From the NCBI RefSeq assembly GCF_028421645.1, contig NZ_CP116887.1:1738001-1802000 (forward strand): 64,000 bases of DNA. The letters run 5' to 3'. Numbering within the stretch: position 1 is the first letter of the stretch; every line of letters begins with the position of its first letter. This DNA is from Aneurinibacillus sp. Ricciae_BoGa-3 (GTDB lineage: Bacteria; Bacillota; Bacilli; Aneurinibacillales; Aneurinibacillaceae). The notes beneath the pieces were generated by a model, which saw nothing but the letters and a program-made list of their open reading frames with translations, was not told the origin of the DNA and ran no database searches. A program made the translations under genes and the position numbers. Of the stretch, positions 1 to 64,000 are shown one piece after another.

Positions 1-2
1 TT

Positions 3-569
3 ATTTATGACGAATCGCTGCGAATGACGAGGCTGGTTAATGAATTGCTCGATTTGGCTAAAATGGAAGCTGGTCATATTCAGCTGAGATTGGAACACAA
101 TAATATTTGGCAGCTTGAAGAAAAAGCGATCCGCAAGTTTAATGGGGTTGCCAGAGAACAGGATGTTGAGCTCCAATTGGATTGGCGGGAGGGCACTACA
201 CGCGAGTTCCTGTTTGATCCAGACCGAATGGAACAGGTGCTGACCAATCTAATTGACAACGCCCTGCGCCATACGCCATCCGGCGGAAGGGTTAAGCTTA
301 TCACCTACCAATCAGGGGAGAAGCTAATCATTGAGGTAGCGGATACGGGAAGCGGAATTCCAGTCGATGATCTCCCCTTTGTTTTTGAACGCTTCTATAA
401 AGCAGATAAAGCACGGACAAGAGGCCGGGCGGGAACCGGTCTCGGGCTCTCTATTGTAAAAAACATCGTAGAGTCACACGGCGCATCGATTCGTGTGCAC
501 AGCCGGCTTAATGAAGGTACAACCTTTCATATTGAAATGCCGCTTACAGAGGAAGGAAGAGGACAATAA
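3..569 (+). CDS. Sensor histidine kinase, ResE-like, 3' part only
   Basis: C-terminal part of a membrane sensor kinase; the open frame runs in from before the window and is readable from base 3, with no start inside it. The visible part carries the end of the dimerisation region ([15 protein letters not shown]) and a full HATPase domain: N box ([14 protein letters not shown]), G1 box (DTGSGIP), F box (FERFYKAD) and G2 box ([14 protein letters not shown]). The wording resembles ResE/PhoR kinases, which phosphorylate a partner response regulator in response to redox or phosphate state. The partner and sensor domain lie outside the window, so ResE identity is inferred only. The DEAD-box helicase gene starts 2 bases after the stop, so the two are probably co-transcribed. 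Confidence 0.85.
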
Positions 570-571
570 AT

Positions 572-1783
572 ATGGCCATTTTTTCAGCACTGGCTCCTTT
601 TTTGCAACAAGCGCTTGAAAGCAAGGACATTAAGGAACCAACCGACATTCAGCAGGCTGCCATTCCGCTGCTCATGGATGGAAAAAGCGTGGTAGGCGAG
701 TCCCATACCGGAACAGGCAAGACGTTAGCCTATTTGCTGCCTATCCTGCAGCGCATCGACCCGTCAGCCGACACCGTTCAAGCCATTATTTTTTCACCAA
801 CACGCGAATTAACGATGCAGATAGCGGGTGTAGTGGCCGAATTTTGCAAAGGCACAGATATTCGCAGCCAGGCTATAATCGGCGGCGTAGACATTAAACG
901 CCAGATGGATAAGCTTAAAGAACGGCCGCATATTATAATTGGCTCTCCCGGCAGAATGGTGGACTTGCTTGATAAGCGGAAGCTTAAGGTGCATGAAGCA
1001 AAAATGATAGTGGTGGATGAAGTGGATGAGCTGGTGGAAGCACGAATGCTCCGGGCGATGGAAACGGTAATGATGCGCACACCGCGGGACCGGCAGCTGG
1101 CCGTGTTTTCTGCGACGATCTCCGAATCAGTGGAAGAATGGAGCCGCAGGTGGGCTGAGGAGGTACAAACGGTTAGAATCAAGGCCAGCTCCCGCCTTCC
1201 GGAAGGGATTTCACACGCATTTATTGTGGTTCCTGAAAGGCAAAAATTTGAGGAATTGCGTAGGCTCCTGGTGGCTTTAAATCCAGAGCGGGCGGTTATT
1301 TTTGTCAAGAAACTGCACAGGGTACAAGAGATAGCATCCTGGCTTGCCGGCAGAGGGGTTAAGATCGTCGGCATTCACAGCGAGACAAAGAAACTGGACC
1401 GTGAAGCTGCCCTGCGCCAGTTTCGTAATGGGGATGTGAACTGTCTCGTTACAACGGATCTGCTCGCCAGAGGATTAGACATCGAGGATATTACCCATGT
1501 GATTAACTTCGATCTTCCGATGGATCCGCAAGACTATATACACAGGGTAGGCAGGACTGGGCGTGTTGGTAAGAAGGGGTTAGCCGTAACATTACTTGAA
1601 CCAAAAGAAAAATTTATGGCCGGTAAATTCGGCGACCAGTTAGGCATTACGCTGCAGGAGAAAAGCGTACTCCGTGGCAGCCTGGTTGACGCCCGTCCCC
1701 ACAAAGCAGCGAGCAGGGAAGCAAAGCCAGCGGCTGCTCGTCCGAAAGATAATAAGAAGCCCTTTAATAAAAAACATAAATAA
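572..1783 (+). CDS. DEAD-box family ATP-dependent RNA helicase with DEVD motif II
   Basis: Cytoplasmic RNA helicase of 403 residues that should unwind short RNA duplexes in ribosome assembly or mRNA turnover. Visible motifs are the Q motif (EPTDIQQAAIP, about 22-32), Walker A SHTGTGKT at 44-51, PTREL, GSPGR, motif III SAT, ARGLD and HRVGRTGR. Motif II reads DEVD (149-152) instead of DEAD; the two acidic residues are kept. The C-terminal tail is lysine-rich, as in CshA/CshB/YfmL-type Bacillales helicases, and probably binds RNA. The start ATG lies two bases after the upstream kinase stop, and the gene ends in a clear terminator. Which subfamily it belongs to cannot be decided by eye. Confidence 0.93.
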   Translation: MAIFSALAPFLQQALESKDIKEPTDIQQAAIPLLMDGKSVVGESHTGTGKTLAYLLPILQRIDPSADTVQAIIFSPTRELTMQIAGVVAEFCKGTDIRSQAIIGGVDIKRQMDKLKERPHIIIGSPGRMVDLLDKRKLKVHEAKMIVVDEVDELVEARMLRAMETVMMRTPRDRQLAVFSATISESVEEWSRRWAEEVQTVRIKASSRLPEGISHAFIVVPERQKFEELRRLLVALNPERAVIFVKKLHRVQEIASWLAGRGVKIVGIHSETKKLDREAALRQFRNGDVNCLVTTDLLARGLDIEDITHVINFDLPMDPQDYIHRVGRTGRVGKKGLAVTLLEPKEKFMAGKFGDQLGITLQEKSVLRGSLVDARPHKAASREAKPAAARPKDNKKPFNKKHK

Positions 1784-1790
1784 ATGCAGG

Positions 1791-1825
1791 AGAGCGGCTG
1801 TTGAGGCAACAGTCCGCTCTTTTTT
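1791..1825 (+). terminator. Rho-independent terminator after the helicase
   Basis: Inverted repeat AGAGCGG...CCGCTCT with an inner CTGTT/AACAG extension, followed by six T. It ends the kinase-helicase transcript. Confidence 0.85.
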
Positions 1826-1918
1826 CTTATGCTCATATTGTTAATTGCGGATAATTTTTCCCACATCATCCATTCTAGAAATAGGAACGAGGTGAGCATG
1901 TAACTGACGATGTTCGGT

Positions 1919-2308
1919 TTAAAAAAACCGGGCCAATTCCGGGGGAACAGGCCGGCTTGTTCTGTCGCGGCTGTCCATTGTGACGCTGGTTACGAGCGCA
2001 TCTGCAACCAGTTGATTATGCTGATTGTAAATCTCTTGTTTTAGGATGAAACTGGTTCGGCCCAGTTTTTCTGGATAGGTTTTAATCGTTAAACAGTCAT
2101 TTTGCAGACATTCCTTCCGGTAATTCACATTGATGTTTACGGTTACCGTTTGGATGCCCATTGAGAGGAATATCTGGTAATCCAGATTCGCTTTCTCATA
2201 CCACTCTTCCCTGCCCCATTCCAGGTATTCCAAGTATTTGGCATTGTTGACATGCCCATTGACATCTATTTCTGTGGACCGAACGACAATTTCCAAAGAC
2301 GCTTCCAT
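1919..2308 (-). CDS. Acyl-CoA thioesterase, hotdog fold (4HBT family)
   Basis: Small single-domain hotdog protein of 129 residues expected to hydrolyse acyl-CoA or acyl-ACP thioesters. The family signature is near the N terminus: a TEIDVNGHVNNAKYLEYLEW stretch holding the conserved D-x-N-x-H-x-N and the downstream aromatic/acidic helix. Length fits the YbgC/FadM-like group. A good ribosome binding site (AAAGGAGAG) sits just upstream of the ATG. The gene is on the opposite strand to both neighbours and appears monocistronic. Substrate is not predictable from the sequence. Confidence 0.88.
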   Translation of the reverse strand: MEASLEIVVRSTEIDVNGHVNNAKYLEYLEWGREEWYEKANLDYQIFLSMGIQTVTVNINVNYRKECLQNDCLTIKTYPEKLGRTSFILKQEIYNQHNQLVADALVTSVTMDSRDRTSRPVPPELARFF

Positions 2309-2434
2309 TGGGCCTCTCTCCTTTTGTTTCTTTTTATTCTATCTTACATGGTGTGAATAGAGGATTCCATAGCAAGTTAACGGCTTGCGCATCGGTGGTA
2401 AGAAAAGGGTATGAAAAGACTGAGGTGAAAGCTG

Positions 2435-3784
2435 ATGAAGAAGGTGCATAAAGGGTTTGTTATAGGTTTGGTTACGTTTGTTTTTTTGGTTGTCTTTATG
2501 GTCCATAACGAATTTCATATAGCGGATTTTCCTTCCTTATCATCTGTATTTGCACAGGATGGAATTGGTGTTCTGTTCGAGCCGACCGACATGGGTAAAG
2601 CTCACCGCGAAGTGCAAAAGTTGCTCCGCTCGTGGGCTGCCAATATCGGCAGGCAGAACAGTGCCCTTCTCTTAGAAGCAACCGCAAATCTCGATAGCAA
2701 GACCAAAGAGATGATTCAAAACCTCGCAAAAGCTCCTGTAGAAGTCGCTGGAAGCCGTGTCTCACTTAAAAAGGCCGGCCAACTAAAGCAGAACCCCACT
2801 GGGAATATGCTGCAAAATGTTCAGGCTGAAATTCAGTACCGTTACAAAGACGGCAAGCAAGATGAGTGGTATTCTCTGGTTCGTTCTTTTAGTTTTGTGC
2901 AGCAGGGCGGTCAGTGGAAGATTACAGCCTATCAACCAGTCGATTCTCTGGCGTTTTTTGAAACGGGACCGACCCTGGAGAAGAAGAGCCAGCACTTCGT
3001 CTATCTCTATCAGGCCCCCAACGAACAGCAGATTGACCGCGTAATTGGGGAAACGGAAAAGGCGTATCAAGAAGTTGGAAACATTTTAAAACTAAAAGGC
3101 AAACCGCCGTACCCCGTATTGTTGTATCCGCGGGAAAGCATGTGGCAGGGGGGGCCAACGGTTGCGACGGCATCCAGCCAATATTACATGGATGCAGCAG
3201 GCTATAAAGTAACGAATCAGTATGTATCTATCAATATGGAAGCACTGGAGAAAACAGCCGATGACCATTCCTTCTATACTACGTTAAAACACGAATTGGT
3301 ACACGTCTATCAATTCCCAAACCTGCCGCCTTATGTGCCTGTCTGGCTGCTGGAGGGCATGGCGATGTACTACAGTAGTGATGACAAGTCGTACCTGTTC
3401 CGGGGTAGTGTAGGAAAGCAGCGGTTAAATGAAATCGTCCTAAGTAAATTAACCGCGAGTGAGCAGCTTGGGGAGGCAGCATACGGGGTAAACAGCGACA
3501 AGCAGCAGCAGGAATACGCATTCTCTTACTGCACGGTGCAATATTTGGTGGCGACATACGGCGAAACGAAGTTTAAGGCGTTCGTGCAGTCTTACAGCGA
3601 TACGCCTTGGCCAGAGATAGCCGATGATATCCCCGCCGACATTCATCGCGGCAAGCAAAACAAGTGGGAGAAGATCACAACAAAATTGACAGATAAATAC
3701 GTTAAACAGTATTTTGGTCTTACAGAAAAACAATTGGAAGAAAAGGTGAAAAACCATATTAGTCAGATGGACACAGAATCATAA
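2435..3784 (+). CDS. Membrane-anchored or secreted gluzincin metallopeptidase (peptidase MA-like)
   Basis: Protein of 449 residues with one N-terminal hydrophobic segment (about 8-24), likely a signal anchor placing the rest outside the cell. The catalytic motif HELVH is at 286-290, followed by the third zinc ligand in LLEGMAMYY (Glu307), the gluzincin arrangement of the peptidase MA-like families. Residues about 40-180 resemble a small NTF2-like fold with a conserved tryptophan pattern, but this is a weak impression. No pro-region or sorting signal was recognised. The gene starts with a GAGGTGAAAGCTG ribosome site before ATG. Natural substrate is unknown; a role in wall or peptide processing is only inference. 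Confidence 0.75.
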   Translation: MKKVHKGFVIGLVTFVFLVVFMVHNEFHIADFPSLSSVFAQDGIGVLFEPTDMGKAHREVQKLLRSWAANIGRQNSALLLEATANLDSKTKEMIQNLAKAPVEVAGSRVSLKKAGQLKQNPTGNMLQNVQAEIQYRYKDGKQDEWYSLVRSFSFVQQGGQWKITAYQPVDSLAFFETGPTLEKKSQHFVYLYQAPNEQQIDRVIGETEKAYQEVGNILKLKGKPPYPVLLYPRESMWQGGPTVATASSQYYMDAAGYKVTNQYVSINMEALEKTADDHSFYTTLKHELVHVYQFPNLPPYVPVWLLEGMAMYYSSDDKSYLFRGSVGKQRLNEIVLSKLTASEQLGEAAYGVNSDKQQQEYAFSYCTVQYLVATYGETKFKAFVQSYSDTPWPEIADDIPADIHRGKQNKWEKITTKLTDKYVKQYFGLTEKQLEEKVKNHISQMDTES

Positions 3785-3801
3785 TAGTTTTATCAAATTT
3801 C

Positions 3802-3831
3802 TTCAAACTTATCACATAGTTTTGTTATATT
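3802..3831 (+). promoter_or_regulatory. Candidate sigma-A promoter for a short transcript
   Basis: TTCAAA at 3802-3807, an 18-base spacer, then TATATT at 3826-3831 with an upstream TGT (extended -10). Expected start is near 3838. Not followed by a convincing gene before the terminator at 4026. Confidence 0.4.
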
Positions 3832-3837
3832 TTCCGT

Positions 3838-4063
3838 GTAAAGTAGAGCCATAAGGAGGTGAGCCAGCACACACAGAACGGCGCAGGCATTAACAACAGG
3901 AAATGACACCTTGGAACATAATAAACGAGCACACACCTGACATCAAGCCACTATGATGCCGCTTCTGAACGCAAACACATATTTCACAACAATAAAATAA
4001 TATAGCTTCACGCTTCTTCTTCCTATAAAACAGCCGACATTTTGCATGCCGGCTGTTTTATTT
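3838..4063 (+). ncRNA. Candidate small RNA or leader in the 413-base gap before the response regulator
   Basis: The gap 3785-4197 contains no long reading frame. It does hold a plausible promoter (3802-3831) and a strong hairpin with a T-rich 3' arm (4026-4063), which would give a transcript of about 225 bases. Inside it AAGGAGGTGAG at about 3853-3863 is a near-perfect Shine-Dalgarno sequence without a normally spaced start codon. The only frame there is GTG at 3859 to TGA at 3906 (15 codons), which overlaps the Shine-Dalgarno itself. No known RNA family was recognised. The assignment rests on promoter plus terminator only. Confidence 0.35.
4026..4063. terminator. Bidirectional hairpin terminator
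   Basis: Perfect 11-bp inverted repeat TAAAACAGCCG / CGGCTGTTTTA around a 13-base loop. The A-rich left arm and T-rich right arm let it act on either strand. Confidence 0.7.
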
Positions 4064-4158
4064 GGCTTACAATATGGAACGGACATAAGCCGGCTAGCCT
4101 AAACGAATCATTTTCATGGAGAACTGCAAGTCCCGCGGACAATCAACTGCCTGATTTA

Positions 4159-4167
4159 TGTTACAAT
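4159..4167 (+). promoter_or_regulatory. Extended -10 promoter of the two-component operon
   Basis: TGTTACAAT (extended TGn plus TACAAT at 4162-4167), about 30 bases before the response regulator start. No good -35 was found at 16-18 bases upstream. Confidence 0.4.
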
Positions 4168-4197
4168 AAACAGTGCGTGGATTTAGGAGGAATGAGA

Positions 4198-4911
4198 ATG
4201 AACGGAACGAAGGTTCTTGTGGCTGATGATGATCCGAATGTGCTTGAAATTATTCGCCTTTATTTCTCGCAGCAGCACATTGATCTGGTAGAAGCCTGCG
4301 ATGGAGCAGAGGCCGTTGAATTAGCCGGTCAAGAGAATCCAGATGTCATTATATTAGATGTGATGATGCCAAGAATGGATGGTTTGGAAGCCTGCCGGGA
4401 AATACGTAAATCGCTAGATATACCGATTATTATGCTTTCGGCCAAAGGAGAAGAGTTTGACCGCGTGCTCGGACTTGAACTGGGAGCCGATGATTATGTC
4501 ACGAAGCCGTTTAGCCCGCGTGAACTTGTGGCGCGGATTAAAGCAATTTTTCGCCGGATGCAGCCGCGAGCTGGTGCGGAAGAGCGAGAGTCTCTTCAGA
4601 GTTTGATGGAATTTGGCGGATTGCAAATCGATATAGCCGGCCGGCAGGTTATTATTGCCGGGGAAAAAATTCCGTTTCGTCCAAAAGAGTTTGATCTGCT
4701 CGTTTTTCTTGCCCGATCCCCCGGAAGTGTATTCACACGCGAACAGTTGTTAGAACAAATTTGGGGATATGATTTCTTTGGCGATATTCGCACCGTAGAT
4801 GTCCACGTAAAGAAAATTCGCCAGCACTTGTCCCTGCTCAACAGCGAGTTTATCCATACAGTATGGGGCGTTGGTTATAAATTTGAGGTGGAAGACAGTT
4901 GCTCCGCATAA
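4198..4911 (+). CDS. Response regulator, OmpR/PhoB family
   Basis: Cytoplasmic transcription factor of 237 residues: receiver domain (about 1-120) and winged-helix DNA-binding domain (about 140-235). The acidic pocket (D10-D12), the phospho-acceptor Asp54 in LDVMMPRMDG and Lys103 in VTKPFSPREL are all present. The winged helix carries the usual RPKEFDLLVFLA and TVDVHVKKIRQ stretches. Two in-frame ATGs occur at 4192 and 4198; the AGGAGG at 4185-4190 is well spaced only for 4198, so that start is preferred. The partner kinase overlaps by 13 bases and is surely co-translated. The regulon is unknown. Confidence 0.93.
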   Translation: MNGTKVLVADDDPNVLEIIRLYFSQQHIDLVEACDGAEAVELAGQENPDVIILDVMMPRMDGLEACREIRKSLDIPIIMLSAKGEEFDRVLGLELGADDYVTKPFSPRELVARIKAIFRRMQPRAGAEERESLQSLMEFGGLQIDIAGRQVIIAGEKIPFRPKEFDLLVFLARSPGSVFTREQLLEQIWGYDFFGDIRTVDVHVKKIRQHLSLLNSEFIHTVWGVGYKFEVEDSCSA

Positions 4912-6446
4912 AAAACTGGCTCGGTATAAACCGGAGTATATTCCGCAAGCTTCTTTTCAGTTATATGGTCACGGTTCTACTGGGGCTTGGAGCTGTCGGC
5001 CTGTCGATGTCTTATTTTGCGAAAAGCTATATCTATAACGGGACGAAGGATGAACTGCTGCGCAAAGCAAAAAAAGTCAATCTGGCCATTCAAAACAGCC
5101 GGGTAGTGGATGCCCATACACAGTCGATGCTGGCTTTTCTAGACCAGACATTCGATACACGAATTTGGGTTTTCAATCGAAACGGACAAATTATTTCAAC
5201 GTCTACGAAGGATGAAGTTTTTATCGGCAAGTCTGTGGCGCATTCGATTGTGGTGCAGGTTCTTCAGGGAAAAGACGTCGTACAGAACCTCGATTTTAAA
5301 GGTTTGACGAAACCGATGATGTCCGTTGTTGTACCGTGGGGCGTAGGGGACAATGTTTTCGGAGGCATTGTGCTGCATGCGCCGATTGAAGGCATTAATG
5401 AAACGCTTGGGGTGATGCGGGAGACGATTCTCTGGGCGACGCTTCTTGGGGTCATTGTGACGATGGCGATGGTTTCGTATTTATCTTGGACCATTTCACG
5501 GCCACTAAAACGCATTGACCTGGTGGCCCTTGAAATTGAGAAGGGCAACTATGACAAGCGGGTAACGATTACTTCCCAGGATGAGATTGGCGATCTTGCA
5601 CGTACGATGAACAGGATGGCGGCTACCCTGGAGCAGGTAGAGTTAGAGCGGGCGGATTACGACCAAACACGTAAAGACTTTCTAGCAAATGTTTCGCATG
5701 AACTGAGAACGCCGCTTACCGCCATGCAGGGATTTCTGGAAGCCCTGCAGGATGGCCTGGTTGTGGATGAAGGATCTAAACAGAAGTATTATGATGTGAT
5801 GTATAAAGAAACCATACATATGAGCCGCCTGGTTAATGACTTAATGGAACTGGTAAGACTTGAAAAACATGAGTTGGATTTAGTCAAACGACAGCTGGAT
5901 ATGGAATCGTTCCTACAGCGCTTAACGTTTGCCTTTACGGAGGAGGCCGCCAAGCGGGATCTTCAGCTTGTACTCAACATTGATCGCCCGCTTGTGCCTG
6001 TTAATGGGGATCCAGATCGGGTAGAACAGATTTTTATTAACCTGCTGAACAACGCCCTGAAGTTTACGGAAAGGGGAACGGTGACAGTTGCGGCCTCCAC
6101 TTTTAACGGAGGGGTGCAGGTCAAGGTTCAAGATTCCGGTATAGGAATTAGCCAGCATGACCTGAACCGTATTTGGGATCGGTTCTTTAAAGTTGACCGC
6201 GTGAGGTCCAGAAGGGAAAAAGGCTCCGGACTTGGGCTTGCTATTGTAAAAGAACTGGTGGACCTACATCACGGCACCATTCAGGTTGAGAGTGAAGTAG
6301 GAAAAGGCACAGCCTTTACGGTTTGGCTGCCAGGTTTGCCAGTGGCAAGTGAAAAAGCAGGGCCACCGCAAGTCAAAAAAGATGCGCCTAAAACGAAAAA
6401 AGAGACGACGGAAATCAAAACTGAAAGCATACAAAATCCCCGGTAA
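4899..6446 (+). CDS. Membrane sensor histidine kinase with HAMP domain
   Basis: Partner kinase of 515 residues. It has two membrane segments (about 20-42 and 175-197) flanking an extracellular sensor of about 130 residues, then HAMP (about 200-255), HisKA with phospho-acceptor His267 in SHELRTPLTAMQG, and HATPase with N box, G1 (DSGIGIS) and G2 (GSGLGLAIVKELVD). The start is TTG, supported by GAGGTG eight bases upstream inside the regulator gene. The last 30 residues form an unusual Lys/Pro/Thr-rich tail beyond the catalytic domain, which few kinases have. The stop codon lies in the loop of the terminator hairpin. Architecture is WalK/PhoR-like; the signal is unknown. Confidence 0.92.
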   Translation: MLRIKNWLGINRSIFRKLLFSYMVTVLLGLGAVGLSMSYFAKSYIYNGTKDELLRKAKKVNLAIQNSRVVDAHTQSMLAFLDQTFDTRIWVFNRNGQIISTSTKDEVFIGKSVAHSIVVQVLQGKDVVQNLDFKGLTKPMMSVVVPWGVGDNVFGGIVLHAPIEGINETLGVMRETILWATLLGVIVTMAMVSYLSWTISRPLKRIDLVALEIEKGNYDKRVTITSQDEIGDLARTMNRMAATLEQVELERADYDQTRKDFLANVSHELRTPLTAMQGFLEALQDGLVVDEGSKQKYYDVMYKETIHMSRLVNDLMELVRLEKHELDLVKRQLDMESFLQRLTFAFTEEAAKRDLQLVLNIDRPLVPVNGDPDRVEQIFINLLNNALKFTERGTVTVAASTFNGGVQVKVQDSGIGISQHDLNRIWDRFFKVDRVRSRREKGSGLGLAIVKELVDLHHGTIQVESEVGKGTAFTVWLPGLPVASEKAGPPQVKKDAPKTKKETTEIKTESIQNPR

Positions 6447-6461
6447 ACACCGGGGATTTTG
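6432..6461. terminator. Bidirectional terminator between convergent genes
   Basis: CAAAATCCCCGG / CCGGGGATTTTG with a short loop that contains the kinase stop codon. It serves both the two-component operon and the convergent cyclophilin gene. Confidence 0.85.
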
Positions 6462-6462
6462 T

Positions 6463-7206
6463 TTATTTTTGTTCAATTTTGATGGATTTGATATAAACGT
6501 TCTGAGTTGGGAAGCTTGGGTCACTTTGGTCACTAACGCCCTGGGTAACAGGTGTATTTGCGATTTTATCAATAGTATCCATACCCTGCACGACCTTGCC
6601 AAAGATTGTGTAATTGGGCTGGGCGGCCAGGTTTTCTACATCCTTGCCTGAACCGATAAAAAACTGGCTTCCGTTTGTATTAGGGCCAGCGTTAGCCATC
6701 GCAACCATGCCTTTTGCGTATTTGTATTTCGATGATAATTCGTCTTCAAACGTATAGCCCGGTCCGCCGGAACCGATTCTCGGATTGCTTTTTAAATTCG
6801 CTACATCTCCCCTGGCGAATGGATCGCCGACTTGAATCATGAAGGTTTTCATGATACGGTGAAAGTCAATTCCGTCATAAAAATGCTGGTTTGCCAGAAA
6901 AACAAAGTTGTTTACGGTCTTCGGTGCATCTTTGGCGAATAGATCAATCGTGAAACTTCCTTTATTGGTGTCCACGTGCGCCATGTATTGCTTGTTCACA
7001 TCGATCTGCATCGCAGGAGGTTTAGACCACTGTTTAACGGCGGGCGTCGGGCTGCTGCTTTTGCCTGTGCCTTGATTATTCGCCGCATTTTGGTTATTGG
7101 CACTTTGGCCGCTTCCAGAGTTGGCGTTCATGTTGCCGGGTGAACACGCAGCGGCGAACAGAGGGAGCAGCAGAGCGATAGCAGAGGCAACGATTCTCTT
7201 CTTCAT
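6463..7206 (-). CDS. Cyclophilin-type peptidyl-prolyl isomerase lipoprotein
   Basis: Extracytoplasmic foldase of 247 residues. A lipoprotein signal (MKKRIV...LFAAAC) puts the lipidated cysteine at residue 21. It is followed by a low-complexity Asn/Gln/Ser linker, then a cyclophilin domain from about residue 65 with FHRIMKTFMIQVGDP and MANAGPNTNGSQFFI, both active-site stretches. It should catalyse cis-trans isomerisation of proline bonds in exported proteins. A TTG at 7224 could extend it by six residues, but AAGGTAGG is best spaced for the ATG used here. It lies 21 bases downstream of the SDR gene on the same strand, so the two probably share a transcript. Confidence 0.93.
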   Translation of the reverse strand: MKKRIVASAIALLLPLFAAACSPGNMNANSGSGQSANNQNAANNQGTGKSSSPTPAVKQWSKPPAMQIDVNKQYMAHVDTNKGSFTIDLFAKDAPKTVNNFVFLANQHFYDGIDFHRIMKTFMIQVGDPFARGDVANLKSNPRIGSGGPGYTFEDELSSKYKYAKGMVAMANAGPNTNGSQFFIGSGKDVENLAAQPNYTIFGKVVQGMDTIDKIANTPVTQGVSDQSDPSFPTQNVYIKSIKIEQK

Positions 7207-7227
7207 TATTTTACCTACCTTCAATGT

Positions 7228-7944
7228 TTATTTAGGTTGCGGTACGACAGGCCGCATGGTGATCTGATTTAGTATAACATTCTTTGGTGCAGCCGCTACC
7301 TGATACGCCATATAGGCTACATCTTCCGCTTCCAGCGCATAATCCTTAGGCTCGGTTCCCCCAAAATGCGTCTGAACGGAACCCGGGCAAATAACGGATA
7401 CTTTAATATTATGGGGTTTTAATTCCTGTGTAAGTACGTCCGTAAAAGCCATCAACCCAAATTTGCTTGTGCAATATCCGCCGCCGCCCTCGAACGTCAC
7501 CGTGCCTGCCACGCTTGAGATATTAATAATGTGGCCGCTTTTTCGCCTAATCAGGTGGGGTACTGTATATTTGGTGGTAAGAAATGTCCCTTTGAGATTA
7601 ACAGCCATCATTTCGTCCCACTGTTGCTCCTCGAGTTCATGGATAGCGCCAAAGTGTCCGATCCCTGCGTTATTTATCAGAATATCTATTTTGCCTTTCT
7701 CCTCAATCACTCGGGTGATCAGGGCTTGTACTTCTGAACTTCTGGTAATGTCACAGGGGGCCGCAATGATGCTTCCATCAGTGCTTTCAGTGGAAGCTGC
7801 AAGGGCTTTTAAGAGGCCAACGTTTCGCGCAACGGCATAAACGGTTGCGCCTTTTTCTGCAAAAAGCAGGCTCATCGCATGCCCAATTCCTTTGCTTGCA
7901 CCCGTTACAATTACTACTTTATTATGTAAGGACTGAAACTGCAT
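7228..7944 (-). CDS. Short-chain dehydrogenase/reductase (SDR)
   Basis: Classical NAD(P)-dependent SDR of 238 residues. The cofactor loop TGASKGIG is at 14-21, NNAG at 91-94, the catalytic Ser near 143-144 and the YxxxK pair at Tyr157 and Lys161. R40 after the second strand hints at NADP preference, as in 3-oxoacyl reductase-like members. AAGGAGGAGAAG upstream of ATG is a strong ribosome site. It is the first gene of a short minus-strand unit ending with the cyclophilin lipoprotein. The substrate cannot be named. Confidence 0.9.
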   Translation of the reverse strand: MQFQSLHNKVVIVTGASKGIGHAMSLLFAEKGATVYAVARNVGLLKALAASTESTDGSIIAAPCDITRSSEVQALITRVIEEKGKIDILINNAGIGHFGAIHELEEQQWDEMMAVNLKGTFLTTKYTVPHLIRRKSGHIINISSVAGTVTFEGGGGYCTSKFGLMAFTDVLTQELKPHNIKVSVICPGSVQTHFGGTEPKDYALEAEDVAYMAYQVAAAPKNVILNQITMRPVVPQPK

Positions 7945-8115
7945 GGACTTCTCCTCCTTAAACCTTGGATAAATGCAGGCGAATGCATTGCGCCGCCTTT
8001 CTATTGTAACATATTAGCAGGAGAAAAATTTTCATTGAAAAAAGCGATAATTACCGCGTTAATATGCTAAAATGTTCGTATTATAATGTACATAAGAGGA
8101 GTTGGACCTATCACC

Positions 8116-9246
8116 ATGATCCGAACCATATTATTTGATGTAGATGGTGTTTTATTAAGTGAAGAACGCTATTTTGATGCGTCAGCATTGACCGTTTGGG
8201 AAATGCTGTTCAGCGGGAAGTATCTTGGGTTAAAACAAGACACGTTTAATCCGGCCCCGGAGGAAGCCGTTATCCGCCGCGTCCGCGAAAAGATATTTGC
8301 CGATGATTCCTTTCTCGACTTTGTAAAAACCCGCGGAATTAATGCGAACTGGGATATGGTTTACCTCGCGTTCTCCTATCAGTTGATCTGCCTTTTGGCT
8401 TCGCTTCAGGAGAAACATCCGGAGAAAGTAGAGGAGATTCTGCAGAATCAAATCAACCGGGATACAATCATCCAAATCCGCGGGCTGGCAGAAGAAGCGG
8501 ATTTCACACCTGATTTTGCAGCGTTTGTCGCTGAGTTTGAGCAAGGGAATGCAGAAAAACAAGCCCTTCTTCTTTACTTGAATGACATCGTTAATAAGAA
8601 AATGGGAATTCAAACCGATATATTTGGGCGTAAAAGTGCACTCTGGGATCTTTGCCAGGAAACCTTTCAGGAGTGGTATTTAGGGGACGAGCTCGTGGCC
8701 GAATCTATTGGGCGGCCGGCCTACCAGGAAGGAAAAAAAGGATTTCTGCAGGATGAAATCCCTATTTTACCGCCGCAAAAAATGGCTGAGGTGCTCAATT
8801 CTCTTAAGGACCAGGGCTATGTGCTTGGCATCGGAACAGGCCGGCCTGCGATTGAAACACGCGTACCGCTAGAAGCGCTCGGCTTGCTTAAATATTTTGA
8901 TCCCAAACGGATTGTGACAGCAAGCGATGTGCTGGAAGCAGAGAAGCGGCACCCTGAGAAGGCTCCTCTGGCAAAACCTCAACCCTACTGCTATATTCAG
9001 GGTCTGCTCGGTACAGAAACAAGCGAAGAAGCGTGTTTTGCTCTCAAGCTGCCTATTGACAATGGAGAAGAGGTGCTGGTTGTGGGGGATTCCGTGGCTG
9101 ATTATATGGCAGCACGCAGTATTGGCTGCCGGTTTGCCGCAGTATTAACAGGGCTGACGGGCCAGGAAGCGCGTGCTAAATTTGAAGAACTTAAGGCTGA
9201 TTTTATCTTGGATGATATGGCCGAAGTGCTTTCCATCCTTAAATAA
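8116..9246 (+). CDS. HAD superfamily hydrolase
   Basis: Phosphatase-like protein of 376 residues. Motif I is FDVDGVL near the N terminus (nucleophile and acid Asp), motif II GTGRP near residue 245, and the metal-binding end motif VVGDSVADYMAA near 325. A long helical cap of about 200 residues sits between motif I and the rest, larger than in most HADs. The frame could open at ATG 8086, but a TATAAT sequence (8082-8087) overlaps that codon and the HAD core begins right after the internal ATG 8116. The GAGGAG at 8096-8101 is rather far from 8116, so the start is uncertain. Substrate unknown. Confidence 0.85.
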   Translation: MIRTILFDVDGVLLSEERYFDASALTVWEMLFSGKYLGLKQDTFNPAPEEAVIRRVREKIFADDSFLDFVKTRGINANWDMVYLAFSYQLICLLASLQEKHPEKVEEILQNQINRDTIIQIRGLAEEADFTPDFAAFVAEFEQGNAEKQALLLYLNDIVNKKMGIQTDIFGRKSALWDLCQETFQEWYLGDELVAESIGRPAYQEGKKGFLQDEIPILPPQKMAEVLNSLKDQGYVLGIGTGRPAIETRVPLEALGLLKYFDPKRIVTASDVLEAEKRHPEKAPLAKPQPYCYIQGLLGTETSEEACFALKLPIDNGEEVLVVGDSVADYMAARSIGCRFAAVLTGLTGQEARAKFEELKADFILDDMAEVLSILK

Positions 9247-9260
9247 TCGATTTCAATTAG

Positions 9261-9293
9261 AAGGGCGTACCTTAACGAGGTATGCTCTTTTTT
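9261..9293 (+). terminator. Terminator after the HAD gene
   Basis: AAGGGCGTACCT / AGGTATGCTCTT hairpin (two G-T pairs) followed by six T. Confidence 0.8.
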
Positions 9294-9422
9294 GTCGATA
9301 AAGAAACTTATATGTCCGCGATGTTTATTCTCAATGCATGGATTATTTGGGAAAAGTAGACTAGACTATCCTTGTTGGGGTTGTACCCCTATCAGTTCCG
9401 ATCTTTTTTAAGGAGGATTCCT

Positions 9423-11098
9423 GTGTTAAATAGAAAAATGAAACATGCTAATCGCTATCAAGAAATCATCCGTGCATTTTTACGCAATGGTTTTGGTTAC
9501 ATTGTAAAGGAAATGGGTTTGACTGATGTCATGTCGATGCCTAAAAAAAGGGGAAGGCAGATTCCGAGCTTCAACCCAAAACAACCGGGCAAAGAATTCG
9601 GTCTTTTCTGCAAGAGTTGGGGCCAACCTTCGTCAAAATGGGGCAAATTGCAAGCACACGCCGCGATGTAATTCCTGAGGATATTATTCAGGAACTGGAA
9701 AAATTACAGGATGATGTGCCGCCTTTTCCCTTTGATCAAGTCCGTGAAATTATTGAAGAAGAGCTAGGGGAAACGATTGACAATATTTTTACCGAATTTG
9801 ATGAAACTCCCTTAGCTGCGGCATCAATCGGACAAGTGCATTATGCCTTACTTCCTAACAAACAGCCTGTGGCGGTTAAAATCCAGCGCCCAAACATTCG
9901 ATCGGTAATCGAAACTGATTTGGAAATACTTCAGGACTTGGCCAGGATGATGGAGTCCCGATTGGATTGGGCGAAGAAATATAAAATAAGTGATATGGTT
10001 GAAGAATTCGCAAAATCCTTACGAGATGAATTAGATTATAGCATAGAAGCGCGCAACTCAGAAAAAATCGCGGCTCAATTCACTGAAGATTCGACCATCC
10101 GTATTCCGAATATTTATTGGGATTACTCAACCAAAAAAGTTCTCACTATGGAATACATAGATGGCATAAAGGTGAATGACTTAAAACAATTAGCGGAGAA
10201 AGGTTATAACCGTAAAGTGGTGGCTGAAAGGTTATCCCATTGCATTTTTCATCAAATTTTAATAGAAGGTTTTTTTCACGGGGACCCACATCCCGGGAAT
10301 GTCTGGGTACTGCCGGGAGAAGTGATTGTGTTGATGGATTTTGGAATGGTCGGTCGTTTAAACCCGGACATGAAATACCATTTTGCGTCTTTGGTTATTT
10401 CTTTAGAGCGTGGGAGCACAAATGGAATAATCAAAGCTATCACGCGCATGGGATTAATTCCAGTGAACACGGACATGGTCCGATTACGGTCAGAGGTGGA
10501 TGAACTGAGAGAGAAATATTACGGAATCCCATTAAGTAAATTGAGCTTAGGTAAAGCTATCCATGATCTATTTAGCGTTGCGAGTCATCATGGCATTTTG
10601 ATCCCGGCGGATTTAATTTTAGTGGGCAAAGCGATTTTAACTGTAGAAGGGGTGGTTGAATTATTAGATCCGGAGTTTAGTGTTATTGATGTTGCGGAAC
10701 CGTTTGGCCAACGTCTCTTAAAGGATCGCATGAATCCAAAACACATGGCAGGCAATGTATGGAACTTTATGGCGGAATATATGGAATTCCTAGGGGATTG
10801 GCCTAAAAATATGAAAGCCTTAACTTCCATAATCCAACAGGGAAAGGTACGTATAGAGATTACGATGCCTGAACTTCATCTTTTGCTGCGGAAGTTGGAC
10901 AAAATTAGTAACCGTCTTTCATTCAGCATCGTGTTGCTTTCCTTCAGTATTATTATGGTCGGACTTATTATTGCGTCGTCTATAGGCAGGCAATCATCAT
11001 TCCTTTGGCATATACCAACGATTGAACTAGGCTTCGTAGTGGCGTCGCTCATGTTTATTTGGTTACTTTATTCGATTTATAAATCAGGAAGATTTTAG
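9423..11098 (+). pseudogene. AarF/UbiB (ABC1) family kinase-like gene, frameshifted
   Basis: Two overlapping frames together encode one UbiB/AarF-type protein of about 558 residues. The first part starts at GTG 9423 behind AAGGAGG (9410-9416). The reading must change by one base between about 9594 and 9607, after KQPGKE, to continue as RSFLQELGPTFVKMGQ, the family's KxGQ region. Downstream are the Ala-rich loop AAASIGQV, the VAVKIQRP lysine, HGDPHPGN, LMDFGM and two C-terminal membrane helices. Family members act as atypical ATPases in quinone lipid metabolism. No slippery heptamer was seen, so a mutation or a sequencing error is likelier than programmed shifting. Everything after the shift is intact. 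Confidence 0.75.
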
Positions 11099-11135
11099 AG
11101 CTGCCTAGTCGATCTCATCGACCTGGGAAAAGATA

Positions 11136-11170
11136 AAAAGGGCAGAGATGCACCATCTCTGCCCTTTTTG
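11136..11170. terminator. Bidirectional terminator between aarF-like gene and serA
   Basis: AAAAGGGCAGAGATG...CATCTCTGCCCTTTTT hairpin, T-rich on both strands, between convergent genes. Confidence 0.9.
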
Positions 11171-11200
11171 AAAATAACTTTGTTACCTACCGTTTTTGTT

Positions 11201-12784
11201 TTATAATTCAATTTGTGTAACGCTTGTAATCTCGCTCAGTTCACCCAGGGTATCAAGAACATCCGGGGTTACTTCTTTATCAACAGTCAGAAGCATAATG
11301 GCATGCCCGCCCAGATCCTGGCGCCCCACCTGCATGGTGGCGATGTTTACATCATTGCTTCCGAGCAATGTACCCACCCGGCCGATCGCACCCGGGCGGT
11401 CTGTATGATGGATTAAAAGCAGATGGCCTTTTGGAGTCGCATCGATTGAATATCCATCAATTTTGATAATTCTCGGACCGTACCCGTTGAGAAGGGTTCC
11501 GGAAACTCTTTTCTCTTCCTGGCTTGTTTTTAGTGTAACGGTGACCAGGTTGTTGAAGCCGCCGCCATATGTGGATTTCTGCTCCGTTACATTGATTTCC
11601 CGGCTTTTCGCGAGCGTTGGCGCATTCACATAGTTGACGCCGGAACCAAGATGGTAGGAGAGTATCCCTTTAAGCGTTGTTCTAGTAAGCGGAGCTGTAT
11701 CAATCTCTGTAAGCTCACCGGAGTACGTAACAATCACTTCTTTTAAAGCACCTACGGCAGTCTGGGCGATAAATTCGCCTAGCTTTTCATTTAGATTGAA
11801 ATACGGCTTCACTTTTTCAAGTATATTAGCAGGTATGGACGGAAGGTTCACAGCGTTCTTAAATGGTTCGTCACGCAGAATATGCAGAATCTCTTCCGAT
11901 ACGTCTACCGCTACGTTTTCCTGTGCTTCGACTGTAGAAGCGCCAAGGTGAGGGGTGACCACTACCTGCGGCAGGCCAACCAGAGGATTTTCTAATGGCG
12001 GCTCGACCTCAAATACATCGAGGGCCGCGCCGGCAACCTTGCCGTTTAGAATCGCTTCAAGCAAGGCCTTCTCGTTAATAATCCCGCCGCGCGCACAGTT
12101 TATAATCCGTACGCCATTTTTCATTTTTTCAAACTGTTTTGTGTTTATGATATACTTCGTATCCTTAGTAAGCGGTGTGTGGACCGTGATAAAATCCGCC
12201 TGGGATACGACGTCATCGAGTGTGCCGTATTGAACCCCAAGCTGCTTCGCCCTCTCTTCTGTAAGGAAAGGGTCATATGCAACGACCTGCATATTGAAGG
12301 CTTTTGCCCGCTTGGCAACTTCAGCGCCAATCCGCCCAAGTCCAACGATACCTAATGTCTTGCCATTTAATTCAACACCCGTAAAAGATTTGCGATCCCA
12401 TTCACCATCCACGAGTTTCTTATAGGCCATTGGGATTCGGCGGGCCAGCGACATAAGCATAGCAAAAGAATGTTCAGCAGTTGAAATCGTGTTCCCATCC
12501 GGTGCATTGACCACCACAATTCCTGCATTGGTTGCGGCAGGAAGATTAATATTGTCCACGCCGACACCTGCTCGTCCGATAGCCTTAAGCTTTTTAGCGG
12601 CTTCTATTACCGCCGGGGTCACCTTTGTCTGGCTTCGAACAAGCAGCGCATCGTATTCACCGATAATCTCTATTAATTCTGATTCAGATAGTCCCGTATT
12701 TTGGATAACTTCCACATCCGGAGCATCCAGCAGCTTTTGAATCCCAAACTCGCTCAATGGATCACTAACAAGCACTTTAAACAT
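11201..12784 (-). CDS. serA: D-3-phosphoglycerate dehydrogenase
   Basis: First enzyme of serine synthesis; oxidises 3-phosphoglycerate to phosphohydroxypyruvate with NAD. The 527 residues match the long SerA form: catalytic and NAD domains (NAD loop GLGRIGAEVA; ARGGIINE; catalytic region THLGAST written as TPHLGAST), an intervening domain, and a C-terminal ACT domain (LLIHHTDRPGAIGRVGTLLG) for serine feedback. The frame is open further upstream, but GGAGGTG lies nine bases before ATG 12784 and family proteins begin at MFKVLVSDP. Transcription should be controlled by the T-box leader directly upstream, which fits an amino-acid biosynthesis gene. Confidence 0.97.
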   Translation of the reverse strand: MFKVLVSDPLSEFGIQKLLDAPDVEVIQNTGLSESELIEIIGEYDALLVRSQTKVTPAVIEAAKKLKAIGRAGVGVDNINLPAATNAGIVVVNAPDGNTISTAEHSFAMLMSLARRIPMAYKKLVDGEWDRKSFTGVELNGKTLGIVGLGRIGAEVAKRAKAFNMQVVAYDPFLTEERAKQLGVQYGTLDDVVSQADFITVHTPLTKDTKYIINTKQFEKMKNGVRIINCARGGIINEKALLEAILNGKVAGAALDVFEVEPPLENPLVGLPQVVVTPHLGASTVEAQENVAVDVSEEILHILRDEPFKNAVNLPSIPANILEKVKPYFNLNEKLGEFIAQTAVGALKEVIVTYSGELTEIDTAPLTRTTLKGILSYHLGSGVNYVNAPTLAKSREINVTEQKSTYGGGFNNLVTVTLKTSQEEKRVSGTLLNGYGPRIIKIDGYSIDATPKGHLLLIHHTDRPGAIGRVGTLLGSNDVNIATMQVGRQDLGGHAIMLLTVDKEVTPDVLDTLGELSEITSVTQIEL

Positions 12785-12840
12785 TTTTCTAAGCACCTCC
12801 ATGTAATTGGCCAATCCCACTCGTTTATATCTAGAAAAAT

Positions 12841-13180
12841 ACAGCAGCATTGCTGCTTGTATATAAGGACGTTGATCTCCTTATATACTAAAAAACCTTC
12901 CATCCCTCACCACAAATTAGTAGTGAGGGGCGAAAGGTTTGATTCGCGGTGCCACCCTCATTCGCAGTGCCTTCTCAGAAACTGCCTCATCCGGTCTAGG
13001 AAACCGGCGTCCATAACGGAGACGAACCCGTTCAAGCCTACTAATCTTCAGCCTGTCAGCTCAAGAGCGCTTATCATACAGGAGAAACACCGATTTGCAG
13101 CAACCACCGGCTCTCTGAAGTTCCGTTCTGCAGACATTCTCTTTCCTAGCTGTTAAGTGTTAAATGTTTGTGTTATAATA
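12841..13180 (-). promoter_or_regulatory. T-box leader (tRNA-sensing riboswitch) of serA
   Basis: On the minus strand the conserved T-box sequence AGGGTGGCACCGCG lies at 12945-12958, followed by the competing terminator at 12890-12941. Upstream, AGAGAGCCGGTGG and the following GCTGCAAATCGG resemble the stem I AG-bulge and apical region of T-boxes. Uncharged tRNA binding should favour the antiterminator and allow serA transcription. Serine specificity is inferred from the gene; an AGC triplet is present in the expected 3' side of stem I (ATAAGCGCTC) but the specifier was not proved. Two extra hairpins follow the terminator before the serA ribosome site. Confidence 0.9.
12890..12941 (-). terminator. 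T-box regulatory terminator
   Basis: Minus strand: AACCTTTCGCCCCTCAC ... GTGAGGGATGGAAGGTT followed by TTTT. The 5' arm overlaps bases just after the T-box sequence, as expected for an antiterminator/terminator switch. Confidence 0.85.
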
Positions 13181-13182
13181 TA

Positions 13183-13211
13183 AATCTACTTCAAATCGAC
13201 AAAACTGTCAA
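13183..13211 (-). promoter_or_regulatory. Promoter of the serA T-box transcript
   Basis: Minus strand: TTGACA (13206-13211), a 17-base spacer and TAGATT (13183-13188). The -35 is perfect; the -10 is weaker. Confidence 0.55.
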
Positions 13212-13418
13212 GAGTTAATCGAGAAAAACTTAACATTAAACTTTGAAACGACGTTAATGTTCGTCTTTTTTTATAAAATATTATTTTTATTCTACCAAGA
13301 TATGAATAGGATGTAAAGAGTTATACGCTTTGTTAGGTAAGAAAGATTTTGAAAATAGCAAACTGCCTGCTGATAGTTGCAATTTGAGGATAGATAGCGG
13401 ATAGGGCCATCACAGGGT
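13212..13418. other. AT-rich intergenic spacer, nothing recognised
   Basis: AT-rich stretch between the serA promoter and the ppa terminator. A short GACG/CGTC hairpin followed by seven T (about 13254-13272) could be a weak terminator. No gene or known RNA was seen. Confidence 0.4.
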
Positions 13419-13464
13419 AAATAAACAAGAGGCACCCCCGACAGAAGATGCCTCTTGTTTATTT
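13419..13464. terminator. Strong bidirectional terminator after ppa
   Basis: Perfect 16-bp inverted repeat, AAATAAACAAGAGGCA with its complement, 14-base loop. Confidence 0.85.
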
Positions 13465-13498
13465 AGGTAAAGCAATATGTACAATGACTTGCTAACAA

Positions 13499-13996
13499 TT
13501 ATTTGCCTTGTTGGTAGCGTGCTTTGCACTCTTCAATAAGCTGTGCCGCTTTTTCAGCGCCTTCCCAGCCCTCGATTTTTGTTTCTTTGTTTTCGAGATC
13601 CTTGTAACGCTCAAAGAAATGGGAAATTTCTTTGGTGATATGCTCCGGAATATCGGAAAGTGAATAGATATCTTTGAAGCGAGGATCATCCACAGGTACA
13701 CCAAGCAGCTTTTCATCCTGTCCCTTGTCATCAGCCATAACGAGAACACCGATAATACGTGTTGTAATAACACAGCCAGGGAATGTAGGATTGGTTACAA
13801 GCACGAGCGCATCAAGCGGATCCCCGTCAAGTGCCAGCGTGTTATCCAGATAACCATACTCAGCAGGATAAAACATTGGAGAGAAGAGTACGCGGTCCAG
13901 ACGGAATACGCCAGCTTCTTTGTCGTATTCATACTTGTTCTGGCTACCTGTAGGGATTTCAACAAATACATCAACTACTTTGTTTTCAAAAGACAT
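13499..13996 (-). CDS. ppa: Inorganic pyrophosphatase, class I
   Basis: Soluble enzyme of 165 residues that hydrolyses pyrophosphate to two phosphates, pulling biosynthetic reactions forward. The class I signature DGDPLD is at residues 57-62, with Lys/Glu/Tyr active-site positions in the EIPTGSQNKYEYD and YPAEYGYLDNT stretches. Length is typical of the short bacterial class I form, not the DHH-type class II enzyme that many Bacillus species use. AAAGGAGGAACC precedes the ATG. The gene appears monocistronic with its own strong terminator. Confidence 0.97.
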   Translation of the reverse strand: MSFENKVVDVFVEIPTGSQNKYEYDKEAGVFRLDRVLFSPMFYPAEYGYLDNTLALDGDPLDALVLVTNPTFPGCVITTRIIGVLVMADDKGQDEKLLGVPVDDPRFKDIYSLSDIPEHITKEISHFFERYKDLENKETKIEGWEGAEKAAQLIEECKARYQQGK

Positions 13997-14101
13997 AGAG
14001 GTTCCTCCTTTTGTTTAAACATGTCTTGCATGCGATACGCTTTATTATAGCAAGATCGCTGCCATAATGAAAGAAAATACAGAAGGGAAGGAGAAACAAA
14101 A

Positions 14102-14911
14102 ATGGCCGTAAAAATCGCAATCGGGCTGTTGGCGAGTGGGGCAATTGCCGGAGCAGCGTACCGCAAAGGTTCCCTCTCCCGCAGTGGATGTGCCGCCGCC
14201 ATCGTACTTGGAACACTGTTGTTTGCGCTGGGGAGTCTAAAGTGGTATGGCCTGCTGCTGGCTTTTTTCATATCTTCCAGTATGCTTTCTCATCTGAAGA
14301 AGGATAAGAAAAAAAAGGTAGAGGATTTGTTTGCCAAAGGGGGCCGGCGGGATTGGCTGCAGGTAGCGGCAAATGGCGGCATTGGCCTGGCCGCTTTACT
14401 GGGTATGTGGGCAACAGGCCACGAATCAGGGTGGTATATGTTCTTTATTGGAACTATGGCGGCAGTAACAGCCGATACGTGGGCAACTGAAATCGGCGTC
14501 CTTTCCCGCTCAAAACCGTTTCACATTTTAACGTGGAAAAGGGTAGAGAAGGGGACATCAGGTGGAATCAGCCTGCTTGGCATGGCGGCTACTGTCGCCG
14601 GCGGCCTGTTCATTGGTGGATGCGCGCTGCTCTTTGACTGGGCAAGCGGGCAGGGTTGGCATGGCGGGCAACTCGCTGCCGGCTTGTTCGGCGGCCTGGC
14701 GGGAAGTTTAGCGGATAGTTTGCTGGGAGCCACACTTCAGGTTATGTACCGCTGCGTAGTGTGCGGAAATCATACGGAAAAGAAAGTACACCATGGATAT
14801 GCTGCAGAGAAGATTTACGGGTATAGTTGGTGCACAAACGATGTAGTGAACCTGTCAGGCTCAATAATTGGAGGCTTAGCTGCAAGCCTGGTCTACATAA
14901 TCACCGGATAA
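14102..14911 (+). CDS. DUF92 family integral membrane protein
   Basis: Polytopic membrane protein of 269 residues with about six hydrophobic segments and glycine-rich loops, including a TADTWATEIGVLS motif near residue 120 and GTSGGISLLGM near 155. These are hallmarks of DUF92; plant and cyanobacterial members include the phytyl-phosphate kinase VTE6, so a CTP- or isoprenoid-phosphate-linked role is possible but unproved here. Start ATG follows AAGGGAAGGAG. It is divergent from ppa with about 100 bases between. No partner gene is evident. Confidence 0.85.
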   Translation: MAVKIAIGLLASGAIAGAAYRKGSLSRSGCAAAIVLGTLLFALGSLKWYGLLLAFFISSSMLSHLKKDKKKKVEDLFAKGGRRDWLQVAANGGIGLAALLGMWATGHESGWYMFFIGTMAAVTADTWATEIGVLSRSKPFHILTWKRVEKGTSGGISLLGMAATVAGGLFIGGCALLFDWASGQGWHGGQLAAGLFGGLAGSLADSLLGATLQVMYRCVVCGNHTEKKVHHGYAAEKIYGYSWCTNDVVNLSGSIIGGLAASLVYIITG

Positions 14912-15033
14912 CAGCCGTGGAGACACTGCACGCAAAGCAGCGAGTTATTAAACTTATTATCGTCGGCTGCCGTCTATTGTGGATTTTACGAATTCAATTT
15001 GATCATATTAATAAGAAAAGGAATGGTGAGCAA

Positions 15034-15162
15034 ATGGAAAAGAATGAACAACGACTCTTAGATATGGATTCGGATAGAAATGAAGACTCGAATCGAGAGG
15101 AACTATTAGACGAATCGCTTGAAACTTTTATCGAAGAAAAAATCGGCAAACGCAACTTTTAA
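15034..15162 (+). CDS. Small acidic protein, 42 residues, unknown
   Basis: Short frame starting MEKNEQRLLDM, rich in Glu, Asp, Asn and Arg with no hydrophobic segment, ending KIGKRNF. A GGTGAG lies three bases before the ATG and AAAGG 12 bases before it, so the ribosome site is only fair. It ends just before a strong hairpin. The composition resembles small acidic helical proteins seen in spore formers, but no family was recognised. The frame is open upstream to 14827 inside the DUF92 gene, which is not expected to be translated. Confidence 0.5.
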   Translation: MEKNEQRLLDMDSDRNEDSNREELLDESLETFIEEKIGKRNF

Positions 15163-15202
15163 TATTTTGATCCAGCAGCGGCCCAATAATCGCATAGAAG
15201 TT

Positions 15203-15240
15203 GAAAACCTTTCTCTGCATGGACGGGAGAAAGGTTTTCT
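15203..15240. terminator. Hairpin terminator between convergent genes
   Basis: GAAAACCTTTCTC / GAGAAAGGTTTTC, 13 bp, loop 11 bases. T-rich arms on both strands. Confidence 0.7.
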
Positions 15241-15257
15241 AGTTAGCAAATAGATGC

Positions 15258-15791
15258 TTATTTATCCCGAGCCTGCAGCAGCTGCTTAATTTCTTTTAAA
15301 TCTTCTTCCAGCCGGTGCAGGTGGCTTTGCATATCGTCAATTTCCTGTTCTGCTTTATAGTTTATGGCGAAATCAATAATGGCTTCCTGTTTATCCCTGG
15401 CCGCCTGGCGATTCTGGCTCATCATGATCACGGGTGCCTGAAAGGCCGCAATAAATGAAAGAATTAGGTTTAGCAAAATAAACGGCTCAGGGTCAAAATG
15501 GCGGGTAAAACTTACCGTATTCCATACCATCCATAGGGCTAAAAACAAGGCGAAACAGATGATAAACCGCCAGCTTCCGCCAAAAGCGGATATCTGATCC
15601 GCCAGCCGGTCAGCCTTGGTGGTTTTGCGAACGTATGCGTCATTTAAGTGCGTAAGAATCGATTTTTCATAGTGGTCAACAAGCCGGTCAATGCGTTTCG
15701 CATCATCTTTATTAAGCTCAATATCGAACCCCTGTATAACTGGTGGTTCCTCAATAAAGCCCTTGCGTTTTGAAATAAATTTCTTTCTCAT
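15258..15791 (-). CDS. DUF1003 family membrane protein
   Basis: Protein of 177 residues with two membrane helices (about 74-93 and 100-125) and a C-terminal coiled coil (about 140-177). The DUF1003 core is obvious: ADQISAFGGSWRFI, FDPEPFILLNLILS, then FQAPVIMMSQNRQ. The function of the family is not established; some members are linked to ion transport by annotation only. The ATG is nine bases from GAGAGGAG, but that ribosome site lies in the 3' arm of a hairpin, and the gene is preceded by a structured leader of about 190 bases. Expression is therefore probably controlled at translation initiation. Confidence 0.9.
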   Translation of the reverse strand: MRKKFISKRKGFIEEPPVIQGFDIELNKDDAKRIDRLVDHYEKSILTHLNDAYVRKTTKADRLADQISAFGGSWRFIICFALFLALWMVWNTVSFTRHFDPEPFILLNLILSFIAAFQAPVIMMSQNRQAARDKQEAIIDFAINYKAEQEIDDMQSHLHRLEEDLKEIKQLLQARDK

Positions 15792-15984
15792 ACTTATTAA
15801 CTCCTCTCTACACGGAGGGAGCCTATAATACTGCCTGCTACATAGAGTCGGGTACGAACCGTGTGCAATTCGGCCCCGGATGTTTTAGAAATATTATGAC
15901 TCCCACTCGCTCTGGTAACGGGTCGGGATTACTGGAACCTGAACTGCCCATCGAAACGTCTCAACTCCTTTTCAGATAGAATCC
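15792..15984 (-). promoter_or_regulatory. Structured 5' leader of the DUF1003 gene, class unknown
   Basis: GC-richer than the surrounding spacers. The minus-strand transcript can form a GAGTGGG (15902-15908) / CCCGACTC (15845-15852) stem and a last hairpin, CTCCCTC / GAGAGGAG (15801-15821), whose 3' arm is the ribosome binding site. I compared it with the M-box, yybP-ykoY, T-box, SAM, cobalamin, guanidine and c-di-AMP patterns I know and found no match. The gap 15985-16125 holds the promoter of this leader and the start region of the divergent deacetylase. Confidence 0.5.
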
Positions 15985-15990
15985 ATAACT

Positions 15991-16019
15991 ATAATACGCT
16001 CACAATGGCAATTTATAAA
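15991..16019 (-). promoter_or_regulatory. Promoter of the DUF1003 leader
   Basis: Minus strand: TTTATA (16014-16019), 17-base spacer, TATTAT (15991-15996). Confidence 0.45.
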
Positions 16020-16125
16020 TGAAAAAAGGGTTAACTTTGCATTAATTTTTGGATAATTCCTCGATTGTTTAAAGTATGCGGGGAGCCAAATAGCGGAAAA
16101 GTAAAGGGAAAAGGAATGAGGGATT

Positions 16126-16923
16126 GTGTTCAAAAAAGTAATGATACTATTTCTGCTTACTTTACTGGTTATTCCGCACTATGCAGCAGCCGGCCAGCCC
16201 GCGACACATGTTTCTACAAGGAGCGTCCCCGTCCTTTTGTACCACCATTTGTTAACCAGGAGAGAAAAGAACAAAGCCTATAAATACAACGATGCCGTAA
16301 TAACGACTGAAATGTTTGTCTCGCAGATGAAGCTCTTGCATGATAACGGTTATAAGACACTTACCCTTAACGAACTAGAGCGGTTTGTCCGCGGGGAGGA
16401 AAGTATTCCCGATAAAAGTGTTGTAATTACGTTCGATGACGGGTATTTAAGCAATTTTAAATATGCTTATCCCATTCTCCGCGCTTATCATTACAAAGCG
16501 GCTATTTTTGCTATAACCGGGAACATTCGGCGGTCGCCAGAAGTGTTTACTGCTGATGGACTCAATTTCATAAGCTGGCAGGAATTGCAGGCTCATGCCG
16601 ACGTTTTTCAGTATGAAGGGCATACGGGATATTTACACCGGAAGGATGGGGGCAGAAGCTGCCTTCTTTCGCGGGTACCGGAGGATGTGCTGGCGGATTT
16701 AGCGGAGTCGAAACAGATGCTGGGGTGCCGCTATTTTGCTTATCCTTATGGGGAGTATGACAGGCGGCTGGCAAAACTTGTGCAGAAGGCCGGCTATAAA
16801 ATGGCATTCACTACCTACCAAGCAAAAGTAGAGCAGGGAATGCCGCTTTATGAGCTACCGCGCTACGGGATAGACCCTTCCACTTCCACCCGGTCTTTTA
16901 AGAACATGGTGGGCATCCGCTAA
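16126..16923 (+). CDS. Polysaccharide deacetylase (NodB), secreted
   Basis: Exported carbohydrate esterase of 265 residues, expected to remove N-acetyl groups from peptidoglycan or another glycan. It has a signal peptide (about 1-23, ending YAAA), a PVLLYHHL start of the domain, the metal/base pair in ITFDDGY (Asp104-Asp105), His166 and His171 in EGHTGYLH, and FAYPYGEYD. The region between resembles PgaB/IcaB-like deacetylases. Start is GTG with GAGGG close upstream; ATG 16141 is an alternative. Its stop overlaps that of the convergent deacetylase by sharing CTAA. Confidence 0.9.
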   Translation: MFKKVMILFLLTLLVIPHYAAAGQPATHVSTRSVPVLLYHHLLTRREKNKAYKYNDAVITTEMFVSQMKLLHDNGYKTLTLNELERFVRGEESIPDKSVVITFDDGYLSNFKYAYPILRAYHYKAAIFAITGNIRRSPEVFTADGLNFISWQELQAHADVFQYEGHTGYLHRKDGGRSCLLSRVPEDVLADLAESKQMLGCRYFAYPYGEYDRRLAKLVQKAGYKMAFTTYQAKVEQGMPLYELPRYGIDPSTSTRSFKNMVGIR

Positions 16924-17648
16924 CCGCGATCCTCATCGCTTTGCGATATTAACTCAGATATCGTCACGAAGGAGTACCCTTCCCGGCTCAGAATCTGTAA
17001 AATCTGGTCCAAAGCCCGTACCGTTTGCGTCCGATTAACGCCTGAATCATGCATCAAAATGATATTTCCTGCCTTGGCATTCTCTGTTACCTGTCGCACG
17101 ATACGATGGATACCAGGGTTGGCCCAATCTCTCGAATCCTGATGAGCAGACCATAGGATGGGAACCAGGTGTTTTTTCTTTACAGCGTCCAGCACCATCG
17201 GATTGTACATGCCACCCGGCGAACGGAAGAGCGCGGGGAATTCACCGGTTAGTGAGTGGATGATATCATCCGTTTTCTGAATTTCTTCAAGCAGTTTACT
17301 TGAAGAAATCCGGTTTATGCGAGGGTGCGAAAATGTATGATTCGCAATCTCATGGCCTTTCTGCTTTAATTCTTGCACAACGGATGGATAATACTGGGCC
17401 CGCTCCCCGACGACAAAGAACGTCGCTTTTGCCTGGTATTTGTCCAGCACCTTCATAATTTTACGCGTGTAGACCGGGTGAGGACCATCATCAAACGTCA
17501 AGGCAATTATTTTCTTCTTTACCGGGACGCGGCGTATAATGTGTTGATTGCTGGTGGACGCACTGCTAATTTCCGCTGCATAAGGGGATGTGGAGAGAAT
17601 AAATGTAAAGAGCACAAGCATTAGCTTATATAACAATGAATTTCTCAT
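16920..17648 (-). CDS. Polysaccharide deacetylase (NodB), secreted, PdaA/PdaB-like
   Basis: Exported deacetylase of 242 residues with signal peptide (about 5-25). NodB motifs are complete: TFDDGPHP (Asp53-Asp54), HTFSH (104-108), RSPGGMYN, and near the end ILMHDSG with the His. Sporulating Bacillales have several such enzymes acting on spore cortex or wall peptidoglycan, but no sub-type signature was certain. The frame is open to 17741; ATG 17648 is chosen because a signal peptide starts there and AAAGGA is suitably placed. It converges on, and overlaps by four bases with, another NodB gene. Confidence 0.9.
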   Translation of the reverse strand: MRNSLLYKLMLVLFTFILSTSPYAAEISSASTSNQHIIRRVPVKKKIIALTFDDGPHPVYTRKIMKVLDKYQAKATFFVVGERAQYYPSVVQELKQKGHEIANHTFSHPRINRISSSKLLEEIQKTDDIIHSLTGEFPALFRSPGGMYNPMVLDAVKKKHLVPILWSAHQDSRDWANPGIHRIVRQVTENAKAGNIILMHDSGVNRTQTVRALDQILQILSREGYSFVTISELISQSDEDRG

Positions 17649-17743
17649 GGCAACCAATCCTTTAGGACGAAAATTAAGGCTATATATAGGTTGTTCAGTT
17701 TGTTTGCTATTACCAGCGGAAAGTATTAGGTGATGATTCACAT

Positions 17744-17795
17744 GGCAACAACAAAGAAGCCTGATTCCATGAAAAGGAACCAGGCTTCTGTTGCC
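17744..17795 (-). terminator. Terminator of the ferredoxin gene
   Basis: Core stem 17755-17789 (AGAAGCCTG and TTCC blocks with one mismatch), flanked by an outer GGCAAC/GTTGCC pair. On the minus strand it is followed by TTTGTTGTTG, so it ends fer transcription. Confidence 0.75.
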
Positions 17796-17905
17796 ATCCA
17801 GTTAGAACTACATTTTTGGACACAATTTATTATATTGCCGGAATTCGACCGGATTATAACAATGCGAAAGACTTCAACCGTGAACGAAAATGCAGCAAGT
17901 TAAAA

Positions 17906-18148
<243 letters not shown>

Positions 18149-18303
18149 TCATGTCTACTTCTGTTACTCATTTTAGTCATTATGCGCCTGAATTTCAAGC
18201 AGGTTGTGAAAAAAATAAAGGACGATAAATCGCCAAACCCCAACAAATTGTGCATGTAGTATAATAACTGTAAGAAAATAGATGGGAAAAGAGTAGGTGC
18301 AGA

Positions 18304-19377
18304 ATGCAGGACGATTTTATGCACGGATTGTTCATACTTGCCGCGCAGCGGTTAAGTGGGCAGCGAACGCCACGAGCGCTGGTACATCTCATGAAAGGAC
18401 GGAAAAACAATCAGGTTCTTTCAGATGCTTCGTTGTTTCAGTTATCACTTCTCTATGGTTTCTTGTCAGCCTGGGATAATAAAGAGATTGAAAACGTGGT
18501 TGGCGAACTCTTTGAACTCCACTGGATAACGCAACAGCAGGAAGGGTCTAAGGCTATCCTGCTGTGCACTGATGAGGCAAAAGGCCAGCTTGCCGCATGG
18601 GAGCAGATATATAGATATTCCGCATGCATGCAGGCTGTTTCAACGGTGCAAACGCGTGAGCGCACGGTGCGGTTTTGGAAAAGACTTGAACTGCTCGTGC
18701 AAACACTCTCCAATCTCACCCAGCAGCAACATCGTTTTTTGCCTGTCATTGAAGAGCGAAACGTTCAGCATGAAGTCAGACGTATTTTAAAGCAATATGG
18801 CACGCAGGAATTGGCGCGGCAATTAAAATTAGAACTAGCCGAATGGATGGGCCATCTATCCGAATGGGAACAAAAAATTGTTTTGTTAAGGCTAAGCGGC
18901 AAACAAAAAGCCGGACAGACATATAACCAAATCGGTGAGCTGTTAGCGAAACCGGAGGGTTTTGTTTTGATGCACCAGCTGCGGATGGGTGCAGAGCGGA
19001 TTAGGACAATGGATAGCGTACAGACGGAGGGCTTTTCGGTTTTAAGGCTGCTGGATGATTGTGCGGAAGAAACTGCCCTTAGTGAAAGCGCCAGGCATAC
19101 GAAGAACTTGCTTGATGAAGGGCTTTCACTGATGGAGATTCAAAAAAGGCGTTCACTTAAGCGGGGAACGATCGAAGACCATCTTGTTGAAATCGCGCTT
19201 AGCTCTCCCCTGTTTGACATTACCCGGTTTGTTGAAAGGGATAAAATTGACTTTATCCATGCCATTATGCACAGCCACCAAACCCGGCGTCTTGGAGAAA
19301 TTAAGCGAATAGCAGGTGAATCCTGCACATACCTGGATATTAGGCTTGCGTGTACAAGGAGCCGGATGGAGGCATAA
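18304..19377 (+). CDS. ypbB: YpbB-like protein with helicase-associated helix-turn-helix
   Basis: Protein of 357 residues with no membrane segment. The C-terminal part (about 265-340) has a helix-turn-helix ([21 protein letters not shown]) of the type found at the end of RecQ proteins. In B. subtilis the same gene stands between fer and recS, which this window reproduces. Function is unproved; a role as a detached accessory domain of the neighbouring RecS helicase is an attractive inference. Its stop overlaps the recS start (TAATG), so translation is coupled. Confidence 0.85.
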
Positions 19378-20930
19378 TGAAGGAACATATCACAAAGGCG
19401 CTAAAGCACTTTTTTTCCTATGATCATTTCCGGCCTGGACAGGAAGAAATCATTAGCAAGGTCCTTAACGGCCAATCGGTTCTGGGCGTTCTTGCAACGG
19501 GTGCGGGGAAATCCCTATGTTACCAGCTTCCGGCGCTTACCCTTCCCTACATGACAGTTGTCGTATCCCCTCTTATCTCCCTTATGGCCGACCAGGCGCG
19601 CGGCCTCCGCAGTAGAGGCATCGGAGGGGCCGATTATATTAACAGTTCTTTGGCACAGCAGGAGTACAGGGAGAAAATGAGAAGGCTTCAGGAGAGGCAA
19701 ATTAAAATTCTGTATGTGTCACCGGAAAAGCTTCTGCAGGAATCCTTTATTCAGCGGCTGGAACAGCTGCCAATCTCGTTGTTTGTGGTCGACGAAGCCC
19801 ACTGTATCTCCCAATGGGGCCATGATTTTCGGACCGACTACCGCAGGCTGCGGACAAGCGTACAGCGTTTAGGCGGCCCGCCCGTACTCGCATTGACTGC
19901 TACGGCCACGGAGGAGGTGCAGGCCGATATCCGCCGTCTCCTTGACATACCGGAGGATCAAACGGTCGTGCAGCCAGTTAACCGGGCGAATCTTTGTTAT
20001 GACGTGCAGTATGTATATAGCGATACAGAGAAAAAAGAGCGGCTGCAAACGCTCATCCGGACCCTGCAGGGACCCGGCCTGGTTTACTTTCGCTCGCGAA
20101 ACGGGGCGGAGCGGGCGTGTGCGCTTGCGAGGGAAGAGGGGAAGACATGCGCCTTTTACCATGCCGGCATGGAGGCGGCAGAGCGGCTCTTAATCCAACA
20201 GCAATTCTTAAATGGCGAGCTGGATATCATTTTTGCGACCAATGCATTTGGCATGGGGATTGATAAACAGGATATTCGCTACATTATTCACTATCATTTG
20301 CCCGCTGATTTAGAATCTTACCTGCAGGAGATCGGCAGGGCGGGCCGCGATGGCAAGCCTGCCTATACCTGTTTGCTGTATCAGCCTGAGGATGTGATGC
20401 TACCGAGGCAGCTGATTGTAGAAGAATACCCTACTGACAAGCAGATCGCAGAACTGAGCCGTCACATAGCGAGGCATATTGGACAGCGATTTATTGTGGA
20501 ACAAGACGCTGGATTGATGCAATGGGGAATGACTGAGCAGCAGCTCGAGATCGCCTTCTACCATATGGAAAGGCTTGGTTGGCTGAGCCACACGGAGCGC
20601 GTGATAAGCGGCTGGCAGCTGGAGGTGAACGCTTCTGTTCCCGTTAATTACCAGCCTCTTCTCACGAAAATAGAGGCGCGCCGCCAGGAAAGGTATGATA
20701 GATTAAGAAAGATGCAGCACTGGGTTGAGTCCCATGCATGCCGGCGTGCCGAAATCGGTCGCTATTTCTCTCAGATAGGGGGAACTGCCAGCGCAAGCTG
20801 CTGTGATCGCTGTGGCGTTGCAATGGCGCTTTATGAAAAGAAGGCCGGCCAAGTTAACGTGCCAAGGGAGCCGCAATTGTGGAGCTGGCAGGAACAATTG
20901 GATGCACTTCTTCCTATAAACGACCTGTAA
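19377..20930 (+). CDS. recS: RecQ-type ATP-dependent DNA helicase RecS
   Basis: DNA helicase of 517 residues acting in recombination and replication-fork repair. Motif 0 (FRPGQEEII), Walker A TGAGKS (41-46), DEAH (139-142), TATAT, and motif VI in [10 protein letters not shown] are present. The C-terminal zinc region is seen as HACRR followed by SCCDRCG. The HRDC domain is missing, as in the short RecS form of Bacillus; ypbB next door may carry the split-off helix-turn-helix. ATG 19377 is preceded by GGAGG and overlaps the ypbB stop by one base. Downstream is ypbD. Confidence 0.93.
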
Positions 20931-20968
20931 TCTTGGTTTACACTGGCGGATGGAGAGGACGATAAGAA

Positions 20969-21559
20969 ATGGACCTGCAAGAAAAGGGACTTTCCCAACG
21001 TGTACTTCTTTTGAATGTGTATATTTCGCAGGGGATTTTATTCGTTATCGGCCTGCTAGGCGTTTTCGTATTCTACATGCGCAAAGGCATGGTGTTAACG
21101 GATTTATTCTCCTTCGGGAATATTAGGCCAGCCATTCTGCTGGGCGCCGCAGCCGCTGGGGCCGTTGTCGCGGCCGAAGCTGCCATGATAAGGGTTCTCC
21201 CGCCTCAAACATTCGACGACGGCGGTCTAAATGAACTGCTGTTTAAAGGACTGCCGTACTGGCACATCGCATTTATTGCTCTGGTTGTTGCCTTCTGTGA
21301 GGAACTGCTGTTTCGAGGCGTTATGCAGCCGAATCTTGGGCTGTGGGCAACCAGTGCCCTATTCGCACTCATCCACGTACGCTACCTGAAGAAATGGGTG
21401 ATGTTCGTGACGGTTCTCACGGTCAGCCTTCTACTGGGATGGCTGTATAACCGCACAGGCTCCATCTGGTCGGTTATTACCGCTCATTTTCTGATTGATT
21501 TCATATTGGGTTGTTTTTCACGGAATGATTGGTTTATTCGGAAAAAAGAAGGGTTTTAG
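20969..21559 (+). CDS. ypbD: CPBP-family intramembrane metalloprotease YpbD
   Basis: Polytopic membrane protein of 196 residues of the CAAX-protease/Abi group. Catalytic motifs are CEELLFRG (EExxxR, about 111-118), the His in ALIHVRY and the last His in TAHFLIDF. Such proteases cleave within or near the membrane; bacterial substrates are mostly unknown. GAGAGGAC lies before the ATG. It belongs to the ypbB-recS-ypbD-ypbE run, with 38 bases to recS. Confidence 0.9.
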   Translation: MDLQEKGLSQRVLLLNVYISQGILFVIGLLGVFVFYMRKGMVLTDLFSFGNIRPAILLGAAAAGAVVAAEAAMIRVLPPQTFDDGGLNELLFKGLPYWHIAFIALVVAFCEELLFRGVMQPNLGLWATSALFALIHVRYLKKWVMFVTVLTVSLLLGWLYNRTGSIWSVITAHFLIDFILGCFSRNDWFIRKKEGF

Positions 21560-21612
21560 CGACGAAAGCCGAATTGTTTTTGACATAATCTGATAAATAG
21601 TGAGGCGTATCT

Positions 21613-22386
21613 ATGGATAAAGATAGGATGGAACATTCCGATCAAGCTGAAGAATTGCGTTCCAAGATGGAACAGATGCGCGCACCGGTCTATTCTGTGC
21701 CTTCAGTGGATTCGCTCCCCCCTCGAAAACAGGCGCATCCTAAACCCCCGCCTCCGAGAGCAGCTTTGTTTTTGGGAGGGGCTGTTCTGCTTCTGGTGCT
21801 GTCAGGCGGGGGATTCTGGGCATATAAAGCGTCTAAACCTGTGGCACCTGCATTTTCAAGTGGGAGCACTTCACAGCAACCCGCTGACAAAACGGGTTCT
21901 TCAGCCAACAACGGCAAACAAGGAGAAACAATTGGAGCCAAGCAGAATGGCGGCAGCTCGCCTGTAAATCAGACAAGTTCAGTCCGACCAGGCTCACCTG
22001 CACAGAGTGGACAACAGCAGGGAGCGAAAACTGGGTTGGACAGGAACACTACAGGGCTGTCTGCAAAAACTGCGCCAGCCACGAACGCGGCGGGTTCGTC
22101 TGCTAAAGCGGTGCACGCCGCTGCGCCATCTGTGCCGCCTGCTGCTTCTAAAACATGCACAGAGCAGAAGCCGGCGACTGTGTCACAGGCGTCCAGTCCG
22201 AAGGCGCAGCCGCGAAACCGGGTTCTCTATCACCGGGTACGGCCCGGGGAAACGCTGTACAGACTTTCGCTTCGTTATTACAATACAGGACAGTATCAAT
22301 ATTATCTTGCCAATTACAACGGTATCAAGGATGCAGAGAATGTGATAACGGGCACCTATCTAAAAATACCTATACCACCCCGCTAA
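21613..22386 (+). CDS. ypbE: Membrane-anchored LysM protein YpbE
   Basis: Protein of 257 residues: short cytoplasmic N terminus, one membrane helix (about 50-72), a long Ser/Ala/Gln/Pro-rich disordered linker (about 75-200) and a C-terminal LysM domain (about 205-255, YHRVRPGETLYRLSLRYY). LysM binds peptidoglycan N-acetylglucosamine, so the protein should bridge membrane and wall. The order after ypbD matches B. subtilis. The last codons overlap the terminator stem. The linker is compositionally biased and will evolve fast. Confidence 0.9.
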   Translation: MDKDRMEHSDQAEELRSKMEQMRAPVYSVPSVDSLPPRKQAHPKPPPPRAALFLGGAVLLLVLSGGGFWAYKASKPVAPAFSSGSTSQQPADKTGSSANNGKQGETIGAKQNGGSSPVNQTSSVRPGSPAQSGQQQGAKTGLDRNTTGLSAKTAPATNAAGSSAKAVHAAAPSVPPAASKTCTEQKPATVSQASSPKAQPRNRVLYHRVRPGETLYRLSLRYYNTGQYQYYLANYNGIKDAENVITGTYLKIPIPPR

Positions 22387-22403
22387 AAAAGGGTGGTTTC
22401 TTT
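22374..22403 (+). terminator. Terminator of the ypbB-ypbE operon
   Basis: ACCACCC / GGGTGGT hairpin, loop includes the ypbE stop, followed by TTCTTT. Confidence 0.75.
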
Positions 22404-22478
22404 CATTGCAACAGGAAAGCGGGACATGTCTGCCGTATTTTTCTTATCTGGGGAACACTATGGAGAGGAGGTTATGCC

Positions 22479-24125
22479 ATGATGATGAATCGGCCGCTTA
22501 TTGTGCAGGGAGACCGCACGCTTCTCCTTGAAGTGAATCATGAACTATACAAGCAAACAAGAAGCGCTATTCTCCCCTTTGCAGAACTTGTGAAAAGTCC
22601 CGACTACATTCATACATACAGAATCACACCGCTATCGCTCTGGAATGCAGCTTCCTTAGGCATGCAGGACGAGCAAATCATCGAAACGCTTGAGCGCTAT
22701 TCTAAATACCCCATACCCCGAATGCTGGTTCAGGAAATCAAAGATACGGTATCCCGATTTGGGAAGATTATGATGCGTTTTGAAAATAATGATTTGCTGC
22801 TTGTTTCAGAAGACGATGGCAGCATGGAAGAACTCCTTAGCTACCCCTCATTTGCCCGGCATATTCTACGGGTCGTTAATCCTTATACAGTGGCCGTGCC
22901 GAAACAATTAAGAGGTTTAATTAAGCAATCCTTGCTAAAACTTGGGTATCCTGTGCGGGATTTATCCGGTTATTCAAGTGGCGAACCGCTGGACGTAACC
23001 CTAAACAACGAGGAAGGATTTACGCCCCGCTCTTACCAAATAGAAGCGGTCGACGCTTTTTATGCAGGAGGAAGCGTATATGGAGGCAATGGCGTCGTGG
23101 TATTGCCGTGTGGGGCTGGCAAAACCATTGTCGGAATTGAGACGATGGCACGAATTAAAATGGACACGCTTATTCTCACAAGCAATACGACATCTGTTCA
23201 CCAATGGCGGGCTGAGATTTTAAAATGGACAACGCTTTCCCCTGATCAGGTTGGCATTTATACAGGCAGTGAAAAGGAAGTATGCCCGGTTACCATTTCA
23301 ACTTATCAAATGATGACCTATAAAAACGCTAGTGGGGAGTTTCCACACCTCGATCTTTTCCACAGGCGTAACTGGGGCCTTATCCTGTATGATGAAGTCC
23401 ATCTGCTGCCAGCGCCGGTATTTCGCATGACAGCGGATATACAAGCCAAAAGGCGCCTCGGTTTAACAGCCACACTGGTACGTGAAGATGGACGTGAAGA
23501 GGACGTATTCAGTTTAATTGGACCAAAGAAATATGAGCTGCCCTGGAGAATTTTGGAGGAAGAAGGGTACATTGCCCGCGCTTCTTGCACTGAGATCCGG
23601 CTCCCTCTGGTGGGCCAGGAACGGAGCCGCTACATGGAAGCCGGCGAAAGGCAAAAGTTTCGCATTGCGTCTGAGAACTCCCGCAAAATCCCGGCTGTTA
23701 AGAACCTGCTGCAGCGGCATGCGGGTGAGCAGGTTTTAATTATTGGACAGTATGTATCACAGATGGAAGAGCTATCGCATGAGTTGGGGATTCCACTGAT
23801 AACAGGCAGGACGCCAAATGCAGAACGGGAGACCCTTTATACCCAATTTCGCAGGGGAGAGATATCCAATCTGATTGTGTCCCGGGTTGCCAATTTTGCG
23901 GTCGATCTTCCAGATGCAAGTGTAGCGGTCCAAATATCCGGCATGTTTGGGTCGCGCCAGGAAGAAGCCCAGCGCCTCGGACGGATACTGCGCCCGAAGA
24001 AGACCAACCAGGCCTACTTTTATACGCTTGTCTCGGCCGGTTCGACGGAGGAAACGTACGCCTTAAAAAGACAGATGTTTCTGATAGAGCAGGGGTATTC
24101 CTACAAGGTCGTATACGAAGAGTGA
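22479..24125 (+). CDS. XPB-type DNA helicase (SF2)
   Basis: Superfamily 2 helicase of 548 residues resembling bacterial relatives of the eukaryotic and archaeal repair helicase XPB. There is an N-terminal region of about 190 residues, Walker A LPCGAGKT with Lys215, motif II DEVH (305-308, as in XPB rather than DEAH), the TATLVREDGR stretch with the RED motif typical of XPB, and motif VI AQRLGRILRPK. It should unwind or translocate on DNA in repair or transcription-related processes; its bacterial role is poorly defined. The frame is open far upstream through ypbE; GAGAGGAGG at about 22462 fixes the start at ATG 22479. No Bax1-like nuclease partner is next to it. Confidence 0.9.
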   Translation: MMMNRPLIVQGDRTLLLEVNHELYKQTRSAILPFAELVKSPDYIHTYRITPLSLWNAASLGMQDEQIIETLERYSKYPIPRMLVQEIKDTVSRFGKIMMRFENNDLLLVSEDDGSMEELLSYPSFARHILRVVNPYTVAVPKQLRGLIKQSLLKLGYPVRDLSGYSSGEPLDVTLNNEEGFTPRSYQIEAVDAFYAGGSVYGGNGVVVLPCGAGKTIVGIETMARIKMDTLILTSNTTSVHQWRAEILKWTTLSPDQVGIYTGSEKEVCPVTISTYQMMTYKNASGEFPHLDLFHRRNWGLILYDEVHLLPAPVFRMTADIQAKRRLGLTATLVREDGREEDVFSLIGPKKYELPWRILEEEGYIARASCTEIRLPLVGQERSRYMEAGERQKFRIASENSRKIPAVKNLLQRHAGEQVLIIGQYVSQMEELSHELGIPLITGRTPNAERETLYTQFRRGEISNLIVSRVANFAVDLPDASVAVQISGMFGSRQEEAQRLGRILRPKKTNQAYFYTLVSAGSTEETYALKRQMFLIEQGYSYKVVYEE

Positions 24126-24165
24126 GAAAAAACCGCCAAGCTTACTATAGATGGCTCGACTCTCT

Positions 24166-24198
24166 GAAGCTTGCTGTCTCAATAAGACGGCAAGCTTC
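24166..24198 (+). terminator. Hairpin after the XPB gene, weak T tract
   Basis: Fourteen-bp stem GAAGCTTGCTGTCT / AGACGGCAAGCTTC (one G-T pair), loop five bases, followed by ATCTTGC rather than a T run. Confidence 0.6.
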
Positions 24199-24239
24199 AT
24201 CTTGCATAAACTGTGCCAGTGTCAATTGTAGATCGAATT

Positions 24240-24268
24240 TTGAATCTATTAATAAGATTTGTTATAGT
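24240..24268 (+). promoter_or_regulatory. Sigma-A promoter of the sigma-54 activator gene
   Basis: TTGAAT (24240-24245), 17-base spacer, TATAGT (24263-24268) with upstream TGT. About 58 bases before the start codon. Confidence 0.65.
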
Positions 24269-24326
24269 TTGTTTATAGAATGTTTGTTTATTTCTTCTTA
24301 CAACGAAGGGGATGAAGAGGAAATAT

Positions 24327-25688
24327 ATGAAATTACAAAATCATTTTTTAGATATTTTAGAGTCAATTCATGATGCGGTTCTAGTTGTTTCCAAGGATAC
24401 TACCGTCGCATTTGTAAATAAGGCTTATTCCCGCCACTTTGGAATCCCGGCACCTAAAATAATTGGAAGGAAACTATCAGAAATCGAGCCGAAAGCCCGC
24501 ATTCTTCAAGTTCTTCAAAATGGAAAAGAGCTGATTAACGATTATAGCTATGTACATTCCTTAAAAAAGGATGTTTGTGCAAACATTACGCCCCTTATTG
24601 AAAAAGAACAATTGATTGGTGCAGTTGCCATTATGAGAGGTATTAGTGAAGTCGTACACCTGCAAGAAGAATTAAATCGTTATAAAAGATACTCACATCA
24701 GCTAGAAAAAAGGTTACACCGGAAGAGCTTTTCACTTTTGGAGAGCCAGTCAACAAGGATGAAAATAGCTGTGGATCTTGCGCGGAAGGTAGCTGCGGTA
24801 GATGCCACTGTCCTCCTGCAGGGGGATACAGGTGTTGGAAAAGAAGTATTTGCCAAGGCGATTCATGAGGCAAGTATGAGGGTGCACAGGCCATTTATTC
24901 CGATAAATATGTCTTCGATTCCGGAATCCCTGTTCGAAAGTGAGTTGTTTGGTTACGAAGAGGGGTCGTTTTCAGGGTCAAAAAAGGGTGGGAAAAAGGG
25001 TCTATTTGAACTTTCCAACGGAGGCACTCTGTTTTTAGACGAGATTGGAGAAATGCCGCTTAACCTTCAAGCCAAAATCCTCCGGGTCATACAGGAACGT
25101 GCGTTTCAAAAAGTGGGCGGAACGCAGTGGCATCCACTTGATGTGCGGATCATTTGCGCCACGAACCGGGATCTCCGTACGCTGATTAAACAAGGGATTT
25201 TCCGAGAGGATCTGTATTACCGTCTAAACGTGGTGCCTATCCACATTCCTCCGCTAAGAGAAAGGAAAGTTGACATCGCTTACCTGGTGAACACTATCAT
25301 GGCTGAAATCTGCGCCCGGTATCGAAAACACGTAACCATTACCCCAGAAGTCCTAAATGCTTTCGTAGAGTATGATTGGCCAGGAAACGTCCGGGAGTTG
25401 TCTAATGTGTTAGAGAGAATGATCGCAGTGAGCATCAAAACTTATTTGTCCTCTGATGATATCCCGGAATATTTACGGAATACAGAGGTGCAAACGGAGG
25501 CTGCAGAGAGTCCTCTTGGTAACTACTCAAAAAGCACTCACAGCTTGAATGGATTACTGGAAAAAACAGAGCGAGATAGGATTAAAGAGGTGCTCTGTAG
25601 CAGCAAAAACCGCACAGAAGCGATCCTTAAATTGGGGATCAGCCGCAAGACCTTTTATGCGAAGCTGCAAAAGTATGGGCTATTGTAA
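24327..25688 (+). CDS. Sigma-54-dependent transcriptional activator with PAS domain
   Basis: Bacterial enhancer-binding protein of 453 residues: N-terminal PAS domain (about 6-110), short coiled linker, AAA+ domain (about 137-365) and C-terminal Fis-type helix-turn-helix (RTEAILKLGISRKTFYAKLQ). Walker A GDTGVGKE is at 166-173 and Walker B LFLDEIG at 235-241. The sigma-54 contacting loop, normally GAFTGA, reads GSFSGS (213-218). ATG 24312 is in frame too, but GAAGAGG is best spaced for 24327. The PAS domain probably senses a small molecule or redox state. The neighbouring operon with a -24/-12 promoter is the obvious target. Confidence 0.93.
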   Translation: MKLQNHFLDILESIHDAVLVVSKDTTVAFVNKAYSRHFGIPAPKIIGRKLSEIEPKARILQVLQNGKELINDYSYVHSLKKDVCANITPLIEKEQLIGAVAIMRGISEVVHLQEELNRYKRYSHQLEKRLHRKSFSLLESQSTRMKIAVDLARKVAAVDATVLLQGDTGVGKEVFAKAIHEASMRVHRPFIPINMSSIPESLFESELFGYEEGSFSGSKKGGKKGLFELSNGGTLFLDEIGEMPLNLQAKILRVIQERAFQKVGGTQWHPLDVRIICATNRDLRTLIKQGIFREDLYYRLNVVPIHIPPLRERKVDIAYLVNTIMAEICARYRKHVTITPEVLNAFVEYDWPGNVRELSNVLERMIAVSIKTYLSSDDIPEYLRNTEVQTEAAESPLGNYSKSTHSLNGLLEKTERDRIKEVLCSSKNRTEAILKLGISRKTFYAKLQKYGLL

Positions 25689-25706
25689 TGCCCGATTGTT
25701 CTTGGC

Positions 25707-25767
25707 GTTTCTTAAGTAAACATACGTTACGAATCGAAACACTTTTGTTTCTTAAAGAAACACTTTT
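25707..25767 (+). promoter_or_regulatory. Probable enhancer sites (UAS) of the activator
   Basis: Two related 15-base inverted repeats: GTTTCTTAAGTAAAC (25707-25721) and the perfect palindrome GTTTCTTAAAGAAAC (25747-25761), centres 40 bases apart. A direct repeat GAAACACTTTT occurs at 25736-25746 and 25757-25767, 21 bases apart. They lie about 58-105 bases upstream of the -24 element, the usual distance for enhancers of sigma-54 promoters. Confidence 0.7.
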
Positions 25768-25811
25768 AGTAATAGAAAAGAACAAACGGTCCGACTTATA
25801 TGTTCTAAATA

Positions 25812-25828
25812 TTGGCATAATTCTTGCT
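25812..25828 (+). promoter_or_regulatory. Sigma-54 (-24/-12) promoter
   Basis: TTGGCATAATTCTTGCT: GG and GC elements with exactly ten bases between them, very close to the consensus. It is 52 bases before the acyl-CoA ligase start. Confidence 0.85.
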
Positions 25829-25879
25829 GTTTTGTAAAGGTGTTAAAACTACTGTAAATCTGGTGGAGGTGAGATTTGC

Positions 25880-27493
25880 TTGAACGTAGCCTGGGATCAA
25901 GAAATACAAAACGCCATTACAGAGGAAGTGATTGCTGGAATTGAGATGAAGGTATATCGGGACAGGCCAAAAACACTTATCGAGACTTTCGAGAACAGTG
26001 TTGCCCGCTTTCCCGATAGAGTTGCTCTCGTACATGATAATGACCGTATAACGTATCGTAATTTGCAGGAACAAGTGCAGAGCATGGCTTATCAACTGCG
26101 CAACTGTTATGGAGTCGAAAAGGGTGACCGTGTTGCTTTGCTGCTTATGAATGGGATTCCTTTTGTCGTCGGTGTTTTTGCGGTTCTGCAGATTGGGGCA
26201 ATAGCGGTTCCCCTTAACACCAAACTGAGGACATCAGAATTGGAGTACATGCTGCAAAATTCCGGGGCTAAGGTAATAATCACCAATTTAGAGTGGTGGC
26301 CGAATCTTTCGCCGATCATTGGAACTATTCCGGTTGAACATGTTTTTGTAACGAGTGACACGCCCCCAAATGGTACACTAGCTTATAAGTTATTAACACA
26401 GGAAACCGCACCAGGATGTGTTCGGGAAGAAGTAAATGAACACGATGCAGCGATCATCATGTACACGTCAGGCACCACAGGGCGTCCAAAAGGGGCGGTA
26501 ATCACCCATTTTAATCTCATCCATTCAGCGATAAATTACGCATTATGCTTTAATTTAAGCTCGGACGATAAAACCCTTGTTGCTGTTCCTTTGTTTCACA
26601 TTACCGGGTTTGCCGCACAATTAGTTCCTTTTATCTATTTAGGAGGGAAAATTGTGCTCATGCCTATGTTTAAGGCGGATCAATTCCTACAGCTTATCCA
26701 GGAGGAATCCATTACCCATGTAATTGCAGCACCTACTGTTTATGTCATGTCCTTGATGCAGCCAGATTACACACAATATGACACAAGTTCATTCCGCTGT
26801 GCCGCATTCGGCGGGGCACCCATGCCAGCGGAGACGGTAAAGGCGTTGCAGAAATGGATCCCGGGTTTGGAATTGCATAACGCCTATGGATTGACTGAAA
26901 CGGCTTCGCCGGTAACCCTCATGCCGCATCAACATCAGGTGAGAAAACTGAATACGGTTGGCATTCCTGTTCCGGTCGGTGAAGTCAAAGTGGCTGATCC
27001 TGCAACCCGTGAAGAATTGCCTCCTGGGCAAGTAGGCGAGCTATTAGTTAAGGGGCCGATGGTTGTACCAGGATACTGGCAAAACGAAGCGGCCACAAAA
27101 CTTGCCATTGTAGATGGATGGTTTGCTACTGGAGATCTAGCCATGATCGATGAAGAGGGTTTTGTGAGTATCATGGATCGTATTAAGGACATGATCAATC
27201 GCGGTGGTGAAAAAGTGTATTCTGCCGAGGTAGAAGATGTTCTTTATTCGAACACAAAAATCATGGAAGCGGCTATTGTCGGTGTGCCGGATAGCACATA
27301 TGGCGAAGTTGTTAAAGCTTATGTTGTTCCACGCCAGGGGCAGCGTTTATCGGAAGAAGAGGTCAAACAATGGGTTGCCGAACGTATGGCGAAATATAAA
27401 GTGCCCGCTTATGTAGAATTTTTGGAAGCGTTGCCAAGAAATCCGAATGGCAAAATAATAAAGACACAGCTTCGTTATGTAAACAGCCAGTAA
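25880..27493 (+). CDS. Acyl-CoA ligase (AMP-binding, ANL superfamily)
   Basis: Enzyme of 537 residues that should activate a carboxylic acid through an acyl-AMP to its CoA thioester. The AMP-binding loop YTSGTTGRPKG is at 195-205; further motifs are NAYGLTETASP, GWFATGDLA and DRIKDMINRGGEKV, and the catalytic Lys525 lies in PNGKI. Start is TTG with GGAGGTGAG suitably spaced; no ATG is nearby. First gene of the sigma-54 operon. The acid cannot be named from sequence; medium/long-chain fatty acids or aromatic acids are both possible. Confidence 0.92.
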   Translation: MNVAWDQEIQNAITEEVIAGIEMKVYRDRPKTLIETFENSVARFPDRVALVHDNDRITYRNLQEQVQSMAYQLRNCYGVEKGDRVALLLMNGIPFVVGVFAVLQIGAIAVPLNTKLRTSELEYMLQNSGAKVIITNLEWWPNLSPIIGTIPVEHVFVTSDTPPNGTLAYKLLTQETAPGCVREEVNEHDAAIIMYTSGTTGRPKGAVITHFNLIHSAINYALCFNLSSDDKTLVAVPLFHITGFAAQLVPFIYLGGKIVLMPMFKADQFLQLIQEESITHVIAAPTVYVMSLMQPDYTQYDTSSFRCAAFGGAPMPAETVKALQKWIPGLELHNAYGLTETASPVTLMPHQHQVRKLNTVGIPVPVGEVKVADPATREELPPGQVGELLVKGPMVVPGYWQNEAATKLAIVDGWFATGDLAMIDEEGFVSIMDRIKDMINRGGEKVYSAEVEDVLYSNTKIMEAAIVGVPDSTYGEVVKAYVVPRQGQRLSEEEVKQWVAERMAKYKVPAYVEFLEALPRNPNGKIIKTQLRYVNSQ

Positions 27494-27532
27494 TCATGAT
27501 TAACCTAATTTTTAAGAAATGGAGAGGATACG

Positions 27533-28495
27533 ATGTCAACGCAAATGAAATCTATTTCTGAAATTTTAAAGGATGCACCGAAAAACTGGGGACGCTGGGG
27601 TGCCGAAGATGAACTGGGGGCAGTAAATTTTTTGGACGAACTTCAGGTTTTGCGCGGAGTGGCTTCGGTACAGAGCGGAAAAGTTTTTACATTAGGGTGT
27701 CCGATCGCTCGTAAAGAAGGTGACCCTGTGTGGCCAGGCCGCTCGCAGCCTGGCCACCATATGACGCAAGACCATGGTACTTACTGCTGCGGCAAACTTC
27801 AACCTCTTGGAGCGGGTCTACAATATGCGGATGATGTGATTTACATGGCTGTTCAAGGTACAACCCAATTTGATGCTCTTGGGCATGTCTGGTATGACGA
27901 CGCGGTCTATAATGGTTTTTCAGCCAATACAACGATTGATGGAATGGAAAAATGCTCGATCATGCCTATTGCGGAGCATGGGGTTGTTGGCCGTGGTGTG
28001 TTCCTTGATGTAGCGCGTTTTAAAGGAAAGAAACATCTGGATAAAGGCGAACAAATTACGCTGGATGATCTGCTTAATACAGCAGCAGCCCAAGGGGTTA
28101 CGATTCAGAAAAGGGATATTATTCTCATACGGACCGGATGGCTAAGCGTCTTCTATAATCAAGGTGCGTCGGCCTTTTATGAAGGGGAGTTTAATGAGCC
28201 TGGCATAACCTACACGCCGGAGCTTGTGCAATGGTTCTATGATATGGAAATACCGGCCTTTGGAACCGATACGATTGCTAACGAGCAAACGGTTTCCGCT
28301 GTAACAGGAACAGCGCTTCCTTTACATGGTGCACTCCTTCGAAATCTGGGTGTTTCCTTTAATGAAATCAACTGGTTGGAGGATTTAGCTGATGACTGTG
28401 CAGATGATGGACAATATACATTCCTTTATACGGCGGCACCATTGAAGATTGTGCAGGGGACCGGGGCGCCAGTTAACCCCATTGTAATTAAATAA
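27533..28495 (+). CDS. Cyclase-family metal-dependent hydrolase
   Basis: Protein of 320 residues of the cyclase/kynurenine-formamidase-like family (PF04199). The metal motif appears as GTTQFDALGH (109-118) in place of the common HxGTHxDxPxH; this GTQFD-type variant is seen in a distinct larger subgroup. Later His and Glu ligands are plausible in the FGTDTIANEQ and LPLHGALLRNLG stretches. Members hydrolyse amides, lactones or cyclic compounds. It follows the ligase by 39 bases with GAGAGGATACG before ATG, so the two form one operon, perhaps hydrolysis followed by CoA activation of the released acid (inference). Confidence 0.88.
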   Translation: MSTQMKSISEILKDAPKNWGRWGAEDELGAVNFLDELQVLRGVASVQSGKVFTLGCPIARKEGDPVWPGRSQPGHHMTQDHGTYCCGKLQPLGAGLQYADDVIYMAVQGTTQFDALGHVWYDDAVYNGFSANTTIDGMEKCSIMPIAEHGVVGRGVFLDVARFKGKKHLDKGEQITLDDLLNTAAAQGVTIQKRDIILIRTGWLSVFYNQGASAFYEGEFNEPGITYTPELVQWFYDMEIPAFGTDTIANEQTVSAVTGTALPLHGALLRNLGVSFNEINWLEDLADDCADDGQYTFLYTAAPLKIVQGTGAPVNPIVIK

Positions 28496-28505
28496 TTTTT
28501 AGGAT

Positions 28506-28530
28506 AAGAGGTGGCTTTTGCCGCCTCTTT
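28506..28530. terminator. Terminator of the sigma-54 operon
   Basis: AAGAGGTGGC / GCCGCCTCTT with TTTT loop; also serves the convergent gene. Confidence 0.8.
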
Positions 28531-28850
28531 CAGTTTTTCGCTTTCTTAAGATGACGTTTAATTTTATGGCCTATCTCTTCAAACCAGTCGCGGTCGTTGA
28601 GCTCAACGGCAAGTTCCTGCATCTGGATATATTGCTGGTAGGTTATTTCATACAGCGTGTCCGGATCAAATAGAGAAGCGATATCACCAGGCCCAACTGT
28701 AATATAGCGGCTGTTTTTTAGCCTGATTCTATAGTTTCCATATTTATGCAGGTGAGCAATGAATTCGCCTTGTTGTCCGTAATAGGGATTCTTCTGATTG
28801 ATTATGTGCACATGCTGTCCATAGCTAAAAGATGTACAATCCTCTTTCAT
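28530..28850 (-). CDS. Conserved hypothetical protein, possible IDEAL-type C terminus
   Basis: Protein of 106 residues, soluble. The N-terminal half (about 8-60) is rich in Tyr/Gly/His and beta-strand-like, with YGQQGEFIAH reminiscent of small SH3/KOW folds. The C-terminal 40 residues are a charged helix (ELAVELNDRDWFEEIGHKIK) resembling the IDEAL domain of Firmicutes proteins. Both are impressions by eye. AGGGTGTG lies upstream of the ATG. Function unknown; it is a single gene between two plus-strand units. Confidence 0.6.
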   Translation of the reverse strand: MKEDCTSFSYGQHVHIINQKNPYYGQQGEFIAHLHKYGNYRIRLKNSRYITVGPGDIASLFDPDTLYEITYQQYIQMQELAVELNDRDWFEEIGHKIKRHLKKAKN

Positions 28851-29106
28851 ATTTTCACACCCTCCGTATAAAGAAAAGGAAGTCTAAGAAGCTTTTCTTG
28901 ATGGATGTACCCTGACGATCTCCTGTTTTCTTTTTATTTTTAAAACAAGTGACGTAGTAATATTCTCAATTACCCGATAAAAAAATCGATGAAACCCTGG
29001 AGAGGATCATTGTGAGGGAATAAATGTGAAATAAAAGAAAAAAGACAACGGAGCTGATTTTTATGGTACGATATTAATCTGAGAGTGTACCGGAGGAGAT
29101 TCATTT

Positions 29107-30150
29107 ATGAAGAAATTATTTATTCTTTCTGCTCTGATTATTCTGGCAGGTGTCTATGCGATGAACAATGATTCAGTTCTTACGCTTGCTGCCCAGGCAA
29201 TCGGAAAAGAAACGGGAAACGCGCATACGATACGGCACACGGTAAAGAGCTCGCCGACAATGGATTACGCCGTATACCAGAGGGATGCGCTAATGAAGAG
29301 GTGTATCAGTTTATCTGAAGCTGTATCATACGCTAAAAATGTTCCCCATGCTTCTGTTCGGACAGCGAATGGAAAAGCGTTGTGGGACAATTATAAAGCC
29401 TATCTTGTCTATCAGGACAGCAAAATTCTCGGAGATTACGCCACCTATGCGGATGCGGCTCAAGCTGCCGATCAGGTGAAACACACCGCCATTTATTTGC
29501 GAGACGGGCATAAATTGATCCGCGATCTGGATAAGCCGCTCAAAACCAGTGCCTTAACGAGTGTGCCTGTGATAGCCCAGATGCCGGAGTTGCCGCGCGG
29601 CTGTGAGGTGACGAGTTTGTCTATGCTTCTGTCTTCTGCAGGCATACAAGTCGACAAGATGACGCTTGCAGGCGAGGTAAAAAAGGACGATACCCCTTAT
29701 GAAGAAGATGAAGACGGAAACGTTTCATTCGGCAATCCTAACACAGGATTTGTGGGAGCGATGGATACATTTGATAAGCCCGGTCTTGCCGTTTACCACG
29801 GACCTATTGATGAGTTAGCGGAGAAATATCTTCCTGGCCGCATTCTGGATCTGAGTGGAGCTGATTTTACGGACATGCTGGTTCAAGTGCAACAGGGGCG
29901 GCCTGTATGGGTCATTGCCAATGTTGATTTTGACCTTCTGCCTGCGAGTGCTTTTCAAACATGGGAAACACCGTCTGGTCCCATCCAGATTACTTATAAA
30001 GAACACTCTGTACTTGTAACCGGGTACGATAAGGATTTTGTTTATTTCAATGATCCGCTTACAGATCAAAAGAACAGGAAAGTTCCGCGGGATTCCTTTG
30101 AAAAGGCCTGGGAACAAATGGGCCACCAAGCGATAACATACATCGATTAA
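29107..30150 (+). CDS. Exported C39-like cysteine peptidase
   Basis: Protein of 347 residues with an N-terminal hydrophobic segment (about 4-19) acting as signal or anchor. The catalytic domain (about 150-347) has Cys166 in PRGCEVTSLSML, His300 in KEHSVLVTGYD and Asp316 in FNDPL, the order of the peptidase C39-like (papain-type) family. The region 45-140 is a non-catalytic domain. CGGAGGAG precedes the ATG. A wall-associated or peptide-processing role is inferred from export only; there is no adjacent ABC transporter as in bacteriocin systems. Confidence 0.85.
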   Translation: MKKLFILSALIILAGVYAMNNDSVLTLAAQAIGKETGNAHTIRHTVKSSPTMDYAVYQRDALMKRCISLSEAVSYAKNVPHASVRTANGKALWDNYKAYLVYQDSKILGDYATYADAAQAADQVKHTAIYLRDGHKLIRDLDKPLKTSALTSVPVIAQMPELPRGCEVTSLSMLLSSAGIQVDKMTLAGEVKKDDTPYEEDEDGNVSFGNPNTGFVGAMDTFDKPGLAVYHGPIDELAEKYLPGRILDLSGADFTDMLVQVQQGRPVWVIANVDFDLLPASAFQTWETPSGPIQITYKEHSVLVTGYDKDFVYFNDPLTDQKNRKVPRDSFEKAWEQMGHQAITYID

Positions 30151-30179
30151 ATCTCGGAGAAATCCGGGATTTTTTTTAC
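30150..30179 (+). terminator. Terminator after the C39-like peptidase
   Basis: AATCTCGGA GAAA TCCGGGATT hairpin followed by eight T. Confidence 0.9.
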
Positions 30180-30249
30180 TCTCACGGTTTTTTCATTATA
30201 AATGGGTACACTGAAAATGATTAGTGAAATAAAAATCGGGAGACATGAC

Positions 30250-32133
30250 ATGTGTGGATTTGTAACAATATATGACAAACGTGGGCAACAAGTTTCAAGT
30301 GATCTGCTTGAAACGATGACACGTATTATCGCCCACCGCGGACCCGATGATGAAGGGCTTCACGTGGATGGACATATTGGGATGGGCTTTAGGAGATTAA
30401 GCATTATCGACTTAAAACAGGGTGCTCAGCCTTTTCACAATGAAGAAGGCGATATCAGCCTGACCTTTAATGGCGAAATTTATAATTTCCTGGAACTAAG
30501 AGCATGGCTTCAGGAAAAAGGTCGGATATTCCGGACATCTTCTGATACAGAAGTGATTATGCGTTTATACGAAGAGGTTGGCCAGGAATGTACCCAGTAT
30601 CTTCGCGGTATGTTTGCTTTCACCATTTACGACAGGAGAAATGGAATCTTATTTGGCGCCCGCGATCACTTCGGCATTAAACCTCTTTACTGGACCGAAA
30701 CGGACAAGGGTTTTATTTTTGCTTCTGAAATAAAGTCCATAGTTGCCGACCCTTCTATTAAGCGAGATGTAGATATTACATCCTTTTACCATTATCTTAC
30801 CTATCAATATGTACCTGAGCCAGCTACTATGTTTCAAAACATTTATAAACTGAGGGCGGGCGAACAATTTACAGTTAAAAATGATGTGCTAACCATCACA
30901 CCTTATTATACGATAGCTTTTCACCCACAGGATCGTCCCCTTTCTCATTTTGTTGAAGAAACACTTGCTGTACTTGAAGATTCTGTCTCGACTCATCGAA
31001 TCAGCGATGTGCCTCGGGGCGCTTTTTTGTCAGGCGGCATTGATTCCAGTGCCCTTGCAGCGCTGCTCCACAGGATGGAAGGCACCAAAACCTTCTCTGT
31101 CGGTTTTGAAATGCCCGGCTACAGCGAACTGGATTTAGCCCGCAAAACCGCCGACTTCCTTGGAACCGAACATTATGAAATCAAGGTGAATGCCGTAGAG
31201 TATCTTGCCGCTCTTCCTGCAATCGTGTGGCACCAGGACGAACCTGTAGCAGATCCTTCCGCGGTTGGTTTGTATTTTGTATCGAAGCTGGCCAGTGAAC
31301 ATGTTAAGGTTGTATTTTCCGGGGAAGGGGCCGATGAGTTTTTCGGCGGCTACAATATATATCGTGAACCCCATGGACTGCGGCATTTTAATAAAATGCC
31401 TGGCTGGCTGCGATTGATTCTGCGGGCTTTTGCTGATCGGCTGCCGGAAGGAATGCGGGGGAAAAGTTACATCGAACGCGGTACAACCTCGCTTGAAAAG
31501 CGCTTTTACGGCAATGCGAAAATCTTTACAGACGAAGCTAAACAGCAAATTATCCATGATCAACTCTTGCAGGAAACGCCTTACGAAGAGGCATCTTCCG
31601 TTACAGCACACCTGTATGAAGAGGCAGGGATGTATGACGATGTCACCAAAATGCAGTATGTAGACATCCACACCTGGCTTCGCGGGGATATACTGGCAAA
31701 GGCCGATAAAATGTCAATGGCCCATTCGCTTGAGCTTCGAGTGCCCTTCGTGGATACAAAGGTATTCGAGGTGGCGGCGTCCATTCCGACCCGGCATAAA
31801 ACCGCGGCGCGCACGACAAAGTATGCGCTTCGACAGGCAATGAAAGGCATTCTGCCGCAAGATGTGCAAGGCCGGAAAAAGCTTGGCTTTCCTGTGCCTA
31901 CCCGGGTTTGGCTGCGCAGTGAGTGGTACGGGTGGGCCAAAGAATTGATTGCAAATGCTCAGGTGGATCGCTACATTAATAAGAGCGCGGTCCAGGCGAT
32001 GCTTGATGAGCATAGAATCGGTAAGCGGGATAACAGCCGTAAATTGTGGGTGCTGCTTATCTTCATGCTCTGGCACCAGATTTATGTAGAAGCTAAGGTT
32101 GAAGCTTCCCCAATGGCGCGCGCATCAGTGTAA
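30250..32133 (+). CDS. asnB: Asparagine synthase, glutamine-hydrolysing
   Basis: Enzyme of 627 residues making asparagine from aspartate, ATP and glutamine. The start must be ATG 30250 because the next residue, Cys2 (MCGFV), is the glutaminase nucleophile; upstream in-frame codons would destroy it, and GGGAG is spaced correctly. Glutaminase domain about 1-200 (RGPDDEG, FNGEIYN), synthetase domain with pyrophosphatase loop SGGIDSS at 261-267 and DEFFGGYNIYR later. Length matches the AsnB/AsnO class. The gene is monocistronic with its own terminator. AsnO-like members can have sporulation roles; this was not resolved. Confidence 0.95.
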   Translation: MCGFVTIYDKRGQQVSSDLLETMTRIIAHRGPDDEGLHVDGHIGMGFRRLSIIDLKQGAQPFHNEEGDISLTFNGEIYNFLELRAWLQEKGRIFRTSSDTEVIMRLYEEVGQECTQYLRGMFAFTIYDRRNGILFGARDHFGIKPLYWTETDKGFIFASEIKSIVADPSIKRDVDITSFYHYLTYQYVPEPATMFQNIYKLRAGEQFTVKNDVLTITPYYTIAFHPQDRPLSHFVEETLAVLEDSVSTHRISDVPRGAFLSGGIDSSALAALLHRMEGTKTFSVGFEMPGYSELDLARKTADFLGTEHYEIKVNAVEYLAALPAIVWHQDEPVADPSAVGLYFVSKLASEHVKVVFSGEGADEFFGGYNIYREPHGLRHFNKMPGWLRLILRAFADRLPEGMRGKSYIERGTTSLEKRFYGNAKIFTDEAKQQIIHDQLLQETPYEEASSVTAHLYEEAGMYDDVTKMQYVDIHTWLRGDILAKADKMSMAHSLELRVPFVDTKVFEVAASIPTRHKTAARTTKYALRQAMKGILPQDVQGRKKLGFPVPTRVWLRSEWYGWAKELIANAQVDRYINKSAVQAMLDEHRIGKRDNSRKLWVLLIFMLWHQIYVEAKVEASPMARASV

Positions 32134-32149
32134 ATAAAATAAAGTTCGG

Positions 32150-32184
32150 AATACCGTCATACATTTCATGACGGTATTTGTCTT
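32150..32184 (+). terminator. Terminator of asnB
   Basis: AATACCGTCAT / ATGACGGTATT, 11 bp, followed by TGTCTTTT. Confidence 0.8.
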
Positions 32185-32250
32185 TTCGGTTAAAACTAAG
32201 AGAGGTAAAAAGGGTAGGATAGGTCGTTCTAATCGAAAGGAGAGACAGGC

Positions 32251-33153
32251 ATGTACGATTGCGTTATTATCGGGGGAGGCATTGCGGGCTTGCAGGCTGC
32301 TCTGCAGCTTGGCCGTTATATGCACCGAATTGCTGTAATTGACCGGCATCGGGGCCGATCTTTATTGGCCCGTAACTATAGAAATATCCTGGGGTGGCCA
32401 GATGGTGTCTCAGGGCCCAGGCTCCGTGAACTTGGCACTGTACAGGCCCGGGCGGTCGGGGTGGAATTTATGGAGGATACAGTCGTAGACGGCAGCAAAA
32501 ATGGAGAAGGCTTCCATCTCAAATTAGGCGGTGGAGAAACCATACAAGCCAGGCGAGTGTTAATCAGCACAGGATTAACCGACCGCATCCCCGACGGTAT
32601 AGAGGGAATGAAAGAGGTTCTCGGTCTGTCCATGTATGTATGCCCGGACTGTGATGGCTATGAAATTAAGGACCGTGTAACTGTGGTAATCGGAGCCGGC
32701 AACCCAGGAGCTTCCCTTGCATGTGAACTCCGGTATTGGACAAAACGGGTTACGTTTATCAACCACGAACCTGAGGAAAGCCCTGTTTCAGCTAAGTTGC
32801 AAACAAAATGCCAGGAGAAGGGGATATCCATTATCGATGGACCTGCGGCCCGGATTCATTACGCCAGTATCGATATGTTAACCCATGTTGAGCTTCGAAA
32901 TAGCAAAACTATCCCTGCAGAGAAGGGCTTTATCGCCTTTGGCGGGAATAAGGCGGAGTCGGATATCGCCAAAAAACTTGGGGTTGAACGTTTAGAAAAT
33001 GGACATATCCCGGTCGATGGCCGAACCAAGCAGACAAATGTGCCGAATATTTGGGCAGCAGGGGACGTGGTGGCCCACTCGCAGCTTCTAACTGTAGCTA
33101 TCGGTGATGGCGCACAAGCCGCAATTTGGATTCATAAAAGTTTGATACAGTAG
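32251..33153 (+). CDS. Thioredoxin-reductase-like FAD/NAD(P) oxidoreductase
   Basis: Flavoprotein of 300 residues with the thioredoxin reductase fold: FAD loop IIGGGIAGLQAA near the N terminus, a redox-active CPDC pair (Cys131, Cys134), NAD(P) loop VIGAGNPGASLA, and the closing FAD motif NIWAAGDVV. TrxB usually has CATC, so this is a paralogue. The NAD(P) loop lacks the common HRR arginines that mark strict NADPH use. AAAGGAGAG precedes the ATG. It might reduce a thiol protein or other disulfide; partner unknown. Confidence 0.9.
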   Translation: MYDCVIIGGGIAGLQAALQLGRYMHRIAVIDRHRGRSLLARNYRNILGWPDGVSGPRLRELGTVQARAVGVEFMEDTVVDGSKNGEGFHLKLGGGETIQARRVLISTGLTDRIPDGIEGMKEVLGLSMYVCPDCDGYEIKDRVTVVIGAGNPGASLACELRYWTKRVTFINHEPEESPVSAKLQTKCQEKGISIIDGPAARIHYASIDMLTHVELRNSKTIPAEKGFIAFGGNKAESDIAKKLGVERLENGHIPVDGRTKQTNVPNIWAAGDVVAHSQLLTVAIGDGAQAAIWIHKSLIQ

Positions 33154-33202
33154 TCTGTGTCACAACAAGTATATTTTGTTATATGACAGTAGAATCTTCA
33201 TG

Positions 33203-33239
33203 CAGTTCGCTTTCTGGCGGACTGTTTTTTTTTTTTTTT
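33203..33239 (+). terminator. Terminator with a 15-T tract
   Basis: CAGTTCGC / GCGGACTG hairpin, loop six bases, followed by 15 consecutive T (33225-33239). Confidence 0.9.
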
Positions 33240-33424
33240 ATGTTAGTTTAATACTGTGATAATAATGTTAAATTCATTGTGTTATATATAATTTTTATAA
33301 ACTGTTGCATAACTGTTTCGGTCAATTTTTGTCTGTGTTGAAAAATTAAAAAACCTTTATTAACAGCAAAGTAAGCGTTTTAAAAAATAAATCAGAAGGT
33401 CAACGATACCATTTAAAAAACCTG
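33240..33424. other. AT-rich spacer upstream of the oxidoreductase operon
   Basis: Part of the 457-base gap 33154-33610. Strongly AT-rich, with TGTGATAATAATG and TTGTGTTATATAAT-like stretches. No gene, known RNA or clear Fnr/Rex palindrome was found. It may hold binding sites for regulators. Confidence 0.35.
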
Positions 33425-33453
33425 TTGCTACCAAATTAAATTGCTGTTATACT
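33425..33453 (+). promoter_or_regulatory. Promoter of the 2-oxoacid oxidoreductase operon
   Basis: TTGCTA (33425-33430), 17-base spacer, TATACT (33448-33453) with upstream TGT. The resulting leader is about 150 bases. Confidence 0.6.
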
Positions 33454-33610
33454 GTGGCTAAAGAAAAAAGATGTGGAATTATTATCCATAGTTTTGGATA
33501 TCTTAACATGAAGTTGTTGGAATATTAGGATGATTCAATTGCTGTTAAAATCGTGTATCAGAGTTTTGGGTGAGCTGTTCTAGTAACGACAGATCGGGAG
33601 GGTTAAGCAA

Positions 33611-34615
33611 ATGTCAATACTTCCAAAGAAGAATGATCTAGGTTTTTACGAAATACGGTTGGAATCCATCGGGGGGCTGGGAGCCAATCTTGCCGGAAAA
33701 ATGCTGGCTGAGGCGGGCGTATTAGGCCTGGGATTAAACGGAATGAATTTTTCTTCATACGGCTCTGAGAAGAAAGGGTCTCCTGTTAAGGCGTTTATTC
33801 GCTTTAGCGATCCGGATACCAATATTCGGGCGGCCAGTCCCGTTGAACGTCCTCATGTTGTTGGGGTTTTTCACGAAGCGCTGTACAAGACAATAAATGT
33901 GGTTTCCGGTCTGGATTCTCATGGAATTGTGCTTGTAAATTCAACCCGGGATTTTGACGTTGTTCGTGAGGATCTCCAGCTTGAATATGGAACGCTGGCC
34001 ATTATAGATGCTCTTGAAATCGCCGTACAGGAAAAAACGAAGGTCAACACTGCGATGCTTGGGGCGCTGTTTAAAATCTGCGATTTTCTCGATCCGGAAG
34101 AGATGCGCAATGTTATCCGCAGAACTTTTGAAAAGAAGTATCCACACCTTGTCGAACCGAATATCCGGACATTTGACCGCGGATATAACGAGGTTGCGTT
34201 TAAATCATACGCAGTGCCAGAAGGGGCCAAAGGCATAGCTTATCAGCGGTCGATTCCTGACCTGGGCTGGGCTACACAGCCAATGGGCGGAGTCATTATC
34301 AACCCCGGAAACAGCATATTAAAAGATCTCAGCGGCAGCCGACAGGGTTTTCTGCCTGAATTTCACGCGAACAAATGCATTCATTGTGCTTCCTGTGACA
34401 CGGTATGCCCGGACTTTTGTTTCGTTTGGGAAGAGGGCGAAGATAAGAAAGGTCGTCCGCAGATGTTTTTGAACGGTATTGACTACCAATACTGCAAAGG
34501 CTGTTTGAAATGCGTACAGGCCTGTCCTGTTGACGCGCTCACAAGCCTTCGTGAAGAGCAGGATTATGCGGAAGACCACAGAGTTCCCCAAAAATTCGTG
34601 CTGGCCTCTAATTAA
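33611..34615 (+). CDS. 2-oxoacid:ferredoxin oxidoreductase, gamma-delta fused subunit
   Basis: Protein of 334 residues combining a gamma-subunit domain (about 10-190, IGGLGANLAGKML and SSYGSEKKGSPVKA) with a delta-type ferredoxin domain holding two 4Fe-4S sites: Cys256, 259, 262, 266 and Cys295, 298, 301, 305, each Cx2Cx2Cx3CP. In the complex, gamma contacts CoA and the delta domain passes electrons to ferredoxin. The alpha-beta polypeptide gene follows after 22 bases, so the pair makes a complete pyruvate- or 2-oxoglutarate-type enzyme. The substrate is not settled by sequence. Confidence 0.9.
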   Translation: MSILPKKNDLGFYEIRLESIGGLGANLAGKMLAEAGVLGLGLNGMNFSSYGSEKKGSPVKAFIRFSDPDTNIRAASPVERPHVVGVFHEALYKTINVVSGLDSHGIVLVNSTRDFDVVREDLQLEYGTLAIIDALEIAVQEKTKVNTAMLGALFKICDFLDPEEMRNVIRRTFEKKYPHLVEPNIRTFDRGYNEVAFKSYAVPEGAKGIAYQRSIPDLGWATQPMGGVIINPGNSILKDLSGSRQGFLPEFHANKCIHCASCDTVCPDFCFVWEEGEDKKGRPQMFLNGIDYQYCKGCLKCVQACPVDALTSLREEQDYAEDHRVPQKFVLASN

Positions 34616-34637
34616 GCGGCGGGAGGAGATCTATAAA

Positions 34638-36950
34638 ATGTCTATTAATTATGAACAGGAAAAAGCGACTCTGATCGCCGGGCAGAATAATAAACCTGAG
34701 CAGACTTTAACATTTGAATCCGGCAATGAAATGGCGGCCATGGCTGCTGCACAAATTAACTATCATATTATGGGGTATTTCCCCATTACACCCTCTACAG
34801 AAGTTGCCCAGTATCTGGATGCCATGAAAACGCGCGGCGAGCATGATATTGTGCTGATACCAGCTGACGGCGAGCATGGTTCAGCAGGGGTCTGCTATGG
34901 AGCGGCAGCCGCAGGTGGTCGCGTATTTAATGCCACGAGTGCAAACGGTTTTCTGTATATGCTTGAGCAGCTGCCGGTTCAGTCAGGCACCCGCTTTCCA
35001 ATGGTGCTTAATCTGGTTACGCGAGCCATCAGCGGGCCGCTTGACATTCGGGGCGATCATTCGGACCTCTATTATGGGTTAAATATTGGCTGGCCCATTC
35101 TGCTGGCGCGCGATCCTCAGGCTGTGTATGACATGAACATTATGGCGCTTCGCCTGGCTGAGCATAAAGATGTGCGCCTCCCTGTAATGGTTGCATACGA
35201 CGGATTCTTTACCTCTCACCAAAAGCGGCGTGTGCAGTACTTTTCAGACCGCAAGGCGGTTCAGGCTTTCGTAGGAGAAATGCCTTCTGATTATGTCCAT
35301 GCACTGGATCCGGCGAATCCTGTGACCATTGGACCGTATATGAATGACCCGGATTTAATAAATAATAACTTCCAACAATCTGAAGCCATATACCGTGCCG
35401 GCGAATTGTTTAAGGAGATTGCAGCCGAATATGAGAAAATATCTGGCCGCAAATATGAAACGCTTGATCTATACCGAATGGAAGATGCAGAAGTAGCTGT
35501 ATTTCTTCTCAATTCAGCTGCCGAGACAGCGAAGGATGTTGCCGATAAGCTGCGCGTTCAGGGGATTAAAGCAGGCGTTATCAGCCCGAATGTCATTCGT
35601 CCATGGCCGACAGAGGAAATTAAAGAGGCGTGTAAGAACCTCAAGGCGATTCTGGTTGGCGAACGTGCCGATTCGTATGGCGGGCACGGGGCAAACTTGA
35701 CCCATGAAGTCAAATCATCGCTTCAGGAGATCAAAGGAAATGAAACGGTCGTGCTCAGCCGGATATTTGGCGTAGGTGGCAAAGACTTCTTCCATGAAGA
35801 CGCCGAAGCATTCTTTAACATGGCGCTAGAAGCGGCGGAACTTGGTTTTGCGCCCGTCCCGTTTGATTATTTTGGACATAATCCGGGAAATACCATGCTG
35901 GCGCCTAAGCGTGTGCTTGAACCGCTTTATGGGGATGCCTTTAAAACAGGGCTGATTACGGTTAAACCCAATGAAGACACCGGGAAACTGGACGTTAAAA
36001 TTCCGCCTCTGCGGGCGCTCACCGGAAAACCAAAGCGGATTGCACCCGGTCACGGTGCGTGTCCGGGCTGTGGGATCTTCCCTGGATTGGAGTTGTTCTT
36101 TAAAGGTATTGAAGGCGATATCGTCGTGTTGTTTCAGACTGGCTGCGCGATGGTCGTAACGACGGGATATCCATACAGTTCACATAAACAATCCTACATC
36201 CATAACCTGTTCCAGAATGGGGCAGCCACGCTTTCCGGCGTTGTTGAAATGTTTTTTGAGCGTAAACGCAGAGGCGAGATTGAAGTAGCCGAAGATTTTA
36301 CTTTTGTCATGGTAACCGGAGACGGGGGTATGGATATCGGAATGGGGCCTGCAATTGGCACGGCTCTTCGCAATCACAAAATGATTATCGTAGAGTACGA
36401 TAACGAAGGTTATATGAATACAGGCAGCCAGTTGTCTTATTCGACTCCGCTGGGGCACATGACTTCTACCTCTAATGTGGGAAAATTTCAGCAGGGCAAG
36501 AAATTTCATCATAAGGATACGGTGCAGATCATGGCATCTACCAACATTCCGTATGCATTCACCGGCACCGAAGCGTTTCCGCAGGATTTGGTTAAAAAGG
36601 CCGCAAAAGCCCAGTGGTATGCGCAGCATATGGGTCTAGTATATGGCAAAATCTTAATCGCTTGCCCGCTTAACTGGAAATCAGATGATGAAAAGGGCGG
36701 ATCCATTGTTGAAGCTGCTGTAAACTCCTGCTTCTTCCCGCTATATGAAATCGAACAAGGCATTACATCTATCACGTACGATCCGGAAGCAAAAGGAAAA
36801 CGCATTGAAGTCCAGGACTGGCTCAAATTAATGGGCAAAACCCGCCATATGACCAAACTAGAAAACGAACAATACTTGCAAGACTTTGCCGGAGAGGTGG
36901 AACGCCGCTGGCGCCGTCTAAAAGCCAAACATGAAAATGAATATCTATAA
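34638..36950 (+). CDS. 2-oxoacid:ferredoxin oxidoreductase, alpha-beta fused subunit
   Basis: Large polypeptide of 770 residues. N-terminal alpha part (about 20-440) starts with GYFPITPSTEVAQYLD and binds the oxoacid; C-terminal beta part (about 450-770) binds thiamine pyrophosphate with GACPGCG (Cys475, Cys478) and GDGG (561-564) plus EYDNEGYMNTG. The enzyme decarboxylates an oxoacid to acyl-CoA and reduces ferredoxin. The frame is open upstream into the previous gene; GGGAGGAG fits ATG 34638. Fusion of alpha with beta and gamma with delta gives a two-protein enzyme instead of four. Confidence 0.92.
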   Translation: MSINYEQEKATLIAGQNNKPEQTLTFESGNEMAAMAAAQINYHIMGYFPITPSTEVAQYLDAMKTRGEHDIVLIPADGEHGSAGVCYGAAAAGGRVFNATSANGFLYMLEQLPVQSGTRFPMVLNLVTRAISGPLDIRGDHSDLYYGLNIGWPILLARDPQAVYDMNIMALRLAEHKDVRLPVMVAYDGFFTSHQKRRVQYFSDRKAVQAFVGEMPSDYVHALDPANPVTIGPYMNDPDLINNNFQQSEAIYRAGELFKEIAAEYEKISGRKYETLDLYRMEDAEVAVFLLNSAAETAKDVADKLRVQGIKAGVISPNVIRPWPTEEIKEACKNLKAILVGERADSYGGHGANLTHEVKSSLQEIKGNETVVLSRIFGVGGKDFFHEDAEAFFNMALEAAELGFAPVPFDYFGHNPGNTMLAPKRVLEPLYGDAFKTGLITVKPNEDTGKLDVKIPPLRALTGKPKRIAPGHGACPGCGIFPGLELFFKGIEGDIVVLFQTGCAMVVTTGYPYSSHKQSYIHNLFQNGAATLSGVVEMFFERKRRGEIEVAEDFTFVMVTGDGGMDIGMGPAIGTALRNHKMIIVEYDNEGYMNTGSQLSYSTPLGHMTSTSNVGKFQQGKKFHHKDTVQIMASTNIPYAFTGTEAFPQDLVKKAAKAQWYAQHMGLVYGKILIACPLNWKSDDEKGGSIVEAAVNSCFFPLYEIEQGITSITYDPEAKGKRIEVQDWLKLMGKTRHMTKLENEQYLQDFAGEVERRWRRLKAKHENEYL

Positions 36951-36957
36951 ATAGCTG

Positions 36958-36988
36958 ACTCGCGGGCATGCCCCGTGAGTTTTTTTTA
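36958..36988 (+). terminator. Terminator of the oxidoreductase operon
   Basis: ACTCGCGGG / CCCGTGAGT hairpin followed by eight T. Confidence 0.9.
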
Positions 36989-37119
36989 TAGGATAGATAA
37001 TGGAGTTGTGTCGCGATCTTTCTGCAAAGTGTAAGCAGCAGCGACGCAGATAATTCCAATTTGTTTTGAATGTGATAAAATAGCAAAGGATGTCTAGCAA
37101 GAAAGGGGCACAATGTTTC

Positions 37120-37914
37120 GTGGACGATCGTTCGTGGGAACAATTTCTGATACCATATGAACAGGCGGTTGAGGAATTAAAAGTGAAATTTCGGAGTATC
37201 CGAAAGGAATTAAAGAAGAGAAATGAATATTCACCAATTGAATTCGTAACAGGGCGTATAAAGAAAATATCCAGTATTCTCGAGAAGGCTAATAAGCTGC
37301 AAATCCCGATGGATCGGCTTGAGGAGATGGAAGATATAACAGGCATTCGGATTATGTGCCAGTTTTCCGAGGATATCAGACGTGTTGTAGAGCTTATTCA
37401 CCAGCGTAACGGCAACGACATGACGATCCTTTATGAAAAAGATTACATTAACAACCAGAAGCCAAGCGGCTACCGCAGCTATCATGTTATCATTCGATAT
37501 CCAGTACAGACATCAATTGGGGAAAAAGAAATTTTAGCTGAAATTCAAATCCGTACCCTAGCTATGAATTTTTGGGCGACCATTGAACATTCGCTTAGCT
37601 ATAAGTATGAGAAAAATATACCTGAGGACATAAAGGAACGGCTGCGCAAGGCGGCTGAGGCTGCTTATTTGCTTGATACCGAGATGTCGGAGATACGCGA
37701 TGAAATACGTGATGCCCAGCAGTTGTTTGAATTTAAATCCAATACCGTTTCCCGCATCCTTCAGGGAATTCAAAATTTATACCAGCGAGGCTATGTAGTA
37801 GAGGCAACCGGCTTTCAGGATAAATTCCGTGCATTGCGTGCGCAAGGTGACGTCATGGATTTACGCCAGCTGTACCGGACAATTCAGGCTAAAATTCAAG
37901 AAGTGAAGGAATAG
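37120..37914 (+). CDS. Small alarmone synthetase, RelQ/SasB-like
   Basis: (p)ppGpp synthetase of 264 residues without hydrolase or regulatory domains. The RelA/SpoT synthetase fold shows SPIEFVTGRIKKISSILEKA, EDITGIRIMCQF, SGYRSYHVIIRYP and EIQIRTLAMNFWATIEHSL. The N terminus MDDRSWEQFLIPYEQAVEELK is like YjbM of B. subtilis, which supports GTG 37120 rather than ATG 37090, whose AAAGG is too close. About 50 residues at the C terminus, helical and charged, go beyond the usual 210-residue family length. It should raise alarmone levels under stress, probably as a tetramer like its relatives. Confidence 0.92.
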   Translation: MDDRSWEQFLIPYEQAVEELKVKFRSIRKELKKRNEYSPIEFVTGRIKKISSILEKANKLQIPMDRLEEMEDITGIRIMCQFSEDIRRVVELIHQRNGNDMTILYEKDYINNQKPSGYRSYHVIIRYPVQTSIGEKEILAEIQIRTLAMNFWATIEHSLSYKYEKNIPEDIKERLRKAAEAAYLLDTEMSEIRDEIRDAQQLFEFKSNTVSRILQGIQNLYQRGYVVEATGFQDKFRALRAQGDVMDLRQLYRTIQAKIQEVKE

Positions 37915-37980
37915 CGCTTTTGATAATAGCCTCGTCTTCTGCCTATACTAAAATTATTCGCACACGCAGGAGGCTGGTAT

Positions 37981-38157
37981 ATGCAGCGGCATCGTAATAA
38001 AGCAGAGAGGCCCAGGCTCTACCTGGTGAAAACAAACGCTCAGAAAACCGCAGACCACAGGGGCAAAGACGAAGCGTCCGGAGTGATTCTTTCCTTTATA
38101 ATTGGAGCGGTAATTGGAACTGCAGTTGTATTCGCCTTTGCCTGCCTTAAATTTTAG
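37981..38157 (+). CDS. Small single-pass membrane protein, 58 residues
   Basis: Short gene starting MQRHRNKAERPRLYLVKT, basic in its first 30 residues, then one membrane helix (about 36-55, ILSFIIGAVIGTAVVFAFAC) and a KF end. GCAGGAGG is spaced seven bases before ATG, and a strong terminator begins at its stop codon, so it is very likely real. It lies between the alarmone synthetase and mecA. No family was recognised; the positive-inside rule places the N terminus in the cytoplasm. Confidence 0.75.
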   Translation: MQRHRNKAERPRLYLVKTNAQKTADHRGKDEASGVILSFIIGAVIGTAVVFAFACLKF

Positions 38158-38185
38158 CGCCGCAGTGTTTCAGGCGGCGCTTTTT
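38157..38185 (+). terminator. Terminator after the small membrane protein
   Basis: GCGCCGC / GCGGCGC hairpin followed by five T; its first base is the last base of the stop codon. Confidence 0.9.
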
Positions 38186-38347
38186 AACAGTTGCATCTTG
38201 TCCACAGCTCCTTTAACATGGTATCATTAAAGTACCATTCTCACTTCGCTTGGTATCTTTAAAAAATGAGCGAATATAGTTTTAACAAAACAGCAAGGTA
38301 GAACGTATTCTAATACTACCACCGGAGATACGGAGGGAGGGGCCATA

Positions 38348-38944
38348 ATGCGCGTTGAACGTCTGGGAACAGACAAAATAAGGATTTTCTTAACCTTTGA
38401 TGATCTTGTAGAAAGAGGCATAGAAAAAGACGATATGTGGCGTGACATCCCTAAAGTGCATGAATTATTCAATGACATGATGGATCAGGCCCATGAAGAA
38501 GTAGGATTTAGTGTGAATGGTCCGGTTGCTGTTGAAGTATTTTCTCTTCCAGCCCAGGGAATGGTAGTTATTGTTACACGTGGTAAGACTGATTCAATAG
38601 ATAGTTCTGATGATATGGACTATGATGATATATATGAAATGCAGGTAACACTTGAAGAAAGCGACGATGTCATCTACTCGTTCTCTGATTTTGAAGATCT
38701 CCTTGAACTGGCACACCGTATTAATGCAAAACTTTTGTATGGAGGCAGCTTATACTCCTATAACGGCCGCTACTACCTCGTATTCGAAGAGATAGAAATG
38801 GAACGTAAGGATTATGAAGACTTCATCGCCGTTCTTTCTGAATATGGTGAAGCTTCTACTACAACGAAATACGTTCTGCAGGAATACGGAGCCGTTGTAA
38901 TCGGGGATGATGCAGTCAAAGTACTTTGCCAGTATTTTTCATAA
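38348..38944 (+). CDS. mecA: Adaptor protein MecA
   Basis: ClpC adaptor of 198 residues that delivers substrates such as ComK to ClpCP and activates ClpC. The N terminus MRVERLGTDKIRIFLTFDDL (substrate-binding part), the acidic linker (about 80-97, SSDDMDYDD) and the C-terminal ClpC-binding domain with FEDLLELAHRI and LVFEE are typical. Length is a little shorter than the 218 residues of B. subtilis MecA. CGGAGGGAGGGG lies before the ATG. Monocistronic with its own terminator. Confidence 0.95.
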   Translation: MRVERLGTDKIRIFLTFDDLVERGIEKDDMWRDIPKVHELFNDMMDQAHEEVGFSVNGPVAVEVFSLPAQGMVVIVTRGKTDSIDSSDDMDYDDIYEMQVTLEESDDVIYSFSDFEDLLELAHRINAKLLYGGSLYSYNGRYYLVFEEIEMERKDYEDFIAVLSEYGEASTTTKYVLQEYGAVVIGDDAVKVLCQYFS

Positions 38945-38965
38945 TTTCAGGCTTCTCTTACCGGA

Positions 38966-38996
38966 AACACACAGTATGATGCTGTGTGTTTTTTTC
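38966..38996 (+). terminator. Terminator of mecA
   Basis: AACACACAG / CTGTGTGTT hairpin followed by T run. Confidence 0.9.
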
Positions 38997-39158
38997 GTCT
39001 GCTCTTTAGGGCTGATTGGTCGTTTCGTGAATCTGCTGTGTGGTAGGGAGTAGGACAAGCGCTTTTTGTGTGAAACCACATACATTGTAGCAGGCAGGAG
39101 ATGATGATTCACCTGAAATACAGTGAGGCCGAAAGGAAACGAGGGAGAGTGAAAATAG

Positions 39159-40796
39159 ATGGAGCAGGACAATAACAACAAAACCAGCGAAGCGAAGCTG
39201 GCGGAAACCAAATTTAATGAAACGTCAATTGAACTGAAATCTGCAGAGAGTCAAAATATTCGCGATGTTGAGGATAAACCAGTGGCAGAAGATGCTCATA
39301 ATGTTAACCTTCCCCAGCGCATTTCAGAAGTTGATTTGGAAAATCTGGTACATTACTATGAAAAACGTCTATCATCAAATGCGATTTCTTTTCTTAAACG
39401 AAAAGGAATCGAAATGGAGACGGTTGAGAAATACCATATTGGTTTTGAAGAGCCACAGATTGGTTTTGGCTCGCGTCAAAAAAAACTTGGCGGTTTTTTT
39501 ACCAATTATTTGGTTTTCCCGATATATGATACGAATGGTAAACTGGTAGATTTACTTGGTCAGTCTATCCAGGATCCGCTGCCCCAGAATAAGACGCTGA
39601 TTGGCAGCGTGGATACATTTTTCAACCTGGAAGTTTTAACTGAAGAAGATGAAATTATTCTTTGCCGGGATGTGTTCGATGTTCTCACATTGGAACAGGC
39701 CGAGCTATGTGCGGTATGTGTTCCAGAGTTTAAGGTATTTCGGGAAGGGCACGCCGCCCTTCTTGCAGGCAAGCGGGTTTTTATTTGTTATCCGAATGAT
39801 GAGAACAGCCGGAGAGAAAGCAACCGCATCCAAACGATGCTGGCCAATGTAGCAAAAGAAGTGTATATCATTTATCTGCCGGAAGGGATTCGGAATATTA
39901 ACTATATGTTTACCGAAATAAAAAACCCCAAGCAGCGGTTTCTTGACCTTCTGCGAGATTCTGTAGAAGAAACGATAAAAGAGCCGGTAGCTGCTGATGC
40001 GAAAAATCTGACGCTATTTATGGAGGAATACAGCCAGCGTTTTAAAAATGAATACAACGGGATAAAAACAGGCTTTGCACCGCTAGACAAACAACTGCTG
40101 GGCGGGCTGCGAGGCGGGCTTTACCTCGTCCACGGCAACGTGTCAAGCGGCAAATCGATGTTTATGCGCCAGATAGCGGACCAGATCGCAGCACAAGAGA
40201 TCCCGGTCGTCTATGTTTCGTGGGATATGACGATGTTTGAACTGTGGGCACGGTCGATGGCGCGTATTCTGCAGGTATCCACACAGGAAGTTCTGGCGGG
40301 ACATATCGAGCCCGAGGAAATTCAACGGGCGAATCAAGCTTACAAAGAGATCGCCAATTACCTGTATACGATTGAGGGTAAGGTGGATACGACGCTTTCA
40401 GATGTGGAAGAATGTATAGAACTAATCACGCAATCGCTGGGACGTGTGCCCGTCATCTTTATCGATCATATTCAGCGTGTCCCCATCCGGGATGCAGAGA
40501 GACGACTGATAAACAACATGTCGCTCGTATCCTACCTTCTGCATCAGTGGTCGCGCAAATGGGATGTGCCGATAGTTGTGGCCGCGCCCCGGGAAGCCGG
40601 GCTGCAAAATGGCTTGTCACCTACGGTTGAAGCGTCAATGGATGTTATTTTGCTTCTTGAATCCGAAGAGGAGAAGTCTGAAAAAAAGCAGGAAAAAGTA
40701 CAAATCCGGGTGTTCAAAAACCGAAATGGTTCACTTGGACAGATTGCTTTTCTTTTTGATAAAGAAAAGGCGATGTTTATCCCTTTTCAGTCGTAG
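39159..40796 (+). CDS. Primase-helicase-like protein: degenerate Toprim plus DnaB-type ATPase
   Basis: Protein of 545 residues. After an acidic, probably disordered start (1-55), residues about 60-240 resemble the DnaG core and Toprim fold (AISFLKRKGIEMETVEKYHIGF; LVFPIYDTNGKLVDLLGQS). The Toprim Glu-Gly is replaced by Arg170-Asp171 in ILCRDVFDVL, and the DxD site reads YPNDENSRRE, so primase chemistry looks lost. No CHC2 zinc finger is present. Residues about 290-545 form a RecA-like hexameric helicase core: Walker A GNVSSGKS (326-333), Walker B VIFIDH (Asp436), and KNRNG as in DnaB. The layout is like Twinkle or phage T7 gp4. GAGGGAGAGTG precedes the ATG. Role unknown. Confidence 0.8.
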   Translation: MEQDNNNKTSEAKLAETKFNETSIELKSAESQNIRDVEDKPVAEDAHNVNLPQRISEVDLENLVHYYEKRLSSNAISFLKRKGIEMETVEKYHIGFEEPQIGFGSRQKKLGGFFTNYLVFPIYDTNGKLVDLLGQSIQDPLPQNKTLIGSVDTFFNLEVLTEEDEIILCRDVFDVLTLEQAELCAVCVPEFKVFREGHAALLAGKRVFICYPNDENSRRESNRIQTMLANVAKEVYIIYLPEGIRNINYMFTEIKNPKQRFLDLLRDSVEETIKEPVAADAKNLTLFMEEYSQRFKNEYNGIKTGFAPLDKQLLGGLRGGLYLVHGNVSSGKSMFMRQIADQIAAQEIPVVYVSWDMTMFELWARSMARILQVSTQEVLAGHIEPEEIQRANQAYKEIANYLYTIEGKVDTTLSDVEECIELITQSLGRVPVIFIDHIQRVPIRDAERRLINNMSLVSYLLHQWSRKWDVPIVVAAPREAGLQNGLSPTVEASMDVILLLESEEEKSEKKQEKVQIRVFKNRNGSLGQIAFLFDKEKAMFIPFQS

Positions 40797-40856
40797 CATA
40801 CAGAGTTATCCATTTGAGGTGGGCAAACATGGGTCACCGGCGTTGCGAACCGGGCC

Positions 40857-40891
40857 AAAATCCTCTACGATTGGTTGTGGAGGATTTTTCG
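40857..40891 (+). terminator. Terminator of the primase-helicase-like gene
   Basis: AAAATCCTC / GAGGATTTT hairpin followed by TTCGTTTT. Confidence 0.75.
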
Positions 40892-40936
40892 TTTTCCAGA
40901 GATAGAAATACAACAGGAGAATTGGAGGATTTATCA

Positions 40937-41920
40937 GTGGAACAAGTTATTATCGTTGGAGCAGGGCCATGCGGGCTGGCAGCTGCAGTGGAACTGAGAA
41001 AGAGGGGTATCGATCCTTTATTGATTGAAAAAGGGTGTGTTGTAAATTCAATATACGGTTATCCAATCAACATGGTATTTTTCAGCACTTCAGAGCGGCT
41101 TGAAATAGGCGATGTTCCTTTTATTGTGCCGGGTGAGAAACCATCCCGCGAGGAGGCTCTCAGCTACTATAGAACCGTTGCGCAGCGGACAGGCGTGCGC
41201 ATCCATACGTATGAGGAGGTCGAGACGGTTGAGAAGGGGGCAGACCGATTTCGCGTGTGGACAGTAAAGCGCACCGGCGAACGAAAAACGTATGAAGCCC
41301 GGTATATCGTTGTGGCCACCGGTTATTTTGATAACCCAAACTATCTGGATGTACCCGGTGAAGAATTAGAGAAAGTGACGCATTATTACCGGGAGGCGCA
41401 TCCGTACCAGGGGCAGAAAGTAGCCATAATTGGCGGTAATAATAATGCCGTTGAAGCCGCGCTTGCGATTGAGCGGGCCGGCGGCGAGGTAACATGGATT
41501 TATCGGCGCGCTGATTATTCTCCGTCTATTAAAGCCTGGGTGCGGCCTGTGTTCGAGTCCATTATAAACCGGGGCGTTATTAAAGCGATGTGGACTACGG
41601 AAGTGAAGCGTATTGAAACAGATCGGCTTGTTCTGCTGCAGGAAGGGCGGGAAGTGGTAATCGAAAATGATGCAGTTCTTGCCCTTACCGGTTACAGGCC
41701 AAACCGCCGTCTCCTCACATCGCTTGGTGTGCAAATAAACGAAGACAGTGGTGAGCCTGTGTTTAACCCAGAAACGATGGAAACCAATGTGGCAGATATG
41801 TTTATCGCGGGGGTTATTGCCGCCGGAAACAACGCTAACGCCATCTTCATTGAGAACGGCCGTGACCATGGTGCGGTCCTAGCGGCAAACATTGAAGAGC
41901 GGTTAAAAAAGCTCAGCTAG
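40937..41920 (+). CDS. ypdA: Bacillithiol disulfide reductase-like flavoprotein YpdA
   Basis: FAD/NADPH oxidoreductase of 327 residues that in relatives reduces oxidised bacillithiol. The FAD loop IVGAGPCGLAAAVELRKRG opens the protein, ATGYFDNPN follows, and the NADPH loop is IIGGNNNAVEAALAIERAG. The conserved single Cys near the first motif (GPCG, Cys11) matches YpdA. The frame is open back to 40814, but GGAGG lies eight bases before GTG 40937, which gives the family length. Its 3' end overlaps the convergent asparaginase gene by 18 bases. Confidence 0.95.
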   Translation: MEQVIIVGAGPCGLAAAVELRKRGIDPLLIEKGCVVNSIYGYPINMVFFSTSERLEIGDVPFIVPGEKPSREEALSYYRTVAQRTGVRIHTYEEVETVEKGADRFRVWTVKRTGERKTYEARYIVVATGYFDNPNYLDVPGEELEKVTHYYREAHPYQGQKVAIIGGNNNAVEAALAIERAGGEVTWIYRRADYSPSIKAWVRPVFESIINRGVIKAMWTTEVKRIETDRLVLLQEGREVVIENDAVLALTGYRPNRRLLTSLGVQINEDSGEPVFNPETMETNVADMFIAGVIAAGNNANAIFIENGRDHGAVLAANIEERLKKLS

Positions 41921-42895
41921 CTGCGTTTCAGAAACCCCCGCTTCAAGGGCAACAATTAACTTAATGCGGGCCTTTTGCCCATTAAGGCCATTGCAGAAGA
42001 TAATCCCCAATTTTTTTAGCTGTTTGCCGCCGCCTTCATAGCCGTATAAATCCTGGACGTATCCGTTGTAGCAGCGGGAAACCATGACAATCGGCACCCC
42101 TTGTACCGTTAATTGCTCGAAGATAGGCAGAATGGCGGGCGGTACATTTCCCGCGCCGAACGCCTCAACCACTAGCCCGTCTATTTTTTGCTGCAGCAGC
42201 CATAAAAACCATGCCGGATCCATTCCGGTTACCATTTTGATTAACGGTACGTTCCTGGACGCCGCGTGAATCTCGAATGGTTGGGTTCGCACCGCTGGCG
42301 GCTGGCTGTAAGAGACGGTTTTCTTAGTTATGGTGCCTACCGGGCCGACCTGCGGGGATTGAAACGTGGCCACATTGCTTGTATGGGTTTTTGTTACATA
42401 CTTGGCAGCATGTATTTCGTCGTTAAATACAACAAGCGCCCCCCGCCCCTTGCTTTCAGACGAGCTCGCCACCCGGACAGATTGAATAAGGTTAACAGGC
42501 CCATCGGCTCCGAGCTCGTTGCTTGATCGCATGGCTCCTGTAATGACGACTGGTTTGTTGGTGGCTATTGTCAAATCAAGAAAATAAGCAGTCTCTTCCA
42601 GTGTGTCTGTTCCGTGTGTGACAACAAATCCAGATGTATCTGGCCTCGTTGCATACTCGTTTATTTGCCGGGCCAGTGCGAGCATGTCAGCCGGGGTAAC
42701 ATGAGGGCTTGGCATATTAAATAAATCGATCATTTCGAATGCGGCATACCGGGAGAGCATAGGTTCTATGGTGTGTAGGGGCTGCTTTTCCCCGGGACGC
42801 ACGGAATCGGTTGATTCATCTACTTCCATCGCAATCGTCCCGCCTGTATTAAAAATAATAATTTTTTTTGGATTTTCCTGCTTTGCTGCCATCAC
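41903..42895 (-). CDS. L-asparaginase
   Basis: Amidohydrolase of 330 residues converting asparagine to aspartate and ammonia. The two catalytic threonine sites are FNTGGTIAME and THGTDTLEETAYFLDL; GAMRSSNELGADGP is also conserved. No signal peptide, so it should be cytoplasmic. GTG 42895 and ATG 42892 are both usable after GGAGGTTGTG; the difference is one residue. It sits between ypdA and prsW, where B. subtilis and relatives also carry an asparaginase gene in some species. The 3' ends of this gene and ypdA overlap. Confidence 0.93.
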   Translation of the reverse strand: MMAAKQENPKKIIIFNTGGTIAMEVDESTDSVRPGEKQPLHTIEPMLSRYAAFEMIDLFNMPSPHVTPADMLALARQINEYATRPDTSGFVVTHGTDTLEETAYFLDLTIATNKPVVITGAMRSSNELGADGPVNLIQSVRVASSSESKGRGALVVFNDEIHAAKYVTKTHTSNVATFQSPQVGPVGTITKKTVSYSQPPAVRTQPFEIHAASRNVPLIKMVTGMDPAWFLWLLQQKIDGLVVEAFGAGNVPPAILPIFEQLTVQGVPIVMVSRCYNGYVQDLYGYEGGGKQLKKLGIIFCNGLNGQKARIKLIVALEAGVSETQLAELF

Positions 42896-42988
42896 GCTTA
42901 CACAACCTCCAGATATTATATTTCACTCCCGCCTATTCCGTGGTACGATAAAAGAAAAGCTTAACCACAAAAAGGGAGAGTACTTGTT

Positions 42989-43675
42989 ATGCTTACCACC
43001 TTGGGAGCTGCCATCGCTCCTGGAATCGCTATTTTAAGTTATTTCTACCTAAAAGACAAATATGAAATGGAACCTTTATTAATGGTCATCAAGACTTTTA
43101 TTTACGGGATTTTGATTGTATTTCCCGTCATGCTGGTTCAGTACGGCCTCAGCACAGAACTTGCACCCGGCGCATTTATGGAATCATTTGTACTGGCTGG
43201 TTTTCTCGAGGAATCTTTTAAATGGGCCATGATTTATTATACAGCATATAAGCATGTAGAGTTTGATGAACCATACGACGGAATCGTTTATGCTGCAGCT
43301 GTATCGCTTGGGTTTGCAACTGTCGAGAATTTTCTTTACCTTCTCAAGCATGGACTTTCAACCGCTTTTTTTCGGGCTTTACTGCCGGTTTCCAGCCATG
43401 GGTTGTTTGGTGTCATGATGGGCTATTATATGGGCAAAGCCAAGTTTTCGCTCACAGCCACCAAACGGAGATTATATCTTACGCTCAGCCTGCTTGTCTC
43501 GTTTGTTCTGCATGGAACATACGACTACATTTTAAATAGCGGACAAAATGTCTACCTCTGGCTCATTATTCCATTTATGGCGGTTTTGTGGATTGTTGCC
43601 CTGGATCGCAGCAGACAGGCGCTCCGCATGTCTATTTCCTACGCTTTCGGGAGAAAATATGACCAGGAGGTATAG
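42989..43675 (+). CDS. prsW: PrsW-family membrane protease
   Basis: Polytopic membrane metalloprotease of 228 residues. In B. subtilis PrsW makes the first cut in anti-sigma factor RsiW, releasing SigW. The active-site motif is FLEESFKWAMIYY (EExxK, about 69-81), followed by FATVENFLYLL and SSHGLFGVMMGY with the conserved Glu and His, then HGTYDYIL. AAAAGGGAGAG precedes the ATG. It leads a short run with the zinc-ribbon gene 5 bases downstream. Confidence 0.93.
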   Translation: MLTTLGAAIAPGIAILSYFYLKDKYEMEPLLMVIKTFIYGILIVFPVMLVQYGLSTELAPGAFMESFVLAGFLEESFKWAMIYYTAYKHVEFDEPYDGIVYAAAVSLGFATVENFLYLLKHGLSTAFFRALLPVSSHGLFGVMMGYYMGKAKFSLTATKRRLYLTLSLLVSFVLHGTYDYILNSGQNVYLWLIIPFMAVLWIVALDRSRQALRMSISYAFGRKYDQEV

Positions 43676-43680
43676 AAATT

Positions 43681-43848
43681 ATGAAAAACAAAGAACGATA
43701 CCAGGTCACTATTTATTGCCCTGAATGCGGAGAACGGTTTATCCTTCGCGGCAGCAAGGCAGGAACAGGCAGCATAGAAACCGGATTTAAGCAGTGTATC
43801 TGCAATAACCGTGAAAACTTTCATATTTCTTCACATAGGCTGGGTTAG
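43681..43848 (+). CDS. Small zinc-ribbon-like protein, 55 residues
   Basis: Short gene not covered by larger frames. It contains a CPECG knuckle (Cys13, Cys16) and a second CIC pair (about 39-41), which could bind one zinc. CAGGAGG (inside the end of prsW) sits ten bases before ATG. It occupies the place where sleB stands in B. subtilis. Family unknown; role could be nucleic-acid or protein binding. Confidence 0.7.
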   Translation: MKNKERYQVTIYCPECGERFILRGSKAGTGSIETGFKQCICNNRENFHISSHRLG

Positions 43849-43864
43849 CAGACCCGGCTTTTTA
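43838..43864 (+). terminator. Terminator after the zinc-ribbon gene
   Basis: GGCTGGGT / ACCCGGCT (two G-T pairs) followed by TTTTTATTTTG; overlaps the gene's last codons. Confidence 0.7.
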
Positions 43865-43945
43865 TTTTGTTCAGGGTTGCATATTCTTCCCACGCTTGTT
43901 TCACACTACTTCTTAAGAATTCCTTTATGAAGCAGGAGGGATAGT

Positions 43946-45298
43946 ATGTATGGAAAAATATCCGGTATCCTCATGCCGGTTTTGGCTCTGGGACTCATCG
44001 GAACCGGCGTGTGGGGGTACCAGGAAAACCAGGATAAAAACTCGATTCTCATTAAAGCCGAAAACCAGTACCAGAACTCTTTTCATAATTTAAATTTCCA
44101 TATGGACCAGCTGCAAGATGAGCTCGGGAAAACACTGGCGATGAACAGTAAAACCCAGCTCACACCTAGCCTTACCAATGTTTGGCGGCTTGCCTACTCC
44201 GCCCACCATGATGTCGGACAGCTGCCTCTTACACTGCTGCCATTTAACAAGACAGAAGAGTTCTTATCAAACGTAGCCGACTTCAGCTACCAAACCGCCG
44301 TCAGGGATCTGGATAAAAAGCCATTAACACCCCAGGAGCATAAGACGCTTCAGACGCTTTACACGCATTCCAAAGATATTCAGTCTAATTTGATGAAACT
44401 GCAGTCCACCGTTATTAAGAAAAATCTTCGCTGGATGGATGTCGAAACAGCGCTGGCATCGGAAGAAAAGCCAAGGGATAATACGATTATTGACGGGCTT
44501 AAGACCGTCGACAAAAACGTTTCCGGTTACCGTGATATTGATTTTGGAAGCGGCGGTATCGCAAGCCTTAACCATACGCGAACAGATAAAATGAAGAATT
44601 TGAAAGGACCCGCTGTCTCCGAACAGGAAGCAAGAGATCGGGCGGTCCGCTTCTCCGCCATCCCTTCTTCCCAGATCGAAAGCGTAACAGTCACCCCTAA
44701 TCAGAAAGGGACCGAGTACGAAGCGTACAGCGTGCGGATTAAGAAGAAAGGAAAGTCCGAGCCGATTACACTGGATGTCGCCAAGCGCGGCGGACAGGTT
44801 ATTTGGCTTCTGGATGAACGGCCAACAGGCCGCCAGCAAATAAAAATCGAGGATGCACGCAGGCGGGCCGAAACGTTTCTGTCCACACACGGGTATAAAT
44901 CGATGGATCCTATTTCCTACGCTGATTATACCGGCGTGGCCGCCTTCACGTTTGTATACCGGCAGGGGGATGTCCGCGTCTACCCGGATTCGGTTACCGT
45001 TAAGGTTGCGCTGGATAATGGGGAAATTACTGGCTTTCAAAGCGAACCTTATCTGCTCAATCACAAGCCGCGCATTATTCCAGCCCACCAATTATCACTT
45101 GCCCAGGCGCACAAGCGGGTAAGTCCCGCTTTCCATGTTAAGGAAACGAGGCGGGCCATCATCGAAAACGAGCGGGGACAAGAAGTGCTCTGCTATGAAT
45201 TTTACGGCAGCCTGAATAACGAGCATTACCGGATTTACGTAAACGCCCGCACGGGAGAGGAAGTAAAGGTAGATAAAATTAAAGCGGTTTCCATTTGA
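43946..45298 (+). CDS. ypeB: Spore germination protein YpeB
   Basis: Spore cortex protein of 450 residues with an N-terminal membrane anchor (about 5-24), a helical central part and three PepSY-like repeats in the C-terminal half (RDRAVRFSAIPSSQIESV; EDARRRAETFLSTHGY; LAQAHKRVSP). YpeB is needed for correct localisation and stability of the cortex-lytic enzyme SleB and restrains it until germination. Expected expression is in the forespore. GCAGGAGGG precedes ATG. The usual upstream sleB gene is absent here. Confidence 0.95.
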   Translation: MYGKISGILMPVLALGLIGTGVWGYQENQDKNSILIKAENQYQNSFHNLNFHMDQLQDELGKTLAMNSKTQLTPSLTNVWRLAYSAHHDVGQLPLTLLPFNKTEEFLSNVADFSYQTAVRDLDKKPLTPQEHKTLQTLYTHSKDIQSNLMKLQSTVIKKNLRWMDVETALASEEKPRDNTIIDGLKTVDKNVSGYRDIDFGSGGIASLNHTRTDKMKNLKGPAVSEQEARDRAVRFSAIPSSQIESVTVTPNQKGTEYEAYSVRIKKKGKSEPITLDVAKRGGQVIWLLDERPTGRQQIKIEDARRRAETFLSTHGYKSMDPISYADYTGVAAFTFVYRQGDVRVYPDSVTVKVALDNGEITGFQSEPYLLNHKPRIIPAHQLSLAQAHKRVSPAFHVKETRRAIIENERGQEVLCYEFYGSLNNEHYRIYVNARTGEEVKVDKIKAVSI

Positions 45299-45313
45299 GG
45301 TATGCAAGAAGTT

Positions 45314-45354
45314 GGGCAGGCGGGTACTTGTCTAAGTCGGTAACCCGCCTGCCC
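45314..45354 (+). terminator. GC-rich hairpin after ypeB, no T tract
   Basis: Perfect 12-bp stem GGGCAGGCGGGT / ACCCGCCTGCCC, 17-base loop. It could slow or stop transcription or protect the mRNA end. Confidence 0.55.
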
Positions 45355-45371
45355 TATCGGAGGTAGTGCAG

Positions 45372-45560
45372 ATGAAAAGAAGGTACGTTTCCTATGATGA
45401 GCGCTACAATCGATTCCTACGCTCGGTTGAAAGGCTGCTGTTTATTGCAATTCTTGTCGGGTTGGTCAGCCTTTTTTTGTGCCAGGCCCTGCTTGGCGAT
45501 GAATCGTTTCGCAGCTGGGCGGTCGAAACGGTACGTCTGGAAGGCATTGCATCGCCATAA
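45372..45560 (+). CDS. ypfB: Small membrane protein YpfB (DUF5359-like)
   Basis: Protein of 62 residues: basic N-terminal MKRRYVSYDERYNRFLRS, one membrane helix (about 20-42) and a short acidic end. Position directly upstream of cmk is that of ypfB in B. subtilis; the assignment rests on position, size and topology. GTG 45366 is in frame, but the GGAGG at 45359 fits ATG 45372. ypfA (PilZ protein), normally just before ypfB, is missing here. Confidence 0.7.
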   Translation: MKRRYVSYDERYNRFLRSVERLLFIAILVGLVSLFLCQALLGDESFRSWAVETVRLEGIASP

Positions 45561-45664
45561 TGGCTATGATACTATGAAAGTAATTGAATAGAAGCTGCCC
45601 GCTGCGCGTAAGAAATCATTGTTTTTGTTGTGCATGTCTTTTGGAACCGAATAGTCTAACATAG

Positions 45665-45687
45665 AAGCAGGCATTCCTGCTTTTTTT
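45665..45687 (+). terminator. Terminator of ypfB
   Basis: AAGCAGG / CCTGCTT hairpin with a four-base loop, followed by TTTTT. Confidence 0.85.
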
Positions 45688-45696
45688 GGTATATGC

Positions 45697-45713
45697 GGGT
45701 ATTCGATATACCC
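45697..45713. repeat. Short inverted repeat upstream of cmk
   Basis: GGGTAT TCGAT ATACCC, 55 bases before the cmk start. Possible operator; no family recognised. Confidence 0.3.
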
Positions 45714-45767
45714 ATGCGAAACGCGGCGGGAACACGTTAGAGATCGAGTTAGGGTGGGATGTAAGAG

Positions 45768-46442
45768 GTGAATATTGCAATAGACGGACCGGCAGGAGCC
45801 GGGAAAAGCACGGTTGCCCGGCAGGTAGCAAGCCGCTTAAAGCTTCTGTACATTGATACGGGGGCCATGTACCGGGCGCTGACTTACGCTGCCATACATA
45901 GAGACTGTCCGCTTACCGATGAAGAGCGGCTTCACAGCCTGCTTGAATCGATACAAATAACACTGGACGCATTGGAAGACGGACAGCACGTTTATGTCGA
46001 TGGCCATGATGTAACGAATGAAGTGCGCATGCCTGTTGTAACCGATAACGTTTCACAGGTATCTGCCTATCCCTCTATTCGGCAGCGAATGGTTCAACTG
46101 CAGCGTGAACTGGCGCGTAACAAATCCGTTGTCATGGACGGCCGCGACATCGGCACACATGTGCTGCCTGATGCTGAACTGAAAATCTTTCTGACAGCTT
46201 CCCATGAAGAGAGGGCGCAGCGTAGATACCACGAACTCGTTAATCGCGGCATTGAGGCTGATCTTCCACAGCTGGCGGTGGATATTGCCGAGCGGGACCG
46301 CAAGGATTCAGAACGGGAAACCGCACCGCTTCGCCAGGCCAGCGATGCGGTGCTGCTCGATACAACGGGAATATCGGTCGATGAAGTCGTTAACCGCATT
46401 GTTACGCTTTATCTTCAAGTAAAGGAGCATGCAGAAGCATGA
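45768..46442 (+). CDS. cmk: Cytidylate kinase
   Basis: Nucleoside monophosphate kinase of 224 residues that phosphorylates CMP and dCMP using ATP. P-loop GPAGAGKST at 6-14, YIDTGAMYRA, DGRDIGT and SHEERAQRRYHEL are family marks. Start is GTG; the protein begins MNIAIDGPAG as expected, though the ribosome site (AGGG about 12 bases away, or the weak AAGAG) is poor. It overlaps plsC by four bases (ATGA), so the two are translationally coupled. Confidence 0.95.
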   Translation: MNIAIDGPAGAGKSTVARQVASRLKLLYIDTGAMYRALTYAAIHRDCPLTDEERLHSLLESIQITLDALEDGQHVYVDGHDVTNEVRMPVVTDNVSQVSAYPSIRQRMVQLQRELARNKSVVMDGRDIGTHVLPDAELKIFLTASHEERAQRRYHELVNRGIEADLPQLAVDIAERDRKDSERETAPLRQASDAVLLDTTGISVDEVVNRIVTLYLQVKEHAEA

Positions 46443-47026
46443 CACTTTACCGATTTTTTCGCGCTATCTTTCGCTTCATTTTCGCGGTATTCTACCGCTG
46501 GAATGTAGTCGGCAGGGAAAACATTCCGGACGGCGGGGTTGTCCTGTGCTGCAACCATATAAGCAATTGGGATCCGATGCTGCTAGGCTCTGGAATTGAG
46601 CGGCAGGTACATTTTATGGCAAAAGAAGAGTTATTTAAGATTCCTGTTGTATCCCAGCTGGTAACAGCATTCGGTACGTTCCCGATTAAGCGGGGAACCG
46701 GCGATCGCCGGGCCATCCGGCGGGCGCTTGAACTGGCCAAAGACAATCGGGTGTTGGGGATTTTTCCAGAGGGGACAAGGAGTAAAACCGGCGAACCGGG
46801 CAAAGCTTTGCCGGGGGCTGCCTTAATCGCCTTAAAATCCGGAGCGCAAGTTGTACCTGTGTATATAAAAGGACCTTATAAAATTTTCCGTCCTATCACG
46901 ATTATTTATGGTCAGCCATTCGATTTAAATGAACGTGTAATGGGTAAAAACAATGCAGAACGTCTTGACAACGCGGCAGATATCATTATGCAGGAGATCA
47001 AGTGCTTAAAGCAGATACATAACTAA
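46439..47026 (+). CDS. plsC: 1-acyl-sn-glycerol-3-phosphate acyltransferase
   Basis: Membrane-associated enzyme of 195 residues that acylates lysophosphatidic acid to phosphatidic acid. The HxxxxD motif is NHISNWDP (about 38-45), FPIKRGTGDRRAIR and FPEGTRS follow. A hydrophobic N-terminal segment anchors it. Position between cmk and ypfD is conserved in Bacillales. The following gap 47027-47285 holds a TTGACA at 47154-47159 without a good -10, and nothing else obvious. Confidence 0.95.
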   Translation: MTLYRFFRAIFRFIFAVFYRWNVVGRENIPDGGVVLCCNHISNWDPMLLGSGIERQVHFMAKEELFKIPVVSQLVTAFGTFPIKRGTGDRRAIRRALELAKDNRVLGIFPEGTRSKTGEPGKALPGAALIALKSGAQVVPVYIKGPYKIFRPITIIYGQPFDLNERVMGKNNAERLDNAADIIMQEIKCLKQIHN

Positions 47027-47285
47027 TGTGGACTCTTGAATTGTATGAGATTTGAAAGATTGTTGCAAACTATTTAGCAGTGTCCATGATGCATGTAGGC
47101 TGCACATTTACCGTTTTCATGCTTATTCGAATTGCAGCGTAGTAATTGTGGCTTGACACCTTTCACACTAGCCATCAGCCTGCAATATTTGGTAAGCTAA
47201 TATAAATTACGTTGCTGTTTGCCATAAATGCCTTACCCAGGTGTTTATTGTTTTAATGGCTTTTATTCCAGAGGAGGTATGGTCA

Positions 47286-48509
47286 ATGGTTGAAGAAAAT
47301 CAGAGTGAAATGATGGGCAAGGAGGTACAAATAGGTGATGTGCTGACCGGAACCATCACAAAAGTTGATGAGAAGCAGGCATTAGTAGATGTGGGCTTTA
47401 AATCAGATGCAATTCTTCCAATCAGCGAAGTGTCTAGCCTGCATATCGAAAAAGTAGGCGATGTTCTTTCTGAAGGCCAGCAAATTACAGTAAAAGCAAC
47501 GAGAATTGAACAGGAAAAGGATGAACTTATCGTCTCTAAACGTGCAGTCGATGCTGATAAGGCATGGGTCGATCTACAGGATAAATTTGAATCTGGTGAA
47601 GTGTTTGACGCTGTGATAGCCGATACGGTAAAAGGTGGTCTTGTGGTTGACCTTGGCGTGCGCGGATTTATTCCGGCATCCCATGTAGAGCGCCACTTCG
47701 TAGAGGATTTCTCCGATTACAAAGGAAGAACCCTCTCTGTTAAAGTGATCGAACTGGATCAGGAAAAAAATAAAGTCATCCTATCGCACCGCGCCGTGCT
47801 TGAAGACGAGGCAAACCGCAAGAAAAACCAGGTGTTAGAAGACCTTCAGGTAGGATCCGTTATTGAGGGAACGGTTCAGCGCCTGACTGATTTTGGCGCA
47901 TTCGTTGACGTAGGCGGCGTAGATGGACTTGTTCATATCTCTGAAATTTCCTACACGCATGTTGACAAACCTTCTGATGTCCTTAAAGAAGGCGATAAGG
48001 TTAATGTAAAGATTCTCAAAGTGGATCCGGCCAATGAACGTATTAGTCTCAGCATCAAAGCTGCTCAACCGGGACCATGGCAGCAGGCAGCTGGTCAGTT
48101 TAAGATCGGCGATGTTGTAAAAGGTACCGTTAAGCGCCTTGTAAGCTTCGGTGCATTTGTTGAAGTAGCGCCTGGCGTGGAAGGGCTTGTTCACATTTCG
48201 CAGATCGCAAACCGCCACATCGCGACGCCTGGTGAAGTGCTGAAAGAAGGAGAAGAAGTCCAGGTAAAAATCCTTGACATTAACACGGAAGAAGAACGTA
48301 TGAGCCTTAGCATTCGCGAAGTTGAGGGAGGCGCCAGCGAAAAACAGCCAAAAAGGGAAGGCAAGAAGGAGACAACCACCGCATATTCTTCCGATGAAAG
48401 CGGAATGGGTGTAACCCTAGGCGACTTGTTTGGCGATCTGGCTAAAAAAATTAAAGCAGTAATTCAGGGGTACTATGTCAAGAACTTCACGAAAAAAGGA
48501 ACATATTGA
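47286..48509 (+). CDS. ypfD: S1-domain RNA-binding protein YpfD (ribosomal protein S1 homologue)
   Basis: Protein of 407 residues with four S1 repeats: about 15-85, 100-170, 185-260 and 272-345 (GDVLTGTITKV, GEVFDAVIADT, GSVIEGTVQRL, GDVVKGTVKRL). The last two are closest to RNA-binding S1 repeats of true S1. The Firmicute homologue is not always ribosome-bound. GAGGAGG lies nine bases before ATG 47286. The 3' end, with an unusual YYVKNFTKKGTY tail, overlaps fni by 35 bases. Confidence 0.93.
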   Translation: MVEENQSEMMGKEVQIGDVLTGTITKVDEKQALVDVGFKSDAILPISEVSSLHIEKVGDVLSEGQQITVKATRIEQEKDELIVSKRAVDADKAWVDLQDKFESGEVFDAVIADTVKGGLVVDLGVRGFIPASHVERHFVEDFSDYKGRTLSVKVIELDQEKNKVILSHRAVLEDEANRKKNQVLEDLQVGSVIEGTVQRLTDFGAFVDVGGVDGLVHISEISYTHVDKPSDVLKEGDKVNVKILKVDPANERISLSIKAAQPGPWQQAAGQFKIGDVVKGTVKRLVSFGAFVEVAPGVEGLVHISQIANRHIATPGEVLKEGEEVQVKILDINTEEERMSLSIREVEGGASEKQPKREGKKETTTAYSSDESGMGVTLGDLFGDLAKKIKAVIQGYYVKNFTKKGTY

Positions 48510-49545
48510 CCGGGCGCTGGCTGTCGGCCAATCCGGAAAACATGGGTTGGATGATGTGAAGTTTATCCATAACGCGCTGCCTGATATGGATCTGTCCACA
48601 GTTTCACATGCTTCTACCATCGGCGGACTTGCTTTGAGTTCGCCGATTGTTGTGAATGCAATGACGGGCGGTGCAAGAGAAACTCACAGGATCAACCAAA
48701 TACTCTCCATTATTGCGCGGGAAGCAGGCCTTGCTATGGCGGTTGGTTCGCAAATGGCAGCCATTCATAACCCAGAGTTGGTGGATACATACCGCATAGC
48801 GCGCAAGGAAAATCCGAAAGGTATCCTGTTTGCAAACTTAGGGGCAGAAGCGACACCGGACATGGCCAGGCGTGCCATCGATATGATTGAGGCTGACGGG
48901 CTCCAGATCCACTTAAATGTCATGCAGGAGCTGCTTATGCCGGAGGGAGACCGTGATTTCTCAGGTGCTTCTAGGCGAATCCAGGCGATTGTTGACGCTG
49001 TTGGGGTTCCTGTCATCGTCAAGGAGGTAGGCTTCGGGCTTTCTCGGGAAGCCTGTATCCGGCTGGTAGAATGCGGTGTATCTGTATTCGATGTAGGCGG
49101 ACGCGGCGGGACAAATTTTGCACGGATCGAAAACGCACGCCGTGCCGTTCCCTACGACATGCTCAACAATTGGGGATTGACGACAGCTTCCAGTTTGCTG
49201 GAAGCTGCCGACGCTAAGATCCACGTGCGGCAGGGCGGTCGTGATTTCGACACGATGGCCACCGGCGGTCTTCAGACAGCGTTGGATATCGCCCGCGCTA
49301 TCGCGATCGGTGCGAATTGTACAGGCATGGCAGGTTTCTTCCTCTCCTATGCCGTCCAGGATCAGGTTGAGGAGGCACTTGACAAAGTCAGGGGCCTGCA
49401 CGAACAGCTGGATATTATCCTGTGTGCTCTAGGTGCGGGATCGATCCTGGATTTGCAGCGGATTCCGGTTGTTATAGCCGGCGAAACCTTCCATTGGGCC
49501 TCGCAGCGCGGAATAGATTGCAGCGCCTATGCAAGAAGAGGTTGA
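48475..49545 (+). CDS. fni: Isopentenyl-diphosphate delta-isomerase, type 2
   Basis: FMN- and NADPH-dependent enzyme of 356 residues that interconverts isopentenyl and dimethylallyl diphosphate. It starts MSRTSRKKEHIDRAL like relatives; FMN-binding stretches VNAMTGGARETHRIN, VKEVGFGLSREAC, VGGRGGTNFARIEN and the MATGGLQTALDIARAIAIGA block are present. Supplies the isoprenoid precursors used by HepS/HepT further right. The start lies 35 bases inside ypfD, in a different frame, behind CAGGGG. Confidence 0.95.
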   Translation: MSRTSRKKEHIDRALAVGQSGKHGLDDVKFIHNALPDMDLSTVSHASTIGGLALSSPIVVNAMTGGARETHRINQILSIIAREAGLAMAVGSQMAAIHNPELVDTYRIARKENPKGILFANLGAEATPDMARRAIDMIEADGLQIHLNVMQELLMPEGDRDFSGASRRIQAIVDAVGVPVIVKEVGFGLSREACIRLVECGVSVFDVGGRGGTNFARIENARRAVPYDMLNNWGLTTASSLLEAADAKIHVRQGGRDFDTMATGGLQTALDIARAIAIGANCTGMAGFFLSYAVQDQVEEALDKVRGLHEQLDIILCALGAGSILDLQRIPVVIAGETFHWASQRGIDCSAYARRG

Positions 49546-49573
49546 CCTTCAGGAATTCTATGCAGTTATCGAG

Positions 49574-49616
49574 AAGGCTTTCTTATGCCGGATAGGCACT
49601 AAGAAAGCCTTTTTTG
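49574..49616 (+). terminator. Terminator of ypfD-fni
   Basis: AAGGCTTTCTTA / TAAGAAAGCCTT, 12 bp, followed by six T. Confidence 0.9.
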
Positions 49617-49665
49617 GCCATACTAGGATAAAAGACAGTATGGAAAAAGGAGAATCACCCCTGAA

Positions 49666-50295
49666 ATGAATCCAGGCTACATCGCGTCACTCTGCTTATT
49701 TATATTGTTTGTATTATATTGGATGGGTAGTCTTGAAGCTGTCCGAAAAAGCGCGCGCAAGGTTATTGTAGGTTTTACTGCCGCACTGGTGTCAGGAGCC
49801 TGGGATATACCTGTACGCCCGTCTTTGTCGATCAACCTATCCTTTCTAGTGGCGGGCTTTTTGTTTTTTTATCTGTGGTCTCGTGAGGCAGCAAACCAGC
49901 GAACCCAAATATTTATGGCAGGTCTTCTAGTTGGCACGAGCCTGTTTTTGGTTCGCTATCTGCTGTATCTGGACCCGGTATTGCAAATTGCGGACCTGCT
50001 TTACTGTCAGGTGGCCGTATCTTTGGCGTTGACTGTCACTCTTGCCAGAACGCTGCCTGAAGCGATACTGATCAGTACGTTTGGAACGCTTGCGTTTGAA
50101 GTGTTCAATGAGGTGTGGCAGTATACGTTATTTGGTTCAGCAGCATTGGGAGGCATGGCTTTTCTAGACAGCCTGATTTTGTCCACGCTTGTGTCTGCAG
50201 TAGGAAAAGCATTTATTCTTTCCCTATATGATCATGCTTTTAGTATGTATAAAGGGTGGCTCAATTTTAAGAAGGAAAAACGCGCGGGAAGATAG
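49666..50295 (+). CDS. yphA: YphA-family membrane protein
   Basis: Protein of 209 residues with about six membrane helices and a short basic cytoplasmic end (NFKKEKRAGR). No catalytic motif is visible. It stands between fni and der, the position of yphA in B. subtilis, and size and topology agree; the name rests on that. Start ATG follows AAAAAGGAGAATCACC. Function unknown; a sporulation role has been suggested for the family in general. Confidence 0.75.
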   Translation: MNPGYIASLCLFILFVLYWMGSLEAVRKSARKVIVGFTAALVSGAWDIPVRPSLSINLSFLVAGFLFFYLWSREAANQRTQIFMAGLLVGTSLFLVRYLLYLDPVLQIADLLYCQVAVSLALTVTLARTLPEAILISTFGTLAFEVFNEVWQYTLFGSAALGGMAFLDSLILSTLVSAVGKAFILSLYDHAFSMYKGWLNFKKEKRAGR

Positions 50296-50383
50296 CTAGG
50301 ATTATCATGCTTCCGCGCTTGCTTGTCCCTTCGTTTCATCTTATGATAGTAACGATGTCTAATTAAGAGAGGTAAACAGTAGT

Positions 50384-51700
50384 ATGGCAAATCCAGTCGT
50401 AGCAATTGTTGGCCGGCCGAATGTCGGCAAGTCGACAATTTTTAACCGAATTGTAGGCCAACGCCTTGCAATTGTGGAAAATGTTCCAGGGGTGACACGA
50501 GACCGGCTGTACAGCCCTGCAGAATGGATGGAAAATCGGTTCAGCCTGATTGATACAGGCGGGATCGACTTTGATGATCACGATATTTTGCTCGATTCTA
50601 TCCGCCACCAGGCTGAGCTGGCAGTGGATGAAGCCGATGTGATCATTTTTGTAGTGGATGGAACAACCGGGATAACCGATCAGGATCAGGAAGTAGCGCG
50701 GATGCTGTTCCGCTCCAATAAGCCCGTTGTACTCGCCGTTAACAAAATTGATAATCCCAACCGGCTAAATGATGTGTATGAGTTTTACTCGCTCGGCTTC
50801 GGAGAGCCGTTTGCCGTTTCCGGCGCGCATGCCATCGGGTTTGGTGATTTGCTCGATGAAATTGTGAAACATTTTCCTAAGCATGTAGATGATGAGTATG
50901 ATGAAGATGTGATCCGGGTGTCGCTTATTGGTCGGCCCAATGTTGGCAAATCTTCGCTGGTGAATGCGCTGCTTGGGGAAGAGCGCGTCATCGTGAGCGA
51001 TATTGCGGGAACGACCAGGGACGCGATTGACACGCCGTTCTCCTTTAATGAACAGGATTACGTGTTAATTGACACAGCCGGGATGCGCAAGCGCGGCAAA
51101 GTATACGAATCAACAGAGAAGTATAGCGTGATGAGGGCTCTCCGGGCGATGGAACGCTCGGATGTGGTTCTGGTCGTAATCGACGGGGAACAGGGAATTA
51201 TCGAACAGGACAAGAAAGTAGCGGGATATGCGCACGAGGCTGGCCGGGGCGTAATCATTGTCGTCAATAAGTGGGATGCAGTAGAAAAGGATGACAAAAC
51301 GATGAAGCGTTTCACAGATGAGATCCGAGAGGAATTTAAGTACCTTTCCTATGCGCCTATTCTCTTTGTATCGGCTAAAACGAAGCAGCGCATACAGCAA
51401 ATACTCCCGAAGGTATCCGATGTTGCTGAACAGCATGCGCAGCGCATCAGCACATCGGTGCTAAACGATATTATCCAGGAAGCGACAACGGTGACGCCGC
51501 CTCCGTCTGACAAAGGGCGACGGTTGCGGATTAACTATGCAACACAGGTGGCAGTAAAACCGCCAACTTTTGTTTTATTTGTAAATGACACAGAACTCCT
51601 GCATTTCTCATACCAGCGCTATCTGGAGAATAAAATTAGAGAAGCTTTTCCATTTGAAGGGACGCCGATCCGCGTGCTTGCAAGGAATAAAGCGGAATAG
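50384..51700 (+). CDS. der: Ribosome-assembly GTPase Der (EngA)
   Basis: Essential GTPase of 438 residues for 50S subunit maturation. Two G domains in tandem: first P-loop [12 protein letters not shown] (8-19) with DTGG and NKID; second [12 protein letters not shown] (about 182-193) with DTAGM and NKWD; then a KH-like C-terminal domain (about 355-438). AAGAGAGG precedes ATG. Forms a run with plsY and gpsA (17 and 18 bases apart). Confidence 0.97.
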
Positions 51701-51716
51701 AGAGAGAGGGGAAACC

Positions 51717-52301
51717 GTGGCAGCAGTTGCGATCATCATTGGATATTTGCTTGGTTCGATTAGCTTTAGTATTTTGGTTACAAAGAAATTGAAGAAAATT
51801 GATATACGGGACTATGGCAGCGGCAACGCAGGGGCAACCAATACACTGCGTGTTCTTGGCAAAGGGCCTGCTATAGTCGTGCTCCTTCTGGACGCTGCCA
51901 AAGGCGCCTTTGCCGTTTTACTCGCCAAAGCGCTCGGAGTTGGTGATTGGGGTATTGTGCTGGCGGGTGTCGCTGCAATTTTGGGACATAATTGGCCGGT
52001 ATTTTTTGGCTTTAAAGGCGGAAAGGGAGTGGCCACAACCATTGGCATGCTGCTTGCCCTTACACCGGTTCCAACTCTCCTGGCGATTGTGCTGACGCTC
52101 CTGGTCATTGCCGCAACCCGGTATGTTTCAGTCGGCTCGCTTGCGTTTGTAACGGTTATCCCGATATTCATGTACATAGGGAAAGAGAGCACTCCATACA
52201 TTCTTGGAACGCTGCTTGTAACCGTACTGGGTTACATCCGGCACGCAGAAAATATCAGCCGCCTTCTCCAAGGGAAAGAAAGAAAACTGGGGAAATCCTA
52301 A
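51717..52301 (+). CDS. plsY: Glycerol-3-phosphate acyltransferase (acyl-phosphate type)
   Basis: Integral membrane enzyme of 194 residues with about five helices; transfers acyl from acyl-phosphate to glycerol-3-phosphate. Family motifs are IRDYGSGNAGATNTLR, GHNWPVFFGFKGGKGVAT and the last RHAENISRLL. Start is GTG after GAGAGAGGGG; the frame is open back into der but no other start is placed well. Together with GpsA downstream it makes lysophosphatidic acid, which PlsC uses. Confidence 0.96.
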   Translation: MAAVAIIIGYLLGSISFSILVTKKLKKIDIRDYGSGNAGATNTLRVLGKGPAIVVLLLDAAKGAFAVLLAKALGVGDWGIVLAGVAAILGHNWPVFFGFKGGKGVATTIGMLLALTPVPTLLAIVLTLLVIAATRYVSVGSLAFVTVIPIFMYIGKESTPYILGTLLVTVLGYIRHAENISRLLQGKERKLGKS

Positions 52302-52319
52302 GCAGAGGTGGAAAACAAA

Positions 52320-53372
52320 ATGGAGCAACAGCAACGCGATGTATGTGTAATAGGGGCTGGAAGCTGGGGAACCGCTCTCGCCACCGTACTTGCAGATAAT
52401 TTTCCGGCCGTCCACATGTGGGCGCGGCGGCCGGAATTAGCCAGGGAAATAAATGAAAAGCATGAGAATGTCCGCTATCTGCCCGGTGTTGTACTGCCTT
52501 CCCGGATTGTGTGCATGGATTCGCTTGCGGAAGCTCTAAAGGATAAAACATTTATCCTGCTTGTTGTACCGTCCCATGCCATGAGGGAGACGGTGCGGGC
52601 GATGGCGCCTTTTTTACGGGAAGATGCCATCATTGCCCATGCGACAAAAGGGATAGAGATCGACACACTTAAAAGGATGAGCGAGGTCATTAAAGAAGAA
52701 CTTCCCGTTGCTCTTCGATCCCGGGTCGCCGTTGTGTCGGGGCCCAGCCACGCGGAAGAGGTGGGCTTGAAATCACCCACAACCGTTGTCGCAGCAGCCG
52801 ATGATTTATCTATAGCAGAGCAGGTGCAGGACATTTTAATGACAAGCCTGTTCCGCGTATATACAAATCCTGATGTTGTTGGGGTGGAGATTGGCGGTTC
52901 TTTAAAAAATATTATTGCGCTGGCTGCGGGATTAAGCGACGGGCTCGGTTTTGGGGACAATGTGAAAGCAGCCCTGTTAACCCGGGGTCTCGCAGAAATA
53001 GGCAGGCTGGGCATTGTCAGCGGGGCCAACCCTTTAACATTTTCCGGACTCGCCGGTTTGGGCGATCTGGTTGTTACAGCTACAAGCCGGCACAGCCGAA
53101 ACTGGCGGGCAGGACAGATGATTGCCCAGGGGTTAACAGTTAGTGAAATTCTCCAAAAAATGGGCATGGTTGTGGAAGGGATAAAGACGACCCAGGCGGT
53201 CTATAAAATAGCGAAAGAGCGAAATGTAGAGATGCCGATTACGCGCGAGCTGTACAGCGTCCTTTTTGAAGGGAAATCCGCGCGCGAGGCTGTCGGGGAT
53301 TTAATGGGCCGCGTACGGAGGCACGAAATGGAAGAGGTTGCGATCGATTATTTTTCCAGCCACGGTAAATAG
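52320..53372 (+). CDS. gpsA: Glycerol-3-phosphate dehydrogenase, NAD(P)
   Basis: Cytosolic enzyme of 350 residues that reduces dihydroxyacetone phosphate to sn-glycerol-3-phosphate for phospholipids. Rossmann motif GAGSWGTALATVLADN, IAHATKGIE, SGPSHAEEV, NIIALAAGLSDGL with the catalytic Lys in GGSLKN, and TSRHSRN are all conserved. GTG 52308 is in frame, but AGAGGTGG fits ATG 52320. Downstream is the spoVIF-like gene after 75 bases. Confidence 0.96.
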   Translation: MEQQQRDVCVIGAGSWGTALATVLADNFPAVHMWARRPELAREINEKHENVRYLPGVVLPSRIVCMDSLAEALKDKTFILLVVPSHAMRETVRAMAPFLREDAIIAHATKGIEIDTLKRMSEVIKEELPVALRSRVAVVSGPSHAEEVGLKSPTTVVAAADDLSIAEQVQDILMTSLFRVYTNPDVVGVEIGGSLKNIIALAAGLSDGLGFGDNVKAALLTRGLAEIGRLGIVSGANPLTFSGLAGLGDLVVTATSRHSRNWRAGQMIAQGLTVSEILQKMGMVVEGIKTTQAVYKIAKERNVEMPITRELYSVLFEGKSAREAVGDLMGRVRRHEMEEVAIDYFSSHGK

Positions 53373-53447
53373 CCAAAAAAGATGCACGTTTCCAGGTCCC
53401 CTTCATAGATTGTAGGTGTACAATTTTTATGAGGGGGCTGTTGATCT

Positions 53448-53714
53448 ATGGCAAATATACCAAAGAAGTTTCTTGATAAGTTAAAAGGAAAAAATGTAGA
53501 TACATCCCAACTCGAATCACTCGCTGGCAATGTGACGAAGTCCGATCTGGCCGATGAAACAAAAGTGCGCCAGCTGATTCGCCAGCTGGCACTCCTGGCT
53601 GGCGTATCCATGGATAGCGAAAAGGAGGACCGGGTTGTCGCCTACATCCGGGATCATAACCTGCAGAGTGGAGATATCGGCAACCTGGCCAAACTTATGA
53701 AACACCTAAAATAG
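53448..53714 (+). CDS. Stage VI sporulation protein F-like (SpoVIF)
   Basis: Small protein of 88 residues, helical, starting MANIPKKFLDKLKGK. The first part and QLIRQLALLAGVSMD resemble the SpoVIF/YjcC family involved in late spore coat assembly. No membrane segment. GAGGGGGC lies upstream of the ATG. Its location just before spoIVA supports a sporulation role; assignment is by eye. Confidence 0.75.
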   Translation: MANIPKKFLDKLKGKNVDTSQLESLAGNVTKSDLADETKVRQLIRQLALLAGVSMDSEKEDRVVAYIRDHNLQSGDIGNLAKLMKHLK

Positions 53715-53806
53715 GCAGTGTCTTAAGTTGCGGGTGATGGGGAGAGCACATAAATTAATATAGGGTTCTCAATACATCTCGCTCTCAGGACAAAGCAGGG
53801 TACAGC

Positions 53807-53844
53807 AAAAAAGAAGGATAACGCTCGCGTTATCCTTCTTTTCT
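53807..53844. terminator. Bidirectional terminator
   Basis: AAAAGAAGGATAACG / CGTTATCCTTCTTTT, 15 bp with a four-base loop. Overlaps the last codons of the convergent gene. Confidence 0.9.
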
Positions 53845-54363
53845 TTCCCCTTCTTCGTCATCTCCCCCGCCATTAAGTTCCATAAAGGCCTGAAGGAGCG
53901 GAGAGTTTAACACATTGATAATCTGACGAAAGTCAATGCTATTGAATGTCTTGATAAGTGATAAAGGAACTTTCTCAGTTTTTCCGCCTGCCGTCCTCTG
54001 AACCTCGGTGGTATTCGCTGCCTGTCGTGCTGTCCAGCGTTCGTACATCCCAATCAGGTTGTGGAGCGTATCCAGTGTATTTTCCATCTGGGACATCGTG
54101 CCGCGCATCTGGCTTGACCAATCTCTAACGGTTTTTAAAGAGGCCCTCATTTCTTTCGGCGACTTGCTCAATATTGCGGGAAAGTTTTTCATCCAATCTT
54201 TGTTCATCCAATCTTTCTTTAAGAACGCCAATTGCGTTGCTGCTTCTTTTTGTTCCTGTGGCTTACCCGCCGTTCCTTTCCCGTTCCGGCTTCCTTTCGC
54301 ATTTGGTTTTCTTTTCGGCTTTTTGCGGACCCCATACGGATTTACCGCCCGCGTTGCATTCAT
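53830..54363 (-). CDS. Hypothetical protein, 177 residues, basic N terminus
   Basis: Not recognised. Residues 1-40 are very basic (RKKPKRKPNAKG), followed by a short internal duplication KKDWMNKDWMKNF, an amphipathic helical region (about 65-115, coiled-coil-like) and a hydrophobic-leaning end. No membrane helix or signal. GGGAGGG precedes the ATG. It stands alone on the minus strand between a spoVIF-like gene and a 2Fe-2S ferredoxin gene, close to spoIVA, so a spore coat role is possible but unproved. Confidence 0.65.
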   Translation of the reverse strand: MNATRAVNPYGVRKKPKRKPNAKGSRNGKGTAGKPQEQKEAATQLAFLKKDWMNKDWMKNFPAILSKSPKEMRASLKTVRDWSSQMRGTMSQMENTLDTLHNLIGMYERWTARQAANTTEVQRTAGGKTEKVPLSLIKTFNSIDFRQIINVLNSPLLQAFMELNGGGDDEEGERKEG

Positions 54364-54496
54364 TTTTGCACTTCCCTCCCTTATACACCTTTCCGTTTAT
54401 CATATGCCTATTCACCATGAGGGGTTCGATCAGGGGATGACTATGCTATAATGATGGTAAAAAGAAGGAAGAATAGATCCATTAGGAGTTTTAAGA

Positions 54497-54835
54497 ATGC
54501 CTACCATTACATTTAAACCAAGAAATAAAAATATTCAGGCACGTCAGGGTGAAACGATTTTACGTGCGGCTTCTAAGGCCAGGGTTGTGATCTCCCAGCG
54601 GTGCGGCGGCAAAGGGGCCTGCACGATGTGCAAGGTTTTTGTCGGGAAGGATAGCTCCGTTAGCCCGCCAAAAGAGGCTGAAGTGAGGCTTATTGGCGAA
54701 CAAAACCTAGCCTGCGGGATGAGGCTCGCATGCCAGACGATGGTCACCGGGCATGTGAACGTTGAAGTTCCGGAAAGCCCGCTTAAAGCAGTGGTGCGTG
54801 CCCAGCTGCTAAAACAAATGCAACAGGACGCATAA
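54497..54835 (+). CDS. 2Fe-2S ferredoxin
   Basis: Electron carrier of 112 residues with a plant-type [2Fe-2S] fold. Cluster ligands are in RCGGKGACTMCK (Cx5Cx2C pattern, about 36-45) and the distant Cys of RLACQTM (about 79). The last 15 residues form an added helix. TTAGGAG precedes the ATG, and a TATAAT (in GCTATAATGATGG, about 54445) may be its -10. Partner unknown; gene order is shared with other Bacillales near spoIVA. Confidence 0.9.
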   Translation: MPTITFKPRNKNIQARQGETILRAASKARVVISQRCGGKGACTMCKVFVGKDSSVSPPKEAEVRLIGEQNLACGMRLACQTMVTGHVNVEVPESPLKAVVRAQLLKQMQQDA

Positions 54836-54855
54836 GAAATAGTCATAGACTCGTC

Positions 54856-54884
54856 CCCTTTACGCATATATTGGGTGTAAAGGG
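54856..54884. repeat. Inverted repeat between ferredoxin gene and spoIVA
   Basis: CCCTTTAC / GTAAAGGG with a 13-base loop. No T tract follows, so it may be a weak terminator or mRNA end structure. A CATAAGAT sequence at about 54927-54936 is a possible mother-cell sigma-E type -10 for spoIVA. Confidence 0.4.
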
Positions 54885-54989
54885 TGGCGCACGAAAAGAA
54901 ACAGAGTCTATTTTCATGCCATCCCTCATAAGATTAGTAGTGTCCTTATATGTACAAGGTTGGATATGAATCCTTGAGGAGGTATGGAA

Positions 54990-56468
54990 GTGGAACGCGT
55001 AGATATTTTTAAAGATATTGCAGAGCGTACGGGCGGGGATATCTATATCGGTGTCGTTGGCCCGGTACGCACAGGGAAATCAACGTTTATTAAACGCTTC
55101 ATGGAAACGGTTGTGATCCCGAATATTACCCATGAGGCAGATCGTATCCGCGCAACGGATGAACTTCCGCAAAGTGCGGCAGGGCGCACCATTATGACCA
55201 CCGAGCCAAAGTTTGTGCCCAACACAGCTGTTGAAATTCGCGTAGCGGATGGCCTGACAATTAATGTCCGACTGGTGGACTGTGTAGGGTATGCCGTTGC
55301 CGGCGCCCGCGGCTACGAGGACGAAAACGGACCTCGCATGATTACCACACCGTGGTACGATGAGCCGGTTCCGTTTGAAGAAGCCGCCGAACTTGGCACG
55401 CGGAAAGTCATTACCGAACATTCCACGCTGGGTGTGGTGCTGACTACGGATGGAACAATTGCGGAGATTCCGCGGTATGAATACGAAGAAGCTGAAGAGA
55501 GAGTGATAAATGAACTAAAGGAAGTTGGCAAACCTTTTGTGATTGTGGTCAACTCGCTTCAGCCCAGCCGGCCGGAAACTGCTGCGCTGCGTGAACAGCT
55601 CGAAGAAAAATATGATGTACCGGTTCTCGTCATGAGTGTTGATTCGATGGATGAACGAGAAGGTTTAACCGTTCTGCGGGAAGTCTTGTTTGAATTTCCT
55701 GTGCATGAGGTTAATGTCAACCTTCCTTCCTGGGTAATGGTTTTACGGGAAGACCATTGGCTGCGCAAGAATTTTGAGGAAGCTGTGCGCGAGACAGTTA
55801 AAGACATCCGTCGCCTGCGCGATGTAGACCGGGTAGTTGGTTATTTTGCCGATTACGAGTTTATTCAGCGGGCTGCGCTTGCCGATATGAATATGGGGCA
55901 GGGTATCGCAGAGATTGACCTGCATGCTGATGATGAGCTATACGACCGGATCTTAATGGAGATCGTCGGAGTTGAGATCAGGGGAAAAGACCACCTCCTC
56001 CAGCTGATGCAGGAATTCAGTACCGCGAAGAAAGAATACGATAAGATATCCGGTGCCCTTACAATGGTACGCCAGACCGGATACGGCATTGCGCCGCCAT
56101 CGCTTGAGGAAATGAAGCTTGATGAGCCCGAAATTATCCGGCATGGCTCCAGATTCGGTGTCCGCCTCAAAGCGACCGCTCCTTCCATCCATATGATTCG
56201 GGTAGATGTGGAGTCTGAGTTTGCTCCTATCATTGGAACGGAGAAGCAGAGCGAAGAACTGGTCCGCTACTTAATGCAGGATTTTGAGGAAAATCCGCTA
56301 TCCATCTGGAACTCGGATATATTCGGACGCTCACTGAATTCCATCGTCAATGAGGGCATATCCGCTAAATTGTCCATGATGCCGGATAATGCGCGCTATA
56401 AACTTCAGGAGACGCTTGAGCGGATTATAAACGAAGGTTCAGGCGGCTTAATCGCGATTATTTTATAA
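54990..56468 (+). CDS. spoIVA: Stage IV sporulation protein A
   Basis: Spore coat basement ATPase of 492 residues, made in the mother cell and polymerised around the forespore. It begins MERVDIFKDIAERTGGDIY; the Walker A is GPVRTGKST (24-32), and the C-terminal end ERIINEGSGGLIAIIL is the conserved SpoVM/coat-contact tail. ATG 54984 is in frame but only one base from GAGGAGG; GTG 54990 is correctly spaced and gives exactly the usual length. Family members hydrolyse ATP to drive assembly. Confidence 0.97.
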   Translation: MERVDIFKDIAERTGGDIYIGVVGPVRTGKSTFIKRFMETVVIPNITHEADRIRATDELPQSAAGRTIMTTEPKFVPNTAVEIRVADGLTINVRLVDCVGYAVAGARGYEDENGPRMITTPWYDEPVPFEEAAELGTRKVITEHSTLGVVLTTDGTIAEIPRYEYEEAEERVINELKEVGKPFVIVVNSLQPSRPETAALREQLEEKYDVPVLVMSVDSMDEREGLTVLREVLFEFPVHEVNVNLPSWVMVLREDHWLRKNFEEAVRETVKDIRRLRDVDRVVGYFADYEFIQRAALADMNMGQGIAEIDLHADDELYDRILMEIVGVEIRGKDHLLQLMQEFSTAKKEYDKISGALTMVRQTGYGIAPPSLEEMKLDEPEIIRHGSRFGVRLKATAPSIHMIRVDVESEFAPIIGTEKQSEELVRYLMQDFEENPLSIWNSDIFGRSLNSIVNEGISAKLSMMPDNARYKLQETLERIINEGSGGLIAIIL

Positions 56469-56495
56469 AAAACAAGTAAAATTGCTTACTGCTAT

Positions 56496-56526
56496 AGGCT
56501 CCCTTTTCAATAGGTGGAGCCTTTTT
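56496..56526 (+). terminator. Terminator of spoIVA
   Basis: AGGCTCC / GGAGCCT hairpin followed by TTTT. Confidence 0.8.
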
Positions 56527-56571
56527 CCTATTTATGCGTGAAAAGTCATGTTATTGCCGCCCTTTTGTCCG

Positions 56572-56611
56572 GCAATTCAAGTGAGCGATTGTTGAAAATC
56601 CCTTGAATTGC
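56572..56611. repeat. Perfect inverted repeat in the spoIVA-hup gap
   Basis: GCAATTCAAG (56572-56581) and CTTGAATTGC (56602-56611), 20 bases apart. A second pair GGCGGT (about 56644) / ACCGCC (about 56678) lies downstream. Could be operators or a structured hup leader. Confidence 0.4.
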
Positions 56612-56752
56612 AGCCTGTTCTATATTAATATTAGCTTGTCTTAGGCGGTAATCCGCTTCACCCTAGGAAATTCGGGAACCGCCGTATAATTATTGTGCAA
56701 ATCGTAAACAACGTATAACAAGGTTAAATCGTGCGGGAGGAGGTGAATGAAC

Positions 56753-57025
56753 ATGAATAAAACAGAACTTATCGCTAAAGTTTCCGAAACTGCCGAACTC
56801 ACTAAAAAAGATGCTACGAAAGCCGTTGAAGCCGTATTTGACGCTATCGCCGAAGCGTTGAAAGCAGGAGACAAGGTACAGCTTATCGGGTTTGGTAATT
56901 TTGAAGTGCGTGAGCGTGCCGCCCGCAAAGGACGCAATCCGCAGACAGGTGAAGAGATCGAAATCTCTGCCAGCAAAGTGCCGGCTTTTAAACCGGGGAA
57001 GGCGTTAAAGGAAGATATTCAATAG
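56753..57025 (+). CDS. hup: DNA-binding protein HU
   Basis: Histone-like DNA-compacting protein of 90 residues. [20 protein letters not shown] opens it; [21 protein letters not shown] is the beta-arm region with the DNA-intercalating Pro. ATG 56747 lies too close to GGGAGGAGG; 56753 is spaced correctly and gives the standard length. The gene order hup-folE-mtrB-hepS is that of B. subtilis. Highly expressed genes like this often have long untranslated leaders, which fits the 230-base gap upstream. Confidence 0.97.
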
Positions 57026-57067
57026 GCGTACATATTGCCATGGCTTGATTTACCCAGCTGGGGCAGG

Positions 57068-57098
57068 GGAGCCGTACACCAGGGTGTGCGGCTCCTTT
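57068..57098 (+). terminator. Terminator of hup
   Basis: GGAGCCGTACAC / GTGTGCGGCTCC hairpin followed by TTTT. Confidence 0.85.
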
Positions 57099-57132
57099 TC
57101 ACATCTTTTAAAAAAGAGGGGGCACTTGTGAT

Positions 57133-57696
57133 ATGAGTGTAGACCACGAGAAAATCCAGCAGGCAGTCCGCATGATTCTTGAGGCGGTTGGCGAAGACCC
57201 TAACCGCGAAGGGCTGCAGGACACCCCTGCACGAGTGGCACGTATGTATGAAGAGGTTTTTCAAGGGTTAAAGCAAAATCCGAAGGAATATTTCTCCATC
57301 GTATTCAGCGAAGATCACGAAGAACTTGTCCTCGTTAAAGATATACCGTTCTATTCGATGTGTGAGCACCACCTTGTACCGTTTTACGGCGTGGCACATG
57401 TTGGTTACATTCCACGAGGCGGGCGCGTCACAGGACTCTCTAAACTTGCCCGGGCGGTTGAGGCTGTAGCGAAGCGGCCGCAGTTGCAGGAGAGGATTAC
57501 GGCAACTGTCGCCAACTCTATCGTTGAGACGCTGGATCCTCATGGTGTTGTTGTAGTCGTAGAAGCTGAACACCTCTGTATGACGATGAGAGGGGTAAAG
57601 AAGCCAGGCGCCATGACAGTGACTTCCGCTGTGCGCGGCATTTTTGAAACGGATGCGGCTTCCCGTGCAGAAGTTTTTAGCTTGATTCGAAAATAA
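57133..57696 (+). CDS. folE: GTP cyclohydrolase I
   Basis: Enzyme of 187 residues (MtrA in B. subtilis) for the first step of folate synthesis: GTP to 7,8-dihydroneopterin triphosphate. Zinc ligands are Cys77 and His80 in CEHHLVPF and Cys149 in [27 protein letters not shown] is conserved. AAGAGGGGG precedes the ATG. It is followed by mtrB after 79 bases, as in B. subtilis. Confidence 0.97.
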
Positions 57697-57775
57697 TAGG
57701 AAAAGCATTGACAGCGTTTCCTTTTTGCGGGATAGTTAAACACGTACGCATTTCCAAAGGTTAGGGGGAAAACCC

Positions 57776-58006
57776 ATGAGCAATATTCAGCCGACAGAGT
57801 TTATCGTAATTAAAGCGCTGGAAAATGGCGTGCATGTAATTGGGCTGACACGCGGTGAAGCAACAAAGTTTCACCATTCAGAGAAGCTGGATAAGGGTGA
57901 GATTATGGTGGCGCAGTTCACAGAACATACGTCTGCCATTAAAATCCGTGGAAAGGCTTTTGTTCAGACAAGCCACGGCCAAATGGACACGATTGTGGAT
58001 GAATAA
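57776..58006 (+). CDS. mtrB: trp RNA-binding attenuation protein (TRAP)
   Basis: Ring-forming 11-mer protein of 76 residues that, when tryptophan-bound, binds GAG/UAG repeats in trp leader RNAs and stops expression. The whole chain is conserved, including residues [19 protein letters not shown] and the KKR-type RNA contacts (Lys37 region, Lys56, Arg58 in IKIRGKAF). GGGGG before ATG. Its target trp genes are not in the window; aro/trp genes may follow cheR to the right (inference from B. subtilis order). Confidence 0.97.
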
Positions 58007-58020
58007 CCGTCGTATACATA

Positions 58021-58063
58021 AAAAAAGCAGGCTTTCTTTTTAGCAAAGATGCCTGCTTTTTTT
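58021..58063 (+). terminator. Terminator of folE-mtrB
   Basis: AAAAAAGCAGGC / GCCTGCTTTTTT hairpin. Confidence 0.9.
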
Positions 58064-58179
58064 CTTCTCATCCTTGAACTGTAACAAATAGTTGATTAAA
58101 ATATGTAGGAATGTCCGCAATGTGGTATACTTTGTAGGTATGTTTTCGTAGTGGTACGTTTGTATGGGGGATAGCATAT

Positions 58180-58989
58180 ATGAACTTCTTTAATGAACAT
58201 GTAAAGGAAGAATTAGCGGAAATTATAAACCTGATTAAGCGAAATACGGAAAACAGCCTATTAATCAAATATGTCGAGATTCCGGTTGTATCGTTGCTGC
58301 GGGTTCGCCTGCTATATATCTTTCTTGCACAGACTGGGCTGGCTGAAAGTTTAATTCAGCGTTATATCGTTGCAGCCTCGATTATTCAGCTTGGGCTGGA
58401 TACGCATGAAACGGTAAGCCTGGGCAAGGAGCATTCGCTGGACGGTATTCGTACAAGACAGTTGTCTGTATTGGCCGGTGATTTTTTCAGTAGCCGTTAC
58501 TATTATATGCTTGCGCAGATCGGTGATGCCCGCATTATTCAATGTCTTGCAGAAGGAATACAGCGTGTGAACGAACGCAAAATCGCACTGTATGAGAGCC
58601 GGGACTCCCGCTCAGAGAATTATCTGAAGGACAAGGTATATATTGAATCACAGTTAATTCAATCCTTAATTGATCCGCTCGGCGGTGAACGAAAAGAAGC
58701 ATGGACGGAATTCACAAGGTGCATGCTGACCATTGAAGAGCTGGTTGGTGAATACACAGCATATAAGGACGGAAAGCTGCATGGCACCTATTTTACACTG
58801 CTAAGTCGAGAAGAGGGTAGGTATAACGGATTTAAAGCCATGCTCCATCGCATTCATAAAGAACTTCATCAATCCCGCAAGCTTTTGCCGGCACTGGCTG
58901 TGGACGAATGGAAGGGCGAATTAAAATCGCTGCTTGATGACTGTACATCCGTTCTGGATAATTTAAGTGCACGGGCGGAGGAGATGTAA
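58180..58989 (+). CDS. hepS: Heptaprenyl diphosphate synthase component I
   Basis: Regulatory, non-catalytic subunit of 269 residues of the heterodimeric enzyme that makes the C35 side chain of menaquinone-7. Helical, with YIVAASIIQLGLDTHETVSL and VLAGDFFSSRYYYMLAQ typical of HepS/HEPPP I; it lacks the DDxxD motifs of the catalytic subunit. GGGGGATAGC lies before ATG. menG follows after three bases. Confidence 0.93.
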   Translation: MNFFNEHVKEELAEIINLIKRNTENSLLIKYVEIPVVSLLRVRLLYIFLAQTGLAESLIQRYIVAASIIQLGLDTHETVSLGKEHSLDGIRTRQLSVLAGDFFSSRYYYMLAQIGDARIIQCLAEGIQRVNERKIALYESRDSRSENYLKDKVYIESQLIQSLIDPLGGERKEAWTEFTRCMLTIEELVGEYTAYKDGKLHGTYFTLLSREEGRYNGFKAMLHRIHKELHQSRKLLPALAVDEWKGELKSLLDDCTSVLDNLSARAEEM

Positions 58990-58992
58990 CAG

Positions 58993-60585
58993 ATGGATGA
59001 TAGGCTAAAAGGAGAAGAGAAGGCGGAGTTCGTACATAATGTTTTTGAATCGATCGCCCGCGATTATGACCGGATGAATTCGGTTATCAGTTTCGGCAGG
59101 CATGAAGCATGGCGAAATTATACAAACCGCCGGATGGGCGTCAAAAGCGGCCAGAAAGCAATTGATCTGTGTTGCGGAACGTGCGACTGGACGATTAGCC
59201 TTGCAGAGGCAGTCGGTCCGCAGGGAGAGGTAGTGGGCCTGGACTTCAGCCAGAACATGCTGGACATCGGGGCTCAGAAAGTTAAACAAACAGGGCTTAA
59301 CCAGATCACGCTAATCAATGGAGACGCGATGAAAATTCCGTATCCGGATAACACGTTTGATTATGCAACCATCGGTTTCGCGTTGCGCAATGTACCGGAT
59401 TACAGGAAAGTGTTGCGTGAAATGGAGCGCGTGGTCAAGCCGGGTGGACAGGTTGTGTCGCTCGAAGTAAGCAAGCCGCCTTTCATCCCTTATCGCAAGC
59501 TGTTTTATTTATACTTCTACAAGATTCTGCCATTAGTTGCCAAGTTTATCGTCAATAAGTACGATGAGTATGCCTGGCTGCCGCAATCTCTTACCCATTT
59601 TCCCGATAGCCGCAAGCTTGCCAATGATTTTCGCGAAGCTGGTCTTCAGAATGTACAGGTGAAATTGTTTGCAGGCGGCGTGTCCGCGCTGCATATCGGA
59701 TTTAAAAAAGAAGGTGAGCCAATGAGAAAACTTCGTATTATTCTTGAAATGATTAAGTTTGAACATTCAATTTTTGCCCTGCCGTTTGCCTTTATGGGGG
59801 CGATTCTCGGCAGTTTTTATGTGAACGGTACGTGGCCCACATGGGGTCAGGTTTTTTGGATTGTGATGGCGATGGTTGGTGCGCGCAGCGCAGCGATGTC
59901 GCTGAATCGCGTCATTGACAAGCAGTTTGATGTGGAGAATCCGCGCACAAGCATGCGGGCCATCCCTGCCGGCCTTATTAAAGAAAAGGAAGTTATCTTT
60001 TTTATCGTTGCCTCTTTTGTTCTGCTGTTTCTTGCAGCTTCCCAGCTGAATATGCTGGCGGTTAAACTGCTGCCCATTGCTGTATTTTTTCTCGTCTTTT
60101 ATTCGTATACCAAACGGTTTACCTGGGCCTGCCATCTTGTGCTCGGGATTGCATTGGGACTTGCGCCACTTGGGGGATGGGTAGCCGTTACCGGGGAAAT
60201 TAATGGCATAAGCCTGCTGCTTTTTGTTTCTGTAGCCCTTTGGTCCGCTGGTTTTGATGTCATCTACGCTTGCCAGGATGCCGAGTTTGATCGAGAGCGA
60301 GGGCTTTATTCCATTCCAAGTTATTTTGGCATACCAAAGGCTTTGAAGGTGGCACGCATTTTTCATGTTTTTACGATTGCCGGTTTTATTACGCTGTTTT
60401 TCTTAACCAGCCTCACATTCTGGTTTGGGGCCGGCATCATTATATCTGCCCTAATTCTTGTTTATGAGCACAGCCTCGTGAAACCTACTGACTTGTCTAA
60501 ATTAAATACAGCGTTTTTCACAATGAATGGGGTTTTAAGCTTTGTCGTTTTTGCCTTTACCTTTATTGACTTTATTATGAGGTAG
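58993..60585 (+). CDS. menG: Fused demethylmenaquinone methyltransferase and UbiA-type prenyltransferase
   Basis: Single frame of 530 residues. Residues 1-243 are MenG/UbiE (SAM motif DLCCGTCDWT, GLDFSQNMLDIG, FALRNVPDYRKVLREMERV), which methylates demethylmenaquinone. Residues 244-530 form a membrane prenyltransferase of the UbiA family with NRVIDKQFDVENPRT and DVIYACQDAEFDRERG Asp motifs; it should attach the polyprenyl tail, as MqnP/UbiA-like enzymes do in the futalosine pathway. In relatives these are separate genes. An internal ATG at 59722 with GAAGGTGAG upstream could start the second protein alone. One added or removed A in the A6 tract at 59704-59709 would split the frame with a near-overlapping stop, so a recent fusion or a sequencing slip are both possible. 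Confidence 0.88.
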   Translation: MDDRLKGEEKAEFVHNVFESIARDYDRMNSVISFGRHEAWRNYTNRRMGVKSGQKAIDLCCGTCDWTISLAEAVGPQGEVVGLDFSQNMLDIGAQKVKQTGLNQITLINGDAMKIPYPDNTFDYATIGFALRNVPDYRKVLREMERVVKPGGQVVSLEVSKPPFIPYRKLFYLYFYKILPLVAKFIVNKYDEYAWLPQSLTHFPDSRKLANDFREAGLQNVQVKLFAGGVSALHIGFKKEGEPMRKLRIILEMIKFEHSIFALPFAFMGAILGSFYVNGTWPTWGQVFWIVMAMVGARSAAMSLNRVIDKQFDVENPRTSMRAIPAGLIKEKEVIFFIVASFVLLFLAASQLNMLAVKLLPIAVFFLVFYSYTKRFTWACHLVLGIALGLAPLGGWVAVTGEINGISLLLFVSVALWSAGFDVIYACQDAEFDRERGLYSIPSYFGIPKALKVARIFHVFTIAGFITLFFLTSLTFWFGAGIIISALILVYEHSLVKPTDLSKLNTAFFTMNGVLSFVVFAFTFIDFIMR

Positions 60586-60636
60586 CATTTTGCCATCAAA
60601 GCATCACTACAGTATAAGATAAAATGGGTGGATAGA

Positions 60637-61614
60637 ATGAAACTAGCAGACATCTTTTTTCCTTTTCGATCAGATATGAACTATATTGAACGTGAACTGG
60701 AGCAGGCGGTGGACGCGCAGGAACGCGTACTCCAGAAAACATCCAGCCATTTGCTCAAGGCAGGGGGGAAACGGATTCGCCCTGTTTTTGTTTTGCTTGG
60801 CGGTAAATTCGGCACCTATGACTTGGAAAGGCTGAAGAATGTAGCTGTTTCCCTGGAACTCATCCACATGGCTACGCTTGTGCATGACGATGTAATCGAT
60901 GATGCAGAGCTGCGCCGTGGAAAAGCGACTGTGAAAGCAAAATGGGACAACCGGATAGCCATGTATACCGGGGACTATATTTTTGCTCGGGCGCTTTCGA
61001 TTATAACGGAACTAAAGAATCCTGAAATCCATAAAATTCTCTCGCATGCCATTGTTGAAATGAGCATTGGGGAGATCGAACAAATTCGGGATTTAAACAA
61101 CTGGAACCAGAACCTCAGGTGCTATCTGCGCCGCATTAAACGAAAGACAGCACTGCTCATTGCAATCAGCTGCCAATTGGGGGCGATTGCAGCCGACGCG
61201 ACTGAGGCGGTGGTACGCAGCCTTTTCTGGTATGGGTATAATGTGGGAATGGCCTTTCAAATTACGGATGATATTTTGGACTTCACCGGTGACGCCAAAA
61301 CACTCGGCAAACCGGCCGGCAGTGATTTGAGACAGGGAAACATTACGCTTCCAGCCCTGTATATGTATTACTGCAGCTCGATGGCTGACGAGATCAAACA
61401 AAGGCTTGTGCCTGGAAAGGGAGAATTCCAGTCACCAGGCCTGCTTGAGCAGACCGTCCGCGATATTCGAAGCGGGGAAGGCATTGATTATGCCCATAAG
61501 CTGGCAGACCGCTATTTACAACGTGCCACACAGGCGCTTGACGTGCTGCCTGACAATGCAAACAGGGATGCCCTGTTAAAGATTGCCCATTTTATTGGCG
61601 GCAGACAGGCCTAA
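60637..61614 (+). CDS. hepT: Heptaprenyl diphosphate synthase component II
   Basis: Catalytic polyprenyl synthase subunit of 325 residues. First Asp-rich motif DDVID (84-88, in LVHDDVIDDAELRRG), second FQITDDILDFTGD near 210, both binding magnesium and diphosphate. Works with HepS to add four isoprene units to farnesyl diphosphate. GTG 60628 is in frame, but GGGTGG is best placed for ATG 60637. Product feeds the UbiA-like domain upstream. Confidence 0.96.
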   Translation: MKLADIFFPFRSDMNYIERELEQAVDAQERVLQKTSSHLLKAGGKRIRPVFVLLGGKFGTYDLERLKNVAVSLELIHMATLVHDDVIDDAELRRGKATVKAKWDNRIAMYTGDYIFARALSIITELKNPEIHKILSHAIVEMSIGEIEQIRDLNNWNQNLRCYLRRIKRKTALLIAISCQLGAIAADATEAVVRSLFWYGYNVGMAFQITDDILDFTGDAKTLGKPAGSDLRQGNITLPALYMYYCSSMADEIKQRLVPGKGEFQSPGLLEQTVRDIRSGEGIDYAHKLADRYLQRATQALDVLPDNANRDALLKIAHFIGGRQA

Positions 61615-61706
61615 CACAGTTGCAATGATAGGGTCGTTTTGTTAAAATTTTCGTTGTGCGGATATCCGCATCAATACATAGTGAATATGGATGGAGGACC
61701 TCCAAG

Positions 61707-62156
61707 ATGGCTAAACAACGTACTTTTACGATGGTAAAACCTGACGGCGTACAGCGTAACCTCGTTGGTGAAATTGTAACGCGTTTTGAGAAAAAAGGAT
61801 TCCACTTAATCGGTGCCAAGCTTATGAATGTAAGCCGTGAACTTGCAGAAGAACATTATGCTGAGCACAAAGAAAAACCTTTCTTTGGGGAGCTTGTCGA
61901 TTTCATTACTTCCGGTGCGGTCTTTGCCATGGTGTGGGAAGGCGAGAATGTAATCGCTACTGCCCGCAATATGATGGGTGCTACGAACCCTGCTAACGCT
62001 GCCCCTGGCACAATCCGCGGCGATTATGGAATTAGTATGGGCATGAATATCATCCATGGCTCGGACGCCCCTGAAACAGCTGAACGTGAAATCGGGCTGT
62101 GGTTCAAACAAGACGAGCTTAATGAATACGAAAAAACAATCAACAAATGGATCTAG
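61707..62156 (+). CDS. ndk: Nucleoside diphosphate kinase
   Basis: Enzyme of 149 residues moving the gamma phosphate between nucleotides through phospho-His117 (NIIHGSD). [17 protein letters not shown] and [18 protein letters not shown] are conserved. The frame is open upstream; GGAGG nine bases before ATG 61707 fixes the start. Order hepT-ndk-cheR as in B. subtilis, interrupted here by an ArsR/SRPBCC pair. Confidence 0.97.
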
Positions 62157-62177
62157 CCTATGGCAGGTTCAACTGAG

Positions 62178-62204
62178 AAGACCCGTTTCTGGGTCTTTTT
62201 TTTC
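62178..62204 (+). terminator. Terminator of ndk
   Basis: AAGACCC / GGGTCTT hairpin, six-base loop, followed by T run. Confidence 0.9.
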
Positions 62205-62227
62205 GTATTTCGCTTTAAACCGTTGTG

Positions 62228-62257
62228 TTGACATGCAACCATAAGGTTTTATATAAT
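62228..62257 (+). promoter_or_regulatory. Sigma-A promoter of the SRPBCC-ArsR operon
   Basis: TTGACA (62228-62233), 18-base spacer, TATAAT (62252-62257): both hexamers perfect. Confidence 0.85.
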
Positions 62258-62278
62258 CAAAACGAAACCATTTGGTTT
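62237..62278. promoter_or_regulatory. Twin operators of the ArsR-type repressor
   Basis: AACCATAAGGTT (62237-62248, inside the promoter spacer) and AAACCATTTGGTTT (62265-62278, downstream of -10) share the AACC-N4-GGTT pattern, centres 29 bases apart. Binding would block the promoter. Confidence 0.65.
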
Positions 62279-62307
62279 TATTTTATTTTTAAATTGGAGG
62301 CACAAAG

Positions 62308-62742
62308 ATGCACGGAAATAATCAGGATACATTGCAGGATATCGTTCAGAAAGTTGTATTGGAAGCACCCATCCAAAAAGTATGGGAGGCTGTTTCCTCT
62401 TCAGAAGGGATTGCTGCATGGTTTATGCCAAATGATTTTCAGCCTAAAATAGGCTATGAATTTCATTTGCAATCGCCTTTTGGGCCCTCGCCCTGCAAGG
62501 TACTGGAGCTTGATCCGCCAAACCGCCTTAGCTTTGCCTGGGATGTAGAAGGATGGGTTGTTTCGTTCGAATTACAAGATCTAAACGGGAAAACTCAGTT
62601 TACACTGACCCATTCTGGATGGGGTGCACCGGATGCCATTGCGCCTAAAGCGCAGCAGAAGAACTCAATCATCCGTGACACAATGAACGGAGGCTGGGAG
62701 AAGATCGTCCATGTACGGCTGAAACAGGCAGTTGAGAAATAA
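62308..62742 (+). CDS. SRPBCC (AHSA1-like) domain protein
   Basis: START-like ligand-binding protein of 144 residues. The helix-grip fold is suggested by [26 protein letters not shown] at the start (conserved P-x-x-VWxA) and the glycine-strand-tryptophan pattern to [12 protein letters not shown] at the end. GGAGGCAC precedes ATG. Pairs of this type with an ArsR regulator are common and probably respond to a hydrophobic small molecule. Its stop overlaps the ArsR start by one base. Confidence 0.9.
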
Positions 62743-63062
62743 TGTCCGCCGCGCCTAAGCATGATGTATTTCAGGCTATTGCTGATCCTACGAGGAGGCA
62801 GCTGCTTAGATTGCTTGCTGATCAGGAATTGCCGATTACGGTAATAAGCAGCCACTTTCCCATGAGTCGTACAGCTGTTTCAAAACATCTGCGAATTCTC
62901 TCAGAGGCAGAACTTATTAGGGGCCGCAAGGTTGGACGGGAAAAGCTGTACAGGCTCCATCCAGAGCCCTTGATGGAATTAAAACAGTGGTTATCCTTCT
63001 ACGAACAATTCTGGGACAATAAACTTGCGATGCTGAAATATTATGTAGAAAACAAGGACTAG
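62742..63062 (+). CDS. ArsR-family transcriptional repressor
   Basis: Winged-helix regulator of 106 residues. AIADPTRRQLLRLLADQELPI and the recognition helix MSRTAVSKHLRIL are classic for the SdpR-like, metal-independent branch; no Cys/His metal sites are seen. Most likely autoregulates its operon through the repeats at 62237-62278. Start overlaps the upstream stop (TAATG). Confidence 0.93.
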   Translation: MSAAPKHDVFQAIADPTRRQLLRLLADQELPITVISSHFPMSRTAVSKHLRILSEAELIRGRKVGREKLYRLHPEPLMELKQWLSFYEQFWDNKLAMLKYYVENKD

Positions 63063-63096
63063 AGAAACCAGGCCTTCCCGGTTTCTCTTTTTTTTA
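63061..63096 (+). terminator. Terminator of the SRPBCC-ArsR operon
   Basis: AGAGAAACC / GGTTTCTCT hairpin followed by eight T; begins at the arsR stop codon. Confidence 0.9.
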
Positions 63097-63175
63097 CTAG
63101 TACTTAAGGAGGAATATACTTTATTGCAGCGAATATTCATACAGTGCAAGGGAGAAAAGGGGGATAAAAATAGAA

Positions 63176-63952
63176 ATGGAAGACAAAGACTTTCTCCAGT
63201 TTATCGAATTGGTAAAGCAAAAAACAGGCATTGACCTGTCTCTTTATAAAGAAGCGCAGATGAAGAGAAGGCTGACTTCTCTTTATACGAAGCGGGGATT
63301 TAAGGATTTTGCCAGTTTTTTTGAAGGGATGACCAAGCAGCCTGAACTGTTCAATGAATTTTTGGATAGAATGACCATTAATGTTTCGGAGTTTTTCCGC
63401 AATCCAAGCCGCTGGCAGGTGTTGCAGGAGAAAATCATCCCGCGGCTGTTGAAGGAAAAGGGAAAAATCAAATGCTGGAGCGCCGCATGTTCAACGGGTG
63501 AAGAGCCCTATTCGCTAGCCATGCTGTTTTCGCGTTTTATGCCGCTGTCGCAGATAGATATAACGGCAACGGATTTAGATGAAGGTGCCATTGCTAAGGC
63601 CAAAAAAGGCCTGTATGCGGAACGTTCCCTGCAAGATGCACCAAAAGATTTAGTCAGCAAGTATTTTCGTAAAGAGCCCCCCATGTACGCCATAACCGAG
63701 GATATAAAAAGGGTGATCAAGTTTAAAAAACAAAATTTGCTGGCTGATCGGTTTGATGCGAACCATGATTTAATTGTTTGCCGCAACGTCATGATATATT
63801 TTACGGATGAAGCGAAGGATGAGCTGTATCTTAAGTTCAGCGCTGCGCTGCGCCCTGGCGGCGTGCTGTTTGTAGGCAGCACCGAGCAAATATTTCAGCC
63901 GGCACAGTATAACTTTGAGCCAGAAGATACGTTTTTTTACCGAAAAGTATAA
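63176..63952 (+). CDS. cheR: Chemotaxis methyltransferase CheR
   Basis: SAM-dependent enzyme of 258 residues that methylates glutamates of chemoreceptors. N-terminal helical domain (about 1-75, with [10 protein letters not shown]) and catalytic domain with [35 protein letters not shown] and [20 protein letters not shown] precedes ATG. Follows ndk as in B. subtilis; receptor genes are not in the window. Confidence 0.96.
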
Positions 63953-63963
63953 GCGTAACGAGG

Positions 63964-64000
63964 AAGCTGCAGCCCGTTTTAACTGACGGCTGCGGCTTTT
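63964..64000 (+). terminator. Terminator of cheR
   Basis: AAGCTGCAGCC / GGCTGCGGCTT hairpin (one G-T pair), followed by T up to the window end. Confidence 0.7.

Follow-up and report, generated by a model that had tools for sequence, protein, structure and literature searches.

Animal Twinkle, a mitochondrial SF4 helicase, is the well-known example of a primase-helicase that lost its primase. Metazoan Twinkle is described as having lost its zinc finger and primase motifs (PMC3610141), and vertebrate Twinkle as having a dead primase site and still being a helicase (PMC9723800). The latter source also describes contacts between the non-catalytic N-terminal domain of Twinkle and the neighbouring helicase domain, and a role in capturing DNA and partners has been proposed for this N-terminal domain (PMC9723800). 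T7 gp4 and the phage primase-helicases (PHROG 239) keep the zinc finger, the Toprim Glu, the DxD site and a [KR][EG][ST]G motif. Each DnaB subunit touches two phosphates of the ssDNA through the Arg, Glu and Gly of its RESG motif (PMC6391071; PMC8421360).

We analyzed a window of 64,000 nucleotides from Aneurinibacillus sp. Ricciae_BoGa-3 (contig NZ_CP116887.1, positions 1,738,001 to 1,802,000 of the forward strand), which carries a gene for a protein of this general kind. Like animal Twinkle, the protein has a dead Toprim domain, without a zinc finger, ahead of a DnaB-type core; unlike Twinkle, it belongs to a family encoded by a bacterial chromosomal gene in which the RESG-type motif is not in place, and its identity to Twinkle in structural alignments is 14-16%. 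Domain order, Walker A, Walker B and the Arg finger are shared with T7 gp4 and the phage primase-helicases, but the features listed above for those proteins are not kept intact in the family, which groups apart from them in a tree. Unlike bacterial DnaG, the family has no zinc finger, Toprim Glu or first Asp of DxD and is fused to a RecA core; unlike replicative DnaB, it has no listed N-terminal domain and its ssDNA-contact motif is not in place. The layout itself is known from gp4 and Twinkle, and what is new is a vertically inherited bacterial family apparently without priming and without a kept DNA-contact motif. We recognised no published description of this bacterial family in the open-licence PMC literature searched.

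Protein layout and chromosomal setting

The gene, its immediate neighbours and the main parts of its product are as follows.

38348..38944, + strand: mecA (YpbH-type), the constant upstream neighbour (NF002781, E 2.8e-85)
39159..40796, + strand: pseudo-primase/ATPase gene, 545 aa (Toprim/DnaG-type domain and DnaB-type RecA core)
39159..39314, + strand: predicted disordered tail, aa 1-52 (pLDDT <50 for residues 1-53)
39330..39986, + strand: DnaG-type RNA polymerase (Toprim) domain, catalytic residues missing, aa 58-276
39996..40043, + strand: linker helix between the halves, aa 280-295 (helix in the structure model)
40814..41920, + strand: ypdA, the direct downstream neighbour (TIGR04018, E 9.9e-132)

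The preliminary description had seen a DnaG/Toprim-like part joined to a DnaB-type RecA core and had likened the layout to Twinkle and gp4, and we confirm the observation, with the sites as read. The protein joins a DnaG-type RNA polymerase domain to a DnaB-type RecA core, as proteins of the gp4/Twinkle type do; the Toprim fold of the DnaG group is present, and the DnaB_C domain, Walker A, Walker B and Arg finger are all there, as in SF4/DnaB-type P-loop ATPases. The DnaB N-terminal domain (PF00772) is absent from the Pfam families listed for it at E <=1. Its fold is a predicted one, for which the best Foldseek matches over the whole chain are T7 gp4 and Twinkle (Twinkle structure 7t8b, E 1.0e-20, whole chain). 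Whole-chain superpositions on gp4 or Twinkle have an rmsd of 10-19, because the two domains are positioned differently with respect to each other, and we relied on the single-domain rows. Identity to the sister protein P0002 is 31/52 in the tail (aa 1-52) and 207/228 and 241/265 in the remainder, and the linker residues D280, E290 and R294 are invariant in 42 sequences. The only names that databases give to relatives are DnaB-like, DNA primase, toprim and putative primase-helicase.

The same genome carries a further, separate gene of the DnaB type (C1:4954584-4955369; 24% identity). Its dnaG-like primase gene (L177, G000:C1:3779500-3782500) is split in this assembly into two overlapping open frames (447 and 237 residues), through either a sequencing slip or a real frameshift, and contig C2 has another DnaG-like open frame (404148-404891; 494 residues).

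Protein searches were confined to the 7997 and 7998 candidates with the most shared words, and one of them listed 49 proteins including the query; P0002-P0047 are members of the family or sister forms, and the listed matches that bear a genus name come from Aneurinibacillus, Ammoniphilus, Brevibacillus, Paenibacillus and Microaerobacter. Genomes were surveyed with a family profile at E <=1e-30. At the level of the GTDB order, 9/15 genomes had a match. Across the class, 22/398 did; judged by length and coverage, 19 of them have this family and 3 only a longer primase-helicase type; across the phylum there were 21/398, three of which scored >500 bits (the window genome, G416 and G420). Of 11 genomes in the GTDB family, six have an intact gene, one has a broken remnant and four have no match at the mecA locus. 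The remnant, in A. terranovensis (L105 = L042 9352-9890), lies between mecA and ypdA and retains residues 248-544 in pieces in different frames, the N-terminal half being gone.

At 45/45 loci from named genomes (44 intact genes and one remnant), the gene has a mecA homologue upstream of it in the same orientation, and in all 45 at least one of ypdA, ansA, prsW, ypeB and cmk lies downstream. In 19 further genome stretches, several of which represent the same genomes, the distance to an upstream mecA is <=2 kb in 14 and 7.7-8.4 kb in 3, and the remaining 2 gave no mecA. At one locus (L044), a glutamate dehydrogenase gene follows the pseudo-primase gene, whereas ypdA follows directly in the window. 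Upstream of mecA, the window (37090-37914) and its near relatives carry a gene for a YjbM-type (RelQ) GTP diphosphokinase; (p)ppGpp inhibits DnaG-type primases.

The idea that the gene is a resident cellular one, put forward in the preliminary description, is borne out by its position downstream of mecA at every one of these 45 loci, and it is not confined to prophages: the locus is chromosomal and the phage and viral matches are distant. A phage collection gave no close relatives, its 14 records covering <=36% of the protein, and three scans of viral contigs returned 0, 1 and 25 distant loci, the 25 (from a looser scan with alignment A2) having 23-32% identity in their best segment. Single-sequence scans of genome and viral contigs had recovered no relatives, and alignment-based scans did recover them. 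A prophage origin of the window copy was rejected in view of the gene order beside mecA and because no close relatives turned up among phage or viral sequences. The gene is a resident, chromosomal and vertically inherited one in Bacillota.

Residues of the primase-like and ATPase halves

The residue counts come from one alignment, in which the family is represented by 90 distinct cores, the primase-helicases by 37 distinct cores and DnaB by 6 sequences; the residues of T7 gp4 were taken from a separate alignment (96 family rows, 38 primase-helicase rows and T7). The sites compared are these.

39666..39671, + strand: Arg-Asp replacing the Toprim Glu-Gly, aa 170-171
39792..39800, + strand: Pro-Asn-Asp replacing DxD, aa 212-214 (first Asp gone, second present)
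40134..40157, + strand: Walker A GNVSSGKS, aa 326-333 (Lys332 in 90/90)
40224..40226, + strand: Asp replacing the catalytic Glu, aa 356
40464..40466, + strand: Walker B Asp, aa 436 (90/90)
40587..40625, + strand: shortened loop where the ssDNA-contact loop (RESG motif of DnaB) sits, aa 477-489
40716..40730, + strand: KNRNG with the Lys and Arg fingers, aa 520-524 (Lys520 in 87/90, Arg522 in 88/90)

The dead primase site that had been read in the window protein extends to its relatives. The Toprim Glu and the first Asp of DxD are each found in 0/90 family cores, against 37/37 primase-helicases and T7 gp4 (together with the [KR][EG][ST]G motif, both also occur in 38/38 primase-helicase rows and T7 in the separate alignment), and the outcome is unchanged among 29 representatives of <70% identity (none with the Toprim Glu, none with the first Asp). 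The second Asp, D214, is present in 90/90. A strict Cys4 zinc-finger pattern ahead of the domain occurs in 0/90 family cores versus 27/37 primase-helicases. With the Toprim Glu and the first Asp gone from all family cores, the primase is dead across the whole family. The primase-like domain has a median net charge of -11 (range -17 to 1; 96 rows, some of them duplicates), compared with -3.5 (range -14 to 4; 38 rows) for the counterpart in primase-helicases. The more acidic domain is a weak hint of protein rather than DNA contacts, given that the two ranges overlap widely and that the helicase half of T7 is itself negative (-7).

In the ATPase half, the position of the catalytic Glu is occupied by Asp in 73 of the 90 family cores, Glu in 13, Gln in 3 and Gly in 1. 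With an Asp or Glu there in 86/90, most members may hydrolyse ATP. The exceptions are L057-L059 (Gln) and L060 (Gly), all four of which retain the P-loop Lys; Lys520 (in three of these members) or Arg522 (in L059 and L060) is also changed. For the pairs L057/L058 and L058/L059, which are without the catalytic acid, dN/dS is 0.07-0.10. A lost catalytic acid, a kept P-loop Lys and these low ratios make it seem that nucleotide binding, more than hydrolysis, is what the family has retained.

The loop that would contact ssDNA differs more. For the segment 472-496, family members have 22-27 residues, whereas primase-helicases and T7 have 33-39 and DnaB has 36, so that the family loop is ~9-15 residues shorter, although the alignment is uncertain where lengths differ and this is the softest part of the residue comparison. 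The [KR][EG][ST]G motif is present in 37/37 primase-helicases, in T7 and in 6/6 DnaBs; RESG- or KETG-like letters appear in 4/90 family cores, at the start of the segment and not at its end. The window protein (P0001) has Arg-Glu-Ala-Gly in the loop, and its relative P0003 is without it. The displaced motif and the shorter loop speak against a DnaB-style helicase. With the Walker and finger residues kept and the Toprim and RESG residues not, the comparison indicates that residues of the ATP pocket and ring interface are conserved and those for handling polynucleotides are not.

Sister forms, selection and expression

Four sister forms (P0047, P0050, L155 and L156) are short, like the family, and have neither the strict Cys4 pattern (0/4) nor a RESG-type motif (0/4). 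Unlike the family, they keep the Toprim Glu and both Asp of DxD (4/4 each); the catalytic Glu is also present in 4/4. Two of them lie on chromosomal contigs of other Bacillota genomes.

L155, 788-2371: short sister form, intact Toprim site, no zinc finger
L156, 9845-11581: short sister form, intact Toprim site, no zinc finger

The neighbours on the L155 contig resemble housekeeping genes by eye. All 21 rows of the family cluster together (100/100) in a 41-row tree, in which a second split (100/100) separates the family plus the four sister forms from 16 primase-helicases. As the sister forms keep the Toprim site and are without the zinc finger and DNA motif, the comparison suggests an order of loss in which the zinc finger and DNA motif went first, the Toprim acids next and the catalytic acid last (L057-L059, L060); the direction is inferred and depends on the root, which we chose to place on the primase-helicases. 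Surveys around G416 and G420, of 101 genomes each (largely the same genomes), found only these two.

Both halves of the protein are under purifying selection. We took 15 selected pairs, in which the primase-like half has a dN/dS of 0.026-0.088 (defined in 12 pairs) and the ATPase half one of 0.019-0.103 (11 pairs); for the same pairs, where defined, it is 0.017-0.147 for mecA and 0.029-0.116 for ypeB. The low values in a dead primase half therefore point to its retention as a fold or surface. Across 42 family sequences, 44 columns are invariant, and W355, W363, R206, E220, R440 and W464, among others, hardly vary within the family and are uncommon among primase-helicases.

A possible sigma-E control of the gene had also been proposed, from one sequence in its upstream region.

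39079..39086, + strand: CATACATT, proposed sigma-E -10 (not supported)

By eye and against the sigma-E consensus, CATACATT has no recognisable -35, and the region ahead of the A. tyrosinisolvens gene shows nothing like it at the corresponding position, so that sigma-E control, while conceivable, is not supported. No conserved promoter could be made out by eye among the upstream regions listed. A terminator-like hairpin lies between mecA and the gene in 39/44 loci, as called by a rough ad hoc rule (that of the window was spotted by eye and does not figure among the listed sites). In 11 of these 39, mostly close relatives, only 18-23 nt separate the end of the hairpin from the start codon, too few to accommodate a promoter specific to the gene; expression there would depend on transcription continuing from mecA or on a more distant upstream promoter. 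In a Paenibacillus group (L082, L087, L090, L099, L103 and others), the hairpin ends ~20 nt before the start, as though the gene were expressed across a leaky terminator.

A link to competence through mecA found no support: ComK (PF06338) is above the cut-off in 6/28 genomes, two of which (G011, G013) have the gene, and within the GTDB family it is above the cut-off, with weak scores, only in the gene-less G005, G007 and G008. Spo0A is found in 28/28 genomes, gene present or not, and does not discriminate with respect to sporulation.

Possible roles of the protein

We favour, tentatively and with somewhat less than even confidence, an ATP-binding ring that serves as a scaffold or regulator of DNA-replication or repair proteins. 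The resident pseudo-primase, fused to its DnaB-type ATPase core, is predicted to bind ATP and form a ring; ATP would switch this ring in its work as scaffold or regulator, and it would neither prime nor processively unwind DNA. By analogy with what has been proposed for the N-terminal domain of animal Twinkle, the dead primase domain would be a mobile docking arm. ATP binding, ring assembly, loss of unwinding and a regulatory role are predictions of this reading, in favour of which are the lost primase residues, the misplaced RESG motif, the kept ATP and ring residues, the low dN/dS, the more acidic charge and the match to gp4 and Twinkle over the whole chain. Against the scaffold reading, DNA could be held by other residues, and the acid kept at the catalytic place in 86/90 cores may let most members hydrolyse ATP.

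The strongest rival is a working ring helicase without a primase, a bacterial counterpart of animal Twinkle that would use the dead domain for its own loading and would act in repair or replication restart by unwinding or annealing DNA. It draws on the whole-chain Foldseek matches to Twinkle and gp4, on the kept Walker A, Walker B and Arg finger, on the acid at the catalytic place in 86/90 cores and on vertebrate Twinkle, which is a helicase with a dead primase site (PMC9723800). However, the RESG-type motif is out of place, the loop is shortened and the four members without the catalytic acid are still under selection, and we consider this rival unlikely. A hexameric helicase or DNA-binding ATPase with the primase fold kept as a scaffold had been the inference of the preliminary description; the ring and the scaffold survive as predictions, and the helicase is made doubtful by RESG letters that are present in 4/90 cores and misplaced there, and by the loss of the catalytic acid in four members.

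Less probable again, and in our judgment quite improbable, is a dominant-negative decoy that would insert into or obstruct the DnaB ring or the primosome, whether the host's or that of an invading phage, and thereby curb replication. A protein shaped like a replication factor, with ring-interface residues and no active sites, would suit such a role, as would a gene that is dispensable in part of the GTDB family, but its location beside mecA and housekeeping genes is constant. A search for anti-phage defence systems with PADLOC likewise gave no full-length match, and its RTasDnaG-like match (E 3.1e-12) is confined to the Toprim part (P0001 110-262). That the gene is a decaying, functionless remnant of an old phage primase-helicase is very improbable: the catalytic motifs are lost, the gene is broken in A. 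terranovensis and four further GTDB-family genomes show no trace of it at their mecA locus, but the dN/dS of the two halves (0.026-0.088 and 0.019-0.103) argues strongly against decay, as do the 44 invariant columns in 42 sequences and an intact gene in 44/45 loci.

It is possible, though we lean against it, that a bacterial Twinkle-like lineage shed its DNA handling stepwise, with the ATPase acid also going in two branches, and became a nucleotide-binding ring without a DNA job, one that docks to regulate the host replisome or repair machinery. This Bacillota family shows a Twinkle-like loss of the primase and goes further, in that the conserved DNA-contact motif is not kept. Together with the sister forms, whose primase site is intact, it provides a natural series for asking why a dead primase domain is kept, and the series is found in bacteria in which gene deletion is feasible.
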